Source of the DNA: Patiria pectinifera
Taxonomy: Eukaryota > Echinodermata > Asteroidea > Valvatida > Asterinidae
NCBI GenBank assembly: GCA_029964075.1
Contig: CM057142.1
Location: forward strand, 33,420,392-33,484,391
Direction: 5' to 3'
Length of the DNA: 64,000 nt
Shown here: in pieces, positions 1 through 64,000 of the stretch
Layout: every line of letters starts with the position of its first letter
Numbering within the stretch: position 1 is the stretch's first letter
Notes under the pieces: generated by a model
Told to the model about the DNA's origin: nothing
Database searches by the model: none
What the model saw: only the letters and a program-made list of their open reading frames with translations
Program-made: the position numbers and the translations under genes

Positions 1-206
1 GGGATTGGGTATTGTACACCTCCGCACGCCTTCACTCAACCCCACCCTCTTCATATCAAAAGCTAGATCCTTCTTGAAAGCTAGATCCACCCCTACTAAA
101 CATGCTGCACGTTCCAGCGAGTTGCAAAATGTTCCAAATTGTGACATAACTCCTGACCGGTTCAAGTTCCTTTATACGTCGACGGTCCCCCATTTTCTCC
201 CCACAG

Positions 207-3200
207 GCACCGGCTGGTCAACATGTAAAGCTGACAATAGATGACATGGAGATTGAGAAGCAATCATCTTGCGCCTGGGACCAGCTATTCATCCGAGTGG
301 CCAATGAAATCGTACCAGCTGTGTAAGTTCAACCAATGGGGTAACTGGGGTCCAATTGTCAAGGGGCAGGGGGAGGGGCTTCATTTGTTTTACAATAAAA
401 AGTTCATTTGTGCCTTCACCCACGGACCTCGAATGCGAGGGGGCGTCCCATATTCCCCCTCTTTAGTCATGCCACCGAACTAAAATTACATCTTTCTTTT
501 AAATAACAAAAATAATTGTATCTATTTTTGGATAAAAAGGGGGATTTTTTTTTACTGATAATGGGTCACTAGGGGGACATTCCCATACACTTGTGCACAA
601 TTTGTTTTCCAACTCTAATGACACCTTGCCCCAATTTTACCTTATCCTCTACCCCACAAAATGTTGGTATTTTTTTTTTACTAATTGGACCACGATCAAT
701 TGATCTATCCTATTTGCGACACTAAAATTTGGCTCTAATTAGAGGGCTGAGACATTACGGAGACATTGAAATATCTCCCTAATTCCACGTCTCCCAAAGG
801 TATAACTTATGACGCTAAAGTGTCTCCAAAAGGTCCTATTTGTGTTTATAATTGTAAAAATAATAAAAATTATAATCTTCGTTCAAAAGTAACATGCTTC
901 ATATCATATACCAATCATCGGAAACCATTAACCCAATTTTGCTAACAAAAATATAACGAGTACTTTTTTTCACCATGCACCATTGAGCACGGCCATGATG
1001 AATGAAGCAATCAATTTCTCTGTTCCAACAATGTATTTTCCAGTTTTGTCGGGTAGATTACCTCAGTTATCTTGGCCGTAATCAGTGGTGCATAAAAGGA
1101 ATAAACTTAATAATTATTTCTTCACACAATGCTCAGGAGGTCAGCACTCAATGTAGTGAAGTAAAAAAAAAAAATGGTAAAAATCACTCGTTATCATATT
1201 TTTTCACAATTTTGAAAATGGGTTGCATTTGCATGTGGACATACTGTAGCAGAAAACTTGTGCTAACCCTAGCAGAATACCTTGGGGTTATTCCATAGAC
1301 GCATTCGGCTAATACTTGGCGTGAACAAGGGCGGATCCAGAACACAATTTGGGGGGGGGGGCCAAAAAATTTGTGTGGTCCCCCAAAAAAGTGGGCCAAC
1401 AAAATTACGGCGTGGGGTTCGGGGCCCGCTTAAGGGCCCCGAAAATTTTTTGGATTCTAGATGCTCTGTGGTGCGATTTGAGGCAATTTCTGACCACTTT
1501 AACCAATGTTTTTTTGAGGAAAAGATGGTGGTGTACTCATTGCCTGCCTTTATTGCGATGTCACATAACAAAAATTAAAAAAATGGTTTCGTTTTTTTGG
1601 GGGGGGGGGGGCCATGGCCCCCTTTGGCCCCCCCCCGGATCCGCCCTTGTGCTCAGGAGGTCAGCACTCAATGTAATGAAGTAAAAAAAAATGGTAAAAA
1701 TCCCTCGTTATCATATTTTTTCAAAATTTTGAAAATGGGTTGCATTTGCATGTGGACATTCTGTAAAGCAGAATACTTGTGCTAACCCTATAGCAGAATA
1801 CCTTGGGGTTATGCCATGGCGTAGACGCATTCGGCTAATGCTTGGCGTGAACGAAGAATTACAGTTGCAACACTATTTCAAACCCTGCTGGCCTACATGG
1901 TGGTTCCAAATAAAGGAAATCCACTTTAGACAGCAATTTCACATATTATTTTTTTTTTTTTACTTTTGATTATTAGCTATTAAAATATTGGCCTTTAATC
2001 ATAAGTGACGTCACAAATAAATGCATTTATGTTTTGACGATATTAAAGTAACACAAGAAAAAGAAAAGAAGTAAAAACTAACAATCACTGGGTCGTATGT
2101 ATAAAAACTAGTAAATGCTAGGAAGTTTAAGCAAAAAGTAAAAGCATTTACTTTGGAGTTCAAGCATTAAGGAAAAGCAAAATCTTTATTTCGTATGAAT
2201 AAAAGTTTTCCTTTACTGTTCAGCATTTACTAGACAACAGGTAGCAAATGCTTCTTACTGTTAGATTGTTTTCATGGACGAATGATTGCCAAAAAAGGGT
2301 TTCTTTTATGTGAATGAACTGCCGCACACACACAGGGTTTACACGTGGAGTAATAGTCCAAATCAAGGTAGTACATTTGATCTTCAAATCCAGCAAAAAT
2401 GATGACACTTTTCGGCAGTTGCAGAATACAAAAAGAGTTGCAGAATACAAAAAGTATACTTTCATCATTCATGAAATTGTAAAGGTCCACAGTGTCCTGT
2501 AGACGGCACAATTGCATAAAAATCACAGACGTGTTTAAGTGGGTAAAATCATACCATACACAAAGAGTTTTATTAACAAAAAACCAATAGATTGCAAAGA
2601 TTGGTGACCTAATAAACTAAACAAATGACTTCATTTTGTTCAGTCCCCAGGGTGCCGTTGGATAAAATTTATCCTAAATCATTCTGTGCCGCACTGAATT
2701 TTACGCTAACACTTCTCATCTTGTGAACAAAATGCCAAATTATCGTTTCTAATTCTAGTAATAAAATACATAATAAAAAGTTTTTAAATTGCGCATAAAT
2801 GTTATTCAAAATACAGTATATGGTATTATATGTAGTTTATCAACGTTTTGTGTCAATTTTGGGGCGATTGATATTAATAAATGCAGCAATTTTTCCGCAG
2901 AAGTATTTGCTTTATATTTTCAAGTTTGCCCCAACCCAGCCTTAAAAAATGACCAGTAAATGGTTGAAATCTGAAGCATTTACTCCTTTTTATTCATACG
3001 AAATGAAGTAAACACTTCTAGTCTAGCGAAAGCTAGCAAGTAAAAAGTAAATACTTTTAGCTTTCAGCAAATGCTTTCCAGTAAAAGCATATGCTTCATT
3101 TTTATTCATACCAATCCAAGTAAATGCTTAAAAATGGGTAGTAAAAGCAAATGCTAGTTTTTATACATACGACCCAATGTTTGAAGTGTGCTATTTTGTC

Positions 3201-3757
3201 TTCATATCAAGCTCCGGTATTATAGCTAAGCTCAGTCAAGCGGAAGGAATGTGAACCTCCGTGGACAAACAGGTTTCGCACATGAAATGTTCAAACTACC
3301 ATAGCTCAGAGACAAAAATATGCAAGTGCAACGATTTTTTTCGTCACTTATGCTTACAGGTCTGTACTTTAATTGTAAATAATCAACATTTTAAAATAAT
3401 TCTTAGAAATAGGTGAAAATTGCTTTCAAAGGTGGATCTTCTTTGGAACCACCCTGTAGTGCTACCAGTTTGCGCAAAATAGACAGAGGCTCTGTTTGCA
3501 CAAAATCGTTTTCAAAGCAGCGCCTTGATAATGCGCCCTGCTGACAATTCTTACTGCTAATTGCACCTTCCTCAGCATGAATTCAAAAACACTTACCATT
3601 CTCCCTTCCCCCACCCCCTTTCCCCAGGCTGTGTGGCTCAGGGCCTGTCTCGGGGTCTTTCATCTCTGGCGGCAACGAGATGATGGTGATCTTCCTGAGC
3701 GACCAATCGGTAGCCGAGAGAGGCTTCAGCGCGACGTATTCCGCCATAAGCCTGTAG
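207..3757 (+). CDS. 3' end of a gene whose product ends in a CUB domain (two exons, partial)
   Basis: Two exons are visible. Exon A (207-322) follows a pyrimidine-rich acceptor ending CACAG and ends at GT|GTAAGT. Exon B (3628-3757) follows a long C/T tract ending CCCAG and reads to TAG at 3755-3757. Joined in phase 2 they give about 80 residues with the second half of a CUB domain: a hydrophobic strand, C-A-W-D, then L-C-G-S-G-P, S-G-N-type turn (GGNEMMVIF), S-D-Q-S-V and G-F-S-A-T-Y. These are classic CUB positions, including a cysteine pair. CUB domains are extracellular beta-sandwiches that bind proteins or calcium. The upstream half and the rest of the protein lie before the window, so the family (tolloid-like, cubilin-like, other) cannot be named. 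The stop comes three residues after the domain and an AATAAA lies 55 bp later, which favours a true last exon. A weak donor (GTAGAA at 3754) is the alternative. The 3.3-kb intron is filled with repeats. Confidence 0.82.
1130..1852. repeat. Two ~200-bp direct repeats flanking a transposon-like insert
   Basis: The stretch 1130-1326 is repeated at 1650-1852 with a few substitutions and small indels. Both copies start TGCTCAGGAGGTCAGCACTC and end CTTGGCGTGAAC. The sequence between them is a separate inverted-repeat element. The arrangement looks like a segmental tandem duplication with an insertion at the junction, or recombination between two copies of an older repeat. It lies in the intron of the CUB gene. 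Confidence 0.8.
1327..1648. mobile_element. Short inverted-repeat element with GGGCGGATCC termini
   Basis: The left end reads AAGGGCGGATCCAG and the right end CCGGATCCGCCCTT, giving inverted termini of about 12 bp. Next to each end is a G-run or C-run. The inside has no transposase frame, so this is a non-autonomous remnant. I see no convincing target duplication, partly because the flanks are themselves duplicated. Confidence 0.65.
2099..3176. mobile_element. 1.08-kb terminal-inverted-repeat element with subterminal motif arrays
   Basis: The ends are near-perfect inverted repeats of about 30 bp, beginning TGGGTCGTATGTATAAAAAC and ending with the complement. Inside each end the word AGTAAATGCT / AGCATTTACT and close variants recur many times (for example 2113-2240 and 2975-3165), mostly spaced 15-40 bp apart. 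The central part is AT-rich and non-coding. This layout is typical of a non-autonomous DNA transposon with many transposase-binding repeats. The superfamily is not determinable; no clear target duplication is visible. Confidence 0.8.
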
Positions 3758-6299
3758 AAAAACTATTTAGAGACGTTGGGATACCAGATAAGTTATTGCT
3801 GGTCGACACAAAATAAAAGTTGCCCCCAAGAGGTCGAATGTTAAATAACAATGATGTACATTCGTTGATTAAAAAAAATATCCCTAGAATAACGACACAT
3901 AAAGTGTATTACAAGATGTTACAGATGAAATTTTTTCAGGGTGCAGATAATTTTACGTTAATATACTTTTCAAGAAAACAGTGCAAACCGATGGTTTTTT
4001 TCTAAGTTGCCCGCAAGATTTCGTCAAGACTGCTTAAAATAAGCCATTTGTTTTAGCGAACTTTTTTCAGCGAATTCTTTTCTTACAAATGAGGTTTTAT
4101 ATCTATGCTTAATAGGTCTTTCAGCAATTACAATGTTATGATATACAGTACGGTATGTGCATAAGATTTAAGAACTTAACATCCAAGAAAAAATCTGGTC
4201 CACTAAAAAAAAAAGCAAGCAAGTATTTGGAAACAATTAAGGATTTGAGAAGTTTGTCATAATTATGAGGGAGAAAGCGTATACCTTATATAGCAAAGGT
4301 TCAGCCACATAGATGTCAAAGTGTCTGCTTTGTCTAAAGTTGATGACGCAGCATATTACACACACTCTATGGCGCCCAAAGAACAAACACACACATAACA
4401 GGCCTAGAACTGAGAAAATTAAAACAAAGAGTTATTAGGACTAAGGGAAAGTGTTGATGAATAAACCAGACGTCTACAAAACAACTTCTTTAATATGATT
4501 CAGTGTTTAAATGGTTAAAAAAATTTCATATGATGTCCTCAAGTAATTTGAAATATCTAACAACATTCATACTGCACCTTTCGCAGATATATGCTAATTT
4601 TCTTTTTGATCAGGAGTAGGCCCTATGTGTTTCTGTCTGTATGTACAAAGCTAAGTGCAGAGATGAATGAAAATATTGCAAATACATGTCAAATGTTAAC
4701 GGCCCCAGTGTAATTTACACACGTGACGTGACAGTCGGTAAAGGAACCAGTCTAATTCACAAGGGGAGTCAGTCGGGGGGGGGGGGGGAGTCAGTCAGTC
4801 ACTCATGAACACAGAGGACTGTTGACTGATCCCTCTGGGACCAGCAAAAAAGGTTCGAAAAATGCTAAAAGTGAGAGAAAGGAGAACATCTTCTAGTATT
4901 AAATAAAACAATGTCGGATCGAGTGGCTCCATCAAAATTGTCACAACATTTAAAATGTTCATGCTGTCTTTTCACCAAGTCGAACTTTCTTTTTTAACAA
5001 GGCTAAAAAAACGAGGCAGATAACGGGAAATATTATCGTAGCTGTTTGACCTAGCGAGTTTGTCGCTACAAATTTACACTTCCCCGACTTCCGTGTTTAT
5101 ACCAACCCCTGTAATACAATTCAACGAAATCAAACCATTTCCAGGTCACTGAATACTACTGATTGTACCAAGGTGTAGGGAGTTGAATATAGGCCATTCA
5201 GCTGTTGTGATATTTTTTCATACGACCTTCGCAATTCAGCGTTAGGTATTGTTATCTCGGAGAAAAGGCAAGCGCGAGGCAAACCACGACGGTGGCCTCG
5301 AGGGGAAGGCACTGTAGCTTTTTTTCTTCTTCTAAAAATTAATGTGGTCTGACGTTGCGAACTTAGCAAGTTTCTTCTTCGTGTACATCAATCCGGCCAT
5401 CAATCACTGATGGCACGACTCGCAAATGGAGGAGGGATTACGTCAGTTGTTGATCAAAATAATCCCTTAATTGTGACAGCCCCCTAAAGCAATGTGGATT
5501 TGTGTATAAATGGTCCACGGTATTAAGAGTAATGTTAAAGGGATTTGTTCATAGTTGGTATTTAACGTAATATTCACCAGTTAATATACAAAGTAACAAG
5601 TGTGGCTCTTATTTACTATCGTAAAATAGTAAGCTTTCAGAAAATAAGTTTGTTAACTTAAATACCTAATTTTACAGGAGTAGTGTTTTCTAAATTTACC
5701 AGATCAAAGAGGGTTGTTCCACTTGTAAGCTCACAAACACCCCTCCCACCACATACCCCCCACCCCGACAAAAAAATCCCATAACCATCATGTTGTTAAA
5801 ACCCAAGTTATATAAGTAGAAACACGTCACCAATATGATAACGAGTATGCAAAAAAAATACTATAATCGTTTTGGTAATTCCCTGATGTCTTCTCAGGGC
5901 CGTAGTAGTCCAGGGGTCCAGGAAATCGCACAAAAAACAAAGTCCCTGACCGTCGAAGTGTTATGATTATTCTCCACACCAGTCGCCATATGACAGGGAA
6001 AACACATCTGAACAAGAGCGCTCGAAAATAGACGAAGTTATCGATTCCCCGCGCTTCTGTCCTTCTGCCGCTTGTCGACATCTCACTAGGCGATAGAGAC
6101 CTGTACGTCCACGTCACATACACGTACACGACCGTCACTTACAGCAGCCATGCTGAGCAGGGGCGATGATAACGTGGCAGTTACAAAGAGCACGGTACTA
6201 AACGTGGTTTTGTCGATGATACGGTGCTGTGCGCCCATCGGCTTGTGGTGACTGTTTTTTCCCGGGATTTGTTTTTTTCCCCACCGGGACCAGGTGAGG
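3758..6299. other. Intergenic region between the CUB gene and galnt7
   Basis: No coding exon is supported here. The stretch is AT-rich, with a G13 run near 4777 and scattered short repeats (AGTCAGTC near 4767-4800). The 5' untranslated region and promoter of galnt7 should lie in the right-hand part, before 6300. An upstream ATG at 6149 would open a 33-codon reading frame if that stretch is transcribed. No TATA box or GC island stands out. Confidence 0.5.
3812..3817 (+). promoter_or_regulatory. Candidate polyadenylation signal of the CUB-domain gene
   Basis: AATAAA lies 55 bp after the TAG stop of the CUB exon, in an otherwise non-coding AT-rich stretch. The position fits a short 3' UTR. No transcript evidence is available. 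Confidence 0.45.
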
Positions 6300-9200
6300 A
6301 TGCGTTGCCTGACGCCCCGGCGCAGAAAACGGCTGATGCTGGTCGCCGGTGCCTCGTTTGTCGTCAGTGCATTGGTCTTGATGACCATAAAACCAGACAG
6401 CACTACAGATATACTGGTAAGATTGCATGTCAAAGACTCTGACATGCATAATTTATTTCCTATAGTATAGGGTTTGAACTTCACATACAGAACGTAACTT
6501 TAAAAGCACTGTATATATACCTTTGCTTATTTAAATAATCCTCCCTTTTGGGGGTGAGGTGGTTTTTTTTGGCAAATAACGGAATCCTATTTCATCGTTT
6601 CTTGCTCAGTGATCACTGAAAAAAAATAATATGGACATCCATAACTATCATCAAATTGAATACGTGTTTATTATTGCCATTTTGCCATGGATCTTCATTT
6701 TACCATGTACCGTTTTTGTCATCACATGTGAAGCGAAAAAAGTGTGACTATGGGATTTATATCAAATGAATATTCTGATTAATTATAGTAATTTTTTTAT
6801 AGGGATCTTGTATTCATATAGCGAGAATTAATCAACAATGCATTTCAGCTGAACATAATGCAGCGTCAATCATTAGCATCACAATATCCTATTTTGAGAT
6901 TGGGACGTGCCTCTGATTGTAATGAACATTTTCCTTTTCCGACAGAAAACTGTGTGTGTTTTCTGCATAAGAGCAGTAGAACTTGCGGCGACTTATGTTT
7001 TTGACCCCACCATGTACCAATGCCCTTCCGCCTCAAAATGTGCGCTGTGTTTGGGCACGCGTGCATAAATTATATTTAATTAGTAGAAGCGTTATTGCCG
7101 TAAAGAAGGGGATGTGCGACACTTCCTTCTTTCCACACATCTCCTCTGGATTCTGTCGCCTCCTCTCATGGGGTCCCAACTCCACCCCATGCCCCACCCC
7201 TCATGCTTGGTTGCCCATGCATGCAGACCCCACCCTTGTTCCTTCTCTTACGCCTTGCGTCTTTCGTTTCCTTTACCCATAGGACCTCCCCCCAAGATTC
7301 GCAGGTTGTCCCTCACACCCAACCTATACTTTTCTTCCTAATATCGCCGCACCACTTTTTGGGCAAGCTCCATACCAGAAACCGGAGATTTTTTTGGGGG
7401 GCCTGACCCTTAAATTCTAAATGCGAGTCCGTGTCCCCTCAACCAGACATTTTACTAGAAAGCTCCGTATAGATGAGGGGCACCCTCCTCTTGATTCGGC
7501 ATGGTTAAAGGCATATTATGACCAGTTGCATTTATCCCAAAAGTATTCAACCTAACGAATTATTGTCAATTTAAAACCTTACTTGGATCAAAGGGGCCGA
7601 ATCATAGGTCCGACGCCTCATACGTCCGAAATTTCGGACTTATGAGGCATGAATTCTGCCTCGAAGGTCCGGCGCCTCATAAGTCCGACGCCTCATAAGT
7701 CCGATGCGTCATAAGTCCGACAATGGACAAATGCTGTATCGGACTTATGAGGTGTCGGACCTATGAGGCGGAATAAATAAATGTTATGCCTCATAAGTCC
7801 GACGCCTCATGAGGCGTCGGACTAATATGAGCGGACCCCGGATTAAAGATCGTATACTGGTATTATTAAACAACCCGTGAAATAACTCCTTCTTCCCTGC
7901 TGTCATTAAGAAGAAATCAAGAAATGTTCATGGGTGATAGGTATTAAATTGACTGATTTTTGGAATCGTGTTTCATGTCAAAATTTTTTTCACTGTTTTC
8001 GTGCAAACTGTAAAATCCACCGAGCTGAAACCTCAACTGGGCTGGCTAGGTTTGAACATTCTTCTTTGGATTTTGAGTGGTGTTTTAATTGCATCCGAAC
8101 AAAATGCATGGAAAACAAAATAATTATTTCACCTTTAATTCGTGTTTTCTTACTCTTGTTTGACCAAACAAGCCTCTGGATAGAAGAACCCAAGAGGGCT
8201 GTTCGGCAATCATATACCATTGATCTCCATACATACAGAGATCAATGTCAAATGCATACCCTCCAATCGATCCCACTTAATGCATTCCACTAATTGCTGA
8301 TTGTCATTCTTTTTATCCACTGCAAGGCAGCCAAAATGACTCCATTACTGGCAGTTAGAAGCATGTTGTAAGGCCATTCAACCATTGTCTGTGCATTACG
8401 GTCGGTGCAATATTCCGAAGTAACATTTAGCTATTAGTAACGACCCTGTACCATAAAGTGCAAGCATTTTAGCAAAAAGATGGGAAAGGCTTTTAAACCA
8501 CTTCGTTCCAAAGCCTCTGAGGGAAACACATTTTGAACATTAATAATTTCCAATTTATATTAAAGGTAGAGTATATCATTTTTGTCATTTTGTGCATTTA
8601 TTTCATTTGAATCAACAAAAGTGCTCAAAATCTAAAGAAGGGTGCTTAGCAACTATAGTATACAAATATTAAAGGCTTCGAGTGGTGTAGTAAAACTAGC
8701 CTCCCGAGGTGATCCATGGACCATTCTATTTTCCCGAGGCAAAGCCGAGGGAAAATAGAATGCTCTATGGATCACCGAGGGAGGCTAGTTTTACTTCACC
8801 ACGGGATAAAACATTCAATATTTGTTTTATAACACTTCACCCACAGATTCTGTTTGGTTGTACTATTTCAAATTGTTTAAGTCTGAACACAGTTGAAATA
8901 ATCTTCAATTTCAATACAAAGTTGGTGGAAAATGTTTTTCTGTCTTCCAAACTACCCCTTCACAAAATGTTTGAACCCAACTCTGCGGCGCGGAGACGTT
9001 CTCATTCAGCCAATTGCAGCTACGCGATGTTTCGCACTGAACCGACGAATGATAGCAACCGCGCGAGCGTGTGTGCGTCGTGTCAACGCTCGCGTGCACC
9101 CATTCACGGCTTCACCGACTTAAAAACCAACTATACTAACGGAAATTTCCAAAAATGGAAATGACCTTCTTTTATTGTTTTTTTTTTTATTCAAAATGAC

Positions 9201-12200
9201 AGCATGCCGGAAAAAAATAATTTCACAGGGAGTTTAGTGCCTTTACTATCTTTAATCCAAGTATGCTTTTCAACAATAATTTTGTCCGTTATACTTTTGG
9301 GATAGCTGCAAGTAATGTACCGGTACTCTACCTTTAAAGCTCTACTCATTTCATAAACAAAAGTCAAATTGTAGTAACAAAAAAAAATCAAAACTGTTAT
9401 GTAATTCTGGCAAATCTTGTATCGAAATTTGCCTTCCGGAAAGATCAGCATACCAGATAACTGAGACCGTTACACCGGATATATTTCGTAGACTTGTCAG
9501 TGAAATCTGACAATTTTACTCACATGACCTTTGGAGATGAGATATAAAATATCGGGTTGTTTCAAGATATGCTAGAATATTTTTCATAACCGACTTTCTA
9601 GGTATATCAGTGTTTTAAAATATCCGGATGGTGCTTTTCATTTGGTTAGTCCCTTTTCAGGTATACCGAGGGCTCAATTGTGAAATAGGCTCTGAAACAC
9701 GTTTTCCCTAATGATATTAAATGTTTCACACAATGAACCTAAACAGATTGTGGTTAGTCCATGGCCGGTTATGGCTAATTCAACTAGAGTGAAATGTTTC
9801 AAATACAAGATGGCCTCAATACTGTATTTGGATAACCATTTGACACTATCCCAAATAGTACAGTTGCATTCCTTCCTGACCGTGAAAATGTATGTTTAGA
9901 CACCAAAACTTTAATTCTAAGTGGCTTAGAAGATGAGTTATTGGTAGATATACGTTTTTAATGGCCGCCATCTTTAAAATCCAAGATGGCCGCCATCATG
10001 TCATTGGATAAGTTGGTTCCTATCAAAAATGGAAAGCTAAGGTATTGATGAGGATGTATGGCAAATTTGGCGCTGTTGTCCGGAATGTCCACATCCATTC
10101 ACTAAGCTGCCTGACTAATGGCATAACCGGCAACAAGTTGCTTCGCCTCGGTTGCCAGGCAATTCATTCATGCTTGAGTGGCCCTCCACGTACTAAGGCC
10201 AACACTTAGTCGTCATATTTCCCTGGGAGACGGAAATTATCATAATTCTGCTCCGAATATTACGAGATTTTGATTCGACTGTGACGTTGTCAACGTGGCT
10301 ACCTGTCATTCGGTGCAATACGTAATACATTTGCTTGTAAAGAGGAATAATTATTTCAAATTAGCCTCCGGTGAATTTTTTTTTTATACTAAGGGATTAA
10401 AAATAGTCCCCATTGTCTCACCATGGATTGGCACTGAGACCCTCGACTTAATTATTAATTTGTAATTTCTCTGTTGCTTCGCTGAAATTAGGGCATAATA
10501 CTCTAACCATTTACTGGTTATCTTACAACGAACACTTTGTTCATAACCGGTGTGCCGTGATGAAAGAACATTGCAATGCCGCCTATATGTGGACGCCTAT
10601 CTTATAGTTGGTAGTTTAAATATAGCAACCGTTAGGTTGGATTCCACATGCAATCAACAAAATAGCTTAAAATACATAGGGGGTTTTCGAAACCTTTGCT
10701 TCGGCTTCGGCTTCGGCTTCGGCTTCGCCTCCTACTTCTGATTCACTGAGAGGCATACACAAATATTCCAACTTGTGTTTTCATATCAACCGATTGAATG
10801 TTGCTGAAGCACAACAGGTACCAACATGTAGCTGGAGTCCCTGAAGTCGGGGCCTAAAATGTCATTAAGCCGAAGACGAAGCCAAAGCCAGTCGTTTCGA
10901 AAACGCCCATAGATTCACGTGGCCGTGGCGCTCAATGGAATGTCTAAACAAAAATCAATACCACGCGCGCTTTTCTTTGTTCTTTATTCTATGTTCGTTA
11001 ATAAACTTTTTTTTGACATTCGCATTGCAGCATAGGGGCAGTGAACCAGTCAAGTTTTAAATCATTCTTTTTTTCTTCAATATTTTTGCAAAATTAACTG
11101 ATCATCGATTCACCTATATGATGGCACAGAATTACAAGAAATATAATTTGTGAATAAAAATTCAGTTTGTAAACTTTAGAAATAGCAGAAGAAATAATCT
11201 TGAAATGTCTTACCAGGTATACCAGTCATCAGGCCCAGAGGAACAATCGGTCAGTGTTGGAGGCGTGAGCTTTAAATCTTGATTCTAATTGGCCAATATT
11301 GGCAGAATCATAATAAATTATGCATATTCGTAATCGAGTAATGACACTGGTATCTAAAAAGGGATTCCCCAAACTTTCTTTATTGTGATAAGCTTTAAAA
11401 AAAATAGACTGAACAAAATGTAGTTTAAATTACCGATGCAACAATCTGTAAGATGTTTATCACTAAATGTGGAGGAACCAAATGAATGTTTTAACTGGTT
11501 CACAGCCCCATAGGTTTGTGCACAAATTCCCTGGTCTGTTTGTCATCCATACCCAAGATGCACTGTGAATATAAAAAAAAACTAGGTCTATCAGAAACGT
11601 TTTAACAGGTTCTGTTGCAACATACAATGGACAATGCAGGTTGACAGTAGACACTGCAGTTTCCGTTTTTAGCAAAAGCTTAATGCATTTTTTTAATGCA
11701 ATCTTTGAAAATACACCATTGTGTCCCATTTTAATTTTGCCATTTTCAATTTTTTGGGTTAACAATTTGAACAGAAAATGCTTTACGTGAACAGTTGTTT
11801 TTCCTAAAACGACATCACAGCAGCATCACCCTCATGCGGAAAAGCATGGAAATGTTTTTAATTTTTTTAAGAAGTGCACTTTTCAAAAAAATTGACCAAA
11901 AAGGGATGTCAAAAAGTTTTCATACACTTAAGAGGAGCATAGAAATGCACAAAATATGTTCCTTATTTAAATTCATGTCGTGGCCGCTTTAATATTTCAA
12001 CGGTGTCAGTCACCGAGAAGCTTCTAAATTAGGCGTGGAGAGCGATGGACGTCTGCGGATAGCTTTTTACGAAATTGCCAAACGCCTGCTGCAAAATATT
12101 AATGTAATGTCTTATTGGGTACAGGCCAATAATTGCAAAGTTTTCAACCGCAAAACAGGGGCAAGGACGGGAACTCATTTAGAAGAACTCTAATATGAAA

Positions 12201-15200
12201 CACGTCTGTTATATTTGTTTTGTTTCGTGTGGTACGTGTATGAGCCGAGAACTATAAACCATAGGCCTACATGTCATTTTTGCTGACCACATTTTTTGGG
12301 AAGCATACTTTTGTACTGAACATACTGAAATTGGCTTGTTTTGTCGCCAAATACGGAATTTAGCACAGGGTATTTTAAAGTTCTTGCCAAACTATGTTCC
12401 CGTTATTTTTGTGAACTATTACAGAGACAGAAATATTACCATAAATTATCTTTTGCAGCAATGTTCAGTTTACTAAACCTTTAAGGTGTTTGTTAAATTG
12501 CGAAATACGGTTCCCATCGACGACAAATGATGCCTAAAAGCGCACAATTTTCATTTTTAATTACAGAAAAGCACTGCTCTATCATTAGAGTATTAATAAT
12601 CTGTACAATTTCGATGATTTGTTATTGCATCTATACAATCGAAGCGTTCGCTGATCTGCTTGTGAAAATCATAATAAAAAAGCCCAATATTTCAAGGTTC
12701 TCACATTTTCATCAGATAATCCAAACTGTTATTTCAGCTGATACGCCAACAAGGAAACGGCAATTCCGCTTCAATATCCCCTATACCAGTTTGAATGCAT
12801 ATAGCTAGCATTTCCACATTATCAACACGTTCACATCACATTCGTCTGTGCACATATCGATTTTATAATTTTATCCCGCCGGCTGTAACGGCCAACGTTG
12901 CTATAATAATTAATAATTCCTCCGAAGGTCGTTGATCAGGCACGTGGCGCATCATTAAAATATGTAAGTTTGTCAGCTAGCGACAGCTTTGTTGTATCAT
13001 CTATTGTGGCTATTGAAGGTAATATACAACATTGCTTTTGCAGCTGTAATTTTCAAAAATAGATGGATTTGGAGGTTAGTATTTCACAGCAAATGTTGTT
13101 ACACTTGTTACACGTAGCAATGTATAAACGTCGGGGAATTGTCAGGTGAGGGAACCAGACTAGCTGGCTTGCACCCGTTCACAGATGTGTAACCTATTGC
13201 AAACAAAATGTGGACTAACTAAATTTGGTAAATTAGGGGCAGAATTAAAAACAAATGTCAGTTTTTTTCCCCAACGATGGTCGGCCGACCATCGTTGGAA
13301 ATTGCTACAAAAATTCCACTTTTCTTGAAAATGACGGCACACCAGGTGCCACGACTTCAGCGGATGCTTGAGACTGTATTATTCACTTACAGTCAAGTAA
13401 CGTATTTCATCATAATTTGGCAGTTTTGGTTTAAGATGTTTACAAATGTTGAATACTATACTACCTATAGGGATGTCTGCTGCACTAAAACTTGATAACC
13501 CGATCTGGTAACCCGTACTTGGTAAAACCTACTTAAACGCGAGGTTTTTAGCGAAACTTAAAGATGGCTTTAGGGTGCGTTTGAGTAGCGTCCCCGTCTA
13601 TAACGGGGTTTACACTCGAGGAAGCCACGAAATGAGGCTAATCGAACGATGCGGTGTATTCGCCTGGCATTCTGGGAAAATTAAGGTCAAAGGTTGTTGC
13701 GGGGCAGGACTTTGAAATGTAAACACACCAGGCATACTGTCGTCTGCTCCACACTCGTAACCAGATTGATAATTGCTGAAATGCAAAAATTATCAAAAAT
13801 ATGTCTAGTATTAAACACCGTTAATAATTGGGAATATTAAGTTTGTGTCATAAATCTCTGCTTTGTTCCCGCCATCTTCAATCTAGCTGGCCACGAAATC
13901 GTCCGGTGACGTCATTACACTCGTGCAGTCACCAGAGACCCGCTGGGTCAATGGAGTGACACCAGGGGAAGACCCCAGTATCACGTGATGGCTAATCGAA
14001 CACTCTCGTGTAAATTTTAATTGCACGTGTAAGCTACCCGAACGCACCCATAGTCAAGCATGGTAAGGCCAAAAAAACCCAAAAATACTCGGTCTCTGGT
14101 CAGCGCGCGCGTCGATTTTAATCATGCGCGTCAACCTTTTTTTCTTCTTCAAATTAACACGGAAGCTACAACAGCGCCCTCTATTGCCGCGCCTCCTCAA
14201 ATTTTTGTACCAAGGAGCACCAAGGAATGGGGAAATTGCACCAAGGCAAATGATAAAGGGCACCAAGGCAAATTATGGAGGACACCAATGTATAATGAGG
14301 ACACAAAAAAACAAAATAGTACCCACCTTGTCTGTACAATACAAGCTTGAAAAAAAAAGCCAAAAAAAAAAAAAAACCCCGCGTCGCCGCATCAATTCCG
14401 GAACTTCGGTCTGACCGGAGACCGACTATTTTTTTTTTTGGCCTAATGAAGGGTGTGCATATTGTATAGAACTTTGACTTGTGAATATAACACAACGGTA
14501 ATCGAGTTGGTAACAATTCAATCACAGGTCTATTACAAAGTCAAAACACAAGCAACAAGAGATTGAACATTAGCCCACTGTTCAATAGACCTAGGACATA
14601 ATGACGTCACGATTTGTTTACATGTGCTCTTTCCTATGGGAGCCAGGTGGGGACGAGATCCACCAAGCTCCCATAGGAAAGCGCACATGTAAACAAAGCG
14701 TGACGTCATTATGTCTTAGGTCTATTTGAGTAGTTAGTCGCTCGACTTTAGACTACTGGATGACATGGTATTTGCCTTGTGATGACACAATAACCTCCGG
14801 AATATGACCGCCTCGATGGCCCACAATTGGACAATTACTTCACAGTATCTCGGAGAGCACGCGATTCGACAGAGTCTGCAGTAAACATTAAAGGGAGCTG
14901 AGATGGTATTTGGAATGTTTAATATTGGCCCAATGATTAGGGGTAATAATAACACTGTAAGCGCTGTGTAGCCTAGTGGTTAGGGTTCGTGACTCATGAT
15001 CAGAGGGTCCGGGGTTCGAATCCAGCCGCTGGCCATACATTGTGTCCTTGGGCAAGGCACTTCACCCCCACTTGCCCCTCTCCACCCAGGAGTATAAATG
15101 GGTACCGGTATTAGCTGGGGAGTAACCTGCGATGGACTGGCATCCCATTCAGGGGGAGAAAATATTCTCAGTCGTTTCATGCCAAGGAAACCGGAGATAA

Positions 15201-18200
15201 ACACCGGCCTGATGAGCCACATTGGCTCGGGACAGACTTTACTACTACTTACTAAGCGCTGTGATTTAGTTTACTAACAAGAGAGTTCTTAAAATGCCGA
15301 TCATTGTTATTATTATTATTATTATTATATTCGTAAAAAACATAACATGAATCTATAGTTTGCATAGCCTACATGTGACACCCGGGAGCAATAATTTAAT
15401 AAGGGAATAAATGTGTGCTTCGGAGGTTTTTATCACTCTGTTTAAGACCACTTAGAGTCTGGGTGCTGATAATTACCCGAGCCGGAGGCGAGGGTAATTA
15501 TCAGCACCCAGACTCTAAGTGGTCTTAAACAGAGTGATAAATACCGACGGAGCACATATTTATTCCCATTCATAAATACCTTTTCGGTAAGAAAAAATCA
15601 TATAATTCGTTCAAAACATCCCGATTTTGTTCAACAAATTCACTTTATGCTTTTTGAAACATCCCTCTTGCAAAATAATGGAGTGTTCAGCTGGCGAGTA
15701 AGATGTAAACAACCCTTTTATGGAGATTGACGCGCGCGTATCATGTTCTGCGCGATGTCGCGCAGAACGCACCTGGCGCGTTGCGTTTTGAATTCATCTC
15801 ATCATCTAGGCGCTTGCGTCAAGTTGATCTGACATCGCGCACTCTGTAAGTGTTCTCCACTGTTCTCTGTCTGATGCCACGTGCCACGTGCATCGATCCT
15901 TGATGTTGACCCCCGTGGTTGTCAGGTCCTTGTTTACTCTCTTCAGCCACGTGGTTCGTTGTCCCCCTCTTGGTAGCTTGTTCTTGCGGATTGCCTCTAG
16001 AAGTGCTTGCTTGGCAGGAGCTTCCTCGGGTAGTCTCAGGAGATGGCCTGTCCACCTAAGACGTCTTCGGGTAATGGCAGTACTCCAAGGGATCTCGTTG
16101 GTTCTCCTGTACAGTTCTTTATTGGTGATCTTCTTGGGCCATTTTATATTAAGGATTGAACGCAAAAGTCTTCTGTGAAATGCATCAATATTCTCTTCTA
16201 GTGACCTAGTCAATGTCCATAGTTCACTGTTGTATAGGAATACAGATGCTATGAAGGCGCGGAATGTTTTGAGTTTCGTGTTGTTTGAGATTGCATCACT
16301 TTTGAAGACATTCCTGAATTTGTTGAAAGATACCATCGAAAGTATTTTCCTCCTGGTAATATCTTGCTCAGTGTCGAGAAAAGATCCCAAGTATTTGCAT
16401 TTCTTCCAACTGGTGTTGCTTCCGTTTCTACTGATGAGGTGTTTCTCTGTCTTAGACGTGTTTACTGTGAGGTTTCGCTCTTTTAGTACCTCAGGTGCCT
16501 TCCTCTCCACAGTTGCTATCGGGTGGATATTGTTACTTGCCCAAGTGATGTCATCAGCATACTGTAATCCCATCTCAAAGTATGCTGGCGGGCAAATGGC
16601 GTAGCTGTGGTTCTCGAGTTCCACAGGAAGGGATTTGGACTGTGTCTGCGTGCAGTAATTGTGATCCTGAAGAGTGAATGGTGTCTCGGGTGTTTCCGGG
16701 TCAAGTTGTCTCAGTGCTTTTGCCAGGTATAGAGTGAAGAGAATGGGACTGAGGCAGTCTCCTTGAGGCACGCCGATGTTGGTTTTGAAGGGCTTACCCA
16801 AGACAGTTCCCACTCTGACTTGCAATCGAACGTCTCTAAGCAAGATTGCCAGTAAGTGGAGTTCGTCTTGCTCTAGTATCTCTTTAAGATCCTCAAAGAG
16901 AACCACTCTCCTCACCGAGTCAAAAGCCTTTGACATGTCGAGCAGCAGTAGGTGAAGTTCATAGCTATCGGCTGTGATGGCCTTCTCTGCTAAGATCTTT
17001 AAGGCAAAGACCTGCTCAGTGGTGCCTCTGCCGTGTCGATAGGCTGCTTGGGAAGCTGGTATGTGGTCGTCTAATCTGTCGGCGATTCTCTTCGTCAAAC
17101 AAATGGCCATTATTTTCCGAATAATTGTCAGAAGAACGATTGGCCTTATGTTCACTGGGGGTCCCTTTGGTTTGCCTGGCTTAGGAAGAGGAACGAGAAT
17201 ACCTTCTTTGATGTCGTCAGGGTAGATGCCAGTGCTAGCGGTTTCATTCAGAGTTCTGGCAATTTCTTGAGCAATCATCTCGGGTCCATACTTAAGCAAC
17301 TCGGCACTGAGATTATCGTTTTGAATTGAGAACTATAAAATTCTGACTCCCCGGTAGTGTTGCGCATGCCTACGTGAGGATTGTGAACGTTCAACCAATG
17401 AAACGATAAGAGGCACTGGATTTTTAGGAGTCCACATTTTATTGTGACACTGGAAAAGTGTTTAAGACCAGCTAGCCATGTCTTTATCATCCGTTTAAGA
17501 CCGGCCACGTGACGGGCTCTCGACCAATAGGAATGCGTAAACTGTCTTAGGTATTTATGAATAAGGGAATAAATGTGTGCTCTGGAGGTTTTTATCACTC
17601 TGTTTAAGACCACTTAGAGTCTGGGTGCTGATAATTACCCGAGCCGGAGGCGAGGGTAATTATCAGCACCCAGACTCTAAGTGATAAATACCGACGGAGC
17701 ACATATTTATTCCCATTCATAAATACCTTTCGGTAAGAAAAAAATCATATAATTCGTTCAAAACATCCCGATTTTGTTCAACAAATTCACTTTATGCTTT
17801 TTGAAACATCCCTCCTGCAAAATAATGGAGTGTTCAGCTGGCGAGTAAGATGTAAACAACCCTTTTATGGAGATTGACGCGCGCGTATCATGTTCTACGC
17901 GATGTCGCGCAGAACGCACCTGGTGCGTTGGGTTTTGAATTTAGAACTATAAAATTCTAACTTCCTGGTAGTGTTGCGCATGCCTACGTGAGGATTGTGA
18001 ACGTTCAACCAATGAAACGATAAGAGGCACTGGATTTTTAGGAGTCCACATTTTATTGTGACACTGGAAAAGTGTTTAAGACCAGCTAGCCATGTCTTTA
18101 TCATCCGTTTAAGAAAAACCGGATACTTTCTTGGATTTTCGTGACGATGGGATATCTAAGTAAAGAGGACGATCATAAAAAGTATTACTGTGAAATGGGA

Positions 18201-21200
18201 CAATTAAGAGGTCGAGCCTGATTTCGCATAGTTGTTTTCTTGTTCAAAAACAGGGACCTTTGGAGCGGCACAGAGATGATGTCGTTGACCCTAACCACCA
18301 GGCACAGTCACCGGGGCTGTCCATCGGCCCACCGGTCCTCGACAAGAGCTCCCTGGGGAACTACGAGCCGCGCATCCCGCGGCCGGAGCGGGAGGGACCC
18401 GGTGAGTTCGGCCGGGCGGTGAAGACGGACCTCGGGGAGGAGTCCAAGTACCGAAAGAGCATCAAGGAGTTCGGATTCAACGTGGTGCTTAGCGACGAGA
18501 TATCGCTGGACCGGGCCGTGCCGGACATCAGAGATCCCGAGTAGGCTATAGGGCTGAAACCCGAATGACTTGGCTATGGCCGGTGAATCATCAGCTTTCT
18601 GTTGGCGCATGTGGTATTGCCGGCCATAGCCAAGTAATTCTGACGCAGCCTAAGACTTAGTCCGAATCTCTGGTTTTTTTTCTTTTCTAGGTTTCGGTGA
18701 GTTACATCTATTAAAGTAGGAACATGCTGACGATAAGAGCAGCTCTGAGAATAATAATTATGGTTCCTAGTCCAAAAGATTCTGATTATATAGGCCTTTC
18801 TTTCGTTTGTAAACACGTCGGGTGCCCGGCAGAAGGGCATATGAGCGTTCTGATGCAAAAATCATTTTCAAGAAAATTGCATTGAAAGGTTCCATTGTTC
18901 CCTCGCACGCATTATGTATCCAATGTTCTCCCACACGTAATATAAATCGTACGAATTTGAAATTTGTCACACGTATGAATCACAAGTTTTGGAACAACTT
19001 GTATTAATTTCTGATGAAAATGTTTAAATTTCATCAAAATGGAAGCAGTTTTCTGCATATGCCCTTTTGCTTGGAACATTTTGGTCATTACGCGCTATTG
19101 CATAAGGGCATATGCACATATGCCCTTCTGCCGGGCACACGACATTGAGCGCCATTTTGTAAGGGCTGTCACAAAAGCATAAATTCAAGCCGCGGTTGGC
19201 AACAGAATTGTGCCAATATTGCATATTAACATCCTCTTTATGCATTAAGAAAGAGGCACGTGGTTAGTCTCTGTTGGTGTTTGTGGGTTATTTTTTATTT
19301 TCAACAATCCAAAGATACGTTTGGAAACATCATTAAATAACAATTTTGCCAACCAGAGAAAGGTCTATTCCAAGGCGACCTTGTTACCAAGTTGTTAGCC
19401 ACCATGCTGGAACATTTCATGTGGGGGGCGTTATGTAGATCAATGATAATTTTTATAGAAACTCAAAATCTCAGTGGGGGGCGAACGGGGCGACAAGGTT
19501 TCATGGGGGGAGGGCGGCCCCCCACGCCCCCACCCCCTGTGCGCCGGACTGTTTAGGAATACCGAGCAGGCTTATTGTGATGAAGGCGACAAAAGATTGC
19601 CTGTTTACTACACTGCTAATCTTCTCATCACAGATGCAAGTACTGGCACTACCCGGAGAAGCTGCCCAACGCTAGCGTGGTGCTGGCCTTCTCCAATGAG
19701 GGATTTTCAACCCTCATTCGGACCGTTCACAGCATCATCAATACGTCGCCTCCGGAACTGCTGGCCGACATCGTCATGGTGGATGACATGAGCGATAAAG
19801 GTATATGCTGTGGCATACATGGCATTATCATTGAAAACTGTAGAATAAAATAGAGGCAGAATATATTTTTTTTATTGGCTGCAATAACACGTGAATCTGG
19901 TTTACCAATTCTGGTCGTATTTTTGGTGTTTTTGCCCATATTTTGGTATTTTCCGCAAGACCGCTACTGTGCCGAGAAGGTCGTTTGCGGGCAAAACCAG
20001 TGCATTTCTTACCAGTTAAAATCTACTGAATAAAGGCAGGTTCATACTCATTTAGAGAGCAAAATACGAACGTGTGACGTCATAGCAAGTAGTCCCGCTG
20101 CTAATTCGCACATAGTTGTTCACTTTTCATCTTGCGACTGATTCATTCGCGTTCAGTGCAAAATCTGAAACGTGTGGTTTTGTGACTTGTCTATTTCACT
20201 TTGTTTTAAAGTTATTCTTTACAATATCTGGGTTTGTTTCCGTTCCGTGCAGAGCATCTTGGCAAGGAACTGGAGGAGTACATCAAGAAAGACCGCTTTC
20301 AGGGCAAAGTTCGGCTCGTCCGCAACACCAAGCGAGAGGGCCTGGCTGGCTCGAGAACCAACGGCGCTATGGCGGCCAGAGGTCAAGTGGTCGTGTTCCT
20401 AGACGCTCACTGCGAATGTGGCGTCAACTGGTTGCCGCCCTTACTGGCTGAGATAGCGCACAGCAGGTACTTAGGGTTTGAACAGAGCTATCGCTTGGTG
20501 ACAACAAACGTCGAATCTTTTTGAAACGCCAACAAAGAAAAGGAACAAAAATTCATCATTGCTGGTTCCTGAAATCTGCAAACTTTTCGCAAGATTTGCA
20601 TTCAAACTATGATTTGGTGCTTTGGTGAATTTAACAGAGGCCACTGTGTATAGGCCTATAAAGGGTGCCCCTTTGGAATAAGAATGTTCATATTTCTAAC
20701 GTCAACTTTTTGTTAGTTTTGTTTCAAGCCTTTGCTTTGTATTTGACATACTCGCTGTCATCCACTGCAAAGGCCGTTTTTTAAAAACGAACCGATTCAC
20801 GCGTGATGGCGGTCTAACGTCTTGACCCAAGACTACAAACTTCAACATCACCGACTTGTTTATGATGGAAACGGTTTTTTTTCTTCAGGACTACCGTGGT
20901 CTGTCCAACCGTTGACGTCATCAAAGCAGAGGATCTATCGTATCATCCTCAGGGCGAGCTGGCACGAGGCGCGTTTGATTGGGCCTTTTGGTACAAGAGA
21001 ATTCCAGTCGAGTATGGCAACACCATGAAGCGGATAGGAATGAAATATTTTAGCCAGGCTTACGAGTAAGTTACAGATAGACATATTTGTCCGTTGATTG
21101 GTTGTACTCATGTTGTTTCAAAAGAACACACGTACCACAATCATGGCTTTTTAAATGTAATATCAGTGGGAACAATTTTCTGTGGAACTTTACGTATTCC

Positions 21201-24200
21201 ATGAACAGTGGAAATTATGTTCATTAAGCTAATGGAATATACTCTCTCTACATGACTTTGTGTATCGATGTTTGCGATGTATTTTTTTAAAAGCTGCGAA
21301 AAAGAGGAGATTTGAGGGTTCGTTTTGTGTGTGTGACACCTTGTATAAGCAATGAATAGGTTTTCCTAGATACCAGCGCTTTATAAGTTTTTATTATCAT
21401 TATTATTATTTTATTATAAAAGGATGTGGGTTCCTTTTGCCGATACTGCCACGCTGGAGCTGAAAGTTTACATTTCAAGGAGAAGCTCGCACACATACAA
21501 ACCCCCCAATAATTTAAGTGTTTCTTGTTATTCTTAAAATGGTTTTAAGGACGCCAAAAACATACTATGACAGAGTAATGTTAGATTTCGAAGGTTTTAG
21601 TGACTCTGTCATCAAAACATTGTCAACCCTGTTAATTGCCATGTCACACCTAAAGCTGCACCCCTCGCTAAAGCTGCTGTACCTTGCCGTCTTATGTGTC
21701 TCCTTGCGTATAGTGCCCCTGCAATGGCGGGAGGGCTGTTCGCAATGGACCGGTCTTACTTCATCGAACTCGGGGCCTACGATCCCGGACTGTATATATG
21801 GGGCGGAGAAAACTTCGAGATATCGTTTAAAGTAAGTTTCGAAGTCCAGGGCTTTTGGGGAGAGACAAGATGTTCAAACTTGAAAATGCACTTCCATTTG
21901 ATTTAACGAAATATTGTTGTGACATCCTGAATGGATTATCCTAAATGATTCTAGGCCTTTAGTATATGTTTACCCGGCTATTTTATAAAATGTTTCGTTC
22001 GAATTCACCGATTTTTATATTCAAATGCGTCCAGCAACATCGATTTAGTGCACTTGCAATGTTTAATTTCGTCTTTTGTCAGACAATTTGAAATTTAGTC
22101 CAAACAAATGCAAACAATGAGCACACGTATTCAACCCGGTGTATTCGATTTCGTCTCGTCTACGCCAAATCGTGTTATTCAGAAATCAAATTCGTCTAAT
22201 TGATTTATATAAGACGAATTTGATCTGTAATGACGAATATTCTCAACCCGGTGACTAAAGAGGGTGACCAAACTTTAAACTTGAATGGTAAATGACTAAA
22301 TTGATTTGGTTAAAAGCCTGTGATGTTTTTTCGTGGACGAAATTGAATGATAGAGTCGGTAAATTGGAGTGAAAAATCTTTTAAACTAGCCGGGAAAACC
22401 TACGGTAGATAATACCAAGAAAAGGCAGGAAGCACCGTCCAGAAAGACACTTGACGCAGGAAGTGAAACTAGGAAACTGATATGAGATGGAGCTTGTTGG
22501 TGAAGCTCCTGAAAGACTGTGGGTTATAGGATGGTGGGAAGCACGATTGTGGCAGAGAGTTCCACAATTTGGATGTGCAGACAATGAAGGATGATGAGTG
22601 GGATACAGTAGGGTACCTAGGTATTGAGACTGTGAAAGGGTGCGCATTGGTGGCGGGTCTCGTACAACCAGCATATAATTATGTGTGAGCTTTGGGCATG
22701 ATGGATTATAATTACTGTGAACAGTGACCAAAGTACATGTAGTAACGGTTAAAAACTGAATGGTAGAGGCCTATATTGGCTTTCATATATACGTGACGAT
22801 AATTAAAGTCAGTTTGATTTTCCAACTACACTTGCGCATTGTAAGATTTCACAAGTTTTCCTTCTGCGAAAAATGCGCCGTACGCATTCAAAGCCGCAGA
22901 GGGTATGCCATTAACAAAATTGGAGAAAACTGCTCGTTCTGCATTACATATATTCATTATAGAACTTTAGGCTGCACCAGTATTTTTCATTCTCCAACTT
23001 TTGTGCGAACAGCAGTTTCGATCTCAAATTTGACTGGTGATTGACTTGTAGGAATAATCTTTTAACGCCATGACACAATTCTCGACACGCCAATATAGAT
23101 CTGGATGTGCGGGGGTCGGCTGAAGTTCGTCCCGTGTTCCAGGGTCGGTCATATCTACCGGCGTGGTGTGCCTTACAAGTACCCCTCGGTCGACGGGGAC
23201 GTTAGCATTGTGGACCGGGTGAGTCGGTAATTCTAGAATTTTATTCGTTCGAGTGAGCCTACACAACCATTGAAAACTCGCAGACATCACAGGCATGTTC
23301 GAGCAGGAACTATTGGTTGACAAGTGGTCGCTTCGTGACGTATATTGCGCCTGCACGCTAACTTCAAAGTTCGAACGCCTCAGTCGATTTAAAGGAACCT
23401 TGACATGAATTTTACACAGGAACATATTTCGTGCAACTTTGTACTCCTCTTACATGTAAACAAACTATATGACATCCCTTTTGGGTTAATTTTATTGAAA
23501 AGTGCACTTCTTTAATTTATTTAAAATAGTCCTTGCTTTTCCTGACATGTGAGGGCGCTGTCGCTGTGATGTCATTTTAGGAAGACACTGTTGGGTTTAG
23601 GGCAACCTCGTACCCAGGGTGTCGAGCAGTACGCGCCCACCACTACCTGCTCTCTCACCCTGGTATTGGATCATTTGCATGTGCAAGATTTTTGCAAACG
23701 TATGCAAATGAGGAACAGTCTGGTGCCTGGATATGCGTTACACATTAGCGTTTGTTTTTGTATGCGGTGTCTGGGGTAAAAACAGAGTCAATTCGTAGCA
23801 GCGTGAGCACGGCGTGAGTTACGAAAACACGATTTTTGAAATCAAACTGTTACGATCTTATCGAGACAACATGCAGTATCATATTTCATATTAATATGAG
23901 CAAATTGGAAAGGAAATTAGTATTTTCGAGAAGGCGTGGACGAATGATCGCGAAAACACGTACTTCACGTTGTGAATATATAGCACCAAGTACACGATAA
24001 AAATCCATTACTAGCCAATTGCGGTATCCAATCAGGATACAGGAAGAAAGTTTCCTATCCAGGGTTTACTATTGGAAACGCGGTTGGAAATAAAGTAAGC
24101 ACTGGGGACGAGGTTGGGTTTAGGGGTTTTCTGTTCATATTGTGAATCCAAATATTTTGCTCACTGAAAACGTTTTGTTAAAAAAGATTGCGCATTGGCT

Positions 24201-27200
24201 TATTGTCATGCTGAAACAACAACGAGTCGCCAAAGACTGAACGACAGCAAAATATCAAAATTCTGGCAATTTTTGGCGCTGAAATAATCGTAACATTGAG
24301 GTATCTGCCTAAAATGACGTCACACTTTTGCTCACGAATATGGAAATTCACATTAGCATAAAAACCAAAAAGGCACCAAAATACCCTTAAAAAATGGCAG
24401 AATATAAATTGAAAATAAGGTAAGTGGACGCAAAGGTAATTTTTAAGCATTGCAATAAAAACATTACATTTTTTACATGGGCCCTTTAAAGTCGAACGTC
24501 ATCACAACCCTCACGGTTCTGGCTATGCGCGCGGCTATTGATAACCATGTTATGCGACCAACCTGCAACCTCGATAGACTGGTACCGGATAGTCGACTAA
24601 GCTAATCTAATCATCAATTCGATGAAGGTTAGCCGAATTGTTGTTCACCATATTTTTCCATCGAAAAAAGCAGGCCTGTCAACATAGGCCAAGTTCGCGC
24701 AAGGACTATAGTTGACCAATGGTTAACTAACGTTTGCCCGAACTCTGTCTATTCGACGATGGTTGACTACGCTAGTCGACTATTTGGAACCAGCCTACTG
24801 GGGTTGGTTGCTTCGCTGGTAACCATAGCCGCGTGCATTCATAACGCTAGCAGAGAGCCAGGATCCAGAAGTTTTGCGATGACATTTTGACCAGCGTTTG
24901 ACTAGAGACGTTCGCACGTTGCTACCAGTGCGCAGGCGTAAGGTACGTCACAAATCAACCACTAGTCGACTAATGGTCCTTGCCCGAACTTGGCCATAGT
25001 ATGCCTTACATGGTTGGTTGGGAACAACGATTGTGTTGGGAAAAGGAAACTTAGCTAAAGGCAGTTTCACAAGGTACTTGGATTTCTCAAAACCAAAAAA
25101 GGAAAACATTTCAACGAAGGATACCTCCCTTGACCTGATTGTGACAATTTGAAGCTTTGGTTATTTTATCTACCTACAGGTTTTTTTTGACTTATGGGAA
25201 TTTCTTGTATCACTTTTTAGAATTACATGCGGGTTGCCGAGGTTTGGATGGACGAGTACAAGGAGCATTTCTACACATTCAAGCCAAGATTACGGGGCAA
25301 ATCCTTCGGTGATATCAGCCAGCAGGTGGAGTTTAGACGGAAACACTGCCCGAAATCCTTTAAGTGGTTCATGGAGAATGTGGCCTTTGACTCGCTGGAA
25401 CTATTCCCGACACCATCTCCAAATCGCCTCTGGGGTGAGGTAGGTCTAACTTTGAAATGGGGGGCGGGGTGGGGCGGGGGGGGGGGTTTAATAGTGTACC
25501 CTTGAGTTGGACATGTCATCAATGTAAATCACTATAACTATGAAATGAATTATGGATTTTGAACACACCAGCGGATCGAGAATCACATATTTTAGGGGAG
25601 GCGATGTGGGGAGGGGGGGGGGGAGAGTCAAGAAGGCAGTGGCGCACCCTCCGTCGGTCTGAATTCGAAAACCGGGGTAGAGGGGAGGGCTGGACCTCAT
25701 TTAACGCTAGGGTGCTCTTTTCCCCCTTTTTCCTCTCTTCTTCTTTTTATTAATATTTCACGAATAAAAAATGTACCTTTTTAGGGGGGGAAAGCATGGC
25801 CCGAGCTGGTACCAAGGATCCGCCAGTGCTTTATAATGATAGACTTTTATATCAATATTGAAGAGTTGTTTTATTGGGATCGTTGCGAATATGATGATGT
25901 TGTAGTCAAGCTTCATTACAAGTCATTAGGTCACAAGCTCTATAACCAGGCGGCATGGATAAAAAAAACCATATTTTGTTGTCATTGTCATTCCGTGTTA
26001 CTTATGCCTCACTTGTCATTGAGTTTAGATTTTATTTATGATTTCAATTTCACACTGGACAGGCGCTGGTGTATGCGACTGTCAGCGTAAAGAAAGGAAA
26101 TGACGTGTTTTTTTTTCTGCAGCGCCATCTGCGCCATAGTATCACCCGATAAAAAAAAAAAATTGTCATGAAATTTGGCCTTTCCCGTCTTGGTATCAGT
26201 TCCATTTGAAGGAAACCACGTTGTGCCTGGACACCATGGGTAGACAGTCGACCTCGCAGATTCTCGGAGCCAGCAAGTGCCATGGTTGGGGCGGGAACCA
26301 GGAATTTCGTCTGGGCACCAACGGCCAGATTCAATTCGATGAATACTGCCTGGTCCCGTCTTGGGATAAGACCCAGGTCAGAATGACACGGTGTCGAGAC
26401 AGCAGCCGAAAAGTGCCGGATCGGGACAATTGGAGCTTCAGCGAGGTATGTTCACATCTAATGCATGGTTACCTTTTATCTTATGCCTGTTGAGTTTGGC
26501 ACGCAGGCTCGGTGTTTACGTTCGCTCTTCCACAGTAGGGTTGCACACCGGTAAATAGGCCTAAATCCTCCGAGCTCATGAATACAAGTTATACCCTCAA
26601 AATATTCTATATTAGAGCGTTCTGAGAGCCATACAATATTGGGGAATTGAAGAGATATGGCAATGAACCTCTAGCCCGGACAGGGGGCTTCCAATTCTGA
26701 GCATTTTGGATGCAGTTGGGCTCGAAAGTGGCGCTATTTTGCCATGTTGTGGAGAGATCGTTTTTCAAGATGGCTACTTTTCCGCTATGAGGAAAATGGG
26801 GTCGTCTTCTTCGGGTGAGAATATCACGAAAAGTCAATGGTCAACCCACCAAAAAATAAAAAGAAAATGAAAGATGGCATGTTGATCATCATTTTGCTGT
26901 GCAGCTTAAATACCTGTGAGAGTTCTGAGTATTTTTAAAAGAATTTTGAAGTGTGCGCACTTAGTGTCTATTGGAATTTTAATGTAGGTGTGCAACCGTA
27001 GACCTAATGACGTAGTGGCTTTTGTTTAAATATATGCGCTTTCCTATGGGAGCGAAGTTGGGAAGCCAGACGAAGTACTGGGACCGTCTACCACATAGGA
27101 AAGCGCATATGTAAACCAAGCGTGACGTCATTAGGTCCCAGCTGTCAGGCCTATTCCCCATCCAAGGCCGCTGGCCGCTAATCCGTGTCGCCATTGAAGG

Positions 27201-27642
27201 GGGCCGCGTGAGCGTACAGTGATCAGTTGATTCGCCTATATAAAGGGAGGGATGGTGAACCAGCAGCGTATCCAAATTTTGAGTCGGGGTGCTCAAATCG
27301 ATAATTAACCCAAAAAGTTACCTAAGGTTTTTTTTTTGCTCGTAGAAATTGCAGGAGGGGTGTTATCTTTTCAATTATCGCATTCAAGTTACAGTTGAAA
27401 TGCCCAACACAGTTTTATTTCATTGACCATTTCTCTATATTACCATTTAGTCTCGTTGCGTCATCGTCTTCAAGGGTTTGTTGTTGTTTTCCCCTCTCTA
27501 TTGATATCAACAGGAGGTAGGTCACATTCGCCTCAAAGTCACCAACTTATGCGTGGAAGTTGTGGACGAGAAGGACGTCTTTTTGCGGGACTGCAGCCCG
27601 GACAACCCGGGACAAAGCTTTGAGGTTAGGCCGGTGAAATGA
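6300..27642 (+). CDS. galnt7: Polypeptide N-acetylgalactosaminyltransferase 7-like (complete, 10 exons)
   Basis: Exons: 6300-6416, 18254-18540, 19634-19800, 20253-20466, 20889-21065, 21714-21831, 23099-23218, 25221-25439, 26200-26445, 27514-27642. All junctions are GT-AG and phases match, giving 1794 nt or 597 residues. The protein is a type II Golgi enzyme that adds GalNAc to Ser/Thr in mucin-type O-glycosylation; GALNT7 acts mainly on already glycosylated peptides. Residues 1-11 are basic and about 12-30 form the membrane anchor. The stem contains SIKEFGFN and ECKYWHY, both characteristic of GALNT7. Catalytic-domain motifs are VDD near 183, the metal-binding D-A-H (241-243) in FLDAHCEC, and WGGEN (350-354) in the Gal/GalNAc-T motif. 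A ricin-type lectin domain spans about 474-597, with a clear CLD in its first repeat, but a later repeat has C-V-E in place of CLD. Human GALNT7 is slightly longer (about 657). Start choice: A at -3, followed directly by the basic tail and anchor. Intron 1 is 11.8 kb and repeat-rich. Confidence 0.93.
7525..8105 (+). repeat. Family B MITE-like repeat, interrupted copy
   Basis: This is a dispersed repeat of about 350 bp. It starts near TTGCATTTATCCCAAAAG, continues through GGATTAAAGATC and AAGAAATCAAGAAATG, and ends near GGATTTTGAGTGGTGTT. Other copies lie at 29045-29370 (+), 29865-30205 (-), 44845-45185 (-), 55185-55450 (+, partial), 9190-9440 (-, partial) and 41325-41410 (-, fragment). It is non-coding. 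This copy is split by the insert at 7589-7839. Confidence 0.8.
7589..7839. mobile_element. 251-bp insert made of a palindromic array of GCCTCATAAGTCCGAC units
   Basis: The insert splits a family B repeat between TTGGAT and TAAAGATC, with GGAT on both sides as a probable 4-bp target duplication (7585-7588 and 7840-7843). Its ends are loosely inverted (GGGGCCG... and ...CGGACCCC). The interior is almost entirely copies of the 16-mer GCCTCATAAGTCCGAC and variants, about eight in one orientation and four in the other, several back to back as perfect palindromes. It is non-coding. Confidence 0.75.
8682..8802. repeat. Foldback hairpin repeat (~54-bp arms)
   Basis: The left arm starts GTGGTGTAGTAAAACTAGCC and the right arm ends GGCTAGTTTTACTTCACCAC. 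The arms pair over most of about 54 bp with a loop of 13 bp. A degenerate relative with the same AAAACTAGC terminus lies at about 58740-58830. Confidence 0.75.
9190..9440 (-). repeat. Family B repeat, partial copy
   Basis: The segment from GCCGGAAAAAAATAATTTCACAG through TTAATCCAAGTA and ACTTTTGGGATA is the reverse complement of the first half of family B. It is divergent and truncated. Confidence 0.55.
10699..10727. repeat. CTTCGG tandem repeat in a larger imperfect inverted pair
   Basis: Five tandem CTTCGG units are followed about 140 bp later by GAAGACGAAGCCAAAGCC and then TTTCGAAAACGCCC (10870-10910). That is an imperfect reverse complement of the left flank (GGGGGTTTTCGAAACC). The whole could form a foldback of about 230 bp. 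Confidence 0.55.
13130..13375 (-). repeat. Family P MITE, diverged partial copy with a 28-bp palindrome
   Basis: It is in reverse orientation relative to the CDKAL1-intron copies. The recognisable part runs from the GGGAACCAGACTAGC-type segment (13150) to the palindrome centre. The centre at 13271-13298 is a perfect palindrome, arms CCAACGATGGTCGG. It differs from the other copies by one base per arm, and the change is symmetrical. Confidence 0.7.
14066..14444. mobile_element. 380-bp TIR element with an internal CACCAAGG repeat
   Basis: The left end AGGCCAAAAAAACCC...CTCGGTCTCTGGTC pairs with the right end GACCGGAGACCGACTATTTTTT...GGCCT, giving inverted termini of about 36 bp. Inside, 14207-14290 carries four or five spaced copies of CACCAAGG(C)AAAT-like words. 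It is non-coding and sits in galnt7 intron 1. Confidence 0.7.
14585..14725. repeat. Family C foldback MITE with a CRE octamer in each arm
   Basis: The two arms (about 57 bp) are near-perfect inverted repeats. The left begins ATAGACCTAGGACATAATG and contains TGACGTCA, TTTGTTTACATGTGC and CCTATGGGAGC. The loop is about 20 bp. A second family member lies at 26999-27136. The octamer TGACGTCA at 14602-14609 and 14701-14708 is identical to the CREB/ATF consensus site. Confidence 0.8.
14810..14960 (+). repeat. SINE body/tail fragment
   Basis: The segment ending AGGGAGCTGAGATGGTATTTGG...TTGGCCCAATGATTAGGGGTAATAATAAC matches the last part of the SINE at 42872-43205, which has AGGGAGCTGAGATTGTTTTGG...TTGGCCCATTGAGCAGTAATAATG. 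It abuts the tRNA-like head of the next SINE. Confidence 0.6.
14960..15254 (+). mobile_element. tRNA-derived SINE
   Basis: A tRNA-like head carries an A-box-like TAGCCTAGTGGTTAGGG (from 14969) and a B box GGTTCGAATCC (15013-15023). A body with GTGTCCTTGGGCAAGGCACT follows, a motif shared by many metazoan tRNA-derived SINEs. The 3' end is a short TACTACTACTTA simple repeat. It is a polymerase III transcribed retroposon type with no coding capacity. Confidence 0.82.
15308..15329. repeat. ATT microsatellite
   Basis: A run of seven TTA/ATT units lies shortly after the SINE 3' end. Confidence 0.8.
15795..17317 (-). mobile_element. 5'-truncated non-LTR retrotransposon with 10-bp target duplication
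   Basis: The 1523-bp insert is flanked by GTTTTGAATT on both sides (15785-15794 and 17318-17327). The uninterrupted sequence GGGTTTTGAATTTAGAAC is present in copy 2 at 17930-17947. On the minus strand it begins in the middle of a reverse transcriptase frame and ends 11 bp after the stop with GATGATGAGATG rather than poly(A). This structure fits target-primed reverse transcription with 5' truncation. The clade (CR1, RTE or another) is not determined. Confidence 0.9.
15806..17317 (-). CDS. Reverse transcriptase of the truncated non-LTR element (C-terminal part of ORF2)
   Basis: An uninterrupted frame of 503 codons plus stop starts at the truncation point, so no native start codon is present. 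Visible reverse-transcriptase blocks in order are a palm block with [26 protein letters not shown], and the catalytic [11 protein letters not shown] (the YADD box). These are followed by a thumb and a C-terminal region with [14 protein letters not shown] and [15 protein letters not shown], typical of LINE-type proteins. The endonuclease domain that normally precedes the RT is missing. The frame is intact, so the insertion is probably young, but without endonuclease and promoter it should not be autonomous. It lies in reverse orientation in galnt7 intron 1. Confidence 0.93.
   Translation of the reverse strand, partial: DNLSAELLKYGPEMIAQEIARTLNETASTGIYPDDIKEGILVPLPKPGKPKGPPVNIRPIVLLTIIRKIMAICLTKRIADRLDDHIPASQAAYRHGRGTTEQVFALKILAEKAITADSYELHLLLLDMSKAFDSVRRVVLFEDLKEILEQDELHLLAILLRDVRLQVRVGTVLGKPFKTNIGVPQGDCLSPILFTLYLAKALRQLDPETPETPFTLQDHNYCTQTQSKSLPVELENHSYAICPPAYFEMGLQYADDITWASNNIHPIATVERKAPEVLKERNLTVNTSKTEKHLISRNGSNTSWKKCKYLGSFLDTEQDITRRKILSMVSFNKFRNVFKSDAISNNTKLKTFRAFIASVFLYNSELWTLTRSLEENIDAFHRRLLRSILNIKWPKKITNKELYRRTNEIPWSTAITRRRLRWTGHLLRLPEEAPAKQALLEAIRKNKLPRGGQRTTWLKRVNKDLTTTGVNIKDRCTWHVASDREQWRTLTECAMSDQLDASA
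17560..18113. repeat. Family A foldback repeat, copy 2, uninterrupted
   Basis: This is a 554-bp direct repeat of copy 1 without the retrotransposon. One hairpin arm has lost about 13 bp (the GGTCTTAAACAGA part), so the palindrome is shorter. It ends 140 bp before galnt7 exon 2. Confidence 0.85.
18568..18635. repeat. 16-bp-arm hairpin just after galnt7 exon 2
   Basis: ACTTGGCTATGGCCGG (18568-18583) is perfectly complementary to CCGGCCATAGCCAAGT (18620-18635), with a 36-nt loop. It begins 28 bp after the exon 2 donor site. Confidence 0.7.
18785..19260. repeat. Family D repeat, copy interrupted by a TIR insert
   Basis: The flanks GGCCTTTCTTTCGTTTGTAAAC and ATTGAGCGCCATTTTGTAAG...AAGAAAGAGGCA are contiguous in a second copy at 50440-50590. 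Here they are separated by the element at 18817-19143. Confidence 0.75.
18817..19143. mobile_element. 327-bp TIR element nested in family D
   Basis: Inverted termini of 27 bp with one mismatch start GTCGGGTGCCCGGCAGAAGG. The insert interrupts family D at TGTAAAC|ATTGAG, as shown by the empty copy near 50467. It is non-coding, and any target duplication is at most about 2 bp. Confidence 0.75.
21985..22090 (+). repeat. Dispersed repeat with an inverted copy at 42125-42250
   Basis: GTTCGAATTCACC...ACATCGATTTAGTGCACTTGC...TTTAATTTCGTCTTTTGTCAGACAAT is recognisable in reverse complement at about 42125-42250. It is a diverged non-coding repeat of unknown type. Confidence 0.55.
22469..22655 (-). 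pseudogene. C-terminal remnant of a non-LTR retrotransposon polyprotein
   Basis: One minus-strand frame reads [15 protein letters not shown] followed by [11 protein letters not shown] and then a stop at 22469-22471. The LWNSLP motif with a downstream SFxxxL(K) helix is the hallmark C-terminal tail of CR1/Jockey-like proteins. Upstream the frame is lost after about 60 codons. It is a 5'-truncated remnant in galnt7 intron 6. Confidence 0.6.
24685..24998. mobile_element. ~314-bp inverted-repeat element
   Basis: The left end TAGGCCAAGTTCGCGCAAGG is repeated inverted at the right end (CCTTGCCCGAACTTGGCCATA) with two or three mismatches. ACTATAGT/ACTAGTCGAC words recur inside. It is non-coding and sits in galnt7 intron 7. 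Confidence 0.65.
26999..27136. repeat. Family C foldback MITE, second copy
   Basis: It shares CTTTCCTATGGGAGC / CATAGGAAAGCGCATATGTAAA and GTGACGTCATTAGGTC with the copy at 14585-14725. Here one arm's CRE octamer has decayed to TGACGTAG while the other stays TGACGTCA. It is in galnt7 intron 9. Confidence 0.75.
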
Positions 27643-28700
27643 CGGACCTTTGCGGTGCGAACCTTATTTGTGAAAAAAGAGCAATACGAAAACTAATTTT
27701 CGGTGAAAAATGACACACAAAAATGGAACTCGTTTACCAACAGGAGTTAAGATCGAAGCACTGCATGAAACAGAAGCGGTGAGATGAGTGTCCAGTTGAT
27801 CTTTGTGGTTACGTATATACTGCAGTGTGTTTTGCTTGATAATGTACGTCCAGTGCAATGCCTGATCAGCATGCACACTTGACGATACTTTTTAACCAGT
27901 GCAATTCTAACAGAGGAGAAGGAAGTTTAACACTTTACAAGTGGATCTATGGAGGACCAGAACTTGCCGAGCTTTACTGCAAACAATTTAAATGAGTAGA
28001 TGGAAACCCATTTTGTTCTACAGTGACAACTATTTTGTACGACGTCAACATTTTACAGTACTATACAACAAGCAGCAATAATGAGCCACATTTGCCTTGA
28101 TTATTTGAACGAAATTTTGCCAACAGTGATTGCTTGGTCTATTGATAATTCATAATGTTAAAGGTGATGGACACCGTTTGCGAACATTAGAAAATGAACC
28201 GTCAGAATATCATGAAATATCCTACTTGATCGTAAGTAAATAATAAGATCAAGAATCCTGTAAAATCGTTGCGCCTGTATTATGCTCTCATTTTCGAGGA
28301 AAGAGGAATTTACCATCAATGTCCTCTCGGAATTCGTGAAAAATGACGGTACATTTTCACAGTGTTTTGAAAAAGCATGGTATCTACTGAGCTGAAATTC
28401 AACCTTTTGTTTTTGTTTAAAAATAAGTTGCTTCAAATTATTGTATTGATGTCATCTCATGCAACAATTTCAGTTAGAGCTGAAAAAATAAGTTACTATA
28501 AGCCTAGATATATTTTGTAGCTGTTATAAATATTCTATTATTTGTTTTTATCGACATGCATTTAATGATCAAACTTTATGCACTAACTGTTACAACGTGA
28601 TACTGTATACATTTGTACATCTCAGATGCACATTAAAAAAGTAATGCGAGCGCCTCAAGTAAATTACAGCAATAGCGCCCTCAAGTGTTAGAAACAGCTC

Positions 28701-28706
28701 AATAAA
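28701..28706 (+). promoter_or_regulatory. Candidate polyadenylation signal of galnt7
   Basis: AATAAA occurs about 1.06 kb after the galnt7 stop, the clearest such signal I found downstream. It would imply a 3' UTR of about 1.1 kb. Other A/T-rich hexamers nearby make this uncertain. Confidence 0.35.
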
Positions 28707-29044
28707 GATTGCCTTAGAATTTTTCCTACAGCTTCAAAGGTATAAAATATTCGTTCAAAATATGTTATGTGGTAAAATTCACTCTATGATTCCCTTTGAA
28801 AAACAGCACAATGCCGTGGCCAAAACTGCGGTTAAAATGTTGCCTTCCCAAGAGATCCCCCCCCAAAAAAAAGAAGAAGAAGAACAGAAGGGGAGATATA
28901 GAGGCACGCTCAAAAAACTTCTCAAACAATTCTCGCCTGGAAACGAAATTTTAGTAACCCCGGCCCCTTTGTAATATACCATGTCATCTGGGACGACATG
29001 CCTGTTGGTTGCCCATAAAGTGTTTTCCCCCGATTTGTTATTCC

Positions 29045-29370
29045 TCTTAAAAGCCTTTGCATTTATCCCAAAAGTAACCTATCGAATTATAATTCAAAAG
29101 CTTTTCAAAGATGGTACTGGTACTAAACACCCTGTGAACTTATTCCGTCTGGCTTGCTGTCATCGAGAAGAAATCAAGAAATGTAGGTGATTACCGACGA
29201 TTAGTCAATTGACTGCTTGCTATGGACGAAATTGTGTTTTGAGACCAAAAGGTTTTGCATGGCTTTTAATTGTTTTCTCGAAAAGTGTAATGTCCACTGA
29301 GCTGAAACTTCAACAGGTTAGGTTTTGAACAGTCTTCTTTGGATTTTGAGTGGTGTTATTACAGAAATGC
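29045..29370 (+). repeat. Family B repeat, nearly complete copy
   Basis: It runs from TTGCATTTATCCCAAAAGTAACCTA to GGATTTTGAGTGGTGTTATTA, without insertion. It faces an inverted copy 495 bp downstream. Confidence 0.8.
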
Positions 29371-29864
29371 ATGAAAGGCAACACATTTTCAAACCATCAA
29401 TTTTACAACTGTTATGAAAGTCGGCGTCATGTGGCCACCAAATGGAGGGAGTGTTACGCGGTCCATGTTTTATACATTTCTGTCCGTGAACAGTACCTGT
29501 TCCGTATCGATGACTTCGTTGAATACATCGTTGATTGGCTGGATTGATTGTCACGCCGGTATCGATTGCAGCTGGAATCCACCCAGTAGGGAATCCACCC
29601 AGTTGAGAATAGCCCAGTGGGGGCGCCTGCACAAATGGGAACCAACACCGTAAAGGGTGGGCTTGCTCCTAGTATTTCTTTGGCAGATTTCAAGTCCCGC
29701 ATCGATCTTACATCTTCCACTGTTTTCATAGATTTTACCGCGATACGCCCATCTATACTTGCTCATTTTCATTCCCGACAACCAGTTCTGTTATAAACAG
29801 CAGTAAATGAGTTCAAAACACATGTCTATATGCAAAAGGATAATTTGCTTTTCGTGTATTTTGT

Positions 29865-30205
29865 TCGCCTCCAATAAGAACCCTACTCAAAATCCAATGA
29901 GGAATGTAAAAAATCTTTCATCTCAGTGAACATTACACTTGTCGAGAAAACAGTGAGAAAAAAGTGCACAACCTTTTGATCTCGAAATACAATTTCGTCG
30001 AAAGCACTCTTTATTCCAAAAATCAGTCAAAAGTTGCAATGACAAATCATTGGAAATTTTTTTTCTAAATGAAAGCAAGCCAGACGGAATAATTTCACGG
30101 GTCAGTACTAGAACGATCGTTAATCCAAGTAAGCTTTTTTGATAATAATTTGGTATGTTACTTTTGGGATAAATGCAAATGATCCCGTATAAGTATAGGC
30201 TTGTC
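29865..30205 (-). repeat. Family B repeat, inverted copy
   Basis: It is the reverse complement of the family B consensus, from CCAATAAGAACCCTACTCAAAATCC to TTTTGGGATAAATGCAAATG. With the copy at 29045-29370 it forms a large inverted pair spanning 1.16 kb. Confidence 0.8.
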
Positions 30206-32434
30206 AATATTTCTCAACACTGTGGGAGATATGTGACCCACTACCTACAACATTGGCTCAAACACATAATTTTTTGTTTGTTTGATTTAGGGTTTTGGTA
30301 CAACTAAAAGCTTTTCCCCCAGTTATTCACACTACTTCCGGACAATTTGTCGCAGAATTAATTACATAAAGCATTTTGGGCGTTGACATAGCACCAGTAA
30401 TGACAGATACTATATGATGTGGTAGTCTCTCCCGATTCTGTGAGTTTATATTCATTTGGAAAACCACAAGATTTGCTTCCACATTTTTATGTTCGCACTC
30501 ACTCGCAAAATGCATCACCATCCATTCAAGTATCCAAACAATAACGATATTAGCTTCCGTGCAAAATGGTCGGATCCATGTGAAGCACACTATGTGTAAA
30601 GCGTCATCCGTCGTCAGGGATCTTACCTAATATTTCGATGACGAATATAATATGTCCGAACAAAATATGGTTTGGCAGCAATGAATTGTCGGATTTATGG
30701 AATTTCATTGCTTGTGTGTTGTAATTTCACCAGTAAATGTCTTTTCTTGCGACTGGGTTTAATTTTAAGGGTGATTGGTTCAACAGTGACTGTTTTATGA
30801 CATTACAATAGAGGGATGCACATAACAAATGTGACCTACTAAGGCAAAATGAGGAATGCCTCCCAAAACCTCGTTTTGAGAATCGACAACTGAAGTCGGA
30901 TATACCAGGAAAATTGTGTTTGTGTTTTTGTGTAGTCAAGGTATCCAAGATTCACACTATGCATTTTGGTTGGAAAAAAAAATTACAAAAAAGTGGAAAT
31001 ATCGAAGAACTTTTTTTTTACTGCTGTTGGCGGCGCAATGTGCGTCTGTTTTTCCAAAGCCGTTTTTCTCGAAATGAGGTTAGCGAAATTCGGCAGGACA
31101 CTGTTGAAGTTCCTGCGGCTTATCTTTGGAATAAATTAAGATACAGAAATAAATTTGGTATCATTTGAAAGCCAATGATTTGCGCCTGATGTTCATAACT
31201 TAAAAAAATCAAAGGTGGTGCTTATTCCACATTGTGCTATGGCAGGTCACAAATTACAGTATCAGGTTACTGCCCTCTTGCACACTTGTTCATCCATGCG
31301 AAACTTTTCGGGGAACAATAATGGGGCATAAATGGTCGCCGGTGTCGAGTCTGCCTGCACAGCACTTTTATTCAACGAACCGATGAATGACGGAGTAAAC
31401 CGACTGGACATCATCCCTTAATTCTGTTGTCAACATTCACCCAAACTATCTAAACGGCCTGTTAGCAAAATGCGAACAATCTTGGAGTAGGGTTGGAGCC
31501 CGGCCATCTTTGTCATGGAAAGAACTCACTGGTCTATAGGGTGACGTTCTTTATCTTGGATCAATCGAGCTCCAGGACTGGCAGTTAAAGTTCCAAAAAT
31601 AGTCACGCAATAGTCGTTGTCAAAATTTGAGACAAACAAATAAACAAAATACCGCGGCCTATTACATGTAGATCTGTTTTAGTCATGCAGAACAGATTGA
31701 GCAGAGCTCATAAAACCTGGATATATAAAATGGGCTAACAAGCGAAAGTTAACTGGCTTTTTGTGACCAAGTGGGGTAGAAAAAAAGTTGATAAAAGCGA
31801 GAGCAGACAAGAAGCTTAATTTGCTTCATCTTATTACAAATCATCCACCAGTTAAGTTAGAACAGCTTCCGGAACCATTTGACGTTTTCACTATAGCCCT
31901 GATGTGTTTGTGTATTGTATTTTCTAACCCCCCCCCCGGGCTCTTAGTGTTTACTAGGTATTGATGTCTTTGATCTTTTGGACAAAGTTCGGTCTTCTGT
32001 TTCACGTTGTTTCAGTTTAGCATGGATTTTAATAAGATTTTTGCTGTAGGATTCGCAGATACTTAAAAACTTAATCATGCAAGAAAACTCATTTTGACAA
32101 AAACCTCAGCAAGGTGCGTGCATGTCATTTTGCTTTTCGTTGAAAGTAATATCGTTGCGCCAAACTCAAAAGCCTTACTTTTGTATGATAACTACTAAAC
32201 TGAAGTGATGCATTTTTTTCTTTATACAGAAAAAGTAAAGAATAAAATAGTGAGCGGCGGCATTATTTTCTTGTTCATTTTTTTTATTTATTAAAACAGC
32301 ATCACATTTCTTTTACCCTTTCTTTTTTAAATTGTCGCATATAATGCTATAAAATTCGCACTCGTATCAAAGGTGTATTAACATACATATAATACACTAA
32401 ACATCCTCAACATAAGTACATAAATATGCATAAA

Positions 32435-32802
32435 ACAGGTTGAGTATAAAAAAAAGTAAACCCAAATGACAGGATCAATTTGTTAATGAAGTTCTGCATG
32501 TAGCACTTTCAAAATCTGGGATATGAAAGCCCAATTAATAATCTTTCGTTTAGTATACAGGAATTATTCAAATCACTCATGTACTTTTCAAGTTACGGAG
32601 TTTTAAACACAAACACAATTTTAAAGTTCTGTCCACGGATTACAAAAAGTGTTCTTTCAGCAAAACGAAAACAATTCACATTGACAAAAGAAAGCTTATG
32701 AATTGGGCTTTCATTTCCTAGATTTCGAACCTGCTACATGCAGAACTTCACTAAAAAATGGTCCTGCCATTTGGGTTTCCTATTTGTTTTTACTCACCCT
32801 GT
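32435..32802. mobile_element. Foldback element with 9-bp target duplication (family F)
   Basis: Termini are ACAGGTTGAGTA and TACTCACCCTGT, followed inward by long imperfect inverted arms (AAACCCAAATG...GTAGCACTTTCAAAATC). ATGCATAAA flanks both sides exactly (32426-32434 and 32803-32811). A 9-bp duplication with long arms suggests a Mutator-type or similar transposase acting in trans. It is non-coding. Confidence 0.85.
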
Positions 32803-33084
32803 ATGCATAAAATATGAGTACGTGTACCGTACATGCATCCGCAGAAGAACATAACTGACATCTAAGACGTCTCACAAGTACAAATCCCTGTTGTGGGAAG
32901 AATATATCCCTCTACTTTTTCACCGAGAAGATTTTTCAATGATTGACTGCACTTCCAGGTTTTTGTTTGTGATCGCTCAAAATGGCGATATTCGGTTGTC
33001 AACATGACTATTACAAAGACGTTAAAGTTTAGATATGGAAAACAGTGAATAAAGCCCCCAAGCCACATTGCTGGGTTAGTGGGG

Positions 33085-33680
33085 CAGACAGGGGACATTT
33101 TTGGGGGAATTATTCGTTTGATGATACAAGCATGGCATTTGGCACACAGTCAGAGCATGGGCGTCGCGAGGGGGGGGGGCAAGGGGGGCACTTGCCCCCC
33201 CCTGGAAAAGCAACAAAAATAAAGGAAGAAGAAAAAAAAAAGAAAAAAAAGAGGCGCGAAGACAAAGTGGTGTAAGTTTATTGAGTGGGGGGGGGAGGAA
33301 TGTCCCTGCCCCCTCTAAAACTGATAAATCGAGAATGTGTTGAGAAATACAAGCCTTTTTTTGCAAAAAAATTGTTTGCCCCCCTCTAGAAAAAATCCTG
33401 GCGACGCCCATGAGTCAGAGTATGTCATGAGAAAGATATTTTGCTATAGGGCCATCGCAGATTTGTCCTTTGACAAAATCAAGGTAGAATAATAAGCAAT
33501 ATACACAAATGTTCAAAATGGCTGCCATTGCGTGTTATTCTACCCTATTTTTTTTTGCAAAGGACAAATCTGCGATGGCCCTATAGCCAAATATCTTTCT
33601 CATGACATACTTGACAGTGTGCCAATTTCAATGCTTGTCTCATCAAATACACAATCCCATCACCTATCTGTCGTACTAGG
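33085..33680. repeat. Large hairpin repeat whose left arm carries a hAT insert
   Basis: GTATGTCATGAGAAAGATAT and GCTATAGGGCCATCGCAGAT in the left arm are mirrored at 33560-33620. Pairing continues outward through GGCACACAGTCA / TGACAGTGTGCC and GACAAGC / GCTTGTC once the insert at 33156-33412 is removed. Confidence 0.75.
33156..33412. mobile_element. Non-autonomous hAT-type element with 8-bp target duplication
   Basis: Termini CATGGGCGTCGCGAGG and CCTGGCGACGCCCATG are inverted. AGTCAGAG is duplicated exactly on both sides (33148-33155 and 33413-33420). The interior is G-rich near one end and C-rich near the other and has no transposase. An 8-bp duplication with short termini is the hAT signature. 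Confidence 0.85.
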
Positions 33681-34487
33681 TACATGTACTGTACTTAACA
33701 AGTTTCTACTTCTAAACAGCGCATCAATGGCGCCCAATCCCCCTTCCCCTTTACCCCCTTTTTGAATTGTTTAAGTCCGGAGAATTTAGGCTACAGCATA
33801 TCTTCGTTAGATTCAATCTACCTCCAAGAAGCAAAATTCCTGCTGTTGAAATTCCCTGCGCCCGTTCCCCAAATAAGATCCAAGTGTACCATGATATCTA
33901 TACATATCCTGAGAAACTGTACATAATGACAGGGAAATGCTAAGAATATGCATGGAGAAATAAACAATACATAAATTTTTATACAAACTGTATAAAATAT
34001 AATTATGTTATCAAAAAATAGGCCTACGTCTTTTTTTCTCCATGTAATACCTAGAACCCAATTATTATCATCTGAATTCGGAGTCGAAGTATGTCATTCA
34101 TAATCTGTTAATGAGTAAGCATTACAAATTTGGTCAAAGTTGAGTAACTGAACTGAAACACTCCAATATCATTTATAGCGCTCGAGAACACTTTACCAAC
34201 ACAAAGACATTAACAAAATTAAATTATTGCGAATGTTCGTTATGCGAAATTGAAAATTTGACCGAACACTAACGGATGTAAATTCTAAGAATGTTTAAGA
34301 CTAAACCAAAGTAACGCATAATGCTCGAGTTTGTTCTCAAAACAAGCTGCAGTATTGGGATTGGTGAAAGTAAACGAATGAAAAGGAATTTGAATCCTAA
34401 TTTCGGATTGTTTTCCTTTGGATAATCTTGAACTCTCCAAGCCCATTGCGGAGGTGTATTCAAATTTGTGTTCTAGAAAGACATTGG

Positions 34488-34493
34488 TTTATT
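34488..34493 (-). promoter_or_regulatory. Candidate polyadenylation signal of the RRGS-repeat gene
   Basis: AATAAA on the minus strand lies 275 bp after the stop codon at 34769. It is plausible but unproven. Confidence 0.4.
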
Positions 34494-34768
34494 CTAAGCC
34501 AAGATCCAACTTGGAATTGGCAGGAGACAGCAAAGTTTGAGTATAGACTCATCGATTGTAGATGACAACTGAAACCCAAAAGCGATCCTTGTGGTAATCA
34601 TACCGGGAGCTTGCCAACATGAATGACTGCACCAGATTAACTTTTCTTTGAGAAGATAATGAGCAAATGAGAGTCTGATTATGTTAGAAGAAATCAGACG
34701 GAACTTTTGACGGACTATTTTTGTAAAGTCAAGATTGAACTACATCACTTGACTTTTCAGTCTCAAAA

Positions 34769-37537
34769 TCAAGACAGCAGCAGCATCTGTTTGAAAAGCC
34801 GATTCCTTTCTTCCTCAATCTGCATGAGTTCTTTGGTCTTTCGCTGCTTGGTCACCTCTTGAAGGTTCCTCTTGAGTCGACCTGCCGCCGACTGTGCCAG
34901 AGCCCGGGCCTCGAGCCGCTGAGCCCCCTTGGCACTGACACATCGGACCGCCAGGAGCTCGCGTCTCCTGCGGGCCACCCTCTCCTGAATCTCTCGCTCT
35001 ACGTCTTCTTTGATCTCGCTTTCTGTCCGCAGGAACAAGGAGTAGCTCTGCTGATTGGTGGAATCAGGCATGAGTACGGCCGGGGTTGAAGCACGGCGTG
35101 GTGAGGAGCCTGCCTCCTTCCCTCCAACCGCCTCCTCCCGCTTGGGCTCTCGTTTCTCCCAGCTCCTCCGAGCTTGGTCAGCTCCGTCAGGGGCAGACGA
35201 TTTGTCTACAATCTCAGCTGATTTAGTGAAATCTCCAGTCTTAGTCAGTCCTGCTGATGATGATGATATCCGCTCGTTGTAGAGCTGCAACGAGTACGGA
35301 GACAGCAGCGAGTTGTGGGTCTTGATGTTGGCCACGGTCAGCGGCAAGCTCTTGCTTAGTTCGTTCTTCTTAGAGTCGCTGTTGGCCAGTGCTTGTCGCT
35401 CCTGCATCATCTCTCGAGTACGGGCGATGTGTGCCGTGCTCACCGAACCTCGTCTTCGGTCCATGTATTGATGAGACGGTCCTTGTTCTGGTGGCTTGTT
35501 GTTCACAGAATCATTGTTCGTTCCACGTGTTTCATCCGTAGTTTTATCCTGGAGAGTCTTTTTGACCGAACAAATCGGTCCGGGTGAAGCCTCCCTGTCT
35601 CCCGGCTTCTGTGGGGATTTTGCACCGGGTAAGGACTCGTCTCTTGCACGTGCGATCTGGCCAACGCAGATAGACCCCCGCCTGCCACCGGTGTACGGCC
35701 ATGGAGGGTGAGGCTGAGCGCGCCGATTCTGTGCTGCGACATCTTCGCAGCTTCGGCTCTTGAGCTCGGGTCGATGGTTGTTTAAGATCGGGGCACCTCT
35801 TGGGCTCTGACTGGGCGTCTGTCGGTTACGGAGGCCGGTAGTGCAGACGGACCCGCGCCGCTGTAAAAGTCTACCCGTACCGTTCCCATTCAGTTTGATC
35901 TGGAAAAAGATGTTAAAATATTAATTAAATTTAGGCTTTACGAAGATGACATTTATTTGGCTGGGTCAAAAGCAGAGCCAATTTGAGTCAACGTAACTCG
36001 TTGTCCGGCGAGAGACAAGTGTACAACATTAACAATGAATAAGCAATCACGTCTGCATAATACATCGCACAACACGTTGGTTTACATTGTTTTCAGTCAA
36101 TACGGAACTTTTTCGAGTGTCAGTATTTTAAGGGTTGCACATGTACATACCGACATATATAAAACCAAATTTGCAGCTGCCATCATCAACTTAAAATGTT
36201 TCAGCGTTGATGTTGAGGATGAGGGATTACACTTGCCCCTTTCAAGAGAGAGAGAGAGGAACAGTATACAGTGAATGGTACTGGATAAGCTTCTCGTTTT
36301 TAAAGTATGTTAAATATTATTTTGAGGAATCTTATTATGCAGAGAGAAAAAAAGGAATTAGAGAAGATTTTGATAAGGAAATAAACCACTGCAAGCAGAC
36401 AAAAAAAAGAAAGAAACGGACAAACATACAGACATTTAATGCAAAGTTAGACAAGCACCACTACTTTGGAAATACCTGTTGTTGTTGGAGGAAGTCGGAC
36501 AGAGTGGCAGTGGAGTCCGACGCACGACGACGACACAGCCGCGTCACCTTTCGCTCTCCCCCTGCCCCCGTGACTTCGTTTCCCCTGTCCAAAGTGGAGA
36601 TCATCGCCGACCTCTTGTCGAAGAGCGTGGACAACTTCTCCCGGTTGTTCTGCAGGTGCGTGATGGCAGCCGTCAGGTGCGGGCGATGGGCGCTGATGGG
36701 CGAGGAGTCCCTGGAGGCTCTCGGGGTGCCGTGCTGGGGTGAGCCGGCCGGAGACGGCTGCGGAGCACCGGTGGTCGGTAACGCGTTTAACGGCATGGAG
36801 TACCGGCGACCGAATCGGGCACGAGCCGGTCTGTTCAGGACTGGGGATATCGGGGGAGTTGGGGACGCGACTCGCGGCTTGTTGGTGGATTTTGTGTCGT
36901 TATCACTGTCACTGTCGCTGTCATCGTCGGTTTCTTTATCATCTTCGATGTTAGCTTCCACGGCGTTAGCATGGATGGGTGTCTTCGGAGCAGAGGTAGG
37001 CATGTTCGACGGTGCAGAGTCCGTGGTCTTGTCGTTCGACTGTTCTTCCTCAGTTTTCTGGTCTTCTTCGTCTTGGGCTCCGTTCTGCTCCCGCCCCACT
37101 TCATCGGCCAATCCGGTTTTTTCCCCCTTTTCGCGGAATGCTCGCCATTTATTGACCGCACGGGCGGTCCTGTCGTTAGTGTACAACTTGTTGGTATTCA
37201 TCACTTTCGAGGCAACATCAGCAATGGAGTTTTTCGGTTTCGCCTTACTCGGCTTGGCCTTTTTGGTCTCGGTAACTCGATTGGATTCCTCGGTGCCCTC
37301 TGCGGACGATGGTGCCTCGTCCGTAGGTGCTTTCTCCGCGGGTTCTTCGGGCTCCGATTTGGTAGATTTCTTGAGGATGACCTGCCCGTTGCCGGAGACC
37401 CCCGTCATCTGCTCGATGATGGACTGAGCTTCAGAACTCGCGAATAAAGACTCCCTTCTCTGCAGCAAATTCGGGTCCAATTTGATTATCATGCTGACGC
37501 AGGTACACGGCGAATCTTTTGAGGTTTGGTCAGCCAT
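34769..37537 (-). CDS. Unrecognised disordered protein with RRGS repeats and C-terminal coiled coil (2 exons)
   Basis: Exon 1 is 37537 to 36476 (354 codons, donor CAG|GTATTT). Exon 2 is 35899 to 34769 (acceptor TTTTTCCAG, 376 codons, stop). They join in phase 0, giving 730 residues. I do not recognise the family. Exon 1 is acidic and Ser/Pro-rich: a (DS)n acidic run near residue 210, SPxx-type proline motifs, GRRYSMP, and CRRRASDS near its end. Exon 2 has three RRGS(V/I) motifs near residues 371, 430 and 506; the last two are followed by a matching IAR(A/T)R(D/E). These resemble PKA-type phosphosites. Roughly residues 650-730 are rich in Arg, Lys, Glu and Leu and should form a helix or coiled coil, ending in a hydrophobic FKQMLLLS. 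No signal peptide or membrane segment is seen. The start has A at -3 and is the first ATG of the open frame. An upstream non-coding exon is possible. Both DNA strands are open over exon 1, but splice sites and composition favour the minus strand. Confidence 0.75.
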
Positions 37538-38410
37538 CCTTTGCTGGTCTTTTGTAATCGGTGCGTTCTGCCGACCTGCCGTGTGGTCTAATTTGTTTGT
37601 GTGCGCAGGTAAATAGAAGTACAGAAGATCATGAGATCGAGAAAATTTTCACTGATTTTTCGACTCTTATTTGACTGAGTTACAATTTTGAAGGACGAAA
37701 GGTAAGAGTATTCGTCTCTCCACAATTCTACTGTCTAATGCCTCTGTTGACATACTCTCCTGGTCTTATTATGAATTACATGTTAAGAGCACCAGACCTG
37801 AAAGTCAGTGCATCTTTCTTTCAACAACTATAAGCTGGCCAATAAAATTGAGGCCTACTCTCCCCCACGAGGCTAATTACTGTCCATGCAGCCCGGACAG
37901 GATTGAACCAGCCAGGACAGGGTGCACCTTTTGTTAACGGGACAGCGGCAGTAACCACAGAAGAGATTGGGGCACTGGACCGCAACTAATACCGACAGAT
38001 GAGTCTGGGGAACAACCATATAGAAATAAACTTGCCCGAGTACTTCGCCTGCATTCAAGCAGTGCCACTGAACCCGGCCCTTGAGACGCCATGCAGTCAC
38101 ACTTCACGATCGATGCAGGACTAAGACAAGTCTTTCAGGAACAAACTTGCTTGGTAATCACTAAAGTTGAATGCTGCAGTCGCCTTTGGGAATAAAAGTT
38201 CGGTTTTTGTAACGCATAAATCCTCAGTGAATAGACTTTTGGTGATGTGGTCGGAGTAATTAAGGTGCACTTCGTTTACTTTGGGAAGAAAGGTGAAGGT
38301 TGCTATCTGCCACAAGCACATGTCAATCCACGTGCGTGGTGTAAACACAGATTGCAAGTTCAACTCGGTTAAAATAAAACAGCAAAATATGTGTCATATG
38401 ATTCGTCACC

Positions 38411-39144
38411 GACACCACGAAGTAACAACTCCACGTGTTAAACCATATTTTTTTCGGTTTCAGTTGTTCAAAGCTTAAAGAGCTTTACTTTATAATTACG
38501 CTAATTATCCATGGCAAATTTTGCGCGAAAGTGACAATTTTCACGAAGTAACACTCAAGTTCCATTTACCATTGTAATGCATGGCGCGCACTCTGCTCAA
38601 ATGCGAGCAAAAACGAAGTAACACTCTCCTTGTTTGAGCGCGCGCGCGCTGACCTCCGTTTCCACGAAGAAGCACTCTTCTAGTGTATTACAACATATAC
38701 TGTCACGTTTGCCTCAGAAAATACTGCTTTTTGCAGCTTTTTTGAGAACCGCTGGTCCAAACAACTTCAAACTTTGCACTGCACATTCTGTTGTCCCGAT
38801 AAATATACCCGCCGATTTTCAACTTCATACGGTGCCCGGTTCAGGAGATAATCGACGGACAGACAGACAGACAGAGATTCCTGGAATTATAGTAAGATGT
38901 ACATTGAAGCGTGCTACTTCGTGAAAACGAAGTTTACAGGGGGTTTCGCAGATTTTTTGGTTTCACGAACTAACACTCACCTTTATTTCTCTTATTTCTT
39001 GTTGTTTAAATATACAAACGGGTCAAAACCCAACTGAAAATACTCTGCCGTTTTGAAGCAAAGTTTTGCTTAAGAAGGCGTTCAACTTTAGATGCCGTTT
39101 TCTCCGTTTTACTGTTATGTACATGAGTGTTACTTCGTGGTGTC
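38411..39144. mobile_element. 734-bp TIR element with internal CACGAAGTAACACTC copies (E38)
   Basis: The left terminus GACACCACGAAGTAACA(A)CTC and right terminus GAGTGTTACTTCGTGGTGTC are inverted. The core CACGAAGTAACACTC or a close variant recurs inside at about 38541, 38612, 38662 and 38963 in the forward sense and about 38911 in reverse. A short GACA tandem lies near 38857. A 96-codon frame inside has no recognisable domain and is probably chance. Confidence 0.75.
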
Positions 39145-40229
39145 ATGTCGTCGACGGATTGTTTTAATCTTGTTTCACCTTCAGTGAGAATGGGTCACGT
39201 AGTAATAGTCTAAACCTTCCCTCGGCATCTTAAAAAGCTACCCGGTACTCAATAGGGACGTGAAGTAAATAAAAAGTGTGTGGACAAAAATTATGGAGCT
39301 AGCTGTAAATACCATCGAAAGATCCCTACGCTGTTCAGGACGTCGTTTTGGTATTAACCTTTATAAGGAATGGTGTGTTATGATCAAGTGAAAACAACGT
39401 CAAATTCTCTTTCTTGGCTGTGAGATTGCAATAATTACTGGATTTTGTCAAACACTTCCTTGTCTTTTAACGAACCAATTTTAGCAGATTTTGTCAGCAA
39501 GAAAAAAGGAGATATTGCCTGGAATTCCAGTATTCTCGCAACATCTCGCTCCTCAGTGGTAAAGGTGCGATGTCTACTCCAAAAAGGCTTACGTGGTTGT
39601 GGCTTGTCCTATCGGTGCGTAAAAAGCGGACATTGCTTTCACGGTGTCATTCGATTTATACAACAAATTGGCTAAAAAAGTGGTTCAGGGTTCCTTGTAC
39701 CATGAGAAATTCATATTTCTATAGAATGATGAAAGTTTTGAAAATTTTAAAATCGTTTATAAGGCATGCAAACTCTAGACAGCTCACTTCGCCCAATGAG
39801 TGATTGTTCTTTTTCAGTAGAAACCTTAGTATTCGTTTGATAAATCTTGCCAGGACAAAACCCATTTTTCCCCCTGGGTAAGTACGTGGCTTAACTGTTT
39901 AAAAGATGAGGATTATGTTAAGATGTTGTTTGTCAGCCTCCCTAGGGCGAATCCGCCCTCCAGTTCTAGAGAAAACAGCATGTGACAGCGCGTTCATATC
40001 GATCACGTAGGCCTTCAAAATGTGTGAATCAAACACGAACACTTCTTCGAGATCCGTAGCCTGCTCCTATTTAGGATGAGGGCATCATAACGGGGCATTG
40101 TTTGGGAGCATGGGTCGAGTTGTTTTGAATGTTATATCGCGGAGGAAAAGAAATGTTGTATTGCTTACATCCACTGGAAAAAAATGTACATTTTATTAAT
40201 CCGGTCCCGTAGTTGAGTCAACCTGTACT

Positions 40230-40860
40230 AAGCTTAAACTATGTCCCAAAAAAGTGTCCGTCTGGCTATTTTAAAAAATAACTACAACACCATGTGGTAA
40301 ATTTTGATTTTTTTGGCTGTGCAGACCCCCCTAAGCCTTGGCCTCAACCCCTATGAGTTTCATTTAATTTCAGTCACGCATCACTACACAATTGTCAATT
40401 GATCACACTAGTATTTCTGGACACTGTGACCAAGTTCCTTGCCTTATTCAATTTCAGTACTGTGTTAAGTAAGCTTTTTGAAATCATCCATGTTGGGAAA
40501 AGGGTTGCAGTCATCTACCAGTCATCATGGCAAGACATCAGTCTTAAGCTCAAGAGCAAATGATTCCAATCCCAAACCACATCAGCCTTTTTTTTCTCAA
40601 CAGGAGGATTTTACACAGCTTGTACATAACACAGGACTGAAATTGATTAAGGCAAGGAACTTGGTCACATTGTCCAGAAATGCTGGTGTGATCAATTGAC
40701 AATTGTGTAGTGATGCGTCATTGAAATGAAATGAACTCTATTGGGGTTGAGGCCAAGGCTTGGAAGTATCTGCACAACCTAACATTTTCAAAATTGACCG
40801 CATGGTTTTGTAGTTATTTTAAAACACAGTCAGATGGACACTTTATAGAGCTAGGACCTA
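40230..40860. repeat. ~630-bp foldback repeat
   Basis: Left-arm words GTCCGTCTGGCTATTTTAAA, CCTTGGCCTCAACCCC, CGCATCACTACACAATTGTC and CACTGTGACCAAGTTCCTTG reappear in reverse complement and reverse order at 40648-40850. The arms are about 200 bp with an unpaired centre of about 200 bp. It is non-coding. Confidence 0.75.
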
Positions 40861-42871
40861 TACCCACAGGGGCGTGAGCGACAGTCGGCCCAAAGACGTT
40901 ACTCGGCACGCACCGGGCCTCGTATTTATACGCCTCACCGCTCATCAATAGTTGACTGTAGTTAGGTTACCATTGCTCGAAACGCTCTGAAGAAGACCTT
41001 CTGAGAATTGTGCAATTTTACAGGCATTATCTGATGTAACGCTGTTATTCTGTTTCATAGGCACAGTTAGGTTTTGTGGCGTCCGGCTGGCACCACTCTA
41101 ATCCCCCTTTACGATAGTAGGATCGTTTGCTTTTTGTGATTTTTTTTGTTCGTTTGAAGCAACAAGATTGCTCACCCATTGATCAGAAGTGGAAACTATA
41201 CATTTTGAGAAAATTGTTTAGGTCTAGTTGCAGGATTCTGTTGCTATAAACGCTCGTAAAAAAAGATGGTGTCCGCGGCACTGTATTTTAAAACCACCTT
41301 CCACGTTTTCATCCAAACGTCACCAATTAGTCAGACGGAATTATTTCACAGGGTATTTGATACCGGTCCCATCTTCACTTAGAGCAAGGTTTTTGATCGG
41401 GAAGTACTTATCCGAGCAATTGCAAATGATCATGGTGGCTCAAGTTAACAACAGCACGGTCTGTGGTCTGAATTGAAACGGGCACGTGTTTATGCACGAG
41501 TGTCGGTCTCTGTTCAACCATAGGTTCAACAAAGAGTGTGGCACTTATACAACCCCCATACACGGGCTTTCCTTTCAGCTAATGATCTTCAAAATGTTAC
41601 CAAACTCGTTCAAAGTCATTGATTCCTTAAATCCCCTCTGATAATTAGAAAATGTGTTGTTGATGAAACCGGTTGTGTAAGAACTTCGCTAGGATCTTAC
41701 ACAACCGCCTAGTGTTCTCCTCTGCGTGGGTTGGGCAGTGGGAGAGTTCGCAGTATAGAATTGTCACAACGAATCAGCTGCTGTTGTCAATGACTGGGGC
41801 TATATGACGATCAGTCTCAGACTACTCTCAAGCCTTATTCATTCCTCCGTGAACTGTGCAGCCCTGGGATGACAGGGACTTCTTGTAGCTCATCTCAAGC
41901 AGGGGCGTCGCTAGTGGGGTGGGGGGGGGGCCGGGGGTGTCACAACCCCATCACTCGGTTCTCTGGCAAAATCGTAGTCCTGTCATCAAAATGATGCCGC
42001 AACGAATAGCAGGACCTTTTGTCCAAAAGTGTCCAAGATTGTCCGCTTTGAACATCGCCCCGTTAGTCAGATGGTGTCCGAGAGGAAATCGAGTGCTCCG
42101 TTACGAAAACGTGTGCTCATCGTTTGAATTTGCTGGAAGTGAATTTAAAATTGTCTGAGAAAAGACGAAATTAAACACTGGAAGTGCACTAAATCGATGT
42201 TGATAGACGAATTTGATTAGAAATGGTGAATTCGAATGATAAACTTGTTAAAATAGCGTAGAAAACCTAGAAATAAAAAAAACAAAAATAAAAAAAATAT
42301 ATCATAATAATGATAATAATAAACTATTTTTAATCTGACTGCATTAAAAAAAAAATTGTACAACAATTAAGCAAATTTCTGGCCTAATATCTCTGGGGTG
42401 GACCTTGAAGGTAGGGACAGAGACCAACACACACCCGCCCCTCACGAAGCCATTCGTCAGGTACAGTGGCTTGACACCGAGTAACCCCGTCCACAAAACT
42501 CCCTCGGCTTCGATTGTTCTAACATTGTCTTGTGAAGTGACCATCGTTTATCGTTCATAAGAAAGTAGGTACCGGTGATACTCAGTAAAGGGTAAAAACA
42601 AAGCACCGAAAACCAGTTGCTCGTCCTCATTAGTTTCTCTTGTCTTGGCAAGGCCAGGCCAGGCGTGTTAGACTTATCCAAGTCGCTGCCATGGCTTTGT
42701 TCAATTCACAACGAGCTACACAGACGCCACTCGTCAGGCCATTTTAGTTTTGTTACTGCGGGGCGCTGGCCAAGTCCAAGTTCCTAAATTGGCACGGTGA
42801 CGATTCATTTCTCACAGTTCTGTCTATTTATTTCATATTAATTTGAACGTAAGTTACCTTAAAAGTGGATT

Positions 42872-43205
42872 GCCATGGTCTCGTAGTCTGAGCATTGGAC
42901 TCATGGTCTACCGGCCATTCTGCAGGTTGTGGGTTCGAGTCCAGCCTGGGGTAGTGATGCACGACCTTATGCACTTTGTCACTCATTGCTTCTAATTCTC
43001 TCCACCCAGGATCGGAGTAACTTACCCGTGAGGGGAGAGATGGTTATTGTGATTAATTTGCAGTTGTTTTGCGCTGCAATGCGTGGCAGCATCAAGCTGT
43101 ATACTCCCCAGGGAGCTGAGATTGTTTTGGAAATGTTTTCATTGGCCCATTGAGCAGTAATAATGATGAACAATGTAGCGCCTTGAGCACAGCACCAATA
43201 ATAGT
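42872..43205 (+). mobile_element. tRNA-derived SINE
   Basis: The tRNA-like head has TGGTCTCGTAGTCTGAGCATTGG (A-box region) and B box GGTTCGAGTCC (42932-42942). The body includes TCTCCACCCAGGA, also present in the SINE at 14960. The tail AGGGAGCTGAGATTGTTTTGG matches 14900-14960, and the end GTAGCGCCTTGAGCAC is typical of metazoan SINE 3' ends. Confidence 0.8.
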
Positions 43206-44844
43206 TGATACGTGCAATTTTCTAAACACAAATAAAACACACTAAAAGTGCATGGACACTATCATAGTCTTCGGATGTTCTCAAGATTAAGTACAGTGTC
43301 TTTTTACTTGGAGGAAGACTCCAAAATCCTGCATGGCCGTAGAGGTTTTATACCACGCGCCCTCGTTATTCATCCGTCCCACGAAAGATCGAGCCAGTCT
43401 AAACTCTGACCGGAAAATGAGCAGTCACTAATCGATATAATCTATCTATTGAAGCATAATATTTATAACGGCCTCTCAATGTTCGACGAGGTTAAACCGA
43501 CTGATACAACCCAGGAATCGATTCTTGTATAAATGAGAAACAAACATTAATCGATGACAACCTGCTGTGGTTTGGTTCGCACGTTGACCATGAAAACGCA
43601 TTACTGACGGACTCACTATAGATGAAGGATCAGACCGAGCAGTTAGTTCACACTAGATGTCGTTTTTGTAGCAATGAAATAAATTTCACACTAATACATA
43701 TTTCGCGCTCAAATGCATGCTTCTGAACTGGAAGAGAGAAAAAATAGGACAACAGTCTTTCTTTTATGATTTGTTCTTAAGTGAATTTTTTTCAATCGTA
43801 GCGCTGTGGCATTTTTGAGGTTTTCTGTTAAATTATTTTGAAACAATTTGTGAACAAAGTTTGATAAATAGTGATTTGTTTCCCATAAAACAGAGAATGC
43901 CACCCAAAATAAAATCCAAGGAAAAAAATTGATATAAAGCACTTTTTTTTTTTTACAACCTAGCGTTCTTTCTTAAGCCTCTTAAGATGACATCACTGCA
44001 TTGCCACAAAGTAATTTTCCACAATGAATATGGAAAAACCCTGTTTTTTTCATAAATGGCTTCTTTTCAATCGTGTCGGCAACATTTCACCGTGTCGAAT
44101 GATTGCGTTTATCAAAGGCATTACTTCAATCCTTAATGGTATAACATGTATGCTGTTCAAATTCCACACTGCAAAAAGTTGTATAGGATTCCTTATACAT
44201 AAAGAATAGAGACTGATGTCGACAAAAGTGTACGGCTGTCATTACCTTCATTAAACGAGTTCCGAAAATACACAATAATTACAAATGAACATAAATCATT
44301 AAAGGAGATTTTGACTGGAAAAAAATAACCTTAATTAAGGCGTATTAAAATAAACAACTTCTGGGGTAATAACCAAGAAAACAATTTTGAGAGCTGTAGT
44401 TTAATGACCCTCTAAAGTCGATTGTTCCATTGTCTGAAAGTCAACGTTACGGCTGGGTCCAACGCAAAATGACGTCACATAATGGGTTTTGGTTTGATTG
44501 GTTTTTGGCAAATTGCTGCATGTTTCAGTCGTAGCAGCAAACAGTCGTTTGATACCCGAAAATTACCTATGACGTCATGACTTCTGGAAGTTTGTCTTAA
44601 GGACCGGAAGACTGTTGTTTTCATTTTTTGCGGGGTGCCCGGCAAAGGAAATTAGCGAAAATTAATTGTTATATCTACTGTTGATAAAGCGACACACAAA
44701 ATGGCACTGTGACATTGTACATATCGGTCTAATTTGCGATTGAACAAGTTTCATATAAAAATCGTTAGCTATCAACATTATCTTTCGAGGCATATTATAT
44801 ACAAAGGACCATTTGCTATTCATACATGCTGTTCGTTTCCAATA

Positions 44845-45185
44845 ATAACACCTCTAAAAACCCAAAGAAGAATGTTCAAAACCTAACCTGAAGTTTCAGC
44901 TCAGTAGATATTACGCTTTTTGAGAAAAACAGTGAGAAACCACGCACAACCTTTTGGTGACGACACGATTTCGTCCAAAGCACTGTTTATTTCCAAAAAT
45001 CAGTCAGTTGAGTGATCGTTAGAAATCTACATTTCTTGATTTGTCCTAAATGACAGAAGCCAGACGGAATAACATCACGGGGTGTTTAGTACCAGTTCAA
45101 TATTTAATCCAAGTAATCTGATTTAACATAATTCGGTAGGTTACGTAAATTCGGGATTAAAGCAAACGATCCTATATGCCTTTGA
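44845..45185 (-). repeat. Family B repeat, inverted copy
   Basis: It is the reverse complement of the family B consensus, including CCGTGATGTTATTCCGTCTGGC and ACTGAGCTGAAACTTCAGG equivalents. It lies just downstream of the dehydrogenase polyadenylation signal. Confidence 0.75.
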
Positions 45186-45227
45186 ACATTAATTACATGG
45201 GGTAACGGGGACGGGCACATGGTTTAC

Positions 45228-45233
45228 TTTATT
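45228..45233 (-). promoter_or_regulatory. Candidate polyadenylation signal of the retinol dehydrogenase
   Basis: AATAAA on the minus strand lies about 60 bp after the stop codon, a good distance for a short 3' UTR. Confidence 0.5.
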
Positions 45234-45291
45234 ATCTAAAGTAGATTCGACACACTTGTTTGTATCAAGACGAAACATGACCATGAGATGT

Positions 45292-48200
45292 TCAATCTTT
45301 TGAGCTGTGACGTGTCACTTCCTTCTTCCAATCCACTCTTCTCTCCAAGCCCACCATGCGGTAACTCAGCGCCCACAGACGGCGGGCCTCCTCCTCGTTC
45401 TGCGCTCCAGCGGACGGCATTCTCGGAGCACAGTCACTGGTCAGAAAAAAATCAACAAGGTGAGAAAGTGTCAATGCAGTCTGAGGGCGCAAATGTTTAA
45501 AGTTATCCATCGTAATGCCTAAATACCGGATGGTTGTCCTTTTTGTTTATGTATCTCTGCTCTATCTCTAAATAAAACGTAGAACCGTTTTTCGTTGTCC
45601 TAAACATAAAAAAATAACTGAACGAATCACAAAGTGTACCGAGTTTACATGTTCCTTTGGACTCCGGTTATTGAAAGTCTTGTACTACACTCAACCAAAA
45701 AAGAAAGTCCCCCCTTAATACTTTTTGTCTAACTCAAAAACTACTGGGAACATTTTATTCAAATTAAGACTAATTAGTGCAGAAATTCCTTAGCAATCCA
45801 GCCAAACTCTTTGTTGGGCCCAAAACATTGATAATGTGTACAAAATTATGCAATTATGACAAAATGGTACCGAAAAAAGTTGCACTTTTGTATACGTGCA
45901 AGGTGAGTGTGAAGCACAACCTGCACGTATTCAAAAAGTGCAACCGTTTTCGGGATCATTTGTCATAAATTGCATAAATTCGTACACATTATCACTGTTT
46001 TTGACCAAATAAAGAGTATGGCTGGATTGCTAAGGACTTCTGTACTGATAAGTCGTTATTTGAAAGGGAGGTGCTCAGTAGTTTTTGAGTTAGACAAAAA
46101 AGTATTGGGGGGGGGGGACTTTCTGTTTGGTTGAGTGTATGATGGCTGTGTTTCACATATTCAATTAGCTTTCCACATACTAGTTTCCTGTCGAAACTGA
46201 TGTGCAACTTTAAAATGAAAACTTTTTTCTCAGTGTGGAAAGTTGCAACCACGTGCTAACAGCAACTCACGCGAAGTACATCCCCGAAATTTCGGCCAGT
46301 TCCGGGGCCACGGCGCAGTAGATGGAGGTCTGGGCGCCCTCGACGGCACTCTTGAAGAAGAAGCCCGGGGTGAGGCTGATAAGGCGCATGGCCAGACCGA
46401 TCACGCCGTCTGGTTTCTCCTCCATGATGTGACGGAAGAGCTCGGTCTGAACCACGCCCGGGTGAAGGCAGTTGGCTGTCACCCCCGTACCTGGTCAAAT
46501 GAGGGAAAAGTAGGGGCAGTTTATGGTGGGTTTGGTGGTATACCACTCTGCATAGTCCGTCAATGTCCATCAAAGGCCGCATCGCGGGTCAAGTCTCAAG
46601 TCAAGTCATTATAAAGAATTAAACACTGGAACCTCATCCCCTGTTGTCCGTGGACGAACTTGGGACTTGTGATATGACTTTCATAACATGACATGTTATT
46701 GAATTGTGATGAATCTGCCTTTAAGTCGAGTACCTTTTTGCATTCGATATTCACCACACTTGCTCCTTATTTCACATTTTATCCCCCCCCCCAAAAAAAT
46801 TATTTGACGGGGAACGATCTTAGCCCTCCAAACATTTAGAGGGCCAACCACCCAGAAATACGAACAATAAGTTACTGTAAAACACTGTCACCAGCGGCGT
46901 AGCGGGGGGGGGGGGGGGGGGCTATAACAAAATCTTTTTTTTTTCCATATGTTAAAATTATTTTTGACGAAAACCACTTGTTTTTCGCGATTGGCTGTTT
47001 ATTGTAACGTCCCGTTGAACGTGTATAGCAAGACCTGCGCCCCCATTGAAAAAAATGGTGTCCAGCCCCCCCAACATTATATGGCAGGTCCAACCTTCGA
47101 GTCGTCTGCTCAATTCCCGCGTGAAGAGCATGACGGCGAGCTTGCTCTGACCGTACGCGTCGAAGCGGTCGTACTCGGTGGTCATGTTCACGTCGTCCCA
47201 GTGAATCTTGCCGCTGCCGTGAGCCACGGAGGAGACGTTGACGATGCGGGCTGGGGCTGAAGACTTGAGGAGATCCAACAGGAGGTTAGTCAGAAGGAAA
47301 GGGCCCAGATGGTTGACACCCAACTGCATCTCAAACCCGTCTTCCGTTGACTGCCGAGGACACATCATCACGCCTGCATCGTTCATTGGGACATAGAAAA
47401 ATGCCGGTAAAAGCGACAACAGCTTCGAAAGCATTAATAAACATTATAGGGACCATGCATTATGTGAGTATGAGAAACAAATGCGACTTAGGAAATGTGG
47501 TTGATTACATCTAAACCGTTTTGTGGTATCATTGGTCACTTGCACACTTTATGTATTGGCAATGTGCATCTCACGTCAATTGGTAAAGACGCAGATAATC
47601 TGGAACTGGTACAACCACTCGATATGGTTATGTAATCGGCAACTTTTCCCGGAGCCGGATACGTCTATAGTGTTCGCATCTTTTCCCATTTCTCATCAAC
47701 CTTTCGCGAATACAGAATGAGTAAAAAAAAAAAAAAAAAAGAAACCCAGATTGCAGGACAAGCTGTTGAATGAAGGTTTGCCTGTAGCACTTTCAAAATC
47801 TAGGATATGAAAGCCCAGTCATTAAGCTTTCTTTTAGAACAAGAATCACTCAAATTACTTGTGTACTTTTCAAGTTACGGAATTTTGAACACAAACACCG
47901 TTTTAAAGTTCTGTCCACGGATCATAAAAAAGTAAGTGTTCTTTCAGCAAAACGAAAACAATTCTCAAAGGGATGCATGCATGCGAATTGTTTTCGTTTT
48001 GCTGAAAGAACACTTACCTTTTTGATCTGTGGACTGAACTTTAAAACGTTGTGTTCAAAATTCCGTAACTTGAAAAGTACTTAAAGAAATTTAAATGATT
48101 CTTGTACTAAAGGAAAGCTCATTGATTGTGCTTTTGTATCCTTGATTTTGAAAGTGCTACATGCAGAAGTTCATTCAAAAATTGATCCTGACATTTGGGT

Positions 48201-51200
48201 TTCATTTTTTTGTAATCATCCTGTAGAGCCTGAAAGTAAACGGTTATGCGGCGAGCTTCCTGGAACCTTGCACGGCCCGCATGTGGGCATTCTAAATTCG
48301 GTTGCCCTTTCACCTTCTATCATTTTTGGCAGAATAATTTCTAACTGTAAACACCCCAAAAGGCACAAACACTTTTTTATCTTGGTATTCTTTACTGGGC
48401 GAAATTCCAGAACCAGTTACACATTCAAATTCAAACATTCCTATTCAAATGTCCTGGGTAGGCCTAGTACACCGCGTTATGGGGAAGTTCATTATTGTTA
48501 GGCAAATTAGGACAGAGTTATGGGGACTTTCTGCTGTCCCCATACACCGCATTGTCGGTCCCCACAAATGCCTCGTACAAACGAGTGTATGTCCCCACAA
48601 CTACAGAACAAAATCGTGTAAACTTTAAGGCGCTAGATCGGAGGTACGTGGTGATCGATGGTTGATGTCAAACTGCATTGTGAGACAGTTCGCCATGGTG
48701 CACGCGGATTTTGTGGTAGAGCTAACTGTCCTACAATATGCAGCAGCACCTTTTTAGTACATAATATAAGTCTGGTATGGCGGCCGTCTCATTAAAGGCC
48801 TGTGGCAGTAGTATTCCCATAATGCTTTGCGTTTCTTGAGTAATGTTCTTTTTTAACAAGATACACCGTCACTATTGTCCCCTTGATGAGCCAACACGTG
48901 TACGGACCTGCGTTATTGATCAGAATGTGCAGCTGGGACTCCTCCTCCTTGATCTTGTCAGCGAACGCCCTCACCGAGGCCAGAGAGGCCAGGTCTAACT
49001 TGCGAATCACCAACTGCCCCCTAGAGGTCGCCCTTCGTATGTCAGCTCTGGCTTCCGTAGCCTTGGCCACGTCTCGACATGCCAGAATCACTCGTGCACC
49101 TGTTTATCAGAAACACAAATTATTACCAACTTAAGGGTACAAATCGTCAGAGTTTTCACGAAGAGACAATTTTGGCCACGGGGCGTTGAAACATAGTTTT
49201 GAGAAAATCGACTTTAAAGTTGAACCCTTTTTAAACTGAAGATTCCGCCTATTTTTAGAGGACATGTTGATTATTTTTTTATACCGATAGTAAGCTGAAA
49301 TCTCACACTTACATATTGTCCCAATTGCGAGTCAATAGACCAATTAATTGCGGAGCAATTAACGTTCATAGTCAATTGTCTCTTCGTGAAAACTCAAATT
49401 CCACAGGCGATTGGTTTTGCCGGGAAAATTGGCAATGAAAACTCAAACTCTCCGCTATCCAAACACGCACAAATTGGCTCTTCGTGAAAACTCAAAATCC
49501 CACACGCGCTTCGTTTTGCCCGCACGCGTCGTTTTGCTTGCGCGCGCTTGAAAATTGACTCTTCGTGAAAACTCAAATCGCACACGCGCGTTATTTTGTC
49601 CTCATAGAACAACGTGCATTTTTGCTACAATTGTCTCTTCGTGAAAACTGAAAATACGTTTTGGGTGAAATTTTCCCTTTATTGATTCTCATGATCTCAA
49701 TGATTTCATCTGATTTTGACAAAATAAATTCGCCAAGATGTCCGTTGCTATACACTTAATCGATTTCGGCCAAAAAAAGAATTTCGAAAATTTACTGATT
49801 TTTGCCAAAATTGTCTCTTCGTGAAAACTGTGACGAAATAATTAATCAACGCTCGTCAACTTATGTTGCAAACTCTGGATGAAAATAGAGCCACTTTTCA
49901 CGTGTGAGGTTTAAGTTTCATCTGTTCCTGAATTACGAGAAATGGTTCTGACAAAATTGTATTGATTAATTTCGTAAATTAACCTAACGTCCTAGCCATC
50001 ACTTTGGGATAAAGAACTGAGTACTACAGAATACTATGAGTGTTGTGCACACTTGGATATGCTGAAGTAATTCGTACTACAGTTTAATACTATTGTAGTT
50101 TTTTGTGTAGCTTTAGGTGAGGTTATTTTTTTTCTGTTTGAAATAAGTTTCTTTCTTACGCCTTTAAAACAGAAATGCAATATATCAAACTGTTAAAACG
50201 AAAAGGTATATTACAATGATCTCTCTTTCTCGGCAAATCTTTGGTCGCTTACCTCTCCTAGCGAGATCTCTTGCCGTCTCCCTGCCGATGCCGGTGTTTG
50301 CTCCCGTGATGATGACCGTCTTACCGTTCAGACGGGCCTCGCTGTAGCACCATCCTCCGGCTATAAACCTCCGCAGACGCCATATAGACAAGATGAACCC
50401 TGGTCGGGAAGATCATTGAATTCATCAAAACGTGCAGCAATATAGACCTTTCTTTCATTTGTAAACATTGAGCGCCGTTTTGTAAGGTTGCCACAAGAAC
50501 ATAAATTGAAGCCGTGGATGTCAACAGATTTTGCCAAAAATTGCATACTAATACCCTCATTATGTAAGAAAGAGGCATTTATATTATGACTTTTGTAATG
50601 AAACATATCTTGAACACGTGAAAGAGTTGTGAGGGCTATTAATATTGGAGTCAGTGCGAATTCTGGTCTTCACCCATAACTCTATATAGAAAGTGTACCT
50701 GGTAGTTTATATGTGCGCGCAGTATCAATAGCATTCCCCGGCTGCCCCACCCAGGATCATGTGGGGACTATCACTTTTGAAATGACCAAATGCTTACCCC
50801 TGGGGCAAACTTTAAGTGCCAGTCTTCAACATGCATGGATGGGGCGCCCTAAACTAAGTTGCCAGTAGTGTGCCAACGGTATAGAAGTTTCGTGCGTGAC
50901 CAAAAAGTATACCAAACCCTAGAGGGCAGTGTGTACAAGAGGAGGAACGGAGTGGACATCATTGTTATACATGGGGGTGTGAAGGCGGCAGATCCGGGAA
51001 TGTGGACAACAGAGGTGGCAGCAAGTCATTTTTTGCAAGTCCAAGTCAAGTCACAAGTCACTGTTTGCAAGTCCAAGTCAAGTCACAAGTCATTGTTTGC
51101 AAGTCCAAGTCAAGGCACAAGTCACTGTTTGCAAGTCCAAGTCAAGTCACAAGTCATCAGGTCCAGTCACAAGTCAAGTCACAAGTCATTAGGTCCTGTC

Positions 51201-51766
51201 ACAAGTCAAGTCACAAGTCATTTGGTCTAAACACAAGTCAAGTCACAAGTATCTTTGTCCAAGAACACGTCAAGTTGCACATTACTTTGCCCAGCTGTAA
51301 CTAATAAGCTAAAAGAACCTGGCGTTTGAACTTACAAGTTATTTTTAACATGCCTCCAAGTTATTTTTAACATGCCTCCTTAATTCCACTTTTTCAATGT
51401 GTTGCAATTACTAGTCTTGTAGTTTATCACATATCTGTCGGACATATTAGCCCTTTGTAAGTCACAAGTCATTGTTTGCAAGTCCAAGTCAAGTCACAAG
51501 TCAAAGCTGGTATTTACAAGTCAAGTCACAAGTCACAAAAATAGCGACTCGAGTCCGACTCGAGTCCAAGTCACATGACTCGAGTCAGCAACTCTGGTGG
51601 ACACATAGCATTCTACTTGGGGAGGAGGTCACACCCCCTCCACACCCACTCTAGAGACGCCCGCACACCGACAGTGATGGCTAATCGTGCAAAGTAACCA
51701 CAAAGTACGAGATACAAGAAACTTACCCGACAGCACTACGGCAAGCACCGTCAGCCACACTGACAT
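45292..51766 (-). CDS. Retinol dehydrogenase RDH13/RDH12-like short-chain dehydrogenase (complete, 6 exons)
   Basis: Exons on the minus strand: 51766-51727, 50360-50253, 49099-48908, 47373-47095, 46490-46271, 45436-45292. Total 984 nt, 327 residues, phases consistent; the exon 3 donor GTCCGT is a weak GT site. The product is an NADP(H)-dependent oxidoreductase of the classical SDR type; relatives RDH11-14 reduce retinal and other aldehydes at ER or mitochondrial membranes. Residues 1-13 are hydrophobic and followed by GGWC, an N-terminal membrane anchor. The cofactor motif TGANTGIG is at 32-39, LINNAG at 109-114, the catalytic Ser near 161 in VNVSS, and Y187-x-x-x-K191 in YGQSK. LHPGV and ARRLW near the C-terminus are typical of RDH11-14. 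The length matches the family (316-331). RDH13 is the closest by eye, but RDH12/RDH14 are not excluded. It is head-to-head with cdkal1. Confidence 0.92.
45686..46139. mobile_element. 454-bp foldback MITE with TA flanks
   Basis: The left end TACACTCAACCAAAAAAGAA...GTCTAACTCAAAAACTACTG and the right end CAGTAGTTTTTGAGTTAGAC...GGTTGAGTGTA are long inverted repeats (about 65 bp, imperfect in the C/G run). Inverted words (GTGTACAAAATTATGCAATT, TGACAAAATG) continue inside. The TA flanks suggest a Tc1/mariner-type transposase. It fills over half of dehydrogenase intron 5. Confidence 0.82.
47712..48224. mobile_element. 513-bp nearly perfect foldback element (family F)
   Basis: Termini ACAGAATGAGTA and GTAATCATCCTGT relate it to 32435-32802. 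The arms are over 200 bp. They include TTTTCAAGTTACGGAATTTT, AGTTCTGTCCACGGATCA and GTGTTCTTTCAGCAAAACG, each mirrored at 47993-48085. The loop is about 20 bp around GGGATGCATGCATGC. It lies in dehydrogenase intron 3. Confidence 0.85.
49145..49835. mobile_element. 691-bp TIR element with arrayed TTGTCTCTTCGTGAAAACTC motifs (E49)
   Basis: Inverted termini of 31 bp with one mismatch start CGTCAGAGTTTTCACGAAGA. AAAT flanks both ends, a possible 4-bp duplication. The terminal motif TTG(T/A/G)CTCTTCGTGAAAACT recurs inside at about 49375, 49474, 49555 and 49631, all in the same sense as the right terminus. The ends and internal copies make six in total. It lies in dehydrogenase intron 2, 45 bp upstream of exon 3. 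Confidence 0.8.
50440..50590. repeat. Family D repeat, uninterrupted copy
   Basis: ATAGACCTTTCTTTCATTTG...AACATTGAGCGCCGTTTTGTAAGG...AAGAAAGAGGCATTT matches 18785-19260 minus its insert. It lies in dehydrogenase intron 1. Confidence 0.75.
51020..51590. repeat. CAAGTCAAGTCACAAGTCA minisatellite
   Basis: Tandem and interspersed copies of CAAGTC-based units are present. From 51020 to 51150 there is a unit of about 33 bp (TTTGCAAGTCCAAGTCAAGT + CACAAGTCA). From 51150 to 51260 the units are shorter with a GTCC(A/T)GTC spacer. Another block is at 51460-51590. It is in dehydrogenase intron 1; frames read through it are artefacts. Confidence 0.85.
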
Positions 51767-53336
51767 TTTTAGTATCCCAGCTCAATGGACGTGTGTAGTC
51801 TCTAAAATGTCTGGTTTCCCCACAAAATATACCTGAAGGACGTATACTTTCAGCTAAAAGCGTGCACTTGCTTGTAATGCACCGTCCTCTGTTGGTGGGA
51901 AGTCCTGACCTACGTGCACATGCCGCAACAAAAAGTGGTAGGCCTATCTGAAGTACACAAAATTGGGCACTGGTACGGTCACCAAATCCAGTATCAAATT
52001 GCTCGCTACTATCTACCCTGATTAAAACACACATCAGATAGACACAAAACCTCCAGTGCACTTAGAAAATAATCAGCGACGTATGCAAACAGAAACTGCA
52101 TAAAATAGAACTCAAAAGAATTTTACCGTCTACGAAACAACTAATCAAAGTTCAAAGTTCGATGGCAATGAACTCTGTGAGGGAAGACAAAAGACCCGTG
52201 TTCTATACAACAAATTCAAACATGGGCAAATATTTTCCAGCGCAAATTTATATTTCACCTGGTAGTTACCCTGGCACGTTGTTTGCTCGTTCCTTGAGCT
52301 ATGTCTGGCGATTGTTGTTTCACTTTATCGTCGCGCATTGTTACGACCTTTTTTGGCCTTAGGACACCTACAATTTGTACTTACCTTTTGATCACAACCT
52401 CTGGGTTTCACGACGAGGTTATGAGCCGCACGGACATCGAACTCTAGTATAAAAGGGTTTTAAGTCAAGAACCCGATGAAGGGCCTGCCAAAGCAACAAT
52501 TTACCTCTCCAAACAGTCCTGCCATTCATTCTCCAAAGCATAAGGTACGGTTAGGACCCTCCTTTGTTTTCAAATTTGTCGATCCGAGTATAGGCAGACT
52601 ATTTATTATATGCAGGGATCATTACTTATAAGGCAATTTCGGCCAATTAGGAAATGAAGTTTCAGTTTGGTTCATTTTTATTTAAATCGAGACTTTTGTG
52701 ATTGAGTTGTTATACAGAGCATTCAAACTAATCCAGGCGCATCCTTATCCAAGACAAAATGTGTTCATCATAATTAAATATTTCTCCTTCAGTTCAAGGG
52801 AAATTGACTAGGTGCTTCATATAACTACTCAAGTTGAACAAAAAGCTATATCCAGTCGGCACCCGGTTCCTCATTATTTTCGTCAGTATCTTTGGGAGTA
52901 GTAAACGGGGATCTCAGTCGGGAAAACGGAACGGACCGCCAGGCGGGGAGGACCAGAGACTGACGGGACTGACTTGTGATTGTTTATCATTGAATACAAA
53001 ATCCTTGCTCTTCGATTGGTCTTATTCGCGTCTTCATTTTTCTATGTTTTATTTAAACGGGAAAACTTATGTTTTTGGCTGCTTTTGCGTCCCTACGCCT
53101 GAATTGTTATATTTTCGTACCACTACCATAGCTCTGCTCTCTTGAGCAAGTAACACAGCGCCCTCTACAGTTCCTTGGGTATGTCGTGCATAGGCTGGTT
53201 CCAAAATTCCAATACAACGCGCGCACTGCACAATGTAAGAGTCTGGCAATCAGACCAGCAGCAACATGCGTAATGTCGGCAAGAGTTCTAAACGAAAGAC
53301 TACTTATTTTCCTTTATTTCTTCGGTTTCCTTAATC
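51767..53336. other. Divergent upstream region between the dehydrogenase and cdkal1
   Basis: The two start codons are 1.57 kb apart on opposite strands, so the interval must hold both promoters and 5' UTRs. I see no TATA box at a convincing distance and no strong repeat. A stretch of higher GC lies at about 52890-52970. Confidence 0.5.
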
Positions 53337-56300
53337 ATGCCGGCGTGTGAGCAGCAGAGAGTGGATGACATAGAGGACATCATTGGTTCAAATGATGTCA
53401 CTCCAGTCGAAAGATACGGCAACAAATCGGAAGTAGTGCCTAAAGTGAGGTTGAGAAAAAAGAGCAAGAGAGATGTTGATCGTACATCGCCCCGTAAAAC
53501 AATGGACAGTGCGTCAACACAAGACTTACAAGACGAAGTGAACTGCAATAAAAGGTGATTTGTTAATTGTCAAAAGGTTGTTAGGAAATAAGACACATTG
53601 ACATATTTAGGAAAGAATGTTGTATCCACTGTCCAGACGCCACTTCTTCGGTTGTGTACAATTTACAAAGTCTAGACTAGAGTCGAGTGTATTTTCGAAG
53701 TATTTTCTCCAAATTGGAAATGTGTCTCAGTCCTTTTGCAATGACTGACCTTCATTGAGATAATTATATGATGAAAAAAGTGGCGTCAGGATGCAATATT
53801 CTCTCCCATAATAGCCTACTCCCCCAAGTTAATAATATCCATTGACCTTTTGAGTTACCACTGGTTACTCCTAGAACTATGAATGCTACGCTCCGCGGAA
53901 CATCATAGTTCTGGGAATACTTTTGAGTTGTAGCCTAGGGTTATCACTCTGGTGATTTGTAATTACATGAATTAATTTCAGTGATGTTGAGTCATACCAA
54001 AACCTGCAATCATATACTTCTCAATAGGGATGTTTTTACATTTTTCGAATAAAGTTTATGCATTTGTTTTTTATGTGGTTTTTCAGAGAAGGTCATAAGA
54101 CACATTTTGCTTTAATTTTTGTTTTAAAAAAATCTGATATTCAAACTAATTTGGAACACTAAAGTGAGCCGTAAAAAAACCAAAATTTTAATCACAATTT
54201 GTTATTAAGAACATCTCTGCCGATATAACTGGTTATTAAATTTCTACTTTTTTCTTGGCCTAAAAGTCCCCCCCCCCCAACTGCACACTGTGTATCTTCT
54301 ACTAAAGTTCTTGTTCCAGAAGTATTAATGATAAATGTGTGTTTTGAAACTTTATGGAAACATGTCAGATACGGATGATATAAAACTTAATCTATTATTA
54401 TTTTTATGGGCCTTAACTTCAAACATGATATTTAAACTGTTTGATCATGGGTTCCTTTTCTCTCTATCTGCTGGTTAAAGGGAAAATACAACATTTGCAA
54501 ACATCAAAAAATAAAACTACCAAGTTTTTACGAAATACCTCTCTAGGATGTTGGTAAATGACAGTCTAAAGCATCCTGTAAAATTATGGCACCTGGTGTG
54601 AAGTCATTTTTAAGAAAATTGTATTTTTGTATACATTTCCAACGGTGGTCGGCCGACCACCGTTGGAAAAACCTAACTATTTTTCAACTACTGCTCCAAC
54701 TTTACACTTTTTTTCAGTCCAAATTTTGTTTACTATTGGTTACGTGTTCATGAACGGGTGCAGGCCAGCTAGACTGGTTCCCTTACCTTACAATTTTCCG
54801 GCATCTATAAATTGATCCATTTTATCTTTAGTGGAGTCAAGGAACCAGACTACTTAAACATTTTTGTTTTTCTTGTTTTTTTTCAGCATTTTCGAACACA
54901 AAACTTCAAACATGTCAGTGAAACAATATTTTATCTATTATACTAACCCCTCAAATAGTTCATTTCTGAAAATTACAGCAAAAGCCAATGATGTACATTC
55001 CCTTTAAACACTGTAGCATCATCCCTGGTACACAGAAGATCTACGTGAAGACGTGGGGATGCTCTCACAACAATTCAGATGGGGAGTACATGGCGGGTCA
55101 GCTGGCGGCCTACGGGTACAAAATAACAGGTACTTGAATCTGGGTATTGAAACAATACCTAGAAACATTGTTGTGCTGTTAAATGTTCAAGGCATATAGG
55201 AACATTTGCACTTATCCAAAAGGTAACCTAGCGAATTATTATCCAAAAAGACTTATTTGGATTAAAGATCATACTAGTACCAAACGTTCGTTGAAATTAT
55301 TCTGCCTAGTTTGCTGTCATTTAGAAGAAATCAAGAAATGTAGGCAATTTCTAATGGTCGGTCATTTATGACTGATCATTGGAAATTATTAGTAACTAAT
55401 AAATGAAATTGTGTTTCGTGATCAAAGGTTGTGCGTGTTTTTTCACGGATTTTCAAGAATTCACAAGTTTGGTAATTTGATATAGCCTTGCTTTGACTGC
55501 AGAGGCGATTGATATGTCAACTGTATCTACGAGTTACATCTTTTGTCCGTGGCTGAAATTTGACTAGTCACATTGTTTACACAAATGTGACCTGACTGTA
55601 TTTTACTAGCCTTTATACAAGATGGAGTGACAGTGCAAGTGGAAAAGTTTTTTGACTGTCTGTGAATGATCAAACAACGGGGAGGATTAAAGGAAATATA
55701 CAACATTTGCAAGCATCGAAAAATAAAATTACCACATTTTTACAAAATACCTTACCAGGATGTTGGTAAATGCCAGCCTAAAGCATCCTGTAAAATTATG
55801 GCACATGGTGTCAAGTCATTTTCTAGAAAATTGTATTTTTGTATACATTTCCAACGGTGGTCGGCCGACCACCGTTGGAAAAACCTAACTATTTTTCAAC
55901 TACTGCTCCAATTTACAATTTTTTTCAGTCCAAATTTTGTTTGCTATTGGTTACATGTTCATGAACGGGTGCAGGCCAGCTAGACTGGTCCCCCTTACCT
56001 TACAATTTTCTGACATCTATAAATTTATCCATTTTTATCTTTAGTGGAGTCAGGGAACCAGACTACTTAAACATTTTTGTTTTTCTTGGTTTTTCAAGCA
56101 TTTTCGAACACAAAACGTCAAACACGTCAGTTAAACAATATTTGATTTATTATACTAACCCCTCAAATAGTTCATTTCTGAAAATTGCAGCAAAAGCCAA
56201 TGATGTACATTCCCTTTAAACCAAGCAATTGGTTTGTTTTCCATTTCAAAACCTGGCCTTCTCACCAACCCTAATCAAGGCAATCAAGAAGAGGCGGACC

Positions 56301-59300
56301 TCTGGCTTCTGAACAGCTGTACAGTCAAGAACCCGGCGGAGGATCACTTCCGTAACGACGTCAAGCACGCCCAGCGGCTGGGCAAACACCTGGTGGTGGC
56401 TGGCTGCGTGCCCCAGGGCCAACCCAAGCTGGGTTACATCGGCGGCGTCAGCGTGGTCGGGGTGCAGCAAATCGACAGGGTGGTGGAGGTTGTGGAGGAA
56501 ACACTGAAAGGTATGGAGGGCAATGGTGGCGTTACGCCCCAACTGTAACAGTGGCCGCAACTACAGTCTGGACAGCCCCGACTATAGTTGGTACCGTCCC
56601 AACTGAGGCCAGGATCATCCTGACTATAGTCGTGACGATGCCCAACTATAATTGGGACATAAAAGTGGCCACTTCTTGAGATGAAGAAGAGAAAAACGCA
56701 ATTTGAAGATTTACCAGTCTAGGTATGATTGGATTCAAAAGGAATGTACAACTTTTGCAAACATCGAAAAATGAAACTACCAAGGTTTTACAAAATACCT
56801 AACTGGGATGTTGGTAAATGACAGTCTGAAGCATCCTGTAAAATTATGGCACCTTTTGTCAAGTCATCTTCAAGAAATTGGTATTTTCGTATACATTCCC
56901 AATGGTGGTTGGCCGACCACCGTTGGAAAAACAAAACTATTTTTCAACTACTGCTCCAAATTTACCATTTTTTTCATTCCAAATTTTGTTTGCTATTGGT
57001 TACATGTTCATGAACGGGTGCAGGCCAGCTAGACTGGTTCCCTTGCCTTACAATTTTCCGACGTCTATAAATTGATCCATTTTATCTTTAGTGGAGTCAG
57101 GGAACCAGACTACTTAAACAATTTTGTTTTTCTTGGTTTTTCAAGCATTTTCGAACACAAAACTTCAAAATGTCAGTGTAACAATATTTGATCTATTATG
57201 CTAACCCCTCAAATAGTTTATTTCTGAAAATTACAGCAAAAGCCAAATGATGTACATTCCCTTTAAGCAAAGTTGTTGGCGCCCCTCGATTTTGAAAATG
57301 TCATCTCCCACATCACAGCAGTCAACAACTGTTAAATGACACTCACTGCGTCCGTAAAGACGCACTGATAATCCACATTCTTACGTTGGCAGGGCACACA
57401 GTCCGACTTCTGAAGCAGAAGAAACACGAAGGCAAGAAGATCGGGGGAGCACCGCTAGATCTTCCCAAGATCAGAAAGAACCCACTCATCGAAATACTGG
57501 CCATCAACACCGGGTAAGAGCAGTTAACATTTTCACAGCATCGCCGAACATGTTTCTGTTAAAAGACCTCTTCTCCAGGGCTAAAATTTTAAATCTGCTG
57601 TGTTCAACATAGGGTTTTGCCCTTCACCAACGTATTTTTATAAACACTGTATACTCAGTGTTGTCACAAGTAATTGTGAGAAAAAACTCACAAACTACTT
57701 GGGGTGGGACTCGAACCCACAACCTCCTGCCTACTAGTGCAGACGTCTTATACCACTCGACCACCGCGCTTGCCGGGGTCGGCTGGCTGGTTCAACACTG
57801 AGTATACAGTGTTTATAAAATACGTCGGTGAAAGGCAAAACCTTATTTTGAATTTATCATCCCAACGCCAATTCCAATATGAAAAGACTTCTGTACCAAT
57901 AGATTAAAAATCATCTAACAGGATTATGTTAGTCTGGTCAACAAGGACTTCAAATTGCGACTTAGACCCCGTATTCCATTGTCATTTTTGTGCACATCAA
58001 CTATCCCACCAGTCTTATTCAGTCATAGAATACAATACAATACTTAGTACAGTATGTACTACATTGTATATATACACAGGGTGAGTCAAAAAAAGCGGAA
58101 CCCAAACCCCCAAAAATATATTTCATATTTAAGAAATATGTAGCACCAAAATTAACCATGACTGGAAAGCCAATTTCATAAGGTACTTTTAGTTTTAGAT
58201 GAAAAAATGACTGAAAAAAAAAAACCTGTCTCGTCCAAAAAAACCCTGCGATTTCAAGAATTGGCGTCGCAATTGTCTTCAGACATCACCAGCGATAAAA
58301 TCTCAGTTTAAATGTTCAAAATATTCAACAAAATCCCTTTGAAGGCCCGTCCTTTAAAAACAGTAGATTTTAAAAACAGTAGATTTTATAAATCATTTTG
58401 TTTGCCTAACCAGGGTTGTTAATAAAGATATTGTGTACTACAGTTGACGACAGTTGTTGAAACAAGTATTCTGTGTCATTTTCTTTGTTGCTCCAAACAG
58501 TCAAACCACACAATGAATTGCTTTTTTTTGGACAAGACAGGTTTTAGGATTGAGCAATTTCAGTAATTTTTTCATCTAAAAGTAGCTTATGAAATTGGCT
58601 TTCTAGTTATTATTATTTTTGGTGCTACATATTTTTTTAAATATGAAATATACTTTATGGAGTTTGGGTTCCGCTTTTTTTTGACTCGCCCTGTAGTACA
58701 CAATACAGTTTGTTTTATATTGACAATTTCTGTTGTTCATAAAACTAGCTTCCTGATGTGTTTCATTAGTCATGTAAAACAAATAGAATGCTTCACAGAT
58801 CACAGAAGGGAGCTAGTTTTACTGTACCACAAAAATAAGTCAATGTTTGGCGATTTTTTTTTTTTTCATATGATACCAAGATACTGTGCATATTTTTAGA
58901 GACATCTGATTAAATGTTAAAACAATTGTACTGCTATGTCAATATTAATTGAATGATATGAATATAATAGATACAGATTAAAGCAAATCAGCATTCAAGT
59001 TCCTGACAAAAATAGGCAGTAGTTCTTCGTTAGTGGAAGTAAGAAAACAGGTAGGGATTCGAGAAACACAGAAGCGAAGATTTATCAAAAAGCTGAAATA
59101 GTTGTAAACACCATACAAATGAGCAAGCATGTTCCTGTGAATGGGACGATTCACAATGCAGTGCGCCATCAAGAGTTTGCCATGGAGTGTCCATTTTTCA
59201 ACTTTACCGGTCGACAAAACACGGGCCATTTGAATGAGTGTCATTAAACAACTTGAGCTAATTTGTTATAGATTGGGGCACAGCGTTCTGCCGCCTTACA

Positions 59301-62300
59301 AAAACACCATATTGATAAAAAGAAAAGAAAAGGGCAAACAGATCCTCGAATCATACACTTACAAAACTACTGACCGAAAACACTAACAACTTCAAATGTC
59401 CCACGCTGCGACTTTGTCGACCATCTCCCACAATGCACTAGAAAAAATGAACTCTCCGTGACAAACTCTTGGTGGCGCACTGCATTGTGAATCGCAGGAA
59501 TTCACTTTTCTCTGTTTTTCTCTTATTCTCTTGTAGTTGTTTGAATCAGTGTACCTACTGTAAGACCAAGCATGCCCGTGGGGAGCTTGGCAGCTATCAG
59601 CCTGAGGAGCTGGTGGAGAGGGCTAGGCAGTCTTTCCAAGGTCAGAACTCATAAGATATCTCGAAAAAGTATTTTGTTTAAATATTCGATCAGATCCAAG
59701 TTCCAATAATAATCAAATACTAAATTATTCCAAAATGCACAGCATTTAGCTGGTCACACTGTGATGTGTACAGATTCTGAATGGAGTCCAATCCTCATAA
59801 AAGGTTTCGATCGTATGACGTCAAAATATAACCTGACCATCCAGTTTCCTTGTGATCGGCCACCATAGCAGTAGGCAAGCGTTAGGTTAGCAAACACGTC
59901 GTGCGTTGTAAACTGGTCAGTAGGGCTTATTTTCACTTGAAAGCGCAAATTCTTTATCAAATGGCATAATGGTCACTATTTTGTTGTTGGCCCCGCGTTT
60001 TTCTCTCAGTTTATGCCATCCATCACAGCTTTGAAGGCTTGCCTACTACCTACTGCGCGGTGGCCTATACAATCTTTGCCTACATGTACTTCGCCTACAT
60101 GTACTTCAATGTTGACGCTGACTTCCCGGTTCCCCGATGTACATGTAGGCCGGGTTGCGAGACAGCCCTATAAGAAACATCCCAATCCAACAACTTTTTC
60201 CAAATGAACAATCTAGATTAACCCTAACCGCCCTGAATCCTTCAAAATCCTCTTTGCCAAACTGCTTCCACTTTGAGGATTAAGGTTACATGGCAAAAGT
60301 GCATTACTGATTTCATAGGATGCACTTTGTCAAGGTCTTGGGCCGGACCTTGCATTGTTTTTGCTCATCCAAGCATAAATATAGGCCTGGATTATGCTTA
60401 CAATCCTCCGTACTGCTCCAGGATGTCACTGGCCAAGCCTCAACATATTGACAGTCACTGCCGCAGGATTTTGCAGGATTCAGGCAGTGGTCACTCCTCC
60501 ACAGACCATATTCAAGAAATAATGGAGGAATTTGCAGGATTGAGGCTATATGCTATTTTTCCATTTGGCCAATTGGAGGATTTTGCAGGATTGAGGCTAC
60601 TTCCTAGCAAAAAGGCCTAGGGAGTTAGGGTTAACACACTTGACTCCAGTCTCTAGCACTCCAAAACAAACTGTTCAACCATCTGCCACTTGCGAGTCAC
60701 GTTTTGATTCTTTTGGATTTTTATAATTTGCTCGTCAGAGGGTGTCTGTGAGATATGGCTGACAAGCGAAGACACTGGTGCCTATGGGAGAGACATTGGG
60801 GTCACCATCACCGAGTTGCTATGGCAACTGGTTGAGGTCATTCCGGAAGGATGCAGAATGCGGATTGGAATGACCAATCCTCCCTATATCCTGGAACACC
60901 TCGAGGTAAGGAAGCCAAAAATTGTAGAAAGGTAAAGATGTATTCCCTGTAATTCCTTTTCTAAATTGCTGTTTTTCTAGCAATACAAAATATTGTCACT
61001 ATATGGTATTGAAATATAGTCCAAGCCTACTGCTAAGCCTTTATAACTACTTCTGGCGGGGTCTTCATAAAAGTCTGCACATTTTATACTTAAGTCCTCA
61101 TCATATCACTTTTCCCTTCAGGAAATGGCCAAGATCTTACAGCATCCTCGAGTCTACTCATTCCTCCATGTACCAGTTCAAGCCGGCTCAGATAATGTAT
61201 TGTTGGACATGAAGCGGGAATACAGCATTGATGACTTCAGACACGTTGTAGACTTTCTCAGGGAGAGGTATTACGAAAAATAATTTTCTAAATTAAATTT
61301 AGGTTCTTTGTCACTGTGCGAAATAAGTACAAAAATAGCAGAGTATTTGTGATGCCATCGAGCTACATGAGTCGCTTGTCAATTTTTTTTTATTACAGAT
61401 TGGAAAAGAGCACAATCTCAGCATTACTGCTGTGAAATCCGCATGCTGATACCATCTCTAGTCAAAAAATTATGGAGGTCAGAACACCAAGAGATGTGAT
61501 GAAGTGATGTGATGAAGTGGCCCTATTTTGGCCTCAATCTCCACATAAAAAATCCCGAGAAACGACCCATTTAGCTTGACCACATCACATTTAAGGATGA
61601 AGAAATTAGTCTGAACAAGTTAGACTGGGGAAAAAAAATCAGCAGACATCAGCAGTAAGGATGTTACATTGCATTTAATGTTGTAAACGCTTAGCAAGTA
61701 TTTAAATTTTTAAGAACCATCTAAATGTTTCAACATTTAGCCATTTCACAAAGGCTGATGCCTGCTCATTATGCATGCAGACCGGCAAGATTTACATTTA
61801 TATATCAACAATGATTGACATAATAAATAGCGAGCAGTCATTGAAAAAGTAAAAAACTTAAACTGCATGTACCCTGAATGTAATCAAGTACTGCTGTGCT
61901 TAAAGTACTCGGTAATAGGTTTGAAAACATCGTAAATTATTTGTGCTATGTATGTTTAACTCTGAGGAGGATCGCGTGAACGTAGGTCCCTGTTTTAATA
62001 ATTCGGGCGTTTAAACATTTTGGAAAATCTGTCGACAATTTTTTTCCCCATTTAAAGGGAATATACAACATTTGCAAACATCGAAAAATAAAACTACCAA
62101 ATTGTTACGAAATACATCACTAGGATGTCGGTAAATGACAGTCTAAAGCATCCTGTAAAATTATGGCACTTGGTGTGAAGTCATTTTCAAGAAAATGGTA
62201 TTTTTGTATAAAAAGTCAGCCGACCACCGTTAACTATTTTTCAACTACTGCTCCAAATTCACCATTTCTTTTCAGTCCAAATTTTGTTGGTTATTGGTTA

Positions 62301-64000
62301 CATGTTCATGAACGGGTGCAGGCCAGCTAGACTGGTTCCCTTACCTTACAATTTTCCAGCATCTATAAATTGATCCATTTTATCTTTAGTGGAGTCAGGG
62401 AACCAGACTACTCCACCATTTGTGTTTTTCTTGGTTTTTCCAGCATTTTTGAATGCAAAACTTCAAACATGTCAGTGTAACAATATTTGATCAATTATAG
62501 TAATCCCTCAAATAGTTCATTTCTGAAAATTAGAGCAAAAGCCAATGATGTACATTCCCTTTAAGCGTTTAAATGTCACATCCTTAATCAACAGCATTGT
62601 ATTCATGACGAGGGTCTTTGTTTACTCTTGTCATTGATAATCGGTTCAATATATTTTTTTGTGGATACAAATCTTAAATTGGTTTTGTTTTGAAAACAGG
62701 TTTCATACACACTATGTAGGGTTGAAGTTTTTCACTCAACTGTTCAAGTTGTCTTCCACTCCTGGAAAGTCTAACAATTATTCCCTTTTGTATAATTTTT
62801 ATTTTCAGAGTTCCAGGGATTACAATAGCCACAGATATAATATGTGGATTCCCAACCGAAACTGAAGAGGTAAGAAGTTTCACCGATTTCTGAGACGTTC
62901 TGTAAGAATTTCTAAGAAGATTTCTAAGAAGTTTCGAAGAAGTTTCTGAATTTCAGAAAAATATGATGAATTTTTGACTAGGCCTGACATCCCAGATTCT
63001 GCCCGTAAATGTCAGAGAGAAGGTTGGGGGAGGGTGTGATGTAAGTCTAATACATGATCAAAACAAGATGGAGTAATCGGGCCTTTCATTAAGTTTGTGG
63101 GCAGAGAATTATTATGCTGCTTGTCGTCTGTGTCGACGCATTCTGGATTTCATGAGAGAATAAATTCATGAATATTTCACTTCCGATAATGATAGCCAAT
63201 GTGTTTTTCAAGCCCAACATTGCCGTTTGCTCCTTGAAAGTTATCAACATTTTCAAACTTTGTATAAGTTTGATGGTATTGATGTACCCTAATGTGGCGC
63301 GACCCCTAACGTGGCGCACTTTGATTTTTCGCCTCTAGTGCCTTGTTAGAGCAAGTTTTACCTTAATTTCACAGTAACTGAAATTTCATCAAACCCTAAA
63401 CATTCCCATTCATAAGCCTTGAGTAAACCTACCTGTTACAAAGTTAAGACAGAAACTTTACTTTGATGCGATGTTCCGATTGTATGTTGAAGTGGGCACT
63501 GCGCAGTGAACCCTTTTAAGATGTGCCCAAATATAAGAGAATAATTTTCTGACAAACACGTACATGGATATGTGAGTAAAGACAATAATGGTTTATCAAA
63601 GAATTTGCCAACTTTAAAAAGAAATTCTCAAATGTTCACTTGGGAATTTCTGAGATTTGTTCAAGTGTGCCACATTAGGGAACACTCAACAGATTTTGTG
63701 TCCAATTTCGGGACGCCACCGTTTTTGAAATTCGGACTAACAATTCATGACACTAAAATTGTTCCCAAGGGTTCAACATCAAGCAATTTTAAGTAATACT
63801 ACCAGTATTTAACTGAATGAATTTGAAGCTCGTCAATGTCAACAAAGAGGTTTTGTAACACTGCATGAGGAAAGTCGAACAGCATTATCAAAGGTTATTA
63901 GCACCAGTGCCTTGGGGGTCAGGGTTAACTTATATAAATAACCAATTTTAATAATAAATTGAACACGCTTTCCTTTGCATCATTAGGACTTTGAGGAGAC
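53337..64000 (+). CDS. cdkal1: CDKAL1 threonylcarbamoyladenosine tRNA methylthiotransferase (5' nine exons, partial)
   Basis: Exons: 53337-53554, 55017-55129, 56280-56510, 57393-57513, 59537-59640, 60739-60905, 61122-61267, 62809-62869, 63987 to the window end. All phases match, giving 391 residues so far of about 580 expected. CDKAL1 is a radical-SAM enzyme of the ER membrane. It adds the 2-methylthio group to t6A37 of tRNA-Lys(UUU). The N-terminal MTTase domain has three cluster cysteines: C88 in [17 protein letters not shown]124 in [12 protein letters not shown] and C153 in AGCVPQ. The radical-SAM loop C229-L-N-Q-C233-T-Y-C236 starts exon 5. [33 protein letters not shown] and [11 protein letters not shown] follow in family order. 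The C-terminal TRAM domain and tail anchor lie beyond the window. Start: the MPACE... frame opens with a DDIEDI segment like the vertebrate N-terminus. Exon 3 starts at the first of two AG sites, which best fits alignment length. Confidence 0.97.
54475..55007 (+). mobile_element. Family P MITE copy 1 in cdkal1 intron 1
   Basis: The 533-bp element is bounded by TTAAAGGGAA-type and TTCCCTTTAA ends, with TTAA at both borders. A perfect 34-bp palindrome lies at 54636-54669 (arms TTTCCAACGGTGGTCGG). The element ends 9 bp before exon 2. It is non-coding. Confidence 0.85.
55185..55450 (+). repeat. Family B repeat, partial copy in cdkal1 intron 2
   Basis: It matches family B from GCACTTATCCAAAAGGTAACC through TTAGAAGAAATCAAGAAATG to GATCAAAGGTTGTGCGTG. 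The 3' third is missing. Confidence 0.7.
55687..56219 (+). mobile_element. Family P MITE copy 2 in cdkal1 intron 2
   Basis: 533 bp with TTAA at both ends and high similarity to copy 1 throughout. A perfect 34-bp palindrome lies at 55848-55881. The element ends 60 bp before exon 3. Confidence 0.85.
56734..57266 (+). mobile_element. Family P MITE copy 3 in cdkal1 intron 3
   Basis: The same element and orientation, with the left end decayed to TTCAAAAGGAATG. The central palindrome carries mismatches in its left arm (CCCAATGGTGGTTGG). It ends 126 bp before exon 4. Confidence 0.85.
57609..57845. mobile_element. Foldback element whose loop is a tRNA-like sequence
   Basis: The arms 57609-57664 and 57793-57845 are inverted (ending ...ACACTGTATACTCAGTGTTG). 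The loop contains, on the minus strand, GGTGGTCGAGTGGTATAAG (A-box-like) and GGGTTCGAGTCCCACCC (T-loop/B box) within about 57701-57774. The 5' and 3' ends of this tRNA-like part do not pair as an acceptor stem, so it is a tRNA-derived retroposon head rather than a functional tRNA. Confidence 0.7.
58073..58695. mobile_element. ~620-bp foldback MITE with ACAGGGTGAGTC termini
   Basis: The left end TACACAGGGTGAGTC followed by AAGCGGAACCCAAAC is mirrored at the right by GTTTGGGTTCCGC...GACTCGCCCTGTA. Pairing continues inside (AAATATGTAGCACCAAAA, GAAAGCCAATTTCATAAG, TTTTAGATGAAAAAATTACTG). The unpaired middle (58250-58540) is non-coding. It lies in cdkal1 intron 4. The terminus resembles family F. 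Confidence 0.8.
60410..60610. repeat. Degenerate tandem repeat of GGATTTTGCAGGATTGAGGC
   Basis: At least three spaced copies (about 60466, 60529 and 60575) of a unit of about 20 bp are present, together with GCAGG/GGAGG words. It lies in cdkal1 intron 5 and ends near a TTAGGGTTA. Confidence 0.5.
62052..62564 (+). mobile_element. Family P MITE copy 4 in cdkal1 intron 7
   Basis: 513 bp, TTAA at both ends. The central palindrome has lost most of its left arm; only GTCAGCCGACCACCGTTAAC remains. The other sequence is well conserved with copies 1-3. It ends about 245 bp before exon 8. Confidence 0.85.
63287..63681. mobile_element. Possible TIR element in cdkal1 intron 8
   Basis: ACCCTAATGTGGCGC at 63287 is the inverse of GTGCCACATTAGGGA at 63667-63681, and ACCCCTAACGTGGCGCAC repeats the left end directly. 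There is no coding frame. Short termini make this uncertain. Confidence 0.45.

What the first reader, a model, noticed from the sequence alone, without database searches (positions are those of the whole stretch)
54475..57392. The same MITE sits immediately upstream of three consecutive cdkal1 exons
Family P copies end 9, 60 and 126 bp before exons 2, 3 and 4, all in the same orientation. For exon 2 the last bases of the element (TTCCCTTTAA) are the only pyrimidine tract before the acceptor ACTGTAG, so the transposon seems to supply part of the splice site. A fourth copy lies in intron 7. Repeated insertion next to acceptors could reflect insertion preference, co-spread of exon-flanking DNA, or selection for splicing signals.
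Basis: partly seen in the sequence, partly recalled or inferred. Interest (0 to 1): 0.75.

Follow-up and report, generated by a model that had tools for sequence, protein, structure and literature searches.

The report
Mobile DNA rebuilt a splice acceptor
An ordinary, very common small transposon landed four times in one gene, mostly by chance, and one copy split the splice signal in front of exon 2 so that the transposon's own end now appears to do part of that signal's job.

Summary
Four sense-oriented copies of a ~533-bp TTAA element lie in cdkal1; three end 9, 60 and 126 bp before exons 2, 3 and 4, the fourth in intron 7. By its ends it resembles Kolobok/T2 MITEs; at least 6,761 right ends lie in the 613.5-Mb genome. 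The four are separate insertions: each is closer to copies elsewhere. About 0.75 such clusters are expected by chance, and copies clump anyway. Among sampled copies, exons lie within 150 bp on the acceptor side in 9 of 232 flanks and on the donor side in 3-4 of 232 (p 0.14-0.26): no preference for acceptors is demonstrated, though a two- to three-fold one is not excluded. The exon 2 copy is the real point: joining its flanks shows that it inserted between a strong native pyrimidine tract and the AG. Everything from -10 to -542 is now transposon, so if exon 2 is spliced at this AG, its tract and branch point are transposon-derived. No RNA evidence was available.

The parts
54475..55007 (+). MITE copy 1 in intron 1, ends 9 bp before exon 2; inserted between native pyrimidine tract and AG
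   Evidence: TTAA on both sides; 3.2% from the majority sequence
55687..56219 (+). MITE copy 2 in intron 2, ends 60 bp before exon 3
56734..57266 (+). MITE copy 3 in intron 3, ends 126 bp before exon 4; left TTAA reads TTCA
62052..62564 (+). MITE copy 4 in intron 7, ends 244 bp before exon 8; palindrome partly deleted
54450..54474 (+). native flank with strong pyrimidine tract (TTCCTTTTCTCTCTATCT), formerly next to the exon 2 acceptor, now 533 bp upstream
   Evidence: flanks joined in a script: pyrimidine run of 14, 12 of 12 in the best window, against 8 and 10 of 12 in the occupied site
54998..55007 (+). right end of copy 1 (TTCCCTTTAA) that now would serve as pyrimidine tract
   Evidence: function inferred
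55008..55016 (+). native remainder of the acceptor, ACACTGTAG
54941..54978 (+). TACTAAC ... ATTACAG inside copy 1: possible decoy acceptor; its use would add 38 nt and hit a stop at codon 77
   Evidence: sequence and translation; the branch-point reading is recalled consensus
53337..53554 (+). cdkal1 exon 1 (coding part)
   Evidence: translation
55017..55129 (+). cdkal1 exon 2
56280..56510 (+). cdkal1 exon 3
57393..57513 (+). cdkal1 exon 4
59537..59640 (+). cdkal1 exon 5
60739..60905 (+). cdkal1 exon 6
61122..61267 (+). cdkal1 exon 7
62809..62869 (+). cdkal1 exon 8

Best explanation
A very abundant short DNA transposon without a transposase gene (TTAA target, AGGGAA ends, Kolobok/T2-like) inserted four separate times into introns of cdkal1. 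Its placing before exons 2, 3 and 4 is mostly chance in a gene with short introns (621 and 353 bp once emptied for introns 2 and 3) and a genome where copies clump. The exon 2 copy is special: it landed at a TTAA between the native pyrimidine tract and the AG. Shown: the interruption, and that all sequence from -10 to -542 is transposon. Inferred: the gene survived because the element's end reads TTCCCTTTAA towards the acceptor and stands in for the lost tract, with a branch point also inside the element.
For: Coordinates, TTAA and termini. At least 6,761 right ends genome-wide. Each copy is nearer to copies elsewhere than to its neighbours. Expected number of such 4-copy clusters about 0.75, and 8 of 81 gaps between exact right ends on contig C1 are 8.09 kb or less against 1.8 expected. 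Flanks joined for copy 1 give a strong tract before ACACTGTAG. Exon 2 lies in one open frame with exons 1 and 3-8. A second copy, elsewhere in the genome, ends 16 bp before an exon-like frame (L114/L149; protein match only E 0.011).
Against: Among 149 sampled right flanks (146 distinct), 7 (perhaps 9) have an acceptor within 150 bp in sense; against a rough 2.4% expectation that is p 0.07 (0.01 with 9), so a mild acceptor bias is not excluded. Three of four in one gene has p 0.0004 at the sampled rate, and p 0.013 by TTAA sites. A narrow acceptor matrix scores the empty site lower (-3.1) than the occupied one (-1.4). No RNA evidence that exon 2 is spliced at 55017. The element also brings a possible decoy acceptor.
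Confidence: 0.7

Rival explanations
1. The element prefers, or is retained at, positions just upstream of acceptors, because TTAA is common in AT-rich, pyrimidine-rich intron ends or because its end strengthens acceptors.
For: Sense acceptor-side hits 7-9 of 149 right flanks against 1-2 of 149 (right end, antisense exon, donor side), 2 of 83 and 2 of 83 in the two left-end classes; two of the sampled hits are in one gene, a PNGase-like gene with three sense copies (L046).
Against: No comparison among the classes reaches 0.05 (p 0.06-0.50); antisense acceptor-side rate is 2 of 83, close to the rough 2.4% expectation; three donor-side exons of the left-end class fall just outside, at 153-160 bp; further doubtful exons within 150 bp fall in other classes too.
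Confidence: 0.2
2. Local duplication: one copy with its flank was copied between introns of the gene (co-spread of exon-flanking DNA).
For: Four copies, same strand, within 8.1 kb.
Against: The 30 bases printed on each side of the four copies differ apart from TTAA, and each is closer to sampled copies elsewhere (best 97.5, 94.5, 93.0, 93.5%) than to its neighbours.
Confidence: 0.02
3. Copy 1 is harmful: the locus in this assembly carries a weakened or rare allele in which exon 2 is partly spliced to the decoy at 54979 or skipped.
For: TACTAAC inside the element is followed by an AG about 32 nt after its branch-point A (positions 54977-54978); its use gives a stop at codon 77. TACTAAC and ATTACAG are both present in 51 of 80 near-full-length copies.
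Against: The gene is open through exon 8; copy 1 is 3.2% from the majority sequence, so it is probably not brand new. Allele frequency unknown.
Confidence: 0.2

Closest known systems
T2-MITE / Kolobok superfamily of Xenopus (PMC6004289; passages seen)
   Same: TTAA target, terminal AGGRR motif (here AGGGA), short, many copies
   Different: No transposase or autonomous partner was sought here; unnamed host genome; a 34-bp palindrome, perfect in copies 1 and 2, lies inside
Transposons near intron ends in mammals (PMC3088655; abstract and passages seen)
   Same: Insertions close to exons, judged by distance, side and orientation
   Different: That study found TEs under 20 bp from exons biased to donor sites; copy 1 sits 9 bp from an acceptor, the rare class. 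It left DNA transposons out of the orientation analysis
Transposon-donated splice signals, such as antisense Alu in exonization (recalled; Alu cryptic acceptors mentioned in the PMC3088655 passages)
   Same: A transposon supplies pyrimidine tract and branch point
   Different: Here an existing exon keeps its own AG and swaps its upstream signals, instead of a new exon being born
Introners (intron-making transposons; recalled, search listing only)
   Same: Element ends close to splice sites
   Different: The introns remain when the element is taken out (933, 621, 353, 1032 bp)

Membership tests
Kolobok/T2-type MITE | TTAA target-site duplication | tested here: met
   Copies 1, 2 and 4 have TTAA on both sides, copy 3 TTCA at left. 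Sampled left ends, not used for choosing the sample: at least 56 of 82 start TTAAAGGGAA in the rows printed. Right ends: 88 of 90 read TTCCCTTTAA, but 82 of these 90 carry the exact 31-base end by which the sample was chosen, so this is no independent test
Kolobok/T2-type MITE | terminal AGGRR in the inverted repeats | tested here: met
   AGGGAA at both ends of copies 1 and 4, variants at the left end of 2 and 3; motif as given in PMC6004289
Kolobok/T2-type MITE | terminal inverted repeats | tested here: met
   first 24 against last 24 bases 83% in copy 1
Kolobok/T2-type MITE | short, no coding capacity | tested here: met
   533 bp; longest ORF overlapping copy 1 is 62 aa
Kolobok/T2-type MITE | moved by a Kolobok transposase with matching ends | not tested
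   no transposase search was run
piggyBac-type MITE | TTAA target with termini starting CCC (recalled) | tested here: not met
   termini start AGGGAA
Introner | element itself constitutes the intron, splice sites at its ends (recalled) | tested here: not met
   emptied introns of 933, 621, 353 and 1032 bp remain

The most novel reading that the evidence does not exclude
Elements with TTAA targets and AGGGAA-type inverted ends are splice-compatible by design: since both ends are inverted, either orientation presents TTCCCTTTAA towards a downstream AG, so an insertion that cuts a 3' splice site heals it at once. This would let them settle in the few bases between tract and AG from which other transposons are purged, and would replace native acceptors by transposon ones across the genome.
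Probability: 0.2. Interest if true: 0.6.

Novelty: new member of a known kind. Interest (0 to 1): 0.33.

Why it matters
In mammals, transposons very close to acceptors are rare and thought to be selected against (PMC3088655, passages). Copy 1 is a clean natural experiment in which an exon lost its pyrimidine tract to an insertion and seems to have received a ready-made substitute from the transposon end. With thousands of copies in one genome, the idea that some transposon ends are harmless in splice sites can be tested directly by annotation and RNA-seq.

Tried and rejected
Local duplication of exon-flanking DNA: rejected, flanks differ and copies are not sisters. Introner: rejected, introns remain without the element. 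Strong acceptor targeting: not supported in the sample. Sense-strand preference: sense 9 of 232 against antisense 3-4 of 232, p 0.14-0.26. Codon-only exon calls were dropped because reversed control sequence gave about as many hits (86 against 95 at threshold 10; 46 against 33 at 14); splice-site plus codon scoring gave 22 hits against 5 in reversed sequence on the 11 ten-kb loci, some of whose exons had trained the model. On the first 109 right and 83 left flanks it gave 11 hits against 3 in reversed sequence. An acceptor matrix over only the last 17 bases (recalled human-like frequencies) scored the empty site -3.1 and the occupied site -1.4, against the idea that the site got worse; it does not reach the native tract, so I do not rely on it. 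The search for a second allele or paralogue of exon 2 in the genome did not complete. A right-end-plus-acceptor pattern count did not complete and dropped. ARAGORN found no tRNA in the window. Literature searches for transposon ends as pyrimidine tracts listed 0, 1 and 3 papers; none was opened and no title or abstract start shown describes such a case. These searches cover the held library only.
Full report
What is there. Eight exons on the + strand translate into one open frame that matches a tRNA methylthiotransferase family (TIGR01578, E 4.3e-131); that this is CDKAL1 rests on recall of the human protein. Copies of a 513-533-bp repeat lie at 54475-55007, 55687-56219, 56734-57266 and 62052-62564, all +, 89-94% identical. 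Gaps to the acceptors of exons 2, 3, 4 and 8 are 9, 60, 126 and 244 bp.

What the repeat is. Its ends are TTAAAGGGAA...TTCCCTTTAA. At least 56 of 82 sampled left ends start exactly so in the rows printed; right ends agree in 88 of 90, but 82 of those 90 carry the exact end by which the sample was chosen. The terminal repeat is imperfect (24 bases, 83%), a 34-base palindrome lies inside, perfect in copies 1 and 2, and no ORF over 62 aa overlaps copy 1. TTAA plus AGGRR ends are the features given for T2-MITEs and Kolobok (PMC6004289, passages). I did not look for a transposase, so membership is by ends alone. A 31-base right end with up to 2 mismatches occurs 6,761 times, 0 in the pattern read backwards. 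This is a lower bound: copy 3, for one, has an extra base in that stretch.

Are the four copies linked? No. In an alignment of 80 near-full-length copies (4 from the window, 76 from fetched loci) each window copy has its best match elsewhere (97.5, 94.5, 93.0, 93.5%), its neighbours ranking 12th to 64th. Seven of the loci had been fetched as best matches to copy 1. The copies are 3.2-5.6% from the majority sequence, median of the 80 4.2%. The 30 bases printed on each side of TTAA differ at all four. Under a uniform model 0.75 anchor copies with three more within 8.09 kb are expected in the genome; on C1, 8 of 81 gaps between exact ends are that short against 1.8 expected, so copies clump. A four-copy gene is unremarkable.

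Do copies prefer acceptors? I took the 100 places listed (of 6,761; 81 with both flanks, 19 with the right flank only), the seven loci L002-L008, further copies lying in these loci, and the first 40 of the 100 places listed (of 136; right flank only). This gave 149 right and 83 left flanks. A later check found that 2 of the 100 places (L030, L044) had dropped out, that three pairs of right flanks are the same sequence (so 146 are distinct), and that one right and one left flank were too short and skipped; the two dropped places gave no exon call on the right flank and the p-values hardly move. Exons were sought with a codon model trained on exons of this genome plus splice-site matrices (recalled human-like frequencies). 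The candidate peptides were judged without labels and then unblinded, but I had seen several of them labelled before, and the judging leans on my recall of protein families.

Within 150 bp: A, element in sense just upstream of an acceptor, 7 of 149 (L011, L040, L046 twice, L067, L096, L114), with L103 (ankyrin, seen outside the blind list) and L120 (doubtful) 9; B, right end with an antisense exon, 1 of 149 (L023 at 148 bp), with L048 (doubtful) 2; C, left end facing an acceptor, 2 of 83 (L051, L065); D, left end after a donor in sense, 2 of 83 (L072, L032), with three more at 153-160 (L060, L040, L046). A second, laxer blind list added doubtful cases in B (L115, L086) and C (L020). Support from searches: above the curated cut-off, the neighbouring exon of L040 (PF00755, E 8e-12), L096 (3e-7), L051 (8e-14) and L103 (5e-6); below it, L011 (PF00118, 7e-4), L046 (PAW, 6e-5) and L023 (3e-3); L060 matches nuclear cap-binding protein (4e-6); L114 only a xylosidase at E 0.011. 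The near exons of L040, L067, L065 and L032 and the first one of L046 found no Pfam family, nor did the first L046 and the near L040 exon find a solved structure; L072 was not properly searched. These rest on recall and splice signals. L067 matched designed WRAP-T propellers over 20 residues (E 1.3e-7), which I do not take as homology.

Tests (hardly changed with 146 or 148 right flanks): A against B p 0.07-0.17; A against C or D p 0.50; A against B+C+D p 0.06-0.13; acceptor side (A+C, 9 of 232) against donor side (B+D, 3-4 of 232) p 0.14-0.26, and 11 against 4 p 0.11. Against a rough expectation of 2.4% (from recalled gene and intron numbers) A has p 0.07 with 7 and 0.01 with 9. The 95% range for A is 1.9-9.4% with 7 and 2.8-11.2% with 9. 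So a very strong preference is unlikely, a two- to three-fold one is not excluded. In cdkal1 itself, four random TTAA sites in the emptied introns give 3 or more within 126 bp of an acceptor with p 0.013, picked after the fact; at the sampled rate of 7 of 149, three of four has p 0.0004. Short introns account for part: introns 2 and 3 are 621 and 353 bp without the element.

Exon 2. Joining the flanks of copy 1 at TTAA gives ...GGGTTCCTTTTCTCTCTATCTGCTGGTTAAACACTGTAG/C: a pyrimidine run of 14 and 12 of 12 in the best window, against 8 and 10 of 12 with the element. The element thus landed between tract and AG. The acceptors of exons 3-8 have runs of 5 to 10, so the occupied site is within the gene's range. 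Exon 2 carries a stretch ([22 protein letters not shown]) that I recall as conserved in human CDKAL1. The one other AG that I tested, ATTACAG inside the element after TACTAAC, would add 38 nt and a stop at codon 77. If exon 2 is used, its branch point and tract must lie in the element, because from -10 to -542 there is nothing else; three AGs (54957, 54977, 54983) lie between TACTAAC and the acceptor AG at 55015. A narrow acceptor matrix does not show the loss (-3.1 empty, -1.4 occupied); it covers only the last 17 bases.

A second case, L114/L149, shows a copy ending 16 bp before an exon-like frame, inserted at TTAA before TTTTTTCGTCGTGTAG. Because both ends are inverted, either orientation presents TTCCCTTTAA to a downstream AG. 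That this makes such insertions tolerable is my inference.

Known context. In mammals transposons are depleted near exons, and those under 20 bp from exons favour donors (PMC3088655, abstract and passages). Copy 1 belongs to the rare class. Transposon-made splice signals are a known kind (recalled). The listings of three searches (0, 1 and 3 papers, none opened) show no case of a DNA transposon end replacing the tract of an old exon, which is weak evidence of novelty.

Limits: no RNA, no related species, no gene annotation, no second allele (the genome search with window 55008-55160 did not complete, last), and a sample of 149 flanks where the genome holds at least 6,761 right ends.

Noticed in passing
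window 13013-13451, minus strand: Older copy of the same element, matching copy 1 at about 76-79% in pieces.
   Followed up: no
window 54988-55137: ORF of 49 aa starting at ATGATG in the last bases of copy 1, running in frame into exon 2: a possible start for a shorter protein if a transcript began in the element.
   Followed up: no
L046 (C2:4562450-4572449): A PNGase-like gene with three sense copies of the element (two of them partial), two of them ending about 55 and 72 bp before exons by my reading (the script chose an AG at 91 for the second).
   Followed up: partly
G000 C1:27058603-27064947: Three exact right ends within 6.4 kb; the third lies 79 bp before a gamma-tubulin complex exon.
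   Followed up: partly
L008 1501-2047 and 2044-2486: Two copies in opposite orientation overlap by four bases, as if the TTAA at the end of one was the target of the other.
   Followed up: no
L131/L132, L142/L143, L146/L147: Pairs of right flanks from places 9-98 kb apart are the same over at least 60 bases, perhaps segmental duplications.
   Followed up: no
window 58076-58694: Element with long inverted arms (ACAGGGTGAGTCAAAAAAAGCGGAACCC...) in intron 4.
   Followed up: no
window 59147-59494: Another inverted-repeat element with 52-base arms, 90% complementary, in intron 4.
   Followed up: no
window about 57690-57775: GGGACTCGAACCCAC stretch like a tRNA B box on the minus strand (recalled motif) between inverted flanks; a similar stretch occurs in L032, so perhaps a tRNA-derived SINE; ARAGORN calls no tRNA.
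   Followed up: partly
window 51016-51536: Array of 32-base units around CAAGTCACAAGTCA.
   Followed up: no
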